Source of the DNA: Lachnospiraceae bacterium
Lineage (GTDB): Bacteria; Bacillota; Clostridia; Lachnospirales; Lachnospiraceae
Length of the DNA: 39,939 nt
Reading direction: 5' to 3'
Assembly (NCBI GenBank): GCA_017408025.1
Contig: JAFQVJ010000064.1
Location: forward strand, 1-39,939
A program made the translations under genes and the position numbers. A model generated the notes under the pieces. The model worked only from the letters and a program-made list of their open reading frames with translations. It did not search any database and was not told the origin of the DNA. Positions 1 to 39,939 of this stretch are shown in pieces. Each line of letters starts with the position of its first letter. Within the stretch, counting starts at the first letter, position 1.

Positions 1-1
1 A

Positions 2-538
2 CATGACCAGACAGAGGCTATGACACTTGGTACAAGAATCGTAGTTATGAAGGATGGTGTTATCCAGCAGTGTGATTCACCAATCAACTTATACAACTAC
101 CCAACAAACCTCTTCGTTGCAGGTTTCATGGGTTCTCCAGCAATGAACTTTATCGATGCTGTAGTTAACAAGGAAGGTTCAGATGTTGTATTAACATTTG
201 GTGACTTAAAGATTAAGCTTCCAGAGTCTAAGTCTAAGGCTTTAGTTGATGGTGGATACGTTGGTAAGACAGTTGTTATGGGTATCAGACCAGAAGATAT
301 TCATGATGATGAGATTATGGTTAATAGCTCAACAGACAGCGTTGTTGAGACAACAATCAGATTATACGAGTTACTTGGTGCAGAAGTATACTTATACTTT
401 GATCTTGCAGGTACATCTTGCACAGCTAGAGTAAATCCTCGTACAACAGCTAAGGTTGGCGATACAGTTAAGTTTGCGCTTGACCTTAATAAGCTCCACA
501 TATTCGATAAGGAAACAGAGCAGGTAATCACAAACTAG
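2..538 (+). CDS. ABC transporter ATP-binding protein, C-terminal part (UgpC/MsmX/MalK type), partial
   Basis: This is the C-terminal end of the ATPase of a carbohydrate ABC importer; the gene begins left of the window. The first readable codons give HDQTEAMTLG, the histidine switch (H-loop) that follows the Walker B region. The rest is the C-terminal TOBE/OB regulatory region, including the GIRPEDIH segment conserved in the MalK/UgpC/MsmX group. In Gram-positive bacteria such ATPases often serve several sugar importers as a shared energiser, but the substrate cannot be told from this fragment. The Walker A, signature and Walker B motifs lie outside the window. The frame is open to the left edge and ends at TAG 536-538. 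Confidence 0.93.
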   Translation, partial: HDQTEAMTLGTRIVVMKDGVIQQCDSPINLYNYPTNLFVAGFMGSPAMNFIDAVVNKEGSDVVLTFGDLKIKLPESKSKALVDGGYVGKTVVMGIRPEDIHDDEIMVNSSTDSVVETTIRLYELLGAEVYLYFDLAGTSCTARVNPRTTAKVGDTVKFALDLNKLHIFDKETEQVITN

Positions 539-578
539 CGTGAAGACTTTTTAGTTAATAGCATGTAATAAAAATAAC

Positions 579-632
579 ATGAGCACTGGCACGAGAAGAA
601 GTGTCAGCTAAAGCTGGCAGTGCCCGGCTCAG
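579..632 (+). repeat. structured repeat element, copy 1 (multi-stem)
   Basis: The stretch folds on paper as a closing stem GAGC (581-584) with GCTC (627-630), a second stem GGCAC (588-592) with GTGCC (620-624), and an inner hairpin GTCAGC (603-608) with GCTGGC (613-618). A related copy lies at 33979-34029, where the same stems keep pairing with different bases. It sits between a sugar-ABC ATPase gene and the hydrogenase-like gene, and is followed by a terminator and a palindromic repeat. Whether it acts as RNA or DNA is unknown. Confidence 0.6.
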
Positions 633-634
633 TA

Positions 635-676
635 AAGAAGCCAAGTCCCTTGTAAATGAGGGACTTGGTTTCTTTA
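635..676 (+). terminator. intrinsic terminator after the sugar-ABC ATPase gene
   Basis: CCAAGTCCCT (641-650) pairs with AGGGACTTGG (659-668), extended by AAAGAA/TTCTTT flanks. A T-rich tail follows on the + strand, and an A-rich 5' flank would serve the minus strand. It ends the upstream transport operon. Confidence 0.8.
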
Positions 677-678
677 TT

Positions 679-709
679 GTATAGGAAAGTTCCCGAAACT
701 TTCCCTTAT
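679..709. repeat. terminator-associated palindromic repeat, copy 1
   Basis: GGAAAGTT (684-691) pairs with AACTTTCC (697-704) around a short loop. The outer GTATA part is decayed on the right. This is one of five copies in the window, and it begins a few bases after the terminator T-tract at 669-675. Confidence 0.7.
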
Positions 710-802
710 TGTATAGAATTAGGGCTTTTGACACCATAATCTGTGTAGAAAAAGAAAAATTGTTTTTTTTAAGGAACATGGGCGTGAAAATTGTGCTTTT
801 TG

Positions 803-847
803 TAGACAAAATTTAGTTATTGTCATATAATGTTATATAACGTTAAC
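803..847 (+). promoter_or_regulatory. sigma-A type promoter of the hydrogenase/chemoreceptor gene
   Basis: The -35 TAGACA (803-808) and -10 TATAAT (826-831) are separated by 17 bp. Just downstream is the perfect palindrome GTTATATAAC (832-841) followed by GTTAAC (842-847), which could be an operator near the transcription start. The operator role is inference. Confidence 0.65.
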
Positions 848-911
848 TGTGAAAAATATATGAAATATGAATAACGAGACATTGAACTAATGAATAAGGA
901 GCGTGGATTAT

Positions 912-2864
912 ATGTCAAAGATTAGTAAAGGCTTGGTCTATACCAACGAGAAGTGTGTTGCATGCAATAAGTGTATTTCTGTGTGCCCTGTACCTGGAGC
1001 AAATCATGCAATGATAGATGCAAATGGCAATGCCAGTATTGAAGTAAATGGTGATGCATGCATTTCTTGTGGAGCGTGCTTCGATGCATGTAAGCATGGT
1101 GCAAGATCGTACAATGATGATACAGAGAGATTCTTTGAGGATTTAAAGAAGGGAACGAAGATTTCGTTATTGATAGCACCAGCGTTTATGGCTAATTATC
1201 CTGATCAATATGAGAAGTATCTGGGAATATTAAAGGGGGCAGGAGTAAATCGTTTTATAAGCGTTTCCTTTGGTGCAGATATTACTTCATGGGCGTATTT
1301 GAATTATATACTTAAGAATAATTTTTTAGGCGGTATATCTCAGCCTTGTCCTGCAGTTGTTGGATATATTGAGAAATATATGCCTAGACTTCTTCCAAAG
1401 CTTATGCCTGTACATAGTCCTATGATGTGTGGCGCCATATATGCAAAGAAATACATGGGTATAAATGATAAGCTTGCATTCCTTAGTCCATGTATAGCAA
1501 AGAAAAATGAGATAGATGACCCCAATTGTGGTGGGTATATTACATACAATGTCACTTATGCACATCTTATCGATTACATAAAGAAACATGGTCTTACGGG
1601 CAGAGAACTTGTAAAGGACGAGATAGAGTATGGTCTTGGTTCTGTTTATCCAATGCCGGGAGGTTTGAAAGAAAATGTATTCTGGTTCTTAGGAGATGAT
1701 ATATTTATTCGTCAGGCAGAGGGCGAGAAGCATATGTATGAGTATCTCAAGGAATATCAGGAGCGAATAGACAGCAAGAAGACATTACCATTTATGGTAG
1801 ATGCACTAAATTGTAGTCAGGGTTGTCTCTATGGAACAGGTATAGAAGAAAGCAAGGCACATGGAGATGACACTCTTATGAATCTTTGGAGAATCCGTGA
1901 AAACAGCAAGAGCAAGAAGGGTGCATGGGGAACGAATCTTACACCAAAACAACGTCTTGCTGCTTTAAATAATCAATTTAAGGATTTACGACTTGAGGAT
2001 TTCATCAGAAAATATACCGATAAGTCCAGAACTGTAGGGTTGAAAGATCCATCAGCAGAAGAACTGGATGCTATCTTCAATGAGATGCATAAGAATAATC
2101 ATGCTAAGAGACATATTGACTGTTCAGCTTGTGGTTATGACAGCTGTCAACTTATGGCAGAGGCTATTTATAATGACATCAATTGCAAAGAGAACTGTGT
2201 TCATTACGCGAAGGATTTGGCTGAGTATGAGATGAATGTAGCTAAAGAGCTGACAGATGAGATACAGAAGCAGTCTGAGGAAAAACTGGTACATGCTCAG
2301 AGAGTAGACGAGATTATGGTTGAAGTAACAGAAGATTTTGATAAGATTATGGAATCACTTGACGGAGTGAGCCAGGGTAATGATGGAAACGCAGAGGAGA
2401 GTACGCAGATAGCTCATGATATGAATGATATTAGCAATTCATGCGAAGAAATGATGAGACTGTTTGATAAGATTTCAGAGTTCCTCGTTATGATAGAAGC
2501 AAATAATGATGCAATATTTGGTATAGCATCAAAGACAAATCTTCTTTCTCTCAATGCATCTATAGAGGCAGCAAGAGCCGGAGAGGCAGGTCGTGGATTC
2601 GCAGTAGTTGCTGAGCAGATTAAGACATTGTCGGATTCAAGCCGAAGTGCCGCACAGGATTCAAATCAGAACTCTGTAGAGATAAGAAAGTTCATGGAAG
2701 GGCTTACAGAGCAGGCGGATAATCTGGCTAGATTGATTAAGCAGGTTGATGATCGTGTAAGTAACTTTGCGGCGGCAACAGAGGAGATTTCAGCAAGTAC
2801 AAGAATTGTCGAGGATATGTCAAAGAGTGTACAGGATAAGTTAGGAGAGTTAGTGAAAGCATAA
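912..2864 (+). CDS. cytosolic [FeFe]-hydrogenase-like sensor fused to a methyl-accepting chemotaxis signalling domain
   Basis: A probable redox or H2 sensor that signals to the chemotaxis machinery. Domains of the 650-aa protein: two 4Fe-4S ferredoxin motifs (about residues 12-60), an [FeFe]-hydrogenase large-subunit domain (about 75-360), a CxxC-type 4Fe-4S domain beginning CSACGYDSC near residue 403, and an MCP signalling hairpin (about 490-650) with the conserved NLLSLNASIEAARAGE tip. All four H-cluster ligands are present: C146, C194, C301 and C305. In the first motif the cysteine before the ligand, the proton-relay residue of catalytic enzymes, is proline (SQPCP), which fits a sensory rather than high-turnover role. 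There is no signal peptide or membrane helix, so it should be a soluble receptor. ATG 912 is preferred over GTG 903 because AAGGAG at 896-901 is 10 bases upstream. It has its own promoter and terminator. H2 as ligand is inference. Confidence 0.9.
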   Translation: MSKISKGLVYTNEKCVACNKCISVCPVPGANHAMIDANGNASIEVNGDACISCGACFDACKHGARSYNDDTERFFEDLKKGTKISLLIAPAFMANYPDQYEKYLGILKGAGVNRFISVSFGADITSWAYLNYILKNNFLGGISQPCPAVVGYIEKYMPRLLPKLMPVHSPMMCGAIYAKKYMGINDKLAFLSPCIAKKNEIDDPNCGGYITYNVTYAHLIDYIKKHGLTGRELVKDEIEYGLGSVYPMPGGLKENVFWFLGDDIFIRQAEGEKHMYEYLKEYQERIDSKKTLPFMVDALNCSQGCLYGTGIEESKAHGDDTLMNLWRIRENSKSKKGAWGTNLTPKQRLAALNNQFKDLRLEDFIRKYTDKSRTVGLKDPSAEELDAIFNEMHKNNHAKRHIDCSACGYDSCQLMAEAIYNDINCKENCVHYAKDLAEYEMNVAKELTDEIQKQSEEKLVHAQRVDEIMVEVTEDFDKIMESLDGVSQGNDGNAEESTQIAHDMNDISNSCEEMMRLFDKISEFLVMIEANNDAIFGIASKTNLLSLNASIEAARAGEAGRGFAVVAEQIKTLSDSSRSAAQDSNQNSVEIRKFMEGLTEQADNLARLIKQVDDRVSNFAAATEEISASTRIVEDMSKSVQDKLGELVKA

Positions 2865-2877
2865 ATAGAGTATGTAA

Positions 2878-2908
2878 AAAAGAGTTTGCTTGCAAACTCT
2901 TTTCTTCT
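2878..2908 (+). terminator. intrinsic terminator after the hydrogenase/chemoreceptor gene
   Basis: AAAAGAGTTTGC (2878-2889) pairs with GCAAACTCTTTT (2892-2903) around a 2-nt loop, with a pyrimidine-rich tail. Confidence 0.85.
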
Positions 2909-2990
2909 TTTGTGAAAGCTTGCCATAAAACATCATGTGTGGTACTATAAAATGAGTGTATTATATCATTTTTTAGGAGGAATTAACACA

Positions 2991-4079
2991 ATGGTTTCAA
3001 ATCAGATTCTTCAGAACACAATTGATGGTATTCATACCATAGCCCGGATAAATTTTTGTGTTTTTGATACCGATGGAAAGACATTAGCTAGCACATTTCC
3101 TGATACTGAAGAGTATGAGGAAGCAGTGTTGGCATTTAATGAATCACCTGCTGATAATCAGGAAATCTCAGGGTGTCAGTTCTTTAAAGTGACAGATGAC
3201 GGACAGACTGAATATATATTGTTAGCAAAGGGAAGTAATAATGATGTATATATGATAGGTAAGATGGCCGTATTTCAGATACAGAACCTATTGGTTGCAT
3301 ATAAGGAAAGATTTGATAAGGATAACTTCATAAAAAATCTCCTTTTGGACAATCTGCTTCTCGTAGATATATATAATAGAGCAAAGAAGCTTCATATTGA
3401 GACAGATGTAAAGAGAATAGTACTGATTGTTGAGACAAAGCATGAGAAGGACAATGGAGCATTAGAGACAGTTCGTACTCTTTTTGCTCCAAAATCAAAG
3501 GACTTTATCACAGCGGTAGATGAAAAAAATATTATTATAGTAAAGGAAGTTAAGCCAAACGAGACATTCGATGATATTGACAGAGTAGCCAGAACCGTAC
3601 TTGATATGCTCAATACAGAGGCAATGAGTAAAGTTCATATAGCCATGGGTACAATCGTAAATGAGATAAAGGAGGTTTCCCGTTCATACAAGGAGGCAAA
3701 GCTGGCACTTGATGTTGGAAAGATTTTCTACAGTGAGAAGAACATTGTAGCTTACAATAATCTTGGCATTGGAAGGCTTATATATCAGCTTCCATTACCG
3801 CTTTGTAAGATGTTTATAAAGGAAATATTTAATGGAAAAGCACTTGATGATTTTGATGAGGAAACATTATCAACAATTAACAAGTTTTTCGAAAACAATC
3901 TTAATGTGTCGGAAACTTCAAGACAGTTATACATCCATAGAAACACCCTTGTATATCGTCTGGACAAGCTTCAGAAGAGCACGAATTTAGACTTGAGAGT
4001 GTTTGAGGATGCAATCACATTTAAGATTGCTTTAATGGTTGTAAAATATATGAAATATATGGAAACACTGGATTATTAA
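2991..4079 (+). CDS. PucR/CdaR-type transcriptional regulator
   Basis: A DNA-binding regulator of 362 aa. The C-terminal 60 residues form the PucR-type helix-turn-helix, recognised from LNVSETSRQLYIHRNTLVYR followed by the LDLRVFEDAITFKIAL stretch. The middle part (about residues 130-260) resembles the GGDEF-like ligand domain of CdaR regulators. The N-terminal region is a putative small-molecule sensor of unknown specificity. Relatives control sugar-diacid, purine or amino-acid catabolism, but the ligand here is not evident. ATG 2991 is chosen because TTAGGAGG ends at 2980, 10 bases before it; an in-frame GTG at 2937 has no such site. It lies 48 bp upstream of ftsE with no clear terminator between, so read-through into the division genes is possible. 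Confidence 0.85.
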   Translation: MVSNQILQNTIDGIHTIARINFCVFDTDGKTLASTFPDTEEYEEAVLAFNESPADNQEISGCQFFKVTDDGQTEYILLAKGSNNDVYMIGKMAVFQIQNLLVAYKERFDKDNFIKNLLLDNLLLVDIYNRAKKLHIETDVKRIVLIVETKHEKDNGALETVRTLFAPKSKDFITAVDEKNIIIVKEVKPNETFDDIDRVARTVLDMLNTEAMSKVHIAMGTIVNEIKEVSRSYKEAKLALDVGKIFYSEKNIVAYNNLGIGRLIYQLPLPLCKMFIKEIFNGKALDDFDEETLSTINKFFENNLNVSETSRQLYIHRNTLVYRLDKLQKSTNLDLRVFEDAITFKIALMVVKYMKYMETLDY

Positions 4080-4127
4080 GATTCAATCATGTAACATATA
4101 CACAGAAAAAATGAAAGGTAAGAGACA

Positions 4128-4814
4128 ATGATAGATTTACAGGATGTAAGCAAGAGCTATGCAGCAGGAATTCCAGCTGTTAATAATATTAATCTCCATA
4201 TAGATAAGGGAGAGTTCGTATTTATCGTTGGTGATTCTGGGGCTGGAAAATCAACAATTATCAAAATGATGCTGAAAGAGCTTGAGCCAACAAGTGGAAA
4301 AATTGTTATTAATGGAAAAAATCTGGCAAGACTGAAGAGAAGAAAGGTACCTATGCTTCGTCGAGATATTGGTGTAGTATTTCAGGATTTTCGTCTCTTG
4401 AAGGACAGAAACGTTTATGAAAATGTAGCTTTTGCGCAGAGAGTGGTAGAGACACCAGTAAAGATTATAAGAAGAAGAGTGCCTGCAATGCTCTCTATGG
4501 TGGGCTTGGCAGAGAAATATCGCTCATATCCAAAAGAATTGTCCGGTGGTGAGCAGCAGAGAGTTGCCCTTGCAAGAGCCCTTGTCAATAATCCGCCAAT
4601 TCTTCTTGCGGACGAGCCTACAGGAAATCTTGACCCAAAGAATTCATGGGAGATTATGAAGCTTCTTGAGGAGATTAATAACCGAGGAACAACAGTCATT
4701 GTTGTTACACATAATAGAGAGGTTGTTGATGCCATGCAGAAGAGAGTTGTCACCATAAGAAAAGGTGTCATAGTTAGCGACGAGAGAAAAGGTGGATATA
4801 TATATGAAGATTAG
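4128..4814 (+). CDS. ftsE: cell-division ATP-binding protein FtsE
   Basis: The cytoplasmic ATPase of the FtsEX complex, which uses ATP turnover to activate a peptidoglycan hydrolase outside the membrane at the septum. The 228-aa length is typical. Motifs seen: Walker A GDSGAGKST (about residues 35-43), Q-loop in VVFQDFRLL, signature LSGGEQQR, Walker B LLADEPTGNLD and H-loop VTHN. The gene overlaps the ftsX start by 11 bases, which implies translational coupling. The next gene encodes a coiled-coil/M23 protein, the usual FtsEX target. Confidence 0.97.
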   Translation: MIDLQDVSKSYAAGIPAVNNINLHIDKGEFVFIVGDSGAGKSTIIKMMLKELEPTSGKIVINGKNLARLKRRKVPMLRRDIGVVFQDFRLLKDRNVYENVAFAQRVVETPVKIIRRRVPAMLSMVGLAEKYRSYPKELSGGEQQRVALARALVNNPPILLADEPTGNLDPKNSWEIMKLLEEINNRGTTVIVVTHNREVVDAMQKRVVTIRKGVIVSDERKGGYIYED

Positions 4815-5712
4815 TACAATATTTTACAGCTTAAAGCAGGGCTTTATAAATATTAAGAGAAATAAGCTCTTCTCATTGGCTTCTGTGGGAACTATTGCTG
4901 CCTGTATATTCCTTATAGGATTGTTTTATGCGGTGTTAGCAAATCTGCAGTATATTGTAAAGTCAGCGGAAGACAATGTTGCAGTTGTTATATTCTTTGA
5001 CTATGAGTCAACACAGGAACAGAAGGATGCAATTGAAGAATCTATAAAGAAGCGTGCTGAGTTTGGAACGTTGACATATGTCAGTGCAGAGGAGGCATGG
5101 GAGGAATACAAGGAATTGTACTTCAAGGATGCCCCAGAGTTAGCAGAAGGATTTAAGGATGACAATCCACTTGCCAATTCGGATTCATTCAGAGTGACCT
5201 TAAATGATATATCCATGCAGGATGAGTTTGTAGATTTTGTTGAGGATCTTGAGGGTGTCAGAAAAGTAAATTATTCAGATACAACAGCAGATACACTTGA
5301 GGATTTTGGAAAGATGGTAGGCTTTGTATCCGTTGCTATTATCATCATTTTATTAGCAGTAGGTATATTCCTTATAAGCAATACGGTCATGATAGGTATT
5401 GCTGTCAGAAAGGAAGAGATAGGTATCATGAAGCTTATGGGTGCAAAGGATTTGTTCATAAGAATGCCTTTTATGGTAGAGGGTGTCATGATAGGAATTA
5501 CTGGCGCAGCAATTCCGTTGCTAGTATTAGTTATGATATATGAAAGAGTTATAAAGAGTATCTTAGAACAATTTGCCACTGTAGGTTCGGCAATGTCACT
5601 GTTGTCTACGGGAGACGTGTTTGCAATATTGACACCAGCAGCCTTTATAGTTGGTGGTGGAATCGGTCTTATAGGTAGTATAATTACTATTCGTAAGCAT
5701 TTAAGGGTGTAG
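4804..5712 (+). CDS. ftsX: cell-division permease-like protein FtsX
   Basis: The membrane partner of FtsE, 302 aa. One N-terminal membrane helix (about residues 23-46) is followed by an extracellular loop of about 120 residues, then three helices at the C-terminal end, the standard FtsX layout. The loop is the part known to contact the hydrolase activator in other species. ATG 4804 is chosen over GTG 4792 because the purine-rich AAAGGTGG at 4787-4794 lies about 9 bases before it. FtsX is not a transporter despite its fold. Confidence 0.95.
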   Translation: MKISTIFYSLKQGFINIKRNKLFSLASVGTIAACIFLIGLFYAVLANLQYIVKSAEDNVAVVIFFDYESTQEQKDAIEESIKKRAEFGTLTYVSAEEAWEEYKELYFKDAPELAEGFKDDNPLANSDSFRVTLNDISMQDEFVDFVEDLEGVRKVNYSDTTADTLEDFGKMVGFVSVAIIIILLAVGIFLISNTVMIGIAVRKEEIGIMKLMGAKDLFIRMPFMVEGVMIGITGAAIPLLVLVMIYERVIKSILEQFATVGSAMSLLSTGDVFAILTPAAFIVGGGIGLIGSIITIRKHLRV

Positions 5713-5744
5713 TCTTTGCGTGAGAGTACGAGAGGAGAATAAAG

Positions 5745-6941
5745 ATGTCAAAAAAGGTATGGTTAGGCACGAGAGTCGCACTTATATTTGTAGTCATCGG
5801 GTATTTATCTTTTTCGTTGGTAGATAAAAAGTATGGTGCGAATCTTGAGGATGAGAAGAAAAAGCAGGAGCAGATGCAGGAAGAGCTTAAGGACACGCAG
5901 GCGCTGTTAAAGGAGCTTGAAGGTCTTAAGGGAGACACGGAAAAGTATATTACAAAGCTTGATACGAGAATGAATGAGCTGGCAGATAATATATATGATC
6001 TTGAGCAGAGTGTGTCGGCTCAGAAGCTTGCTATAGAGGAGACTAAGGTTTCAATTACTGAAGCACAGAAGGAGATAGATGCTCAGTATGAAGCAATGAA
6101 GCTTAGAATACAGTACATGTATGAGAATGGCGAGTTTTCTTATTTGGCTATGATATTCAATTCGGATAGCATGGAAGAAATGTTAAATAGAGCAGAGTAT
6201 CTTGGACAGATTACTTCATATGACAGGGAACAGCTTACAAAATTTGAGCAGGCTAAGGCAGATCTTGATGCTAAGGAGCTTAAGCTGGAGAATGAGTTGG
6301 CCAATCTTGAGGCGACATTAGCTGAAATCGAAGAGGAGCAGAATGCCACTGAGAAGTTATTGGCGGTAAAGCAGGAAGAATTATCAGAACATATTCATGA
6401 TATCGAGAGCACAGAAAATGATATACAGCATATGGAGTCGGATATTGAGACTCAGAAAGCCATTGTAGCTGAGCTTGAGGAAATAGAGAGAAAGCGAAAA
6501 GAGCAGGAGGCGCTCAATGCACTTAAAAAGCTTACATATGATGGTGGCACCATGACATGGCCTTTACCAGGATATTCAAGATTGTCTTCGTATTTTGGTA
6601 CCAGACCAAATCCATTTGGTCAACCGACACAGGAATACCATTCTGGTATAGATGTTCCTGCACCAAAGGGAACAAAGATTGTAGCGGCATATGATGGAGA
6701 GGTGGCTTGGTCATATTATAGTAGCAGTGCAGGTAACTGGGTAGGTATAGATCACGGAGATGGAATATATACTGTATATATGCACATGTCAAAGAGACTG
6801 GTAAGTGAGGGTGACATGGTCAAGAAGGGAGATGTCATTGGTCTTGTTGGAACTACAGGCCGTTCAACTGGAAATCATTTGCATTTTGGTGTAAGAAAAG
6901 ATGGAAAGTATGTGGATCCACTTGATTGGGTAAGTCCTTAG
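5745..6941 (+). CDS. PcsB/EnvC-like coiled-coil murein hydrolase (M23/LytM domain)
   Basis: Probable FtsEX-controlled peptidoglycan hydrolase or hydrolase activator, 398 aa. Layout: an N-terminal signal/anchor helix (about residues 7-25), a long charged coiled coil (about 33-260), and a C-terminal M23 domain. The metal-site motifs are intact: H299 and D303 in HSGID, the YMHMS histidine, and H378/H380 in HLHFGV. Keeping all of them suggests an active endopeptidase, unlike E. coli EnvC, whose LytM domain is degenerate. The gene starts 32 bp after ftsX, and genomic pairing with ftsEX is common in Firmicutes. The assignment to FtsEX control rests on this context and the coiled coil. Confidence 0.9.
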   Translation: MSKKVWLGTRVALIFVVIGYLSFSLVDKKYGANLEDEKKKQEQMQEELKDTQALLKELEGLKGDTEKYITKLDTRMNELADNIYDLEQSVSAQKLAIEETKVSITEAQKEIDAQYEAMKLRIQYMYENGEFSYLAMIFNSDSMEEMLNRAEYLGQITSYDREQLTKFEQAKADLDAKELKLENELANLEATLAEIEEEQNATEKLLAVKQEELSEHIHDIESTENDIQHMESDIETQKAIVAELEEIERKRKEQEALNALKKLTYDGGTMTWPLPGYSRLSSYFGTRPNPFGQPTQEYHSGIDVPAPKGTKIVAAYDGEVAWSYYSSSAGNWVGIDHGDGIYTVYMHMSKRLVSEGDMVKKGDVIGLVGTTGRSTGNHLHFGVRKDGKYVDPLDWVSP

Positions 6942-6968
6942 GATATATAGTGTGACAGGAGAAGAGAG

Positions 6969-8306
6969 ATGGATAATAATATTAATGATTATAATAGCAT
7001 TAACAATGTTGATGACACCAACAGAAAGAATAATGAGCAGAAGGTAAAAAGTTCCGGATGCTTTTACAGAGGAGTAGCCACAGGTGTATCTGTTACACTT
7101 GCGGTCCTTATTATGGCACTTGTTATAAATATCCTTGTTAATAAGGAGTATATCGAAACTGACGACAAAGATCAGATGCTTCAAAATGCTTTTGGTAGCA
7201 TGACTAGTGGTGATGTAGAAATATCTGAAGAGATGATGGAAATATTTTCAAAGGCGCAGTATATTCAGGAAATCATAGACACTTATTATTATTATGACGA
7301 AGATATGCAGGATCTTGCTGACGGAATTTATGCAGGTATGCTTCAGTCTCTTGGCGATCCATATTCAGTTTACTATGATGAGGAGTCATTTAATGCTCTG
7401 ATGGAAAGTACTACAGGAACCTATTGTGGTATCGGTGTAGTTGTGCAGCAGGACCCAGAAACAATGATTATTACTGTTGTAAATCCATACGAGGGGTGTC
7501 CGGGGTATGAGGCAGGTCTACAGCCAGGAGATATAATATTGGGTGCTGATGAACTTGACTTCACCAATATGGATATCAATGAAGCTGTGTCTTATATTAA
7601 AGGCGAGGAAGATACAAGTGTTGTACTTCACATAATGCGTGGGGAAGAAAAAAAGGATATAACTGTCACAAGACGAATGATAGATATACCAACTGTTTCA
7701 TATGAGCTTGTTGAAGGAAATATAGCACATATCGTTATAGCAAGCTTTGATGAAGTTACTTATGACCAGTTTGAAGAAGCAATGGAGCAGGCAGAGGCTG
7801 ATGGTTGTAAGGGGTATATATTTGATGTAAGAGACAACGGTGGCGGACTTTATGACACAGTTGTGGATATGTTGGATGATTTGCTTCCAAAGGGAAAGAT
7901 AGTGTATACAGAGGATAAGTCAGGTCATCAGGAAACAGAGTACTCTAATTCGGATTGTCTGGAAGCACCTATGGCAGTACTTATAAATGGAAATAGTGCC
8001 AGTGCATCTGAGATATTTGCAGGAGCTATTCAGGACTATGGAGTAGGTAAGATTATCGGAACAAAGTCATTTGGAAAGGGCATTGTTCAGAGTATAATGT
8101 CACTTGGCGATGGTACAGCCGTGAAGGTGACTATTTCATCATACTTTACTCCAAATGGAAGAAATATTCATGGTGAGGGAATCTCTCCTGATATGGAAAT
8201 TCAGCTTCCACAGGATGAAAACGCATATGAAAATGGATACCTTAAGCCAGAGTGTGACACACAGCTTCAGGAAGCTATAAAGTATATACAGAGTGAGCTA
8301 AACTAA
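6969..8306 (+). CDS. S41 family carboxyl-terminal processing protease (CtpA/CtpB-like)
   Basis: A membrane-anchored serine protease, 445 aa. It has a short hydrophilic N-terminus, one membrane helix (about residues 37-59), a PDZ domain (about 150-240), and the S41 catalytic core. The catalytic region shows NGNSASASEIF (about residues 341-351), holding the nucleophilic serine, and TKSFGKGIVQS with the catalytic lysine near residue 370. Such proteases cleave exported proteins from their C-terminus. The position directly after the FtsEX hydrolase gene matches many Firmicutes genomes, so the substrate may be an envelope or division protein (inference). AGGAGA lies upstream of ATG 6969. Confidence 0.92.
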   Translation: MDNNINDYNSINNVDDTNRKNNEQKVKSSGCFYRGVATGVSVTLAVLIMALVINILVNKEYIETDDKDQMLQNAFGSMTSGDVEISEEMMEIFSKAQYIQEIIDTYYYYDEDMQDLADGIYAGMLQSLGDPYSVYYDEESFNALMESTTGTYCGIGVVVQQDPETMIITVVNPYEGCPGYEAGLQPGDIILGADELDFTNMDINEAVSYIKGEEDTSVVLHIMRGEEKKDITVTRRMIDIPTVSYELVEGNIAHIVIASFDEVTYDQFEEAMEQAEADGCKGYIFDVRDNGGGLYDTVVDMLDDLLPKGKIVYTEDKSGHQETEYSNSDCLEAPMAVLINGNSASASEIFAGAIQDYGVGKIIGTKSFGKGIVQSIMSLGDGTAVKVTISSYFTPNGRNIHGEGISPDMEIQLPQDENAYENGYLKPECDTQLQEAIKYIQSELN

Positions 8307-8321
8307 AGAGGATAGTTACAA

Positions 8322-9509
8322 ATGAAGAAACTGAAAAGAATGAAAATATGGCTTGCAGTAGTTTTGACCGTTGTCCTTGTAGGCGGCTGTGGAGGTAATA
8401 CATCTGACAAAAAGCAGGATAGCGCAAGCGAACTCATAGCAGATGCAAGTGCAACGGAGATAGGAACACAATCTGAAGCAGACAAAGGTACGGAAGCAGA
8501 GACGGAAACTACTGCCGAATTACCAACAGAGGATCCCTATAAATATGATTTTACATTATGCTTTGCGGGTGATATAAGCTTGGCAGATGACGCAGTGACA
8601 ACAGCTAAGCTTCAAGAGAATGATAATGATTTAAGTCAATGTATTTCACCGGAGCTTCTTAAGATAATGAATGAGGCGGATCTTATGTGCGTCAATAATG
8701 AGTTTACATTTTCAACTAATGGTTCACCCCTAGAGGGAAAAACGTATACATTTAGATCAAATCCAGAGCGAGTTATGTTTCTTGAGGAAATGGGTGTTGA
8801 TATAGCATTGCTGGCAAATAACCACGTATATGACTATGGAGAGATCTCGTTATTGGACACGTTAGACACATTGAATAGTGCTGGAATTAAATATTTCGGA
8901 GCAGGTAAAAATCTGGAAGAGGCTATGTCGCCAGTATACTTTGAAATAGATGGCAAAACAATAGCATATGTGGCTGCTTCAAGAGCTGAGAAATATAAGA
9001 TGACACCACAAGCTACTGAAGATTCGGCAGGCATACTTCGCTGTTATGACCCAGCCCTATTCATAGAGGTTATAAAGGAAGCGGATGCCAATGCGGACTT
9101 TGTCATAGCAAATGTACATTGGGGTACAGAGTACAGCACTGTCTTGGAAGAAGCGCAGCTGATAACGGGAAAACAGTATATTGATGCTGGTGCAGATGTG
9201 ATTATAGGTTCACATTCTCATTGTCTTCAGGGGATGGAATACTATAATGGCAAACCGATTATCTATAGTCTGGGTAATTATTGGTTTAACAGTAAAACTC
9301 TTGATAGTATGTTAATACAGCTTCATTTCTCGGGAGATTCCAGCAGTCAGAAGCTGGAGGTAGGTATGGTACCAGCGATTCAGTCTGATTGTAAGGTGCA
9401 GATAGTTACTGATGAAGCAGAAAAGGAACGAATATATTCTTATATGGAGAGCATTTCTATCAATGTGGATGTAGATAAAAATGGTATTGTAACGGAGATA
9501 GAAGAATAA
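8322..9509 (+). CDS. CapA-family lipoprotein (PGA_cap metallophosphatase-like)
   Basis: A predicted lipoprotein of 395 aa with the lipobox cysteine at about residue 23 (VLVGGC) and an acidic, Thr/Glu-rich linker before the fold. The body carries the CapA-type motifs FAGDISLADD, NNEFTFS, LLANNHVYDYG, ANVHWGTEYS and GSHSHCLQG, ending in YSLGNYWF. The family was named for poly-gamma-glutamate capsule synthesis but is a metallophosphoesterase-like fold of uncertain reaction. No other capsule gene is nearby, so a role in capsule formation is not supported. It starts 15 bases after the S41 protease and ends the division/envelope cluster. Confidence 0.88.
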   Translation: MKKLKRMKIWLAVVLTVVLVGGCGGNTSDKKQDSASELIADASATEIGTQSEADKGTEAETETTAELPTEDPYKYDFTLCFAGDISLADDAVTTAKLQENDNDLSQCISPELLKIMNEADLMCVNNEFTFSTNGSPLEGKTYTFRSNPERVMFLEEMGVDIALLANNHVYDYGEISLLDTLDTLNSAGIKYFGAGKNLEEAMSPVYFEIDGKTIAYVAASRAEKYKMTPQATEDSAGILRCYDPALFIEVIKEADANADFVIANVHWGTEYSTVLEEAQLITGKQYIDAGADVIIGSHSHCLQGMEYYNGKPIIYSLGNYWFNSKTLDSMLIQLHFSGDSSSQKLEVGMVPAIQSDCKVQIVTDEAEKERIYSYMESISINVDVDKNGIVTEIEE

Positions 9510-9515
9510 AATATT

Positions 9516-10295
9516 CTATTTTTTAAGTATGTCTATGGTGTGCGCGCTTGCGCCCATCATGTCCATGCGCTCGCAGGTTGCCAGATGGTACTCGATAAAG
9601 TGTTTAAAGCCCTCTTCGTCAAGTGAATTCAAGACAGGACGTATGTAATTTGCCGCTCCATCAGCTGCAACAATCTGAATGCGGTTTAATCCAGCCGCTT
9701 CATTCAATCTATCCATATCTTCTATACGAACAGAATGATAAATGTCGCCTTCCTTGGATATACAGTGGAAGTCGTTGGTGAAACGATCTTCCGCTACACA
9801 TTTGTTTATTGTATTCTCTGCGAAGGCATGACTTATGATTGTATAATCATTCATAATGTAGGCAACGATTATAACCCCATCATCCTTTAGAACACGTTTA
9901 GCTTCAGATAGAGCTTTAAGTCTTTCATCAAATGCTCCCAGATGGTACATGGGACCAAAGACCATAACCATATCGAAGCTTTTATCTTCGAAACGTTTAA
10001 GGTTCATGGCATTGCCTTTGTAGGCCTTAACCGTACTTCCTTTGCTTTTTATAATTCCCACGTTGTATTGAACCAGCTCCAGAGCTGTCACATCATAGCC
10101 CTCATTCGCTAAGGCAACTGAGTATCGCCCTGTACCAGCCCCCACATCAAGAATTTTAGCATCCTTTTTGCCTTCTAGATATTTATGAATATACTTCATG
10201 GAGGTAATGAACTCTACCTGACCGTGACGAGTACCGAGACGCTTTTCCTCGTTGAACTTATTATAGAATTTTTCGATAGGGGACATTTCCTTCAT
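9516..10295 (-). CDS. class I SAM-dependent methyltransferase
   Basis: A 259-aa cytosolic enzyme that transfers a methyl group from S-adenosylmethionine to an unknown small molecule or macromolecule. Motif I ILDVGAGTGRYS (about residues 44-55) and the acidic end of strand 2 (TALELVQ) mark the Rossmann-type SAM site; the MVMVFGPMYHLG segment is typical of small-molecule methyltransferases. The stop lies 6 bases from the stop of the convergent CapA-like gene, with no clear terminator between. It follows the minus-strand lipoprotein gene by 41 bp and may be co-transcribed with it. Confidence 0.9.
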   Translation of the reverse strand: MKEMSPIEKFYNKFNEEKRLGTRHGQVEFITSMKYIHKYLEGKKDAKILDVGAGTGRYSVALANEGYDVTALELVQYNVGIIKSKGSTVKAYKGNAMNLKRFEDKSFDMVMVFGPMYHLGAFDERLKALSEAKRVLKDDGVIIVAYIMNDYTIISHAFAENTINKCVAEDRFTNDFHCISKEGDIYHSVRIEDMDRLNEAAGLNRIQIVAADGAANYIRPVLNSLDEEGFKHFIEYHLATCERMDMMGASAHTIDILKK

Positions 10296-10336
10296 GATGT
10301 ATACACCTTTCTTATTATAAATTTGACACTATAAAA

Positions 10337-10942
10337 TTACTCTTCCGCATCTTCTGCTGGTGGTGTTGTGCTTTTTATATATGTGCCGTTACCATCATTT
10401 GCATATACTATAACTGTACCGTCGTCTTCTGTAATAGTCATCTCTACACCAGGCTCGACAACGTAACCGTTTACGCCGGGATCTTCCTGATCACTGCCAT
10501 TGGCACTCTCTAAAGATGCCAATATCTCATTGTAATCTTCTTCGGATATTCTTTCTAATTCTGTAGTTTCGCCCTCGTGGCTGATTATAAGAATGTCACC
10601 GTTGAAAGTGTATGAGCTTGTTGACGATTCTCCAAACACTGTAACAGTAATTTCCGACTCTGTGATTTCAATGTCAGCCGACTTTGGTACATTTAAAATA
10701 ATTGCATCCATTTTATCTTCAGTGAAGTGATAGTATGAAGGAATCAGAGTATCCTTTGTCTCCCAGTATCCAAGTATACTATTTTCCTCTTTAGTTTCAG
10801 AAGAGTTTTCTTTGGTTCTAGTAGTGTTTTCTTTAGCTTCAGTAGTAGAATTGTTGTCTTCGTCCTTGCTTCCGCAACCAACAAATGCACATGATACGCA
10901 TAATGTTGTGGCTAAAGCTAGTAATAAATTCTTCTTTTTCAT
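10337..10942 (-). CDS. small secreted lipoprotein of unknown function
   Basis: A 201-aa predicted lipoprotein: basic start MKKKN, hydrophobic stretch, then a lipobox with C23 in FVGC. A Ser/Thr/Glu/Lys-rich linker (about residues 25-55) separates the anchor from a compact domain of short beta-like stretches, and the C-terminus is acidic. I do not recognise a named family; similar domains in Clostridia are found in hypothetical extracellular lipoproteins. The start is fixed by AGGAGG 12 bases upstream on the minus strand; the frame extends 62 codons further without such a site. A well-formed promoter lies at 10997-11025. Confidence 0.8.
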   Translation of the reverse strand: MKKKNLLLALATTLCVSCAFVGCGSKDEDNNSTTEAKENTTRTKENSSETKEENSILGYWETKDTLIPSYYHFTEDKMDAIILNVPKSADIEITESEITVTVFGESSTSSYTFNGDILIISHEGETTELERISEEDYNEILASLESANGSDQEDPGVNGYVVEPGVEMTITEDDGTVIVYANDGNGTYIKSTTPPAEDAEE

Positions 10943-10996
10943 GTAGATAAACCTCCTAGAAATCTTTGTTGCCCTCAAAAATGTAGGCACGAAAAG

Positions 10997-11025
10997 ATTA
11001 TAATGTGTACGGGTTAAAAAGTCAA
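10997..11025 (-). promoter_or_regulatory. minus-strand promoter for the lipoprotein gene
   Basis: Read on the minus strand, -35 TTGACT (11025-11020) and -10 TATAAT (11002-10997) are separated by 17 bp. It points at the lipoprotein start at 10942. Confidence 0.75.
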
Positions 11026-11127
11026 ATATATATAAATCCATAAAAACCACACAATATGGCAAAAATTCGACGTTAATTGGTGTAGGTGCATTGTATGAAT
11101 GTATATATGCAAAGTGTGCACAATTCA

Positions 11128-11156
11128 TTGACAGAATCAGAGGTTATAAATAAAAT
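11128..11156 (+). promoter_or_regulatory. promoter of the LytTR/membrane-protein pair
   Basis: The -35 TTGACA (11128-11133) and -10 TAAAAT (11151-11156) have a 17-bp spacer, 42 bases upstream of the LytTR start codon. Confidence 0.75.
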
Positions 11157-11197
11157 GAAACTACCAGAGCGCAATGGAAAATAAAAGGAGGATATAG

Positions 11198-11650
11198 ATG
11201 AAGATAAAGCTTTCAGTAAGCAGCTCACGTTATAGCGAAATACAAAAGGAATTGCAGGATAGAGGGATAGAGATAGATGATGAAGCTGATTTGATTTTAT
11301 CCGAAAGGGATGGTTATCTCAGTACCATTAAGGTAAGAAATCGTGCTACAGGGGAATATGTGATGGTATCCACAGAGGATATAATATTTGTGGAGACTTT
11401 TGGTCACAAGGTGGTGGTTCATGCAGGTGAAACTACCTATCTGGCATCGGAGCGATTATATCAGCTGTGTGGTCTGCTCAATCCTGAGAAGTTTTTAAGA
11501 ATCAGCAATTCTGTTCTTATAGCAACTGATAAAGTGAAGAAGATACAACCGACACTGTCTATGAAATATATACTGACAATGTCAGACGGAAACAATGTGA
11601 ACGTGACCAGAAGTTATTATAATTTATTTAGGGACTATTATAAGATATAA
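11198..11650 (+). CDS. LytTR-domain DNA-binding regulator (stand-alone)
   Basis: A 150-aa regulator without a receiver domain. The C-terminal two thirds are a LytTR DNA-binding domain, recognised from IIFVETFGHKVVVHAG, the LYQLCGLLNPEKFLRISNSVL stretch (here about residues 90-110) and NVTRSYYNLFRDYY at the end. The N-terminal 45 residues are a short domain of the type found in LytTR proteins encoded beside small membrane proteins. It is preceded by AAAGGAGG and followed 17 bases later by a membrane-protein gene. By analogy with other LytTR/membrane-protein pairs, the membrane partner may control its activity (inference). Confidence 0.9.
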   Translation: MKIKLSVSSSRYSEIQKELQDRGIEIDDEADLILSERDGYLSTIKVRNRATGEYVMVSTEDIIFVETFGHKVVVHAGETTYLASERLYQLCGLLNPEKFLRISNSVLIATDKVKKIQPTLSMKYILTMSDGNNVNVTRSYYNLFRDYYKI

Positions 11651-11667
11651 GGTAGGAGGGTTAATTT

Positions 11668-12378
11668 ATGGTAAGTATTTTTGTATTTATAATGCCTGCA
11701 ATTTTTGCATTACTGCTACTAATTGTAACAGTTGCTGTTTACTTTTTTATTTATAAGAGAAACATTAATAAGGCATTGAATGACAGGGACAGCGTTAAGA
11801 GGCGCATGCCACCACCATATAAGGTCTTGATTGGAGCAGCTTCAGTAATAATCATTTTAACCATATTGTTTATAAGTGTTGTAAGGGTTAATAGTGGAAA
11901 TAACGGTGGAGGACTTGAGGATAAATATTTTGCTGCTAGCTATAGCTTTAATGTGTATCAGCCAGATGAAATGACAGGTTATCTGTCAGCGTATTCTATA
12001 GAAGAGAATGTAGGTTATAAAAAATATGTTGAGGATATAGGAGATGTGAGAGTAACCTATTTTATGAGTGAAGAAAATTATGATGTTTATCATCCAGGAT
12101 TCATCGCATATGTAGAATATGTGGGCACGAAGGATGTGCTTAATTATGGTTATTGGGGAAATTTTCTTACACCAGATGGAACAAATATTTGCGGTAGAGG
12201 GGCCGCAGGAAGTGATGTGGAGGATTATTTTGTCGTGGTAGGAAGTACGAGTATAGAATGTACATTCCAGTTGGATATGTATTATTATGATTCAGAAGCA
12301 AAGGGCGAAGAAATAGAAGATGGTGCTGCATCATCAGAGACCATTAAGCTTATACTTGATCCGACAAATGAAGAATAA
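11668..12378 (+). CDS. membrane protein with extracellular beta-rich domain, unknown function
   Basis: A 236-aa protein with two membrane helices (about residues 4-28 and 50-72) joined by a basic, Pro-containing loop, then an exported domain rich in Tyr, Val and Asp. I do not recognise the family; it is not the DUF3021 protein usually paired with LytTR regulators. The start has TAGGAGG upstream. Being 17 bases after the LytTR gene and ended by a strong terminator, the two genes form a clear two-gene operon, so this protein may be its sensor or its target. Confidence 0.75.
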   Translation: MVSIFVFIMPAIFALLLLIVTVAVYFFIYKRNINKALNDRDSVKRRMPPPYKVLIGAASVIIILTILFISVVRVNSGNNGGGLEDKYFAASYSFNVYQPDEMTGYLSAYSIEENVGYKKYVEDIGDVRVTYFMSEENYDVYHPGFIAYVEYVGTKDVLNYGYWGNFLTPDGTNICGRGAAGSDVEDYFVVVGSTSIECTFQLDMYYYDSEAKGEEIEDGAASSETIKLILDPTNEE

Positions 12379-12400
12379 AAGATTGAAAAGCTGAAAAAGA

Positions 12401-12440
12401 CCAGTACGTCAGTAGTGAAAAACTGATGTGCTGGTTTTGT
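12401..12440 (+). terminator. strong intrinsic terminator of the LytTR operon
   Basis: CCAGTACGTCAGT (12401-12413) pairs over all 13 positions, two as G-U type, with ACTGATGTGCTGG (12422-12434), followed by TTTTGTT. The palindromic repeat begins right at the end of the T-tract. Confidence 0.88.
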
Positions 12441-12473
12441 TGTATAGAAAAGTTCTCGAAACTTTCCTATACA
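12441..12473. repeat. terminator-associated palindromic repeat, copy 2
   Basis: TGTATAG (12441-12447) pairs with CTATACA (12467-12473) and AAAGTT with AACTTT inside, around a CTCG loop. It directly follows the terminator T-tract. Confidence 0.8.
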
Positions 12474-12524
12474 TTAATAGTAAAATTGATAGTAAAACAA
12501 TTCCATGTTAATTTAAGTATTATG

Positions 12525-12553
12525 TTGCAAACGAACAACTGTTCTGGTATAAT
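12525..12553 (+). promoter_or_regulatory. SOS-type promoter of uvrB-uvrA with LexA box
   Basis: The -35 TTGCAA (12525-12530) and -10 TATAAT (12548-12553) are 17 bp apart. The spacer contains CGAACAACTGTTCT (12532-12545), which matches the Gram-positive LexA (DinR) box CGAAC-N4-GTTCG at 9 of 10 fixed positions. LexA bound here would block RNA polymerase, so the operon should be induced by DNA damage. The 5' leader is about 130 nt. Confidence 0.85.
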
Positions 12554-12685
12554 GTAGCTATGTTGTTACTTCCAATGTCAATGTTATTGAGATGAAGCAA
12601 TATGCAATAATATAGGTAATGTCTTTGTTTAACAAGTATACAATTTTGTAAACTGCAATGATATAAATGTGCAAAAGGAGAAACC

Positions 12686-14662
12686 ATGGACAAATTTATA
12701 TTACATTCAGAATATAAGCCAACAGGTGACCAGCCACAGGCGATTGAAAAGCTTGTTCAGGGCTTCAAGGAAGGCAATCAGTTTCAGACCCTTCTTGGCG
12801 TTACTGGTTCAGGCAAGACCTTCACTATGGCAAATATTATAGAGAAGCTTAATAAACCGACGCTTATCATAGCGCATAATAAAACACTTGCTGCACAGCT
12901 TTACGGAGAGTTTAAGGAGTTCTTCCCAGAGAATGCGGTGGAGTACTTTGTGTCATACTACGATTATTACCAGCCGGAGGCGTATGTGCCATCTACTGAC
13001 ACTTATATAGAGAAGGATTCATCTATTAATGATGAGATAGATAAATTAAGACTTTCAGCAACAGCATCTCTTGTAGAACGTAAGGATGTTATAATTATAT
13101 CCAGTGTATCGTGCATCTATGGATTGGGTAGCCCTGTGGACTACAAAAACATGATGATTTCCCTTCGACCTGGTATGGAGAAGGATAGAGATGAGGTTAT
13201 CCGTCAGCTCATTGATATTCAGTATGAGAGAAACGAGATGGATTTTAAGCGTGGCACGTTCAGAGTTCGCGGAGATGTTGTTGAAATAATTCCTGCAAAT
13301 TACAGTGATAATGCTATTAGAGTTGAATTTTTTGGTGACGAGATAGATAGAATAACGGAAGTTGATACACTGACAGGCGAGATAAAAAGCCGCTTGGAGC
13401 ATATTGCAATATTTCCTGCATCCCACTATGTTGTAGCACCTGAAAAGATAAAGGAAGCGGCAAAAAATATTGAAGCAGAGCTGAAAGAGAGAGTTGAATA
13501 CTTTAAAAGTGAAGACAAGCTGTTGGAGGCGCAGAGAATATCTGAGAGAACTAATTTCGATATAGAGATGCTTAGAGAGACAGGCTTTTGTTCGGGAATA
13601 GAGAATTATTCCAGACACTTGGCAGGATTGCAGCCTGGGGCGACACCTCATACACTTATGGATTATTTTGGAGATGATTTTCTTATCATAGTGGATGAGT
13701 CGCATATAACAGTGCCTCAGGTTCGTGGTATGTTTGCAGGCGACCAGTCGAGAAAGTCAACACTTGTAGACTATGGTTTCAGACTTCCTTCGGCGAAGGA
13801 CAATAGACCGCTGAATTTTGAAGAGTTTGAGAGCAAGATTGACCAGATGCTCTTTGTGTCTGCCACGCCAAATGTGTACGAAGGGGAACATGAGCTTTTG
13901 AGAGCTGAGCAGATTATCAGACCGACAGGACTTCTCGACCCACTTATAGATGTGCGAAAGGTAGAGGGGCAGATAGACGATCTTATCAGTGAGATTAGGA
14001 AAGAAACTGATAAGAAGAATAAGGTTCTCGTTACTACACTGACAAAACGCATGGCAGAGGATTTGACAGATTATATGAAGGATGTTGGTATCAGGGTAAA
14101 ATACCTTCATTCGGATATAGACACACTTGAGAGAACAGAGATTATCAGAGATATGCGTCTTGATGTGTTTGATGTACTTGTGGGTATCAACCTGCTTAGA
14201 GAGGGTCTTGATATTCCGGAGATTTCACTGGTAGCCATAATTGATGCTGACAAAGAGGGATTCTTAAGAAGTGAGACATCTCTTATACAGACTGTGGGAC
14301 GTGCTGCCAGAAATGCAGAGGGACATGTTATCATGTATGCTGATACTATTACAGATTCCATGCGAGCGGCAATTAACGAGACTAACAGGCGTCGAGCTAT
14401 ACAGGAAGCATATAATGAGGAGCATGGGATTACGCCTACTACGATCAAGAAGGCGGTTCGCGACCTTATTAGTATAACTAAGGCTGCTGAGAAGACTGTA
14501 AATGAGCTTGAAAAAGACCCAGAGTCAATGGATGAGAGGGAGCTTGCAAAGCTTATTGGCAAGATACAAAAACAGATGCAAAAGGCGGCTGCAGAGCTGG
14601 ATTTCGAGACTGCGGCGCAACTTCGTGACCAGATGATGGAGTTAAAGAAGCACCTAGTGTAA
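12686..14662 (+). CDS. uvrB: excinuclease ABC subunit B
   Basis: The damage-verifying helicase-like subunit of nucleotide excision repair, which receives damaged DNA from UvrA and recruits UvrC. At 658 aa it is normal length. Seen: Walker A GVTGSGKT (residues 38-45), the beta-hairpin region [20 protein letters not shown] that clamps one strand, the DESH box, helicase motifs near SATPNVYE and [23 protein letters not shown] (motif VI), and a C-terminal UVR motif that binds UvrC. AAAGGAG precedes ATG 12686. It is followed 14 bases later by uvrA, and a LexA box lies upstream. Confidence 0.99.
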
Positions 14663-14676
14663 GAAAGGAAATTAAG

Positions 14677-17520
14677 ATGTCAGATTTAGATAAGAATAAA
14701 GGCGATTTTATAAAAATACGAGGTGGCTCTGAGCATAACCTCAAGCATATTGATTTGAATATTCCGAGAAATAAATTTGTTGTATTAACTGGTTTATCTG
14801 GTTCTGGAAAGTCATCTCTTGCATTTGATACTATCTATGCAGAGGGACAGAGAAGATACATGGAGTCATTGTCATCATATGCAAGACAGTTCTTAGGACA
14901 GATGGAGAAGCCTAATGTAGATAGTATAGAAGGATTGTCGCCAGCTATATCCATTGATCAGAAGTCTACAAACAGAAATCCACGTTCAACAGTTGGGACT
15001 GTCACAGAGATTTATGACTATTTCAGACTTCTATATGCCAGAATAGGTATACCTCATTGTCCAAAGTGTGGCAAGGAGATAAAAAAGCAGAGTCTAGACC
15101 AGATGGTCGACACTATTATGGCGCTTCCTGAGAGGACAAAGATACAGCTTCTGGCACCAGTTGTCAGAGGCAAAAAGGGACGTCATGAGAAAGTGCTGGA
15201 GCAGGCGAAGAAGGCTGGCTATGTCCGTGTGATTGTTGACGGCAACCTCTATGAGCTGTCGGAGGATATTACTTTAGATAAAAATATCAAGCATAATATA
15301 GAAATCGTTGTAGACCGATTGGCAGTTAAAGAGGGTATGGAAAAACGTCTCACAGATTCCATTGAGAATGTTTTGTATCTGGCTGATGGTCTTATGATAG
15401 TAGATGTTATAGATGGAGAACCTATTAACTTCTCTATGAGCTTTGCCTGTCCTGATTGTGGAATAAGTATTGATGAAGTAGAGCCTAGAAGCTTTTCGTT
15501 TAACAATCCATTTGGAGCTTGCCCTGTATGCGTGGGTCTTGGCTACAAGATGGAATTTTTGCCAGAGCTTATGATGCCAGATCTTAGTTTAAGCTTTAAT
15601 GAGGGTGTTGTGTCGTGTATGGGATGGCAGTCATCAAGTGAAAAGGGAAGCTTTACTCATGCTACACTTGAAGCGCTGGCGGAGGCTTACAATTTTAGTT
15701 TAGATACTCCATTTGAGCAGCTAAGTGACGATGTTAAAAAGGTGTTTATCCACGGTACAGGTGGTAAAGTACTGAAGGTTCATTATAAGGGACAGCGTGG
15801 CGAGGGTGTCTATGATGTGCCGTTTGAAGGTCTTATTAAAAACATGGAGAGACGTTACAGAGAGACATCATCTGAGCTTATGAAGTCAGAGTATGAGCAG
15901 TATATGAATATCACTCCATGTAAGGAATGTAACGGACAGAGATTAAAGAAAGAATCCTTAGCTGTAACAGTATCAGATAAAAATATATATGAGATAACCT
16001 CTATGTCAGTTAGAGATTTGCAAGAATATCTCAATGAAATGAAGCTGACGGCAAGACAGGAATTTATTGGAGAACAGGTACTTAAAGAGATAAAGGCGAG
16101 GGTTGGTTTTCTTGTCAATGTTGGTCTTGAATATCTGACTCTTACAAGAGCTACGGCATCCCTATCTGGTGGCGAGGCGCAGAGAATTCGTCTGGCCACA
16201 CAGATTGGTTCAGGTCTGGTAGGTGTAACATATATTTTAGATGAGCCTAGTATTGGTCTTCATCAGAGAGATAATGATAAGCTGCTTAGCACACTGACTC
16301 ATCTTCGCGACTTAGGTAACAGCCTTATCGTAGTAGAGCATGATGAGGATACTATGTTTGCTGCGGATTATATTGTGGATATTGGACCAGGGGCAGGTGA
16401 CCATGGTGGAGAAGTAGTTGCTGCAGGTACGGCAGAAGAGATAATGAAGAATCCTAAGTCTATCACAGGTGCATATCTTAGTGGAAAGATGAAGATACCT
16501 GTGCCAAAGGAGCGCAGAAAGCCAACTGGTTATATAAAGGTTATAGGAGCAAGACAAAATAATCTTAAAAATATAGATGTGGAGATTCCACTTGGTGTCA
16601 TGACATGTGTTACAGGTGTGTCAGGCTCTGGAAAGAGTTCTCTTGTAAATGAGATTTTATATAAATCATTGGCGAAGAAGCTCAACAGGGCAAGAACCAT
16701 AGCTGGTGACCATGATAGAATAGAGGGTGTAGAGCAGCTTGATAAGGTTATAGATATTGACCAGTCGCCAATAGGCAGGACACCACGTTCAAATCCTGCC
16801 ACATATACAGGGGTATTTGACCAGATAAGAGATTTGTTTGCAGCTACAGCAGAGGCAAAGGCAAGAGGTTATAAGAAAGGACGTTTCAGCTTCAATGCCA
16901 AGGGCGGACGTTGTGAGGCATGTGCCGGTGATGGTATCATTAAGATTGAGATGCATTTCCTTCCAGATGTTTATGTTCCATGTGAGGTATGTCAGGGTAA
17001 GAGATATAATAGAGAGACACTTGAGGTTAAGTACAAGGGCAAGAGCATATATGATGTCCTTGATATGACTGTTGAAGAGGCGACACACTTCTTTGAAAAT
17101 CAGCAGTCTATCTACAGAAAGATTAAGACATTGAATGATGTAGGATTATCGTATATCCGTCTGGGACAGCCGTCCACAACATTGTCTGGTGGTGAAGCTC
17201 AGAGAGTTAAGCTTGCCACAGAGCTTAGCCGTCGTGATACAGGAAAAACTATCTATATCTTAGACGAGCCAACAACTGGACTTCATTTTGCAGATGTTCA
17301 TAAGTTAGTTGACATACTGCGTAAGCTGTCAGAGGGTGGCAATACTGTAGTTGTCATAGAGCATAATCTTGATGTCATTAAGGTGGCTGATCATATCATA
17401 GATATAGGACCAGAAGGTGGCGACAAGGGTGGAACTGTTATTGCACAGGGTACACCGGAGGAAGTTGCCAAGTGTAAGAAGTCGTATACCGGACAGTATG
17501 TGATGAAGTATTTGAAATAA
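14677..17520 (+). CDS. uvrA: excinuclease ABC subunit A
   Basis: The damage-recognition ATPase of nucleotide excision repair, 947 aa, with two ABC modules. Seen: Walker [11 protein letters not shown] near residue 40 and [10 protein letters not shown] in the second half; signature motifs LSGGEAQR in both modules; the Walker B segments [10 protein letters not shown] and [10 protein letters not shown]; and zinc-binding cysteine sets CPKCG, CPDCG/CPVC and CEAC/CEVC. The [20 protein letters not shown] segment is characteristic. Translation starts after GAAAGG and the gene is in the uvrB operon, so it shares SOS control. I see no convincing terminator in the 100 bases after its stop. Confidence 0.99.
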
Positions 17521-17628
17521 GGATACCGCAATCCCACTGGCTTTAGACGTTTTTGATTTTGCTAAAATAAATGGAATATGGTATATTGGATTTGGAAAGA
17601 TATAGCATTATTGAGGAGGGCATATATT

Positions 17629-19023
17629 ATGAAGAAAAAATTGATTTTAGCATTATGTGCTAGCAGCATGGTAGTTACAATGTCTGCATGTAGTAGTAGC
17701 GATGACGAAAAGGCTACAGTCCCAACAATAACAACAACGATGGTAGAAGAAAATGATACAACAACTGTGGAAGAGACTACTACTGCGCCAAAGGAAGAAA
17801 TCGTTGAGCCAGTAGAAAACTGCGAAGTATCTAACAATGGTGGAACTGTTGTAAAATATGGAGACCAAATAGTTTATTGGAAATATAACAGTGAAAGCTA
17901 CGAGAAACAGGCGGTATTAGCAGCATATTCATTGATTGCCACAACACAGAACGAACTGGTATATGAAAATGCAGATGGAATAAAAGAGACAATACTTACT
18001 ACAACGGGAGCAGGAAATCTGTATATACTTGGAGACAAGTTATACTTTGAAAAAATGTTATCCTTAAGTGAGAGAGAGATAAATGTCATAAGCAAGGTAG
18101 ATGGAAAGTGGGATCGCACTACGCTAGCTACTGTGTGCAAGGGAAGAATATTGGCTGTTGATGAGGAAAGAGAAATACTTATTATAGAAAAAATTGACGG
18201 CAGTAATAACGTAATATCGTCTATTGACATCAAAGCAGATAAGATTAGTGAGATATATTCAGAAGGTTCTTTCTTAGCATATGATGATGGAAAAATATTC
18301 TATCAAATCCCAGCTTCGAACTTTACTAATGGGGCGTTGGGAGAACTGGGTATAGGTGTAGTTGATTTAGATGGTAATAATGCCTTGCTTGTGACTACAA
18401 TGCCAAATTTATATGAGTTTGCAGATGGTGGAGAAGTAGATGTACAGTGCATGCAAGTACATAATGGATATGTGTATTATTCATATGGTGGTTATGCAGG
18501 TACAGCAAATTATTACCAGGGTGGAAATGTATGTAGGGTAACTTTGGACGGAAAAAATAATGAAGTATTGGCAACGGATGCAGCGGAGCAGTTTTACGTA
18601 TATGATGAGAATGGAAAAACTAAGCTAATTTACGCAGACTCTTATGATGATATTAGACAAATATCAGTACATGAAACAGATGTAGAATCAAAAACATCTA
18701 GCGATAGTGATATGAAATTAGGAAAATTACAGGAGCCGTTTTATGTTTCCGATTGGAGTTATTGGTTGTACAAAGATACTACAGGAAATTGTACATCTTT
18801 AATTACAACTTCAGATTTTCCACAGGAAGCAGATTACATAACAGACGTATATAACATTGAATTGATAGATGACATTGTATATTACACAGTTGTTTACAGT
18901 AAATATAATGAGGAAGTTAGTGTGGGTTGGAGAGATGGTTATGACTGGGTTAAAACGGAGGTTTACTGCAAGAATTTAACTAGTGGTGAAGTTAAACTTA
19001 TCTATAATTATCCAGAGAATTAA
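17629..19023 (+). CDS. lipoprotein with DUF5050-like beta-propeller character
   Basis: A 464-aa predicted lipoprotein: MKKKL start, lipobox cysteine C21 (TMSAC), then a Thr/Glu-rich linker (about residues 25-60) and a long exported domain. That domain repeats short blades of the form VxxDGxN or LDGKNNEVL with YVYYSYGG-like strands, which resembles the DUF5050/low-density-lipoprotein-receptor-like propeller family common in Clostridia. Ligand and role are unknown. ATG 17629 follows GAGGAGGG at 17613-17620; the frame runs 17 codons further upstream without a site. Confidence 0.75.
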   Translation: MKKKLILALCASSMVVTMSACSSSDDEKATVPTITTTMVEENDTTTVEETTTAPKEEIVEPVENCEVSNNGGTVVKYGDQIVYWKYNSESYEKQAVLAAYSLIATTQNELVYENADGIKETILTTTGAGNLYILGDKLYFEKMLSLSEREINVISKVDGKWDRTTLATVCKGRILAVDEEREILIIEKIDGSNNVISSIDIKADKISEIYSEGSFLAYDDGKIFYQIPASNFTNGALGELGIGVVDLDGNNALLVTTMPNLYEFADGGEVDVQCMQVHNGYVYYSYGGYAGTANYYQGGNVCRVTLDGKNNEVLATDAAEQFYVYDENGKTKLIYADSYDDIRQISVHETDVESKTSSDSDMKLGKLQEPFYVSDWSYWLYKDTTGNCTSLITTSDFPQEADYITDVYNIELIDDIVYYTVVYSKYNEEVSVGWRDGYDWVKTEVYCKNLTSGEVKLIYNYPEN

Positions 19024-19326
19024 TGAGCTAATTAAAACAATAAGACAGGTTTAAAAAAATGTATCAGAAGTAAATTGGCTTATGGCGCAATGGGCAATAA
19101 ATGACTTTGGCAATTTAAGAGCTCTGGAAGTAAGCTATAGCGACTAGTATAAAACATAAAAATATAAAAAGTATCATTATGGAGTAATTGTTGAAATAGA
19201 CATCTATATAAAAAGAATAGGACATCTTATTTATGAATAGTGTTATTTAATATAACATGAACATAAGAAGGGTGTTCTATATGATTAAGAGCATGCGTTA
19301 TTCCTGATATTAGTATACATTAAGAT
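19024..19326. other. non-coding gap, no gene seen
   Basis: No supported reading frame or ribosome binding site. The only structure I see is an imperfect nested hairpin: TAGGACATCTT (19218-19228) against AAGGGTGTTCTA (19268-19279), with several G-T pairs, enclosing TGTTAT/ATAACA (19241-19257). No T-tract follows, so it is not a clear terminator. Confidence 0.5.
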
Positions 19327-19355
19327 TTGCGAATAATGTATAAATATGGTAGAAT
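19327..19355 (+). promoter_or_regulatory. promoter of the Gln/Met-tailed membrane protein
   Basis: The -35 TTGCGA (19327-19332) and -10 TAGAAT (19350-19355) have a 17-bp spacer and lie about 36 bases before the start codon. Confidence 0.6.
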
Positions 19356-19391
19356 TTAATCTGTTATATTTTATATAGATGGAGGATGAAG

Positions 19392-20753
19392 ATGGATTAC
19401 AACAATTATTATAATTACAATAGTAATTATGTTGGAGACAGCAACGCAAATACTTACAGTAATTATCAGATGCAACAACAGATGTCATCGCAACAAGGTC
19501 AATTGCAACAGCAGCCAATGATGCAACAGCCGATGATGCAGCAACAGTCAATGGGAAAGAAGAGAGATGTTAAGGGAATAATTATGACAGCTATCTGCAT
19601 GGTAACAGCCCTTATTACAGCATTATCAACATTGATGCCTATGGTTTCAGTTGCGCTTTACAATTACAAATCAGAAGGTTACAATATCATAGACATTACA
19701 AAGGGGGCTGTAGAGGCAATTGACAGCACTGTATGGAGACATTTAAGTGGATGGGAAATATTCACTCACATAATAACTATAATAATGCTTTTTGTGCCAG
19801 TATTAATTGCACTTGTTGGAGTCATCACAGCAGTTGTATACATCATCAAGCTTGCAACTTTAAAGCCTACTAGGAAGGTTAATGGTTTTGCAAAGGAAAT
19901 TTTAGCGATGGAGATGATGTTTGCGGCATATTTATATTACCACGGATATGCAGCAGCTTATGTAGATGGTTCAACACGTTATTCATTACAGAACATGAGT
20001 CTATCGGTAGGTTGGTACTTGCCTGTTATATTCGCTGTATGTACAATGTTATTAAACTACATATTTAATGTTATAGACAAGGCAAAAGGAGCTGAAAAAG
20101 CCAAGGGATATATTATAACTGGAGTATTCGGTTTTATAGGCGCAATTGCTTCTATATTCATGTACCTTGCATTTGGTTTCTCACAGTTCTCATATACAGG
20201 AAATGGTGTCAAGGACATAACATTTGGTGTTTTGAATGTACTTATGTTAGAAGAACTTGAAGCTATACCAATATGTATATGTGCATTTATATTTATCATT
20301 ACAGTATTATCGTGCATAAGCTTTACACAGAGCATAAAGAAGCCTTTAAAGGCAAAGTTCTCAGGAGTATGGTCAATTGTAGCTGGCGTGATTATTATTG
20401 CATTGGCGATTACAAATTATATTCTTATTGAAATATTCATGGAAGAAAGCTCATTATACCAGGCTGTACATATGGGAACGTCAAGCATCCTGTATATCGT
20501 ATTGGGGGCTATTCTTATAATATTAGGTATTGCATATTTATGTGTTAAGGCATTTTTACTTAATGATAAACCAGTTAATACATATAATGTGTTCCAGCAG
20601 CAGCCAATGATGCAGCAGCCGATGATACAGCAGCAAGTGCAGAATATGGGCTATTATCAGCAGCCAATGGCACAGCAGGTAATGGAGCAACAACCAATGG
20701 CATCGCAGTCGGCAGATATTCAGATAGCACAGGATATGGAACAGAATAGTTAA
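19392..20753 (+). CDS. polytopic membrane protein with Gln/Met-rich cytoplasmic tails, unknown function
   Basis: A 453-aa protein with about eight predicted membrane helices between residues 60 and 395. Both ends are low complexity: the N-terminus is Asn/Tyr-rich, then repeats QQPMMQQPMM, and the C-terminus repeats QQQPMMQQPMIQQQ and QQPM units. With an even helix number both tails should face the same side, probably the cytoplasm given the basic KKRDVK before helix 1. I recognise no catalytic or transport motif. ATG 19392 is preferred to ATG 19386 because GGAGG (19381-19385) would touch the earlier codon. It stands alone, with a promoter and a terminator of its own. Confidence 0.7.
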   Translation: MDYNNYYNYNSNYVGDSNANTYSNYQMQQQMSSQQGQLQQQPMMQQPMMQQQSMGKKRDVKGIIMTAICMVTALITALSTLMPMVSVALYNYKSEGYNIIDITKGAVEAIDSTVWRHLSGWEIFTHIITIIMLFVPVLIALVGVITAVVYIIKLATLKPTRKVNGFAKEILAMEMMFAAYLYYHGYAAAYVDGSTRYSLQNMSLSVGWYLPVIFAVCTMLLNYIFNVIDKAKGAEKAKGYIITGVFGFIGAIASIFMYLAFGFSQFSYTGNGVKDITFGVLNVLMLEELEAIPICICAFIFIITVLSCISFTQSIKKPLKAKFSGVWSIVAGVIIIALAITNYILIEIFMEESSLYQAVHMGTSSILYIVLGAILIILGIAYLCVKAFLLNDKPVNTYNVFQQQPMMQQPMIQQQVQNMGYYQQPMAQQVMEQQPMASQSADIQIAQDMEQNS

Positions 20754-20805
20754 GAGGTATTTGGCAATAGTATAAGATCAAAATATAAAGTAATGTATAT
20801 ATAAG

Positions 20806-20840
20806 AAAGCAGGGAATTCATTATGAACTCCCTGCTTTTT
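20806..20840 (+). terminator. intrinsic terminator between convergent genes
   Basis: AAAGCAGGGA (20806-20815) pairs with TCCCTGCTTT (20829-20838); TTCAT/ATGAA extends the stem inward, and a T-rich tail follows. It ends the membrane-protein transcript before the minus-strand kinase-like gene. Confidence 0.88.
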
Positions 20841-20843
20841 GTT

Positions 20844-20883
20844 TATTGTATAGGAAAGTTCTTCGAAACTTTTCTATACAATA
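20844..20883. repeat. terminator-associated palindromic repeat, copy 3
   Basis: TATTGTATAG (20844-20853) pairs with CTATACAATA (20874-20883); inner arms GAAAGTT and AACTTTT pair with one G-T. It begins 4 bases after the preceding terminator. Confidence 0.8.
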
Positions 20884-20899
20884 AAAATAATCTATATAT

Positions 20900-21490
20900 T
20901 TATTTACGTCTAGCGTCAATATAAGCTGTGATAATCTTCACAGTTTCATCAACACCAAGCTTGCTGCTATTGATAGATAATTCATAATTTCTTGAATCAC
21001 CCCACTTACCAGGACAATGGCTGTTGTGATACTCTTTTCTATATTTGTCATGTTCTTCCATAAGCTCAAGAGCATCCTTTTTATCCTTGTTATAAAGCTT
21101 CATTACACGCTCAGCCTTCGCATCCTTATCACCAAGAATAAAGAGAGAAACTAATGCTGGACTGTCTTTGAGAACTGTCTCTGAGCAACGACCTACAACA
21201 ACAAATGACTCTCCATTAGAAGCCTTCTTCTTAAGGTAATCAAATTGGAGCTGCGCAACATTGTGTGCCGCACTGCTGCTCATACCACGAACAGTACGAG
21301 AGAAGAATCTGTTTTTCTTAGCTTCATCATAAGGCTGAAGCTCATCATGATTTACATTCATGCTTGCAGCAACTTCTCTTAAAAGATTATGGTCATAGAG
21401 TGGAAGCTCATAGTGCTTAGCTAATTTATCTGCAATTTCATGTCCACCACTTCCGAACTCACGTCCAACTGAAATAATCAACTGACTCAT
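20900..21490 (-). CDS. cytidylate kinase-like family protein
   Basis: A 196-aa P-loop protein of the cytidylate-kinase-like group. It opens with ISVGREFGSGGHEIADKLA, a P-loop variant in which GREFGSGG replaces the GxxGxGKS form; FVVVGRCSETVL resembles the second nucleotide-binding stretch (usually GRCAD). The true substrate of this subgroup is not established, and the lengths and motifs differ from the housekeeping Cmk. It starts 16 bases after the permease gene on the same strand, so the two are probably one operon. Confidence 0.85.
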   Translation of the reverse strand: MSQLIISVGREFGSGGHEIADKLAKHYELPLYDHNLLREVAASMNVNHDELQPYDEAKKNRFFSRTVRGMSSSAAHNVAQLQFDYLKKKASNGESFVVVGRCSETVLKDSPALVSLFILGDKDAKAERVMKLYNKDKKDALELMEEHDKYRKEYHNSHCPGKWGDSRNYELSINSSKLGVDETVKIITAYIDARRK

Positions 21491-21505
21491 TGTAACTGCC
21501 TCCTT

Positions 21506-22861
21506 TTATAAATATCTTGCAAAAATCATAACAGTAGAAATAATTAATACTATTATAGTCGCAGGAGCCATAAGTTTGCAATACTTTCCCCAACGAATAA
21601 TATGACCAGATTTTGCTGCGGTAGCTATACCTACAACATTTGCAGAAGCACCGATTGGAGTAGCACTACCACCGATATCCGTACCTGCGGCAAGGGCCCA
21701 TGAAAGTACCTCTAAGTTAACACCCTGTGTAGCGGCAAGATTGCTGATAACAGGAATCATAGTAGCTGCAAATGGAATATTATCAATAAATGCACTAGCA
21801 ATAGCAGATACCCAAATGATTATAGCTATCATAATCTTTGCGTTTCCACCACTTATATCACCGATAAAATCAGCTAAAATCTCAAGTATGCCAGTCTCCT
21901 CAAGACCACCTACAACAACAAAGAGACCAACAAAGAAGAGAAGTGTTTTGTAATCCACCTTCTTCAAGAGACTCAAAGCAGCTTTTCCAGAAGTAATAAG
22001 TGTAATAATGGAAATAAATGTTCCGATAAATGCTACACTTAAGCCTGTCTGGGCATGAGTGATGAGCAACACAACAGCTGCAAGGAATATAATACAGCTT
22101 ACGATGAATCCACCCTTGTTTGTAATAGCAGATTCAGGGCTAGGAAGGGAGGAAAGCTCCTCTAACTTTGCATTACCAGCAGTAAGCTCTTTTCTACATG
22201 CAACGTAGAAATATATAAGTACAAAAATTAAAGCGACTAAAGCGATAACACCTGTATTCAATACAAAGTCTGCAAATGAATAACCAAATGATGTACCGAT
22301 AATGATATTTGGTGGATCACCACACATTGTTGCAGAACCACCAAGGTTTGCACAAAATACCTCTGCCAAAATCATTGAGACAGGATTGAACTTCAAAAGC
22401 TGTGATAATTCTACAGTAACAGCAGCTAAGAAGAGAATAACTGTGATACTGTCAATAAACATAGCAAGTATAAACGATAAAATCATGAAAGTCATAAAGA
22501 TAGGAATAACCTTATACTTAACCATCTTTGCAATTCTCATACAAAGCCAGCGGAAGAATCCGACATGAGCCATACCCTCAACCATTATCATCATACCTGC
22601 AATAAAGATAATAGTTTCCCAGTTAATACCACTTGAAGCTTCACTAGTTTCGCCTGCGGCATACCAGAAGTCAAGTGTAAAAATGCTATGTACATTGAGA
22701 GTTTGTACGATGGCATCCATACTCTGCATACCGAGACCGAATACGAGAAGCAATGTGAGTACTGCGCAACCTAATGTAATGATATGTCTTTCAACGATCT
22801 CTGTAACAATCAGAATAAACATTGCAACAAATATCACTACAGCTAAAATTTGTGGTAACAT
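21506..22861 (-). CDS. ArsB/NhaD-type (ion transporter superfamily) permease
   Basis: A 451-aa integral membrane protein with about 11-12 helices, arranged as two similar halves. Conserved parts include NWETIIFIAGMMIMVEGMAH, the half-helix region GGSATMCGDPPNIIIG, and the matching second-half GGSATPIGASANVVGI, both typical of the ArsB/NhaD/SLC13-like superfamily. Substrate could be a cation/proton pair or an organic or inorganic anion; the sequence alone does not decide. Start M at 22861 follows a GAAAGAGG site; the frame extends 14 codons upstream. No arsenic-resistance regulator is present nearby, so calling it an arsenite pump is not supported. Confidence 0.88.
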   Translation of the reverse strand: MLPQILAVVIFVAMFILIVTEIVERHIITLGCAVLTLLLVFGLGMQSMDAIVQTLNVHSIFTLDFWYAAGETSEASSGINWETIIFIAGMMIMVEGMAHVGFFRWLCMRIAKMVKYKVIPIFMTFMILSFILAMFIDSITVILFLAAVTVELSQLLKFNPVSMILAEVFCANLGGSATMCGDPPNIIIGTSFGYSFADFVLNTGVIALVALIFVLIYFYVACRKELTAGNAKLEELSSLPSPESAITNKGGFIVSCIIFLAAVVLLITHAQTGLSVAFIGTFISIITLITSGKAALSLLKKVDYKTLLFFVGLFVVVGGLEETGILEILADFIGDISGGNAKIMIAIIIWVSAIASAFIDNIPFAATMIPVISNLAATQGVNLEVLSWALAAGTDIGGSATPIGASANVVGIATAAKSGHIIRWGKYCKLMAPATIIVLIISTVMIFARYL

Positions 22862-22890
22862 TTTTATACCTCTTTCGTATTTTATTTTTT

Positions 22891-22969
22891 GTAGCCGAAA
22901 CATGGCTACGAATGTTAGGGATTTTGACCCAAACGTCCTTAATTATACTACTATATAACGAAAAGTAAA
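22891..22969 (-). promoter_or_regulatory. minus-strand promoter and leader hairpin of the permease gene
   Basis: On the minus strand, -10 TATAAT (22947-22942) is preceded at 16 bp by TTTACT (22969-22964). The leader contains the hairpin GTAGCC/GGCTAC with a 7-nt loop (about 22891-22909). It has no T-tract on this strand, so a terminator role is unlikely. Confidence 0.5.
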
Positions 22970-23042
22970 GATTAATATTGAACAAATTGGTAAAGATTTT
23001 TTGCATCTTGGTATCGAAAATTTACCTGTTGGTTTCAAACCA

Positions 23043-23089
23043 TTTACAAAAAATATCTTGATGATATACTAGTCACATAACAGCTGTTA
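23043..23089 (+). promoter_or_regulatory. promoter and palindromic site of the LytTR/LiaF-like operon
   Basis: The -35 TTTACA (23043-23048) and -10 TATACT (23065-23070) are 16 bp apart. The perfect palindrome TAACAGCTGTTA (23078-23089) sits at the expected transcription start and could be an operator. The leader of about 200 nt then runs through a 19-bp tandem repeat. Confidence 0.6.
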
Positions 23090-23105
23090 CAAAGAAATGT
23101 TTCAT

Positions 23106-23257
23106 GTATAAATCGGAGAATTCATACATGAAGAAGCAACTTATATATGAAGAAGCAACTTATATATGAAGAAACAACTCATATGTAAAGAAGCAACATA
23201 TATGTAAAGAAGCAACATATATATGAGGTAGAAATTCATATATAAAGAGACAACGTA
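23106..23257 (+). repeat. 19-bp tandem repeat, about eight copies, in the LytTR leader
   Basis: Units of exactly 19 bp, consensus TATATGAAGAAGCAACTTA, begin at 23106, 23125, 23144, 23163, 23182, 23201, 23220 and 23239. The first and the last two units are the most diverged. The array ends 27 bases before the start codon. Confidence 0.9.
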
Positions 23258-23284
23258 GATTACATGAGAGAAAGGGGGCATGAA

Positions 23285-23746
23285 ATGAAGGTCACCATAG
23301 AAGTGGATGAGGATTTGGTGGAGGAATCAGTCATCATCAAATGCAAGAAGCTGGATGAACGAATACTTCAAATTCAACAGGCATTGACAGAACAGGCAGC
23401 CAGCGACTTAACAATCCTATTACATAAGAATGAGAAAGAATATTACATGCCACTTGAGAAAATATTATTTTTCGAAACGGAAAATAAGGAGATAAGGGCG
23501 CATACAAAAAATGATATATATGAGACGCAATATAAGCTGTATGAGTTGGAGGAATTGTTACCTGGATATTTTATGAGAATATCTAAATCAACCATAGTAA
23601 ATTTGAATCATATATATTCAATAACAAAAAACATTACATCATCAAGCGTTGTGGAGTTTAGTGATTGTCACAAGCAGGTGTATGTATCCAGAAATTACTA
23701 TAAAGCTTTAGTCGAGAGACTGGCAGAAAAGAGGAGAAAAATATGA
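23285..23746 (+). CDS. LytTR-domain DNA-binding regulator, partner of the LiaF-like protein
   Basis: A 153-aa stand-alone LytTR regulator without a receiver domain. The DNA-binding part starts near residue 55 (YMPLEKILFFETENKEIRAH) and includes MRISKSTIVNLNHI and a final VSRNYYKALVERL. The first 50 residues form a short charged N-domain, as in the other LytTR gene at 11.2 kb. ATG 23285 is preferred to 23264 because the purine block AAAGGGGG ends 6 bases upstream. Its stop overlaps the next start (ATGA), which shows tight coupling to the LiaF-like gene. Confidence 0.9.
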   Translation: MKVTIEVDEDLVEESVIIKCKKLDERILQIQQALTEQAASDLTILLHKNEKEYYMPLEKILFFETENKEIRAHTKNDIYETQYKLYELEELLPGYFMRISKSTIVNLNHIYSITKNITSSSVVEFSDCHKQVYVSRNYYKALVERLAEKRRKI

Positions 23747-24486
23747 AATCAATGAAAAATATAATTTGGGGATTAATCTTCATATTGATAGCAGCCTTCG
23801 TTATTGTAGGAAGCATGGGGTATTTCGGAGATATAAGCGTATGGACAGTGATATTTGGTGGATGCCTTGCGGTATGGTTTGTAAGTGGTTTAATGCATCT
23901 TAGCTGGGGAAATATGTTGTTTCCATTGGCATTCGCAGCCATATTGTTTGATGAGGCACTAGGTATAGAAAATCTTACACCTTGGCCAGTACTTGCTGCT
24001 GCATTTTTTGGAACTATCGGTCTTAGTATGATATTTAAGAAGAAAAAGAAAAATGATAATTGGACAGAACATGCAGGTGTACATGTTGTTTGGGACAATG
24101 AGAATGGTACAATAAATGGTGAGAAGAAATCTCATGAGGAAATGTCACAGGATGATACAACATTTTCAAGCGAGGTTGTATTTAGCACAGGTGTGAGATA
24201 CATTACATGTCAGAATCTTCAGAGAGGCAAGATTGAAAATGTGTTCAGTAGCTCATGTATATACTTTGATAACGCACAGCTATACGAGGGTCACGCTATA
24301 ATCAAAGTGGAGAGCGTGTTCGGAAAAACTACATTATATATACCTAAGGAGTGGAATGTGGATTTGAGAACAACAAAGGTATTTGGCAGTGCAAACGAAA
24401 AAGGTAAATACACGGGTACAAGTGGTAACTGTTTGGAAATAGTTGGTGAGATTGTATTTGGCAATTTGGAAATTATATACATCTAA
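23743..24486 (+). CDS. LiaF-like membrane protein
   Basis: A 247-aa protein: about four membrane helices in the first 95 residues (LiaI/LiaF-like transmembrane region), a basic KKKKK patch, then a soluble C-terminal domain with beta-repeat character (FSSEVVFSTGVRYITC, VESVFGKTTLYIPKEW, IVGEIVFGNLEII) like the LiaF C-terminal domain. LiaF proteins restrain cell-envelope stress regulators in Bacilli; here the coupled partner is LytTR rather than a LiaS/LiaR pair, so a role in setting LytTR activity is inference. The stop codon TAA at 24484-24486 lies inside the first bases of an inverted-repeat element. Confidence 0.82.
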   Translation: MKSMKNIIWGLIFILIAAFVIVGSMGYFGDISVWTVIFGGCLAVWFVSGLMHLSWGNMLFPLAFAAILFDEALGIENLTPWPVLAAAFFGTIGLSMIFKKKKKNDNWTEHAGVHVVWDNENGTINGEKKSHEEMSQDDTTFSSEVVFSTGVRYITCQNLQRGKIENVFSSSCIYFDNAQLYEGHAIIKVESVFGKTTLYIPKEWNVDLRTTKVFGSANEKGKYTGTSGNCLEIVGEIVFGNLEIIYI

Positions 24487-24594
24487 AAACGGCGACTATA
24501 CAATAAGAGAGTATATTTTTTTCTGATTCTTAGTTACGAAAAATAATCGTTTCTAATTACATTGCATTATACTTTTATATCTATATGCAGAACC

Positions 24595-24631
24595 GACCGC
24601 CAATCTGACATCATGTCAGTGGCGGTCTTTT
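24595..24631 (+). terminator. terminator-like hairpin in the centre of the inverted-repeat element
   Basis: GACCGCC (24595-24601) pairs with GGCGGTC (24621-24627, sharing the outer GGC run), with CTGACA/TGTCAG inside (24605-24619), followed by TTTT. It would end the LytTR/LiaF-like transcript. Confidence 0.75.
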
Positions 24632-24744
24632 GCCGTCGTCATCACGGTAAATTCTTAGGCATTTGTGGGACAATGTAATAAGAAACGCTAACTTTTTTTA
24701 CATGAATCAAAAAAATATACTCTTTTATTTTCGTCGCCTGTCTT

Positions 24745-24852
24745 TTACCTACTGAAGTAAACTAGCATCCTTGCAGTGGGTAATGCTAGTTTCATGAGTC
24801 CGCAAAATTACCTGCTGGAAACAACTTTTATTCTTATAGTGGGTAAAGAATA
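24745..24852 (+). repeat. 63-nt tandem hairpin pair, locus A
   Basis: TTACCTACTG (24745-24754) pairs with CAGTGGGTAA (24774-24783), and 63 bases later TTACCTGCTG (24808-24817) pairs with TAGTGGGTAA (24837-24846). Both have a 19-nt loop. Each loop starts a second possible stem (ACTAGCAT/ATGCTAGT; TATTCTT/AAGAATA) that would compete with the first. A matching pair on the other strand lies at 34319-34418. Confidence 0.75.
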
Positions 24853-24958
24853 GGTTATGATTGTTTAAGAAATAATCAAGATAGCTAAGTCATCTATATA
24901 CTCTCTTAATGTATAATCGACGTTTTTAGATAAGCATGAGCAAAAATTTAATTATCTA

Positions 24959-24987
24959 TTGACGTGTATGACCTTTAGGAATATAAT
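24959..24987 (+). promoter_or_regulatory. promoter of nifS-nifU
   Basis: The -35 TTGACG (24959-24964) and -10 TATAAT (24982-24987) have a 17-bp spacer; the start codon is 96 bases downstream. Confidence 0.8.
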
Positions 24988-24992
24988 GCAAA

Positions 24993-25013
24993 TACCTACT
25001 AAACGAGTAGGAA
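24993..25013 (+). promoter_or_regulatory. palindromic operator at the nifS promoter (Rrf2/IscR-like)
   Basis: CCTACT (24995-25000) and AGTAGG (25006-25011) form an inverted repeat with a 5-nt centre, placed at the expected transcription start. Its A/T-flanked CCTACT form resembles sites bound by Rrf2-family regulators of Fe-S assembly. No such regulator gene is in the window, so the assignment is inference. Confidence 0.55.
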
Positions 25014-25082
25014 AAATATGAATAATGTTTTGCAAGAAAAAAGTATGTAAAATGAGCACTATAGAGCACAAGGAGGTTAGAC

Positions 25083-26273
25083 ATGAAAGTATATGTAGAT
25101 AATGCAGCGACAACAAAGATGAGCAAAGTGGCTATTAATGCCATGTTACCATATATGGATAAGGTGTATGGCAATCCGTCAAGTCTTCACAGTGTGGGAC
25201 AGGAAGCAGCAGAAAACCTTAATGTAGCAAGACAGACAATAGCAGATATTTTAGGCTGTGAAGCCAGAGAGATTACATTTACGTCAGGAGGAAGTGAAGC
25301 TGACAATCAGGCCATTGTTTCTGCCGCCAGGTTTGGGGAAAGAAAGGGTAAGAAGCATATTATTTCTACTGCCTTTGAGCATCATGCAGTTCTTCATACA
25401 TTGGCGAAGCTTGAGAAGGAGGGCTTTGAAGTAACATTATTGGATGTGGGTGAAAAGGGGTTGGTCACAGCGAAACAGGTGGCAGAGAATATTCGTCCTG
25501 ATACCTGTCTTGTAACAATAATGTATGCTAACAATGAGATTGGAACTATTCAACCTATTAGCGAAATAGGTGAAGTTTGCAAGGAGCGTGGAGTTATATT
25601 CCACACAGATGCGGTTCAGGCAGTGGGACACATTCATATAAATGTGAAGGAGCAGAACATTGATATGCTGTCATTATCAGCTCACAAATTCCATGGCCCG
25701 AAGGGGATTGGTGTATTATATAGTAGAAAGGGAATAATGCTTACAAATATTATAGAAGGTGGAGCACAGGAGCGAGGCAAGCGTGCAGGCACAGAAAATA
25801 TTCCAGCCATTATGGGCATGGTGGCAGCACTTAAGGACGCTAACGACCATATAGATGATAATGGAAAGAAGCTTACAGCTATGAGGGACAGGCTTATAGA
25901 GGGCTTGTTGGAGATTCCACATTCTATTTTAAATGGTGACGGTGAGAAACGTTTGCCGGGTAACGTGAATTTGTGCTTTGAGGGCGTTGAGGGGGAATCA
26001 TTACTGTTGCTACTTGATGATAAGGGAGTGTATGCATCTTCTGGTTCAGCATGTACATCGGGTTCTCTCGATCCAAGTCATGTGCTTCTTGCAATTGGAC
26101 GACCACATGAGGTGGCTCATGGATCATTGAGACTATCATTGTCTGAGGAAAATACTTCAGAGGAAGTAGAATATATTATAAAAGCGGTTAAGGAAGTTGT
26201 AGAATATTTAAGAGGAATCTCACCTGTTTGGAGAGATTTACAGAATGGTAAGCGAGAGTATGTAATCGGATAA
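25083..26273 (+). CDS. nifS: cysteine desulfurase NifS
   Basis: A pyridoxal-phosphate enzyme that removes sulfur from cysteine and passes it as a persulfide to the scaffold NifU for Fe-S cluster assembly. At 396 aa it is full length. The PLP lysine is K202 in LSAHKFHGPKG, the persulfide cysteine C324 in SSGSACTSGSLDP, and the start VYVDNAATTK is characteristic. AAGGAGG lies just upstream. nifU follows after a repeat-filled 189-bp gap. The NifS/NifU pairing suggests general Fe-S assembly rather than nitrogen fixation, since no nif structural genes are seen. Confidence 0.96.
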   Translation: MKVYVDNAATTKMSKVAINAMLPYMDKVYGNPSSLHSVGQEAAENLNVARQTIADILGCEAREITFTSGGSEADNQAIVSAARFGERKGKKHIISTAFEHHAVLHTLAKLEKEGFEVTLLDVGEKGLVTAKQVAENIRPDTCLVTIMYANNEIGTIQPISEIGEVCKERGVIFHTDAVQAVGHIHINVKEQNIDMLSLSAHKFHGPKGIGVLYSRKGIMLTNIIEGGAQERGKRAGTENIPAIMGMVAALKDANDHIDDNGKKLTAMRDRLIEGLLEIPHSILNGDGEKRLPGNVNLCFEGVEGESLLLLLDDKGVYASSGSACTSGSLDPSHVLLAIGRPHEVAHGSLRLSLSEENTSEEVEYIIKAVKEVVEYLRGISPVWRDLQNGKREYVIG

Positions 26274-26280
26274 GAGGGTG

Positions 26281-26413
26281 ATAAGGTAAATAAGGTAAAT
26301 AAGGTAAATAAGGTAAAAGAGATATTAGTTGAATCAGATAATAGATATTAGTTGAATCAGATAAAAGATGAATTATGTAATAGGATAAGAGATATTAGGT
26401 AAATCAAAAAAGA
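26281..26413 (+). repeat. tandem repeats between nifS and nifU (9-bp and 23-bp units)
   Basis: Four perfect copies of ATAAGGTAA occupy 26281-26316. Next come four imperfect copies of a unit of about 23 bp starting GATATTAGTTGAATCAG (26321, 26344, 26367, 26391); the first two differ at two bases. They fill nearly the whole gap. Confidence 0.9.
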
Positions 26414-26462
26414 GATTTACTTAGTTGCCAGAATAATTTATGATTGATAGGAGGAAAGAAAT

Positions 26463-26891
26463 ATGGCTTTATATAGTGAAAAGGTAATGGATCATTTCCG
26501 TAATCCAAGAAATGTAGGTGTAATCGAGGATGCAGATGGTATTGGCGAGGTTGGCAACGCAAAGTGTGGAGATATAATGAAGATATATCTGAAGATAGAG
26601 AATGATGTGATAGAGGATGTAAAGTTTGAGACATTTGGTTGTGGCAGTGCCATAGCGTCAAGTTCAATGGCGACAGAGCTTATCAAAGGAAAGCATGTAT
26701 CTGACGCTTTACAGCTTACCAATAAGGCAGTGACAGAAGCACTTGACGGACTTCCTGCACACAAGATACACTGCTCGGTTCTTGCAGAAGAGGCAATAAA
26801 ATCTGCGGTGAAGGATTATTATGATAAAAATGGAATTGAGTACGAAAAGGAAAAGTTTGCAGCTTGTGAAGAAGGACATTGCTGTCACTGA
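26463..26891 (+). CDS. nifU: Fe-S cluster assembly scaffold NifU (IscU-type)
   Basis: A 142-aa scaffold on which Fe-S clusters are built with sulfur from NifS. The three cluster cysteines are C35 (AKCGD), C60 (FGCGS) and C104 (HCSVL), with the conserved D37. It corresponds to the IscU-like domain only, without the C-terminal Nfu domain of classical NifU. An extra Cys/His-rich tail (CEEGHCCH) could bind metal. GGAGG lies upstream of ATG 26463. Confidence 0.95.
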   Translation: MALYSEKVMDHFRNPRNVGVIEDADGIGEVGNAKCGDIMKIYLKIENDVIEDVKFETFGCGSAIASSSMATELIKGKHVSDALQLTNKAVTEALDGLPAHKIHCSVLAEEAIKSAVKDYYDKNGIEYEKEKFAACEEGHCCH

Positions 26892-26968
26892 TTTTGGTAT
26901 ATGATGTGAGTGGCAAAATATATATTTGACACTCATATCATGGTATAGGATTGACAGAAGGGGATGAA

Positions 26969-27205
26969 ATGAAGATGAAAAATTCATCGCGTTTTTTTGA
27001 GAATAAAGATTGTGAATATTATCCTTGTCATGAGGGACTAGCAGAATGTAATTGTATGTTCTGCTATTGTCCGTTATACGGCAAGGAGGCGTGCCCAGGG
27101 ACACCGAGATATATAGAATATAATGGCATACAGATTAAGGATTGTTCTGATTGTACATACCCTCATAGACCAGAAAGCTATGATGTGATTATGAGGTTAT
27201 TGTAG
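26969..27205 (+). CDS. cysteine-rich small protein
   Basis: A 78-aa protein of the cysteine-rich small domain family. Cysteines are clustered: CEYYPC, CNCMFCYCPLYGKEAC and CSDC, with conserved Pro and Tyr. The arrangement suggests a metal or Fe-S site; the function of the family is unknown. ATG 26969 with AAGGGG 5 bases upstream is preferred to a TTG at 26951. It lies 77 bp after nifU and may share its transcript. Confidence 0.8.
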   Translation: MKMKNSSRFFENKDCEYYPCHEGLAECNCMFCYCPLYGKEACPGTPRYIEYNGIQIKDCSDCTYPHRPESYDVIMRLL

Positions 27206-27350
27206 TGCAGAAAATCCCCCAATTTAGAGGATGTTACGCTTCGTAACAATGCCGTTACAGAGGGTTTCTTGCGTGTTACTGGTATGATATAATAAACTTG
27301 CTTCAAGGTTTAGACGAGAACTAAATCTGGCTAAAATAGGAGGAAAAAAT

Positions 27351-27926
27351 ATGACATTAGCAGAGAAATTAAAGGAAGCAAGAAGACAGTCCGGATTATC
27401 TCAAGAGCAGTTGGCGGAAAAACTGTCGGTATCCAGATCAGCCATAGCTAAGTGGGAATCGGGCAAGGGAATGCCAGATGTGGAGAACCTTAAGGCAATA
27501 GCTAAGCTGTTAAATGTAAGTGTTGATTATTTGTTGAATGACGGAGAAGCTAAGGACATTATTCAGATTAAGGAAGCTATCAATTTAGATGAATATGAGA
27601 AACATGGAAAATGTCGCAGTAAGTCAGATGCGGTGGTAGTGTCAAAATATCCTGATGCAGATATCTATCCATTGTTTCGCAGAAAGAAATTAACTCCAGT
27701 ACAGTGGATAATAGATTTCATTGTTTCACCAGGAGTTCTTAATGTAGTAGACAGCTTTGATGATATGTCATCCTATTATTTGGTAGAGCAAGGGGAAAAG
27801 CAGTTATTTGTTAATGTGACCAAGGAATTTATTATCACAAATGAAATGTCAAAGAAAGTAACAGGAAATAAGTTTATAATTGGACAAAACAAATTTACAA
27901 AAGCAACGTATGTTGTGGGCAAATAA
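27351..27926 (+). CDS. XRE-family helix-turn-helix regulator
   Basis: A 191-aa regulator. Residues 5-62 form a Cro/C1-type HTH (LKEARRQSGLSQEQLAEKLS and the recognition part VSRSAIAKWESGKGMPDV), followed by LLNVSVDYLLND. The C-terminal 120 residues are a separate domain of unknown ligand. TAGGAGG precedes ATG 27351. A TATAAT hexamer (27288-27293) lies upstream but without a good -35. Targets are unknown. Confidence 0.88.
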   Translation: MTLAEKLKEARRQSGLSQEQLAEKLSVSRSAIAKWESGKGMPDVENLKAIAKLLNVSVDYLLNDGEAKDIIQIKEAINLDEYEKHGKCRSKSDAVVVSKYPDADIYPLFRRKKLTPVQWIIDFIVSPGVLNVVDSFDDMSSYYLVEQGEKQLFVNVTKEFIITNEMSKKVTGNKFIIGQNKFTKATYVVGK

Positions 27927-27935
27927 CAGAAATAA

Positions 27936-27981
27936 AGGGCGTATGAAGGCAAGAATTAACTTGCCCTCATACGCTCTTTTG
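27936..27981. terminator. bidirectional terminator between convergent XRE and AraC genes
   Basis: AGGGCGTATGA-GGCAAG pairs with CTTGCC-TCATACGCTCT around a short loop, with A-rich left and T-rich right flanks. The right half is also the last codons of the AraC-type gene, whose stop lies in the loop region. Confidence 0.85.
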
Positions 27982-28591
27982 ATGGTGAAAAGCCGAAGGC
28001 TTTTTTATAGCATGTTGCGAAATACGAGCCATTTTTAAAGCCGCATTTTTCAGCAATCTCTTCTATAGAGTAATCTGTACGCTTAAGAAGCCCTTTAGCT
28101 AGTTTTAAACGGTGCGACATAACGTAATCACAGAAGCTTATCTGAACCTCTTTTTTAAACAATTGGCATAGATAAGACGGTGTGATACTGATAGCATTGC
28201 ATACATCACCTAGAGTTATCTGTTCATTGATATGGGCATGTATATAGTACATAGCATTTTTTATGTGCAAGTTTGAATACTTTTCTATCATATATCTTTT
28301 ATCAAGCCCAAAGGAACTTATGATTTCAGCACCAGTAGTAATGAGCGAATCTTTAGTGACTGTGGCTATTTTCTTTTCATTTTCATAACAGCAATCATGA
28401 AGAGATATATTTTCTTTCATCAATATATAGTTATATATTCCAATATTAAGTGAAGATAAATAAATGGCTCTGGTGGCAGGTGTGTACGCGGACTCATCTG
28501 TCTTTTCTTTAAATATTGTGATTGCGCCATTTATATCTCCGTGATAGAGGAGCGTGTATATGTCGTTGTGGTTAAATAAATGTTCGTTCAT
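27956..28591 (-). CDS. AraC-family transcriptional regulator
   Basis: A 211-aa regulator with a C-terminal AraC DNA-binding domain (about residues 112-211): LGDVCNAISITPSYLCQLFKK is the first helix-turn-helix, and YSIEEIAEKCGFKNGSYFAT with FGFSPSKERM the second. The N-terminal 110 residues are an effector or dimerisation part I do not recognise. It is divergent from the haem-type importer operon 440 bp away; AraC proteins are known regulators of siderophore or haem uptake in other bacteria, so it may control that operon (inference). Confidence 0.88.
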   Translation of the reverse strand: MNEHLFNHNDIYTLLYHGDINGAITIFKEKTDESAYTPATRAIYLSSLNIGIYNYILMKENISLHDCCYENEKKIATVTKDSLITTGAEIISSFGLDKRYMIEKYSNLHIKNAMYYIHAHINEQITLGDVCNAISITPSYLCQLFKKEVQISFCDYVMSHRLKLAKGLLKRTDYSIEEIAEKCGFKNGSYFATCYKKAFGFSPSKERMRAS

Positions 28592-28633
28592 GTTTTTCCT
28601 TTCTAGTTTGTATATTTACGTACATATATACTT

Positions 28634-28820
28634 ACATAAGTGTTAAACCGATTGCTGCGTTTCTTCGAAACTGTCGCAATCGCAGCATTCGTAACTCCAA
28701 GCTAACGCTTTACGTTACTCAGCTTGTATACATACATAAGTGTTAAACCGATTGCTACGTTTCTTCGAAACTGTCGCAATCGCAGCATTCGTAACTCCAA
28801 GCTAACGCTTTACGTTACTC
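28634..28820. repeat. two direct copies of an 88-bp sequence, 100-bp period
   Basis: 28634-28720 recurs at 28734-28820 with one difference (GCTGCG to GCTACG). Each unit encodes two nested stem-loops: GATTGC/GCAATC enclosing TTTC-TTC-GAAA, and GTAAC/GTTAC enclosing AAGC/GCTT. It lies between the divergent AraC gene and the haem-type operon. Confidence 0.9.
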
Positions 28821-28833
28821 ATACTGTACACTC

Positions 28834-28883
28834 GTCAAATAAGCAACAGTTAATATGCAAGCATATAACTGTTGTTTATTTGA
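28834..28883. repeat. long inverted repeat upstream of the haem-type operon
   Basis: GTCAAATAA-CAACAGTTA (from 28834) pairs with AACTGTTG-TTATTTGAC (to 28883) around the GCATAT/ATATGC centre, about 24 bp per arm with two mismatches. No T-tract follows on either strand, so it is more likely a binding site or cruciform than a terminator. Confidence 0.8.
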
Positions 28884-28965
28884 CTCGTTGTTTAACATAA
28901 TATTTTGAAAAAAGTGTGATAGATTTTAAAACACAATTGGATTATACCATGATATTATACCGAAT

Positions 28966-28989
28966 GGTTAGTTTAATCTAACCAACTAA
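28966..28989 (+). promoter_or_regulatory. inverted-repeat operator at the haem-type operon (DtxR/IdeR-like)
   Basis: GGTTAG (28966-28971) and CTAACC (28978-28983) form an inverted repeat with a 6-nt centre, followed by AACTAA. The half-sites match those of DtxR/IdeR iron repressor boxes, but spacing differs. It lies close to a TATTAT hexamer (28953-28958). Iron control is inference. Confidence 0.45.
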
Positions 28990-29032
28990 CGAGAAAGTTT
29001 ATCAATTAAATTATTTAGGAGGAATTGTTTGT

Positions 29033-29929
29033 ATGAAAAAGAGATTTTTAGCTGCTTTAATGGCAGTAGGAATGATGGCTACAGCATTAGTAGGATGTGG
29101 TAGCTCAGATAATGAGGGACAGGAAAGCACAACAGGTACACAGGCAGAGCAGAAAGACAATGTAGTAGCTTCATCTGTTGCAGTAGTGCAGATACTGGAT
29201 GCGCTTGGCGTTGAGATGGTTGGTGTGCCTACAAGCAGCTACGAGTTACCAGAGAGTGTAAAGGATGCAACAAGAATCGGAAACCCTATGGCTCCAGATA
29301 TGGAAGTTATCGCTTCATTAGAACCAACAGTTGTTGTATCAGTTGATACATTATCTGAGGATTTGAAGTCACAGTTTGACTCAATCGGTGCAGAATCATT
29401 CTTTGTAAATCTCTCAAGCTATGAGGGATTAAAGACATCAATTAAGGAGCTTGGCGAAAGATTTGGTGTAAAGTCAGAGGCAGATGAGATTATTTCAGGA
29501 TTTGAGTCGAAGGAAGCAGACATCGCAAAGCTTACAGAAGGCAAGGAGGCTCCAAGCGTACTTATTATCTTCGGTGCAAGCGGAAGCTTCATGGTTGCAT
29601 CAGAGGATACATACGTTGGTGATTTAGTTAAGAGAGTGGGTGGAGATAACGTTATCAAAGACGCTCCGGCATCGTTCTCACCAGTAGATATGGAGTATCT
29701 TGCAAACCAGAATCCTGATTATATTTTATTCATGGCTCACGCAAATCCAGAGGAGTCACTTGCTGCATTTAAGCAGGAATTTGAGACAAATGTAGCATGG
29801 CAGAGCTTTGACGCCGTTAAGAATGACAAGGTTATCGCTCTTGAGACTGGTTATTTCGGAATGAGTGCAAACCTTCAGGCAGTAGAGGCAATGGAAAAGC
29901 TCGCTGATATTTTATACGGGGAGAACTAA
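29033..29929 (+). CDS. isdE: haem/iron-complex ABC importer, substrate-binding lipoprotein (IsdE-like)
   Basis: A 298-aa lipoprotein, lipobox cysteine C22 (LVGCGSS), belonging to the helical-backbone (FhuD/BtuF) binding proteins. The segments VGVPTSSYELPESVKD, IGNPMAPDMEVIASLEPTVVVSV and the end FGMSANLQAVEAMEKL match the IsdE haem-binding group more closely than siderophore-binding relatives. The permease and ATPase follow in order. ATG 29033 has TTTAGGAGG upstream. Haem as substrate is inferred from this likeness and from the radical SAM gene in the same cluster. Confidence 0.75.
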   Translation: MKKRFLAALMAVGMMATALVGCGSSDNEGQESTTGTQAEQKDNVVASSVAVVQILDALGVEMVGVPTSSYELPESVKDATRIGNPMAPDMEVIASLEPTVVVSVDTLSEDLKSQFDSIGAESFFVNLSSYEGLKTSIKELGERFGVKSEADEIISGFESKEADIAKLTEGKEAPSVLIIFGASGSFMVASEDTYVGDLVKRVGGDNVIKDAPASFSPVDMEYLANQNPDYILFMAHANPEESLAAFKQEFETNVAWQSFDAVKNDKVIALETGYFGMSANLQAVEAMEKLADILYGEN

Positions 29930-29936
29930 TATTACT

Positions 29937-30917
29937 ATGAAACGAAAAGGTGCATTTTTGGTTCTACTTATCATATTCTTCGTGACAATCATAGTGTCAA
30001 TTCGCATAGGTAGTGTGTCTGTGTCATACGAAGACATTTTGAATGCATTGACAAGCGATAAGGGTGGAATTGCTGGTATTATACGAAATATCAGACTGCC
30101 AAGAATATTGATGGCGATTATAATAGGGGCAAATCTTGCAGTGTCTGGTGTATTACTTCAGGGTGTCATGAGGAATCCTCTTGCCGACCCTGGTATTACG
30201 GGTATATCCGCAGGAGCCAGCGTGGTAGTTATGATAGTGATGCTGTACTTTCCAAGTGCAGCAGCCAGCATGCCAGTGTTTGGTTTTCTGGGCGGTGTAA
30301 TGGCATGTGCCATTATATATGGACTTGCATGGAAAAAAGGATTATCGGCTATGAGAATCGTTCTGGCAGGTGTGGCTGTCAATTCCATTCTCGGTGGTAT
30401 CACAAGCATGATTCAGTTGATGAATAGTGAAAATCTTCAAGGGGTACTTAACTGGCTAAATGGTGAGTTAGGTAAAAAGAGTTGGGCACAGGTACAGTAT
30501 GTTGCCATATACTCCGTTGTAGGTCTGGTGCTTGCATTCCTTCTACACAGATGTCTGGATGTATTGGCGCTGGGAGATAAGAATACAAAGAGTCTTGGCT
30601 ACAATCCTAATGTACTTCGTCTTCTTATATCAGGGGTAGCGGTATTATTAGCAGGAATATCCACAGCGTATGTAGGTGTTATCGGATTTATAGGACTTAT
30701 TGTACCACATATATCGCGAATGCTTATGGGTTCAGAACACAAGAGACTGATACCGTTTTCAGCACTTATGGGGGCGACCATACTTTTGGCGGCTGATACC
30801 ATCGGAAGAACAATTATTGCACCTTATGAGATACCAGTAGGTGTTATTACAACAGTATTTGGTGGACCATTCTTTTTATATTTGTTAAGAAAGGATAGCA
30901 AGGGATATGGAGATTAA
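29937..30917 (+). CDS. FecCD-family iron-complex/haem ABC importer permease
   Basis: A 326-aa membrane permease with about nine to ten helices. Family landmarks: IRLPRILMAIIIGANLAVSG near residue 50, GVLLQGVMRNPLADPGITGI, and GLIVPHISRMLMGSEHKRLIP, which contains the cytoplasmic coupling helix that contacts the ATPase. It starts 7 bases after the binding-protein stop and overlaps the ATPase gene by 11 bases. Confidence 0.93.
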   Translation: MKRKGAFLVLLIIFFVTIIVSIRIGSVSVSYEDILNALTSDKGGIAGIIRNIRLPRILMAIIIGANLAVSGVLLQGVMRNPLADPGITGISAGASVVVMIVMLYFPSAAASMPVFGFLGGVMACAIIYGLAWKKGLSAMRIVLAGVAVNSILGGITSMIQLMNSENLQGVLNWLNGELGKKSWAQVQYVAIYSVVGLVLAFLLHRCLDVLALGDKNTKSLGYNPNVLRLLISGVAVLLAGISTAYVGVIGFIGLIVPHISRMLMGSEHKRLIPFSALMGATILLAADTIGRTIIAPYEIPVGVITTVFGGPFFLYLLRKDSKGYGD

Positions 30918-31707
30918 AAAACTGACATTCTCTTATGGAGATAAAAGCTTCATCGAGGGTCTTAGTGGAAAAATTGAAAAGGGCAAGATAACAACCATAC
31001 TTGGACCTAATGGTTGTGGCAAATCAACATTATTAAATCTGTTGGTAAATCAGCTGAAGCCACAGGGTGGACAGATACTCCTTGATGGAAGAGATGTCAA
31101 ACGTATCCCATTGAGGGAAATGGCAAGAAATGTTGCTATGGTTCATCAGCAAAATTCTGTTCCAGCAGATACCACAGTAGAACGTTTAATAGAATTTGGA
31201 AGGATGCCTTATCAGACTATGTTTTCATCAGAGGATGAAGAGGGCGAATCAGTTGTAAAATGGGCTCTTAAGGTAACAAATCTTGAACATATGGCAAAGA
31301 AGAGAGTAGGACAGTTATCAGGAGGAGAACGTCAGAGAGCCTGGATTGCTTTAGCATTGGCTCAGAAGACAGACATATTATTTTTAGATGAGCCTACAAC
31401 ATATCTGGATATTTATTACCAGATGGAAATATTGACACTTGTACGCCGGCTTAACAGAGAATACGGCATGACCATCGTGATGGTACTCCACGATATCAAT
31501 CAGGCAATGCAGTTTAGCGATAACCTAATCATTATGAAAAAGGGAACTATCTGCTACGCAGGAGATGTGGAAGGTGGCATTACAGAAGCCAGACTAAAAG
31601 AGGTGTATGGAATTGATGCTGTTATAAAATGGTCGAAGCAAAATAATTGCCCATATATGATACCTATAGTCGAGCCAGAAGAATATGGGCATGCAGTGGC
31701 GATGTAG
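30907..31707 (+). CDS. iron-complex/haem ABC importer ATPase (FecE-like)
   Basis: A 266-aa ATPase that powers the FecCD-type permease. Seen: Walker A GPNGCGKST (about residues 33-41), signature LSGGERQR, Walker B ILFLDEPTTYLD, H-loop VLHD. The 11-base overlap with the permease gene indicates coupled translation. A 174-bp gap separates it from the flavodoxin gene; I see no terminator in that gap. Confidence 0.94.
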   Translation: MEIKKLTFSYGDKSFIEGLSGKIEKGKITTILGPNGCGKSTLLNLLVNQLKPQGGQILLDGRDVKRIPLREMARNVAMVHQQNSVPADTTVERLIEFGRMPYQTMFSSEDEEGESVVKWALKVTNLEHMAKKRVGQLSGGERQRAWIALALAQKTDILFLDEPTTYLDIYYQMEILTLVRRLNREYGMTIVMVLHDINQAMQFSDNLIIMKKGTICYAGDVEGGITEARLKEVYGIDAVIKWSKQNNCPYMIPIVEPEEYGHAVAM

Positions 31708-31881
31708 ATGCAGTTTATGAATATAACGGTTATGGTCATTAAAGCATAAGAGTATGTCGCTGTAAAAGCTGTTGATATATTGGGTAATGTTATATTGCAG
31801 TAAAAGAGATAAAGCTTTATAAGGCAAGAAGCCAGATAAATAAGAGATTAAGAAAATACAAAACACAGAGAGGATTACAGT

Positions 31882-32394
31882 ATGAAAATATTAGTAACAT
31901 ATTCAAGCAAGACAGGAAATACAAAGAAGCTTGCACAGGGGATTTTTCACGGTTTAGGAAATATGGATAAAACTATCCTCCCAATGAATGAGGTAAAGGA
32001 TATGAGTGGCTATGATGTAGTTCTTGCAGGCTACTGGGTAGACAAGGGTGGTGCCAATACAGAGGCAGCAGAGTTTATGAAGACAATAGAGGGTAAGAAG
32101 GTAGGTGTATTTGCAACACTTGCATTCTGGCCAGATTCAGAGCATGGCTTCAAGTCAATTACAGCTGGTGAGGAGCTTGTTAAAGAGAAGAATCACGTTA
32201 TCGGCAGATATATCTGTCAGGGAAAGATTTCAGATGAGATGGTTGCTATGTTTGAGAAGATGGGAGAGAATAGTCCTCACAAGCCAACACCTGAAAAGAG
32301 AAAGAGATATGCAATCTCGGCCAATCATCCTTCACAAGCTGATATCGCTGTGGCAGCAGAGATGTTCCGCGAGAGGATAGAAGCAGATGTTTAA
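31882..32394 (+). CDS. flavodoxin-family protein (HmuF/BilS-like)
   Basis: A 170-aa flavodoxin-fold protein. The FMN phosphate loop is YSSKTGNTKKLA (about residues 6-17). The GYWVDKGGAN segment and FATLAFWPDSEHG are features of the BilS/HmuF-like subgroup that is linked to tetrapyrrole reduction in gut bacteria, and this gene is next to a HemW/HutW-like radical SAM gene and a haem-type importer. It probably supplies electrons to the radical SAM enzyme or reduces its product. This role follows from context and recalled family likeness. GAGAGGAT lies before ATG 31882. Confidence 0.75.
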   Translation: MKILVTYSSKTGNTKKLAQGIFHGLGNMDKTILPMNEVKDMSGYDVVLAGYWVDKGGANTEAAEFMKTIEGKKVGVFATLAFWPDSEHGFKSITAGEELVKEKNHVIGRYICQGKISDEMVAMFEKMGENSPHKPTPEKRKRYAISANHPSQADIAVAAEMFRERIEADV

Positions 32395-32435
32395 ATTTCT
32401 GAGAAAAAAAGATATATGCAGAGAGGATGGGACAG

Positions 32436-33647
32436 ATGTTTAAGGAAAGATTAAAGACACATCACAGTGCCATGAGTGAGGGAAAAAAGTATGTAGCAGG
32501 TATGGGTACACCTCACACAGCTCTCATGAGCGTAAATGAAAATGACAGCAAGCTTGCAACAATCTATATTCATGTGCCATTTTGCAATAAAATATGTAGC
32601 TTTTGCAACATGCGCCGTTCACTTCAAAATCCAGCAGAAAATTATGCGGATCTTGTGGTTAGAGAGATAGAGCAGTATGCAGCCCTTCCATATATAGAAA
32701 CTACAACCTTTGATGCAGTGTATTTCGGAGGTGGCACACCTACCACATTGTCAGGGGAAGCATTAAGCAAGATTCTAAAGGCTCTGAAGGGAAATCTTAA
32801 CTTCACAGAGGATGCAGAGTTTACTATTGAGACAACGGTAACAGAACTGACAGAGGATAAGATGAAGACTCTTATCGAAAATGGAGTAAATCGTTTTTCA
32901 GTAGGCGTACAGACATTTGATGATGAAGGTCGAAAGCAGATGGGACGTATCGGAAGTGGTGAAACTGCATACGAGAGATTAAAGCAGTTAAAATCATACG
33001 ATGGCGTAACAGTCAGCATGGACTTGATTTACAATTATCCAGGTCAGACTATGGAAAGTCTTATGGCAGATTTAGATAAAATCACAGAGCTTAATCTGGA
33101 CGGATTTTCCATGTATTCACTTATCAATATGAAAGAAACAACCATTGATAATGCTGGGAATGAGCGTAATGATGAGGAAATGTTTTACACTATCAGCCAT
33201 ACTATGAAGGAACGAGGATATGATTTCCTTGAGCTGACTAAGATGGTTAAGAGTGACAGGTACCGCTATATTATGAACAGGCACAAGGGTGCAGACACAC
33301 TTCCACTTGGTGCAGGTGCAGGTGGTTCAGTAAATGGACTTGCATTGATGAATCCTATAAAGCTTGATGAGTATGAGCAGAGTGTAAGTGACTTAGCATC
33401 AAGAAAAGGAATGCTTTTCGTACCAGAGTATGTGGAGGTAGTTCGTTTCAAGGGTGATGTGCAGACAGCATATCTTCCAAGAAATGAAGCGATGTATGGC
33501 TCTAATCTAGGAGAGTATGAAAGGTTTCGCCGTGAACTTATTGAACAGGATATGGTATGTGAGACAGCAGACGGTTATCGTTTGACGGAGAAAGGAATCT
33601 TCTGGGGTAACACAATATCAAGACATCTATCACAGATGGTTGGGTAA
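32436..33647 (+). CDS. HemW/HutW-like radical SAM protein
   Basis: A 403-aa radical SAM protein of the coproporphyrinogen-oxidase-like group. The 4Fe-4S cluster motif is CNKICSFC (C50, C54, C57) after YIHVPF, followed by GGGTPTTLSG and the C-terminal HemN-like region. Members of this group include HemW (haem chaperone) and HutW/ChuW/HmuW, which open haem anaerobically to a linear tetrapyrrole and free iron. The location directly after a haem-type ABC importer and a flavodoxin favours the latter group. ATG 32436 is preferred over ATG 32427 because GAGAGGAT lies upstream in the same arrangement as for the flavodoxin gene. Activity is not proven by sequence. Confidence 0.75.
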   Translation: MFKERLKTHHSAMSEGKKYVAGMGTPHTALMSVNENDSKLATIYIHVPFCNKICSFCNMRRSLQNPAENYADLVVREIEQYAALPYIETTTFDAVYFGGGTPTTLSGEALSKILKALKGNLNFTEDAEFTIETTVTELTEDKMKTLIENGVNRFSVGVQTFDDEGRKQMGRIGSGETAYERLKQLKSYDGVTVSMDLIYNYPGQTMESLMADLDKITELNLDGFSMYSLINMKETTIDNAGNERNDEEMFYTISHTMKERGYDFLELTKMVKSDRYRYIMNRHKGADTLPLGAGAGGSVNGLALMNPIKLDEYEQSVSDLASRKGMLFVPEYVEVVRFKGDVQTAYLPRNEAMYGSNLGEYERFRRELIEQDMVCETADGYRLTEKGIFWGNTISRHLSQMVG

Positions 33648-33682
33648 AACCTTGTTTAAGCAGCGGTAGACTCTCAACGCGA

Positions 33683-33829
33683 GGTTAGATATGTTAACTA
33701 AAGTGCTTTAGGTTAGATATTTTAAACTATAGTATATTAGGCTGGATATTTTTAATTATTGTATATGAGGTAAAATTTCTTAAACTATAGTATATGAGGG
33801 TAAATATCTTAAACTATAGTAGAAAATGA
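33683..33829 (+). repeat. 29-bp imperfect tandem repeat, five copies
   Basis: Units start at 33683, 33711, 33740, 33769 and 33798, consensus GGTTAGATATTTTAAACTAT then AGTATATGA. Each of the better copies holds the palindrome ACTATAGT. The array lies just after the radical SAM gene. Confidence 0.85.
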
Positions 33830-33874
33830 AGATTATTTAAAAACTTAAAAATTAAGTAAATAGTTGATGATTGG

Positions 33875-33917
33875 TCGCCGAGCCATTCGACATTGTGTCG
33901 AGGCTCGGCGATTTTTT
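33875..33917 (+). terminator. intrinsic terminator of the haem-type cluster
   Basis: TCGCCGAGCC (33875-33884) pairs with GGCTCGGCGA (33902-33911), with TCGAC/GTCGA pairing inside, followed by TTTTTT. Strong and G/C-rich compared with its surroundings. Confidence 0.9.
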
Positions 33918-33920
33918 CTT

Positions 33921-33957
33921 GTTTAATAGGAAAGTTCTTCAAACTTCCCTATTAAAC
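33921..33957. repeat. terminator-associated palindromic repeat, copy 4 (variant arms)
   Basis: GTTTAATAGG (33921-33930) pairs with CCTATTAAAC (33948-33957), with AAGTT/AACTT inside. The outer part differs from the other copies on both arms yet still pairs, which points to selection on base pairing. Confidence 0.8.
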
Positions 33958-33978
33958 AAAAAACGCTCCGCTAAGGAT

Positions 33979-34065
33979 GAGCACTCGCACGAGAAGAAGG
34001 TGTCAGCTGAAGCTGACCGTGCTCTGCTCACAAAGTGGAGCAAGTCCCTCATGAATGAGGGATTT
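33979..34065 (+). repeat. structured repeat element, copy 2
   Basis: GAGCAC (33979-33984) pairs with GTGCTC (34019-34024), GTCAGC (34002-34007) with GCTGAC (34012-34017), and AAGTCCCTCAT (34042-34052) with ATGAGGGATTT (34055-34065). Compared with copy 1 at 579-668, several positions have changed on both sides so that pairing is kept. Confidence 0.65.
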
Positions 34066-34074
34066 AGGGAGTTG

Positions 34075-34098
34075 AAGTGGACTTGTCCACTTTGTTCT
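34075..34098 (+). terminator. short intrinsic terminator before palindrome copy 5
   Basis: AAGTGGAC (34075-34082) pairs with GTCCACTT (34085-34092) around a TT loop, followed by TGTTCT. An alternative partner for its right arm exists at 34031-34039 (CAAAGTGGA with TCCACTTTG, 34086-34094), so two exclusive folds are possible. Confidence 0.6.
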
Positions 34099-34132
34099 TG
34101 TATAGGAAAGTTCTCGAAACTTTCCTATACAA
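34098..34132. repeat. terminator-associated palindromic repeat, copy 5
   Basis: TTGTATAGG (34098-34106) pairs with CCTATACAA (34124-34132), with AAAGTT/AACTTT inside and a CTCG loop. This is the most symmetric copy. It is followed by ACAAAAAGCTTCG, closely matching the sequence after copy 4. Confidence 0.85.
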
Positions 34133-34185
34133 CAAAAAGCTTCGTTAAGGAATTAATCGCAGCTGCTTTGCAAATACGATTTTTT

Positions 34186-34236
34186 GAGCACTCGCAAGAA
34201 AAGAAGATGTCAGAGTATAGAATTCTAGCTGCCACT
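34186..34236 (+). repeat. degenerate third copy of the structured element
   Basis: GAGCACTCGCA followed by AGAAGATGTCAG repeats the start of the element at 33979. After that the sequence diverges, though GTCAGA and TCTGAC still pair. It looks like a decayed tandem duplicate. Confidence 0.55.
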
Positions 34237-34318
34237 TCTGACTACATTCTGTATTATAGTTCTTCTATCAAAATTCTTTTGAAATTCCTGTTCAGGCTGT
34301 TCAACATAAATCGGGCGC

Positions 34319-34418
34319 ACCTACTATAGGTTTGGAAGTGTATTCCAGTAGGTAAAAATTCCAGTATGGGAAGCTACAAATACCAACTATGTCGTCGAAA
34401 GTGTATTCCAGTAGGTAA
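34319..34418 (-). repeat. 63-nt tandem hairpin pair, locus B
   Basis: On the minus strand, TTACCTACTG (34418-34409 and 34355-34346) is followed after 19 nt by TAGTTGGTAT and TAGTAGGTGC respectively, giving two hairpins exactly 63 nt apart. The pattern, loop length and period equal those at 24745-24852. A GTGTATTCCAGTAGGTAA direct repeat on the + strand marks both units. Confidence 0.75.
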
Positions 34419-34450
34419 TATTTCTGGTAATATTTCAAGAATAAGATTCT

Positions 34451-34493
34451 TTGCTATAGAAATACAACATGTGTTATAATTATGCCACATGTT
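34451..34493 (+). promoter_or_regulatory. promoter of the GNAT gene with palindromic operator
   Basis: The -35 TTGCTA (34451-34456) and -10 TATAAT (34475-34480) have an 18-bp spacer. AACATGTG (34466-34473) and CACATGTT (34486-34493) form a perfect inverted repeat that brackets the -10, a position suited to repression. Confidence 0.65.
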
Positions 34494-34515
34494 ATGCGAA
34501 TAAGGAGATAGACAA

Positions 34516-35013
34516 ATGGAGTTTTGTGAAGAGAATGATGGTGTAAGGATAACATTTAAAAGAGCAACCAAGGACGAGCTTGAGATGTTGGTTAAAACCC
34601 GCATAGAAGTGTTAAGGGCAGCTAATAAGCTGGATGAAAACGTGGATATGAAAGATGTGGAAGAAAATTCAAGAATATATTATAATAAAGCGTTGGATGA
34701 TGGAATACATGTAGCGTATCTAGTTTTTCATGATGAAGCTTTTGTAGGTGCCGGAGGTGTAAGCTTCTTCCAAGTGCTACCTACATATGACAATCCAACT
34801 GGCTGCAAGGCCTATATAATGAATATGTATACACGACCAGAATATAGAAGAAGAGGGATAGCGTATAAAGTGCTGAATTTGTTAGTAAATGAGGCTAAAG
34901 AACGTGGCATTTCCCATATCTCATTGGAAGCCACAGAAGATGGCAGACCACTTTATGAGAAATATGGCTTTGTGGGAATGATGGATGAAATGCAATTATG
35001 CTCATCACATTAA
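34516..35013 (+). CDS. GNAT-family N-acetyltransferase
   Basis: A 165-aa acetyltransferase that uses acetyl-CoA; the acceptor is unknown. The fold is seen from ITFKRATKDELEMLVKTRIE at the start, the acetyl-CoA pyrophosphate loop MYTRPEYRRRGIAYKVL (about residues 101-117), and the end ISLEATEDGRPLYEKYGFVG. AAGGAG lies upstream of ATG 34516. It has its own promoter and no obvious terminator before the 13-bp repeat array. Confidence 0.92.
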   Translation: MEFCEENDGVRITFKRATKDELEMLVKTRIEVLRAANKLDENVDMKDVEENSRIYYNKALDDGIHVAYLVFHDEAFVGAGGVSFFQVLPTYDNPTGCKAYIMNMYTRPEYRRRGIAYKVLNLLVNEAKERGISHISLEATEDGRPLYEKYGFVGMMDEMQLCSSH

Positions 35014-35240
35014 GTTATAAAATTAAGTTGGGAGACTAAGGTACAAAAAAGTTGCGGAATAAGTTAAGAAAATGAGTTGTGAGAATAAGGCACAAAAAAT
35101 AAGTTACAAAAGAGCAAATAAAACAAGTTAAGAAAATAAGTTGTGAAAAAAGCTAAGAAAACAAGTTATAAAAATAAGTTGCAAGAATAAGCTACGAAAA
35201 TAAGTTGCAAAAAGTTGAGAAAACAGGTTAGAAATAGGGA
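35013..35240 (+). repeat. 13-bp degenerate tandem repeat upstream of the ABC-F gene
   Basis: About 16-18 units of 12-14 bp with consensus AAAATAAGTTGCA run from the GNAT stop almost to the ABC-F ribosome binding site. The G of each unit makes a weakly periodic AGTTG motif. No promoter is clear within it. Confidence 0.85.
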
Positions 35241-35248
35241 GAACGATA

Positions 35249-37171
35249 ATGAACTTGCTGACTATAAAAAATTTTTCAAAAGCAATCACAGATAAGGTGC
35301 TATTCACTAACACAGATTTTTCTATAAATGAGAGTGAGAAAATCGGTGTTATAGGTGTTAATGGAACAGGAAAATCTACCTTATTGAAGATAATTTCAGG
35401 TATCATAGAAACTGATGAGGGTGAAGTAATCAAGGCGAATAAAGCAAAGATAAAGTATCTTCCACAGAACCCTGAATTCCCAGAAGGCATCACCATATAC
35501 GACTATGTTATCTCTTTGAACAAAAATGAGCATAACAGCTGTAATGTTGAGGGAGAAGCTAAAAATATCTTAAATATATTGGGCTTTGACGATTATGAAC
35601 AGGTGGTTGACAAGCTTTCTGGTGGTCAGAGAAAGCGAGTAGCACTTGCGGCTACATTACTTAGCGACTGCGATATATTAGTCCTAGACGAGCCTACAAA
35701 CCATTTAGACAGTTATATGTCAGCATGGCTCGAAGAGTATCTTAAGAAATCAAAGGCAGCCCTTGTGATGGTAACTCATGATAGATATTTTCTTGATAGA
35801 GTGTGCAATAGCATAGCCGAGATAGACAATGGAAAAATCTACAGATACACAGGTGGATATGAGAAGTTTTTAGAGGAAAAGACACTTCGAGAAGAAATTG
35901 CGCAGGCCTCCGAGCGTAAGAGACAGAGTATACTTCGTGTGGAGCTTGAGTGGATACAGCGTGGTGCCAGAGCCAGAAGCACAAAGCAGAAGGCTCATAT
36001 TCAAAGATATGAGACATTGCGGGATATGGAGGCACCAAAGGAAACCGAGAAGCTTCAGATGGGCTCGGTGTATAGCCGCCTTGGCAATAAGACTATAGAA
36101 CTGGCTGATATTTGTAAAAAATATGGGGACACAACGCTCATAAAGAATTTTAGTTATATATTTTTGTCAGATGACAGAATCGGCATAGTTGGTGAAAATG
36201 GATGTGGTAAGTCAACTCTCATGAAGATAATTATGGGAGAGGTAACGCCAGATACGGGAACGGTAGACATAGGTCAGACTGTTAAGATAGGTTATTTCTC
36301 GCAGGAGAATGAGCATCTTCCTGAAAATATGAAGGTTATAGATTACATCAGAGACACGGCAGAGTTTGTTCAGACAGCAGAAGGACCTATATCAGCAGTG
36401 AAGATGCTTGAGAGATTTTTATTTAACAGTACATTACAGTATCAGATGATAAGCAAATTATCCGGCGGTGAGAAACGCAGACTGTACCTGTTGAAAATCC
36501 TTATGGAAGCGCCAAATGTACTGATTCTGGACGAGCCTACAAATGACCTTGACATTGCAACAATGATGGTGCTTGAGGATTACCTTGATTCTTTTAATGG
36601 AATTGTAATATCGGTATCCCACGATAGGTATTTTCTTAATCGCATGGCAAATCGTATATTTGCATATGAGAAGGATGAGATTACTGGTGATGTGACTATC
36701 AGGCAGTATGAGGGAAATTATGATGACTATATAGAGAAGAGTGGCATTGATCCATACAATACTTCCAAGCTTAAGGCAGGTGGAAAGGTCAAGACTGGCG
36801 GAACTGCTGGTTCCTTGGCTGGCGCGCAAGGTGGAACCAATGGTAAGACTGGTGTAGCTACGAAAAATGGAAATGGCGTAGATGGAGTTGATGGTGGCGA
36901 TGGTGCGGAAAAGACTAATGCTAAACCTAAGAGTACTAAGCTTAAAATGTCATACAATGAGATGCGTGAATTTGAACGAATCGATGACGAGATAATGGCA
37001 TTGGAGGAAAGGCTGGAAAAACTAGAGCAGGATATCACAGCATATGCCAGAGATTTTGTAAAGCTAAACCAGGCTACCAAAGATAAGGAAGAGGTTGAAA
37101 CACAGCTTGCAGAGAAGATGGAGCGCTGGGTGTATTTAAATGATTTAAATGAGAAGATAAATAATCAGTAG
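35249..37171 (+). CDS. ABC-F family ATPase (Uup-like)
   Basis: A soluble twin-ATPase of 640 aa, of the ABC-F group that acts on the ribosome. Module 1 has Walker A GVNGTGKST, LSGGQRKRVA and LVLDEPTNHLD; module 2 has GENGCGKST, LSGGEKRRL and LILDEPTNDLD. Between them is the interdomain linker with charged helices (about residues 205-275). After module 2 comes an unusual Gly/Asn/Lys-rich stretch of about 50 residues (510-560), then a C-terminal coiled coil (about 565-640) ending in ERWVYLNDL, as in Uup proteins. Antibiotic resistance of the ABC-F type cannot be inferred. AGGGAG precedes ATG 35249. Confidence 0.92.
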   Translation: MNLLTIKNFSKAITDKVLFTNTDFSINESEKIGVIGVNGTGKSTLLKIISGIIETDEGEVIKANKAKIKYLPQNPEFPEGITIYDYVISLNKNEHNSCNVEGEAKNILNILGFDDYEQVVDKLSGGQRKRVALAATLLSDCDILVLDEPTNHLDSYMSAWLEEYLKKSKAALVMVTHDRYFLDRVCNSIAEIDNGKIYRYTGGYEKFLEEKTLREEIAQASERKRQSILRVELEWIQRGARARSTKQKAHIQRYETLRDMEAPKETEKLQMGSVYSRLGNKTIELADICKKYGDTTLIKNFSYIFLSDDRIGIVGENGCGKSTLMKIIMGEVTPDTGTVDIGQTVKIGYFSQENEHLPENMKVIDYIRDTAEFVQTAEGPISAVKMLERFLFNSTLQYQMISKLSGGEKRRLYLLKILMEAPNVLILDEPTNDLDIATMMVLEDYLDSFNGIVISVSHDRYFLNRMANRIFAYEKDEITGDVTIRQYEGNYDDYIEKSGIDPYNTSKLKAGGKVKTGGTAGSLAGAQGGTNGKTGVATKNGNGVDGVDGGDGAEKTNAKPKSTKLKMSYNEMREFERIDDEIMALEERLEKLEQDITAYARDFVKLNQATKDKEEVETQLAEKMERWVYLNDLNEKINNQ

Positions 37172-37195
37172 TTTGAATGTAACCGCTGTTTTGGG

Positions 37196-37225
37196 TTGAC
37201 ATTGGAATATAGTGTCATTTATAAT
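37196..37225 (+). promoter_or_regulatory. promoter of guaA
   Basis: The -35 TTGACA (37196-37201) and -10 TATAAT (37220-37225) have an 18-bp spacer. The leader is about 175 nt; I looked for purine-riboswitch core sequences and found none. Confidence 0.75.
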
Positions 37226-37406
37226 TAAATACAGTTGTTTCTTTAAGAAACTACAAGTAATCTTATACTATGCACTGTATGGTCTATATGTATAAATTTA
37301 AAAGTGTAAAAAGTTTTATATTAACAGAGAACTCAACTATAAATATGCTTTGCAAAGGATAAGGTTATACAGATTGGAAACATTAACAAAGAAAGAGGAA
37401 ACAGAC

Positions 37407-38948
37407 ATGGATAAGGAAATGATTATCGTCTTAGACTTTGGCGGTCAGTACAATCAGCTCATTGCCAGACGTGTAAGAGAATGTAACGTTTACTGTGAAG
37501 TTCATCCATATAACATGAGTCTGGACAAGATTAAGGAAATGAATCCAAAGGGAATCATTTTCACAGGCGGTCCAAACAGTGTTTATAATGAAGAATCACC
37601 ACACTGTCCAAAGGAAATATTTGAGATGGGTATTCCAATCCTTGGAATATGCTATGGTTCACAGCTTATGTCATACATGCTTGGTGGCTCAGTTGCAACA
37701 GCACCAGTCAGTGAGTATGGCAAGACAGAGGTTGATGTGGAGACAGATTCAGTATTATTTGATGGCGTTTCATCAAAAACAATTTGCTGGATGAGCCATA
37801 CAGATTATATAGAGTGCGCCCCAGAGGGTTTCAGAGTTTCAGCGCATACACCAGTATGTCCAGTCGCTGCTATGGAAAACCCTGACAAAAAACTTTATGC
37901 AGTCCAGTTCCATCCTGAGGTAATGCATACACAGGAAGGAACAAAGATGCTTTCAAACTTCGTTTACAAGGTTTGTAAGTGTTCTGGTGACTGGAAGATG
38001 TCATCATTCGTAGAGACAACTATCAAGGAAATTCGTGAGAAGGTTGGCGATGGTAAGGTGCTCCTTGCACTTTCAGGTGGCGTTGATTCATCAGTGGCAG
38101 CAGTACTGATGTCAAAGGCAGTAGGTAAGCAGCTCACATGTGTATTTGTAGACCACGGTCTCCTTCGTAAAAATGAAGGTGATGAGGTGGAGGCAGTCTT
38201 CGGACCAAACGGAAATTACGACCTTAACTTTATCCGCGTAAATGCAGCGGAGAGATATTATAGTAAATTAGCTGGTGTAACAGACCCAGAGAAGAAGAGA
38301 AAGATTATCGGTGAGGAATTCATCAGGGTATTCGAGGAAGAAGCTAAAAAGATTGGTGCAGTAGACTTCCTTGTACAGGGAACAATCTACCCAGATGTAA
38401 TCGAAAGTGGTCTGGGCAAATCTGCCGTAATCAAGAGCCACCACAATGTAGGCGGTCTCCCAGATTGCGTAGATTTCAAGGAAATCATCGAGCCACTCCG
38501 CCTATTATTTAAGGACGAGGTTCGTAAGGCAGGTCTCGAGCTGGGACTCCCAGAATACCTTGTATTCCGTCAGCCATTCCCAGGCCCAGGCCTCGGAGTG
38601 CGTATCGTAGGCGAAGTAACAGCCGACAAGGTTCGCATAGTACAGGATGCCGACTTTATATATCGTGAAGAATTGGCAAAGGCAGGCGTAGATGCCGACT
38701 TGGGACAGTTCTTCGCAGCATTAACAAACATGCGCTCAGTAGGTGTTATGGGTGATGAAAGAACATATGATTATGCAGTAGCGTTAAGAGCGGTATTGAC
38801 ATCAGACTTCATGACCGCTGAGGCAGCAGAGATACCTTGGAACGTGTTGCAGACATGCATGACAAGGATTATCAATGAGGTTAAGGGTGTGAATAGGGTA
38901 ATGTATGATTTGACTAGTAAGCCACCTGGAACGATAGAGTTCGAATAA
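37407..38948 (+). CDS. guaA: GMP synthase (glutamine-hydrolysing)
   Basis: Converts XMP, glutamine and ATP to GMP, the last step of guanylate synthesis. The 513-aa protein has a class I glutamine amidotransferase domain with C82 (GICYGSQ), H169 and E171 (QFHPEV), a PP-loop ATP-pyrophosphatase domain with SGGVDSS from residue 223, and the C-terminal dimerisation domain ([16 protein letters not shown]; end [10 protein letters not shown]). ATG 37407 follows AAAGAGGA; the frame continues 19 codons upstream without a good site. It is a single-gene unit with promoter and terminator. Confidence 0.99.
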
Positions 38949-38954
38949 TTTTAA

Positions 38955-38999
38955 AAAGCTCGCAAAGTATTGAAAAATCAAGCTTTGCGGGCTTTCTTT
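38955..38999 (+). terminator. intrinsic terminator of guaA
   Basis: AAAGCTCGCAAAG (38955-38967) pairs with CTTTGCGGGCTTT (38983-38995), one G-T pair, followed by CTTTA. The A-rich left flank could serve the minus-strand gene as well. Confidence 0.85.
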
Positions 39000-39023
39000 A
39001 TGCCTTTTGGTACTGAAATGGTA

Positions 39024-39775
39024 CTATGGATTCTTTGTGTTTTTGATAAAACCTGTGTATATTAGAATTGCTAATAGGTCGGCAGGTATATATAGGGCAA
39101 GATTTGCTATAAAAACAGTTAAATTGAAAGTACTATTTTCCGATTTGGCGAGTAAAAGACATCCGAATATATGTATTGGAAACACCAACAAATAGAATAG
39201 TATATTTTTGTCTAAGGTAAATTTTATGTATTTGTACTTTTCGGGCTCTTCATTTTGTATTGCATATATATTGGCATCAAGTGATTGCATATCATCAAAT
39301 GAATTGCATAAGTCTTGGGAAAGCTTAATAAATGATTGCTTATGTTTGAATGCGATGCATAATTTGTCATTATCTTGTGGACGAAGGATTAAATGTAGCT
39401 TATTAATGGTTTTGGTAAATGCGTCTTGTGAGTCTGTTTTTTGAATATAAGCAGAATGAAGTATTTGCGAAAACCAAGTTATAGTCTCTGTATATTCTAA
39501 ATCTGAAATTGTTGATGTAGAAAAGTATTCTAAATAACTTGCCAAGGTACGTATGTTGCTAATTGGTGGTAGTGCATATCTTTTTTCATAAACTAGAATT
39601 AGTAACATAGCGATGACGAACATTGCAATAAATGCAATGAAGACATGCGTAAAATAGTCTTTATAAGCAAATTGTGTAACAATTAATCCGATTATAGGTA
39701 CATATAGCAGTTGTAAAAATACTAAAGTTAAATATTTAAGGCAAAATTTTTGTTTAAGTGTTTTTTTATATTCAT
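39024..39775 (-). CDS. membrane protein of unknown function, frame broken at an A7 run near its start
   Basis: A polytopic protein with two N-terminal helices, a cytosolic middle part of about 100 residues with LHLILRPQDNDKLCIAFKHK, and two C-terminal helices. The only good start is ATG 39775 with AAGGAGG before it, but that frame hits a stop after 15 codons. Reading the run of seven A (39761-39767) one base back gives a continuous frame through helix 1 (FLQLLYVPIIGLIV) into the rest; without it the first ATG in the long frame is at 39623 and lacks a site. This may be a sequencing or assembly error, a decayed gene, or slippage on A AAA AAA. I recognise no family. Confidence 0.6.
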
Positions 39776-39788
39776 AGTAAGTACCTCC

Positions 39789-39939
39789 TTATACATGCGG
39801 CCACGTAATCTTCCATTCAAAGTATTCATTTGGGGTGATTTCCCCAGTCTTTAATTTGTTTTTCATTTCGTTCCATTCCAAAAGAAAATCATTTACAAGT
39901 CCATATTCAAAGGTGACAGCAACGGGAGCACCGGCTGCC
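39789..39939 (-). CDS. C-terminal end of an unrecognised protein, partial
   Basis: The last 49 codons of a gene that runs out of the right edge. The end is charged, with KLKTGEITPNEYFEWKITW before the stop TAA at 39791-39789. The next gene's AAGGAGG follows at once, so the two are co-transcribed. I cannot assign a family from this fragment. Confidence 0.6.
   Translation of the reverse strand, partial: AAGAPVAVTFEYGLVNDFLLEWNEMKNKLKTGEITPNEYFEWKITWPHV

What the first reader, a model, noticed from the sequence alone, without database searches (positions are those of the whole stretch)
33875..34132. Palindromic repeat attached to the downstream side of intrinsic terminators, five of five copies
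The palindrome (core GGAAAGTT / AACTTTCC, usually extended by GTATA / TATAC) occurs at 679-709, 12441-12473, 20844-20883, 33921-33957 and 34098-34132. Every copy starts 0-10 bases after the T-tract of a separate hairpin terminator: at 641, 12401, 20806, 33875 and 34075. The terminators are unrelated in sequence; the palindrome is constant. Copy 4 has changed its outer arms (GTTTAATAG / CTATTAAAC) and still pairs, so pairing appears to be kept. A second hairpin after the terminator could protect RNA 3' ends of read-through transcripts, be bound by a protein, or act in DNA. I know of no described element with this rule.
Basis: seen in the sequence. Interest (0 to 1): 0.75.

Follow-up and report, generated by a model that had tools for sequence, protein, structure and literature searches.

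The report
Small mobile element behind transcription terminators
The palindrome that follows transcription terminators in this gut bacterium is the left end of a small mobile DNA element that settles just behind the stop signals of genes, and relatives with similar ends occur in several families of Clostridia.

Summary
Of 77 copies with a loop-defined direction, 61 lie 5-16 nt behind a terminator hairpin, against 48 of 600 T-matched intergenic sites. The palindrome is not a stand-alone second hairpin. It is the left end of a 125-180 bp interspersed element with a folded core and a hairpin + T-rich right end, often TTTGTTCT. Two loci filled in one species have bare terminators in another; nine full-length sister-species copies are 97-99% alike. 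Matches occur in 68 of 397 family genomes, similar ends in other Clostridia families. Pairing covaries but is strand-symmetric (10 G-T, 9 A-C of 591 cells), while terminators carry 12.5% G-U on the transcribed strand only: DNA structure rather than RNA. The mobilising enzyme was not found: Y1, IS110 and UG26 proteins do not track the element. Class C group II introns share the target rule. Verdict: a terminator-seeking mobile mini-element, new variant of a known kind.

The parts
574..630 (+). remnant of an older element (core hairpin B5), just upstream of the terminator of copy 1
   Evidence: blastn match 88% to B5, query 1-58
641..668 (+). terminator hairpin before copy 1; probably derived from the older element
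   Evidence: sequence; the hairpin is also in the list (row 668-641)
674..708 (+). palindrome copy 1 (outer right arm broken)
12400..12438 (+). terminator hairpin and T-tract before copy 2
   Evidence: -23.7 kcal/mol
12440..12473 (+). palindrome copy 2 (palindrome only)
20806..20842 (+). terminator hairpin and T-tract before copy 3
   Evidence: -19.8 kcal/mol
20843..20884 (+). palindrome copy 3 (palindrome only)
33875..33919 (+). terminator hairpin and T-tract before copy 4, downstream of the radical-SAM gene 32427-33647
   Evidence: -28.7 kcal/mol
33920..33957 (+). palindrome copy 4 = left end of a full-length element (GTTTAATA subfamily)
33955..33978 (+). lead: A-tract + CGCTCCGCTAAGGAT
   Evidence: 100% match, query 3-26
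33976..34029 (+). core hairpin B5 with a bulge of about 10 nt on its 5' side
   Evidence: fold; covariation
34031..34098 (+). module B3, ending in the right end of the element: hairpin GTGGACTTGTCCAC + TTTGTTCT
   Evidence: 100% match, query 2-69
34098..34132 (+). palindrome copy 5, directly behind the right end of the copy-4 element
34133..34213 (+). continuation of the second element: degenerate lead, module C (34149-34188), truncated B5 (34185-34213)

Best explanation
The palindrome is the left terminus of a short (about 125-180 bp) non-autonomous mobile element. SHOWN: most copies lie directly behind the T-tract of an intrinsic terminator, in one direction; full-length copies end on the right in a hairpin with a T-rich tail (TTTGTTCT in type B, T-rich such as TTTTTT in type A); two gene ends filled in one species carry a terminator without the element in another; copies in a sister species are 97-99% alike; a like palindrome and a TTGTTC right end recur in other Clostridia families around different cores. 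INFERRED: a protein acting in trans recognises the folded left palindrome and the right-end hairpin as DNA, cuts the donor after hairpin + T-rich tail and joins it behind another hairpin + T-tail, which any intrinsic terminator offers. The A-tract beside the palindrome could pair with the T-tract of the target. Landing behind a terminator does little harm, so copies persist and decay by deletion. Any effect on the host would be secondary.
For: Target: 61 of 77 against 48 of 600 T-matched sites. With direction set by the lead, not by the flank: 18 of 22 in G006 (a 23rd row, L098, repeats G004's L040), 5 of 5 in G004, 1 of 2 in G001/2/7, 11 of 12 in other genera. Upstream gene transcribed towards the element in 57 of 63 placed copies, median 75 nt from its end. 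Full-length form and right end. Empty sites: G006 L063 against G000 L016, and G000 L023 against G007 L039. Recent spread: 9 full-length G006 copies, 97.1-99.4% to the query. Wider spread: 68 of 397 genomes of the family, many with partial matches only; covariance-model matches in eight genomes of five other Clostridia families; TTGTTC 95-128 nt behind the palindrome in 17 of 20 fetched loci of seven such genomes, with a terminator in front in 14 of these 17. DNA-like structure: 12 of 22 pairs changed on both sides, 89 such cells against 25 shuffled; G-T 10 against A-C 9 of 591 cells, whereas the 61 terminator hairpins in front of copies have G-U in 112 of 894 pairs on the transcribed strand and 3 of 744 on the other.
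Against: No enzyme found, and no longer version with the same ends among the 14 places in G343, a 3-contig genome. 14 of 77 copies fail the terminator test; four of them show a hairpin by eye. Several left-truncated copies with an intact right end do not lie behind a terminator (L069, L072, L081, L082). Empty sites come from different species, so exact cut points are not proven. The G-U yardstick used minimum-energy folds for terminators and a fixed consensus structure for the element; minimum-energy folds of the element give 18 of 1008 and 36 of 1032. Palindrome-only copies could be decayed elements or a separate minimal form.
Confidence: 0.72

Rival explanations
1. Functional second hairpin in RNA: the palindrome is kept behind terminators to back up termination or to protect the 3' end of read-through transcripts.
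For: Constant place and direction behind terminators; covarying arms; hairpin clusters at transcript ends are reported to be common (PMC8355165, abstract).
Against: An A-tract, not a T-tract, usually follows the palindrome; pairing is strand-symmetric, unlike the terminators in front; the palindrome travels with a 125-180 bp element, is missing behind terminators of the same gene ends in relatives, and its outer tracts lose pairing freely.
Confidence: 0.08
2. REP/RAYT-like or IS200/IS605-type element moved in trans by a Y1 tyrosine transposase that cuts single-stranded hairpins.
For: Hairpins near both ends, no target duplication seen by eye, strand-symmetric pairing. Longer Y1 proteins (235-285 aa), one or two per genome, occur in some genomes of the family.
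Against: 8 of 25 element-positive genomes tested have no Y1 match at E up to 0.001, among them a complete one (G254, whose own element match is weak, 9.7e-7); G006, with the freshest copies, has one Y1 with a stop. None of 24 Y1 loci carries the element; one weak palindrome-like match in L183. The IS200 of the own genome has unrelated hairpins.
Confidence: 0.15
3. SINE-like retroelement: an RNA ending at the terminator-like right end of the element is copied behind terminators by a group II-like reverse transcriptase.
For: Class C group II introns insert directly behind terminators (PMC4424553, PMC8919778, passages); the right end looks like a terminator; G000, G002, G006 and G007 have RVT_1 matches.
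Against: No shared reverse transcriptase: one of G000's two is UG26, strong in 5 of 29 element-positive genomes, not in G006, and present in G203, which had no element match. No RVT_1 match in G004, with 32 element matches but 74% completeness. No RNA-strand bias, no group II or other Rfam match at gathering score in the window.
Confidence: 0.12
4. Selection alone: an element that inserts anywhere is tolerated only behind terminators.
For: 57 of 63 placed copies lie downstream of a gene pointing at them; such places are the least harmful.
Against: The junction sits within a few bases of the T-tract, far above T-matched intergenic sites, and so it does in the fresh G006 copies.
Confidence: 0.05

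Closest known systems
Class C (IIC) group II introns
   Same: Insert immediately behind intrinsic terminators, many of them in Firmicutes (PMC4424553 and PMC8919778, passages).
   Different: They are ribozymes with a reverse transcriptase; this element is 125-180 bp, without a gene, without Rfam match at gathering score in the window, and with strand-symmetric hairpins.
REP / BIME sequences moved by RAYT
   Same: Short palindromes, many copies, mosaic with other modules, palindromicity kept by paired changes (PMC2817692, passages).
   Different: No Y1 gene framed by the palindrome found; fixed direction and fixed target; defined right end; other sequence.
Pneumococcal BOX, RUP and SPRITE elements
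   Same: Mostly under 200 bp, folded, clustered and nested; BOX is modular; SPRITE resembles a terminator (PMC3049150, passages).
   Different: BOX and RUP have terminal inverted repeats and target duplications; the passages that I saw do not describe insertion behind terminators.
Repeated stem-loops at gene ends and DNA uptake sequences
   Same: Repeated palindromes in intergenic space, often at gene ends (PMC1590033, passages).
   Different: Uptake sequences in inverted pairs form the stem-loop themselves; here the repeat follows an unrelated terminator.

Membership tests
REP / RAYT | cognate Y1 transposase gene framed by inverted copies of the palindrome | tested here: not met
   0 of 24 Y1 loci carry it; 8 of 25 element-positive genomes have no Y1 match
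REP / RAYT | conserved GTAG at the foot of the palindrome | tested here: not met
   no conserved GTAG in the 42 aligned copies
MITE | short, no gene, many near-identical copies | tested here: met
MITE | terminal inverted repeats | tested here: not met
   left TATAGGAAAGTTC and reversed right end AGAACAAAG do not match; read by eye, no alignment computed
MITE | target site duplication | tested here: inconclusive
   none seen by eye in the G006 flanks; no same-species empty site was available
Class C group II intron | insertion behind an intrinsic terminator | tested here: met
Class C group II intron | group II ribozyme in the element | tested here: not met
   no Rfam match at gathering score in the window; the weak list to E = 5 on three loci holds no group II family
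IS200/IS605 | recognised hairpins near both ends and a Y1 transposase for them | tested here: inconclusive
   hairpins present near both ends but unlike each other; no Y1 partner found
Structured RNA | covarying pairs with G-U pairs on the RNA strand | tested here: not met
   covariation met, strand bias absent: 10 G-T against 9 A-C

The most novel reading that the evidence does not exclude
A so far undescribed, Clostridia-wide superfamily of mini-elements with like ends (left palindrome ATAGGAAA/TTTCCTAT, right hairpin + TTTGTTCT) around exchangeable folded cores, moved by an unknown enzyme that reads 'hairpin + T-rich tail' as a DNA structure, both at its own right end and at any host terminator, so that transcription terminators become a universal landing pad.
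Probability: 0.4. Interest if true: 0.82.

Novelty: new variant of a known kind. Interest (0 to 1): 0.62.

Why it matters
It would be another class of mobile DNA, besides class C group II introns, that uses transcription terminators as a landing site, and it occurs in gut and rumen Clostridia. In a strict and rough count, 6 of 42 strong terminators at gene ends in 440 kb of this genome carry the palindrome. The enzyme behind it could be a tool for harmless insertion behind genes. Such repeats also break assemblies (many G006 contigs end in or beside the element) and can mislead searches for structured RNAs.

Tried and rejected
Chance: rejected. Y1 transposases, IS110 transposases and reverse transcriptases as the common mobiliser: no consistent partner. 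A longer version framed by both ends in the 3-contig genome G343: none among 14 places, by reading the list. Viral contigs: 0 matches for two patterns; plasmids: none; phage collection: nine records with partial matches, two looked at and found without annotation, not followed further. Named genomes: the first palindrome pattern gave none, the core pattern 32 stretches, all titled Lachnospiraceae MAGs. A copying (fold-back) origin of the outer right arm was suggested by single copies such as C48:67084, an 85-bp perfect palindrome, but pairing in the outer tract is hardly better within a copy than between copies, so I dropped it as a general rule. RNA strand from folding energy: no clear difference, the bottom strand is lower in 19 of 27.

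Rows dropped before counts: of 126 fuzzy matches 36 failed the rule and 6 of these were put back by eye; 3 of the 90 kept were dropped as unrelated; 16 of 93 had no clear direction. In one search one G006 row (L098) is a G004 contig. The identity figure for G006 held loci of other species (L097, L098) among its sources, so I use instead. In one search the displayed direction was chosen by the stronger terminator; I use only directions fixed (G343: terminator in front in 7 of 8 loci with a found palindrome; 5 loci had none by the pattern, L237 only an unrelated match) or by the right end (other families: 14 of 17). In one search two second rows (L251 +, L259 -) were set aside as spurious.

Full report
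WHAT IS THERE. The five copies are confirmed at the stated places, and the core word is in excess in the window (7 against 1.44 expected). The window is contig C40 of an unnamed 2.35 Mb genome, G000. G000 has 72 exact cores and none in the reversed control.

THE RULE, WITH CONTROLS. In the 713 kb that I held (overlaps counted) I counted 93 copies. The loop (CTCGA type) gives a direction that does not use the flanks; it was clear for 77. In that direction a hairpin of at most -8 kcal/mol with a T-rich tail ends 5-16 nt before the core in 61 of 77. The same test gives 16 of 600 at random intergenic positions and 48 of 600 at positions with a matched T-run. 73 of 77 have the T-run. On the 3' side, at any distance, 25 of 77 pass. 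Of the 14 misses, four (C44:63122, C68:7804, C16:137568, C69:12551) show a hairpin by eye; others have only a T-run or another element in front. Of 74 copies with context, 57 of the 63 that are neither at an edge nor in a predicted ORF have the upstream gene pointing at them; 40 lie between co-directional and 17 between convergent genes, 6 have the upstream gene pointing away.

IT IS ONE END OF A LONGER ELEMENT. Behind the palindrome comes a constant order: A-tract, CGCTCCGC lead, a bulged hairpin (module A or B5), then a right end; in some copies B5 follows the A-tract without the lead. In G000, 40 places cover at least half of the 168-nt form; 40 is also the number that the tool scored out of 167 candidates. 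In G006 the form is 172 nt, and the copies that reach the right end finish in hairpin + TTTGTTC(T) followed by unrelated sequence. The shorter type A form of G000 ends in hairpin + TTTTTT. The window copies 4 and 5 are such a pair: the copy-4 element runs from 33920 to 34098, and copy 5 sits behind its right end. Palindrome-only copies (window copies 2 and 3) and left- or right-truncated copies also exist; some left-truncated ones are not behind a terminator.

MOBILITY. The gene end that carries the element in G000 L016 has a terminator without it in G006 L063; the gene end that carries it in G007 L039 has a bare terminator in G000 L023; a third locus shows a shared right end with an internal deletion in G006. 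The species are diverged, so these are orthologous gene ends rather than identical alleles. Nine full-length G006 copies are 97.1-99.4% identical to the query (median 98.8%), and 22 G000 type B copies 80-99% (median 95.7%). Many G006 contigs end in or beside the element.

SPREAD. The 172-nt form matches 68 of 397 sampled genomes of the family, in 65 of 334 genera, at E up to 1e-6; at most a few places per genome were scored and many matches are partial. With direction fixed by the lead, terminators precede 18 of 22 copies in G006 (a 23rd row, L098, repeats a G004 copy), 5 of 5 in G004, 1 of 2 in G001/2/7 and 11 of 12 in other genera. In G343, direction fixed, 7 of 8 judged loci have one. A covariance model of the left part finds 15 of 293 genomes of the class at E up to 1e-4, eight of them in five other families. 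In 20 fetched loci of seven of these (G584, G487, G505, G657, G680, G566, G574) the core is different, yet a palindrome ATAGGAAA/TTCCTAT is followed 95-128 nt later by TTGTTC in 17, as a rule behind a hairpin-like sequence (read by eye); the misses are L253 and the single loci of G566 and G574. Oriented by that right end, 14 of the 17 have a terminator in front.

DNA RATHER THAN RNA. Across 27 elements of many genera, 96.4% of cells of the consensus structure pair, 12 of 22 pairs change on both sides, and the covariation score is 0.41 against 0.14 in shuffles and 0.01-0.06 in slid versions. The number of further pair types is not beyond the shuffles (27 against 25.0; 89 of 500 reach it). In a hairpin kept as RNA, G-U pairs should gather on the RNA strand. 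The 61 terminator hairpins in front of the copies do this: 112 of 894 pairs are G-U on the transcribed strand, 3 of 744 on the other. The element has 10 G-T and 9 A-C of 591 cells; the palindromes of G000 have 20 G-T and 32 A-C of 882. Minimum-energy folds of the element give 18 of 1008 and 36 of 1032. So the pairing is kept without clear regard to strand, as expected for folded or cruciform DNA, or for copying from arm to arm. In the outer T/A tract the pairing is hardly specific to the copy.

HOW IT MAY WORK. The right end of the element (hairpin + T-rich tail) resembles its target (terminator hairpin + T-tract). The simplest reading is an enzyme that cuts behind a DNA hairpin with a T-rich tail, on the donor at the right end and at the target behind a terminator, and that recognises the left palindrome. 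This is inference. I looked for the enzyme and did not find it. Y1 transposases are missing from 8 of 25 element-positive genomes, and none of 24 Y1 loci carries the element. IS110 is missing from G000. UG26 reverse transcriptase is strong in 6 of 42 genomes, 5 of 29 element-positive ones, not in G006, and present in G203 without an element match. No gene framed by both ends was seen in the list for G343. Most other enzyme families were not searched.

AGAINST KNOWN SYSTEMS. Class C group II introns share the target rule (PMC4424553, PMC8919778; passages seen) but are ribozymes with a reverse transcriptase. REP/RAYT, BOX, RUP and SPRITE share size, folding or modularity (PMC2817692, PMC3049150; passages seen) but not, in those passages, the target rule. 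A survey of stem-loops in low-GC Firmicutes found no large repeated family behind them (PMC1590033, passages). The listings of nine searches of the paper library showed no description of this element; subscription journals are mostly not held. Statements on G-U content of RNAs in general and on IS200/IS605 anatomy are from my own knowledge.

VERDICT. Observation confirmed and extended; interpretation replaced by a terminator-seeking mobile mini-element. New variant of a known kind, because non-autonomous mobile repeats are known, but neither this target rule nor these ends could be matched to a described family.

Noticed in passing
window 33690-33840: Degenerate tandem repeat of about 30 bp (GGTTAGATATTTTAAACTATAGTATATTAG and variants) before the terminator of copy 4, seen.
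   Followed up: no
window 34320-34430: AGTGTATTCCAGTAGGTA occurs twice behind the second element, in front of the GNAT-like gene at 34516-35013.
   Followed up: no
window 31882-33647: BilS-like flavodoxin next to a HutW/ChuW-like radical SAM protein, both below the curated cut-offs; possibly a haem or bilin reduction unit.
   Followed up: partly
window 903-2864: 653-aa protein with an N-terminal [FeFe] hydrogenase-like part and weak C-terminal chemotaxis-receptor matches.
   Followed up: partly
L019:7045-7145 (G000 C48 about 67084): The palindrome lies inside an 85-bp perfect palindrome whose flanks are exact inverted copies, without a separate terminator hairpin.
   Followed up: partly
L143 (G000 C5:11340-12548): Stand-alone reverse transcriptase of the UG26 class, relatives in G007 and G002; not linked to the element.
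   Followed up: yes
L036:285-330 (G000 C45): IS200-like element; a short palindrome TTTTTTTGTATACACATACAATAAAA behind a terminator lies next to its left end, perhaps a gutted copy of the palindrome.
   Followed up: no
MT836069, MT835472 and seven more records of the phage collection: Faecal 'Bacteriophage sp.' scaffolds with partial matches to the element; the two opened carry no annotation; phage or bacterial DNA cannot be told apart.
   Followed up: partly
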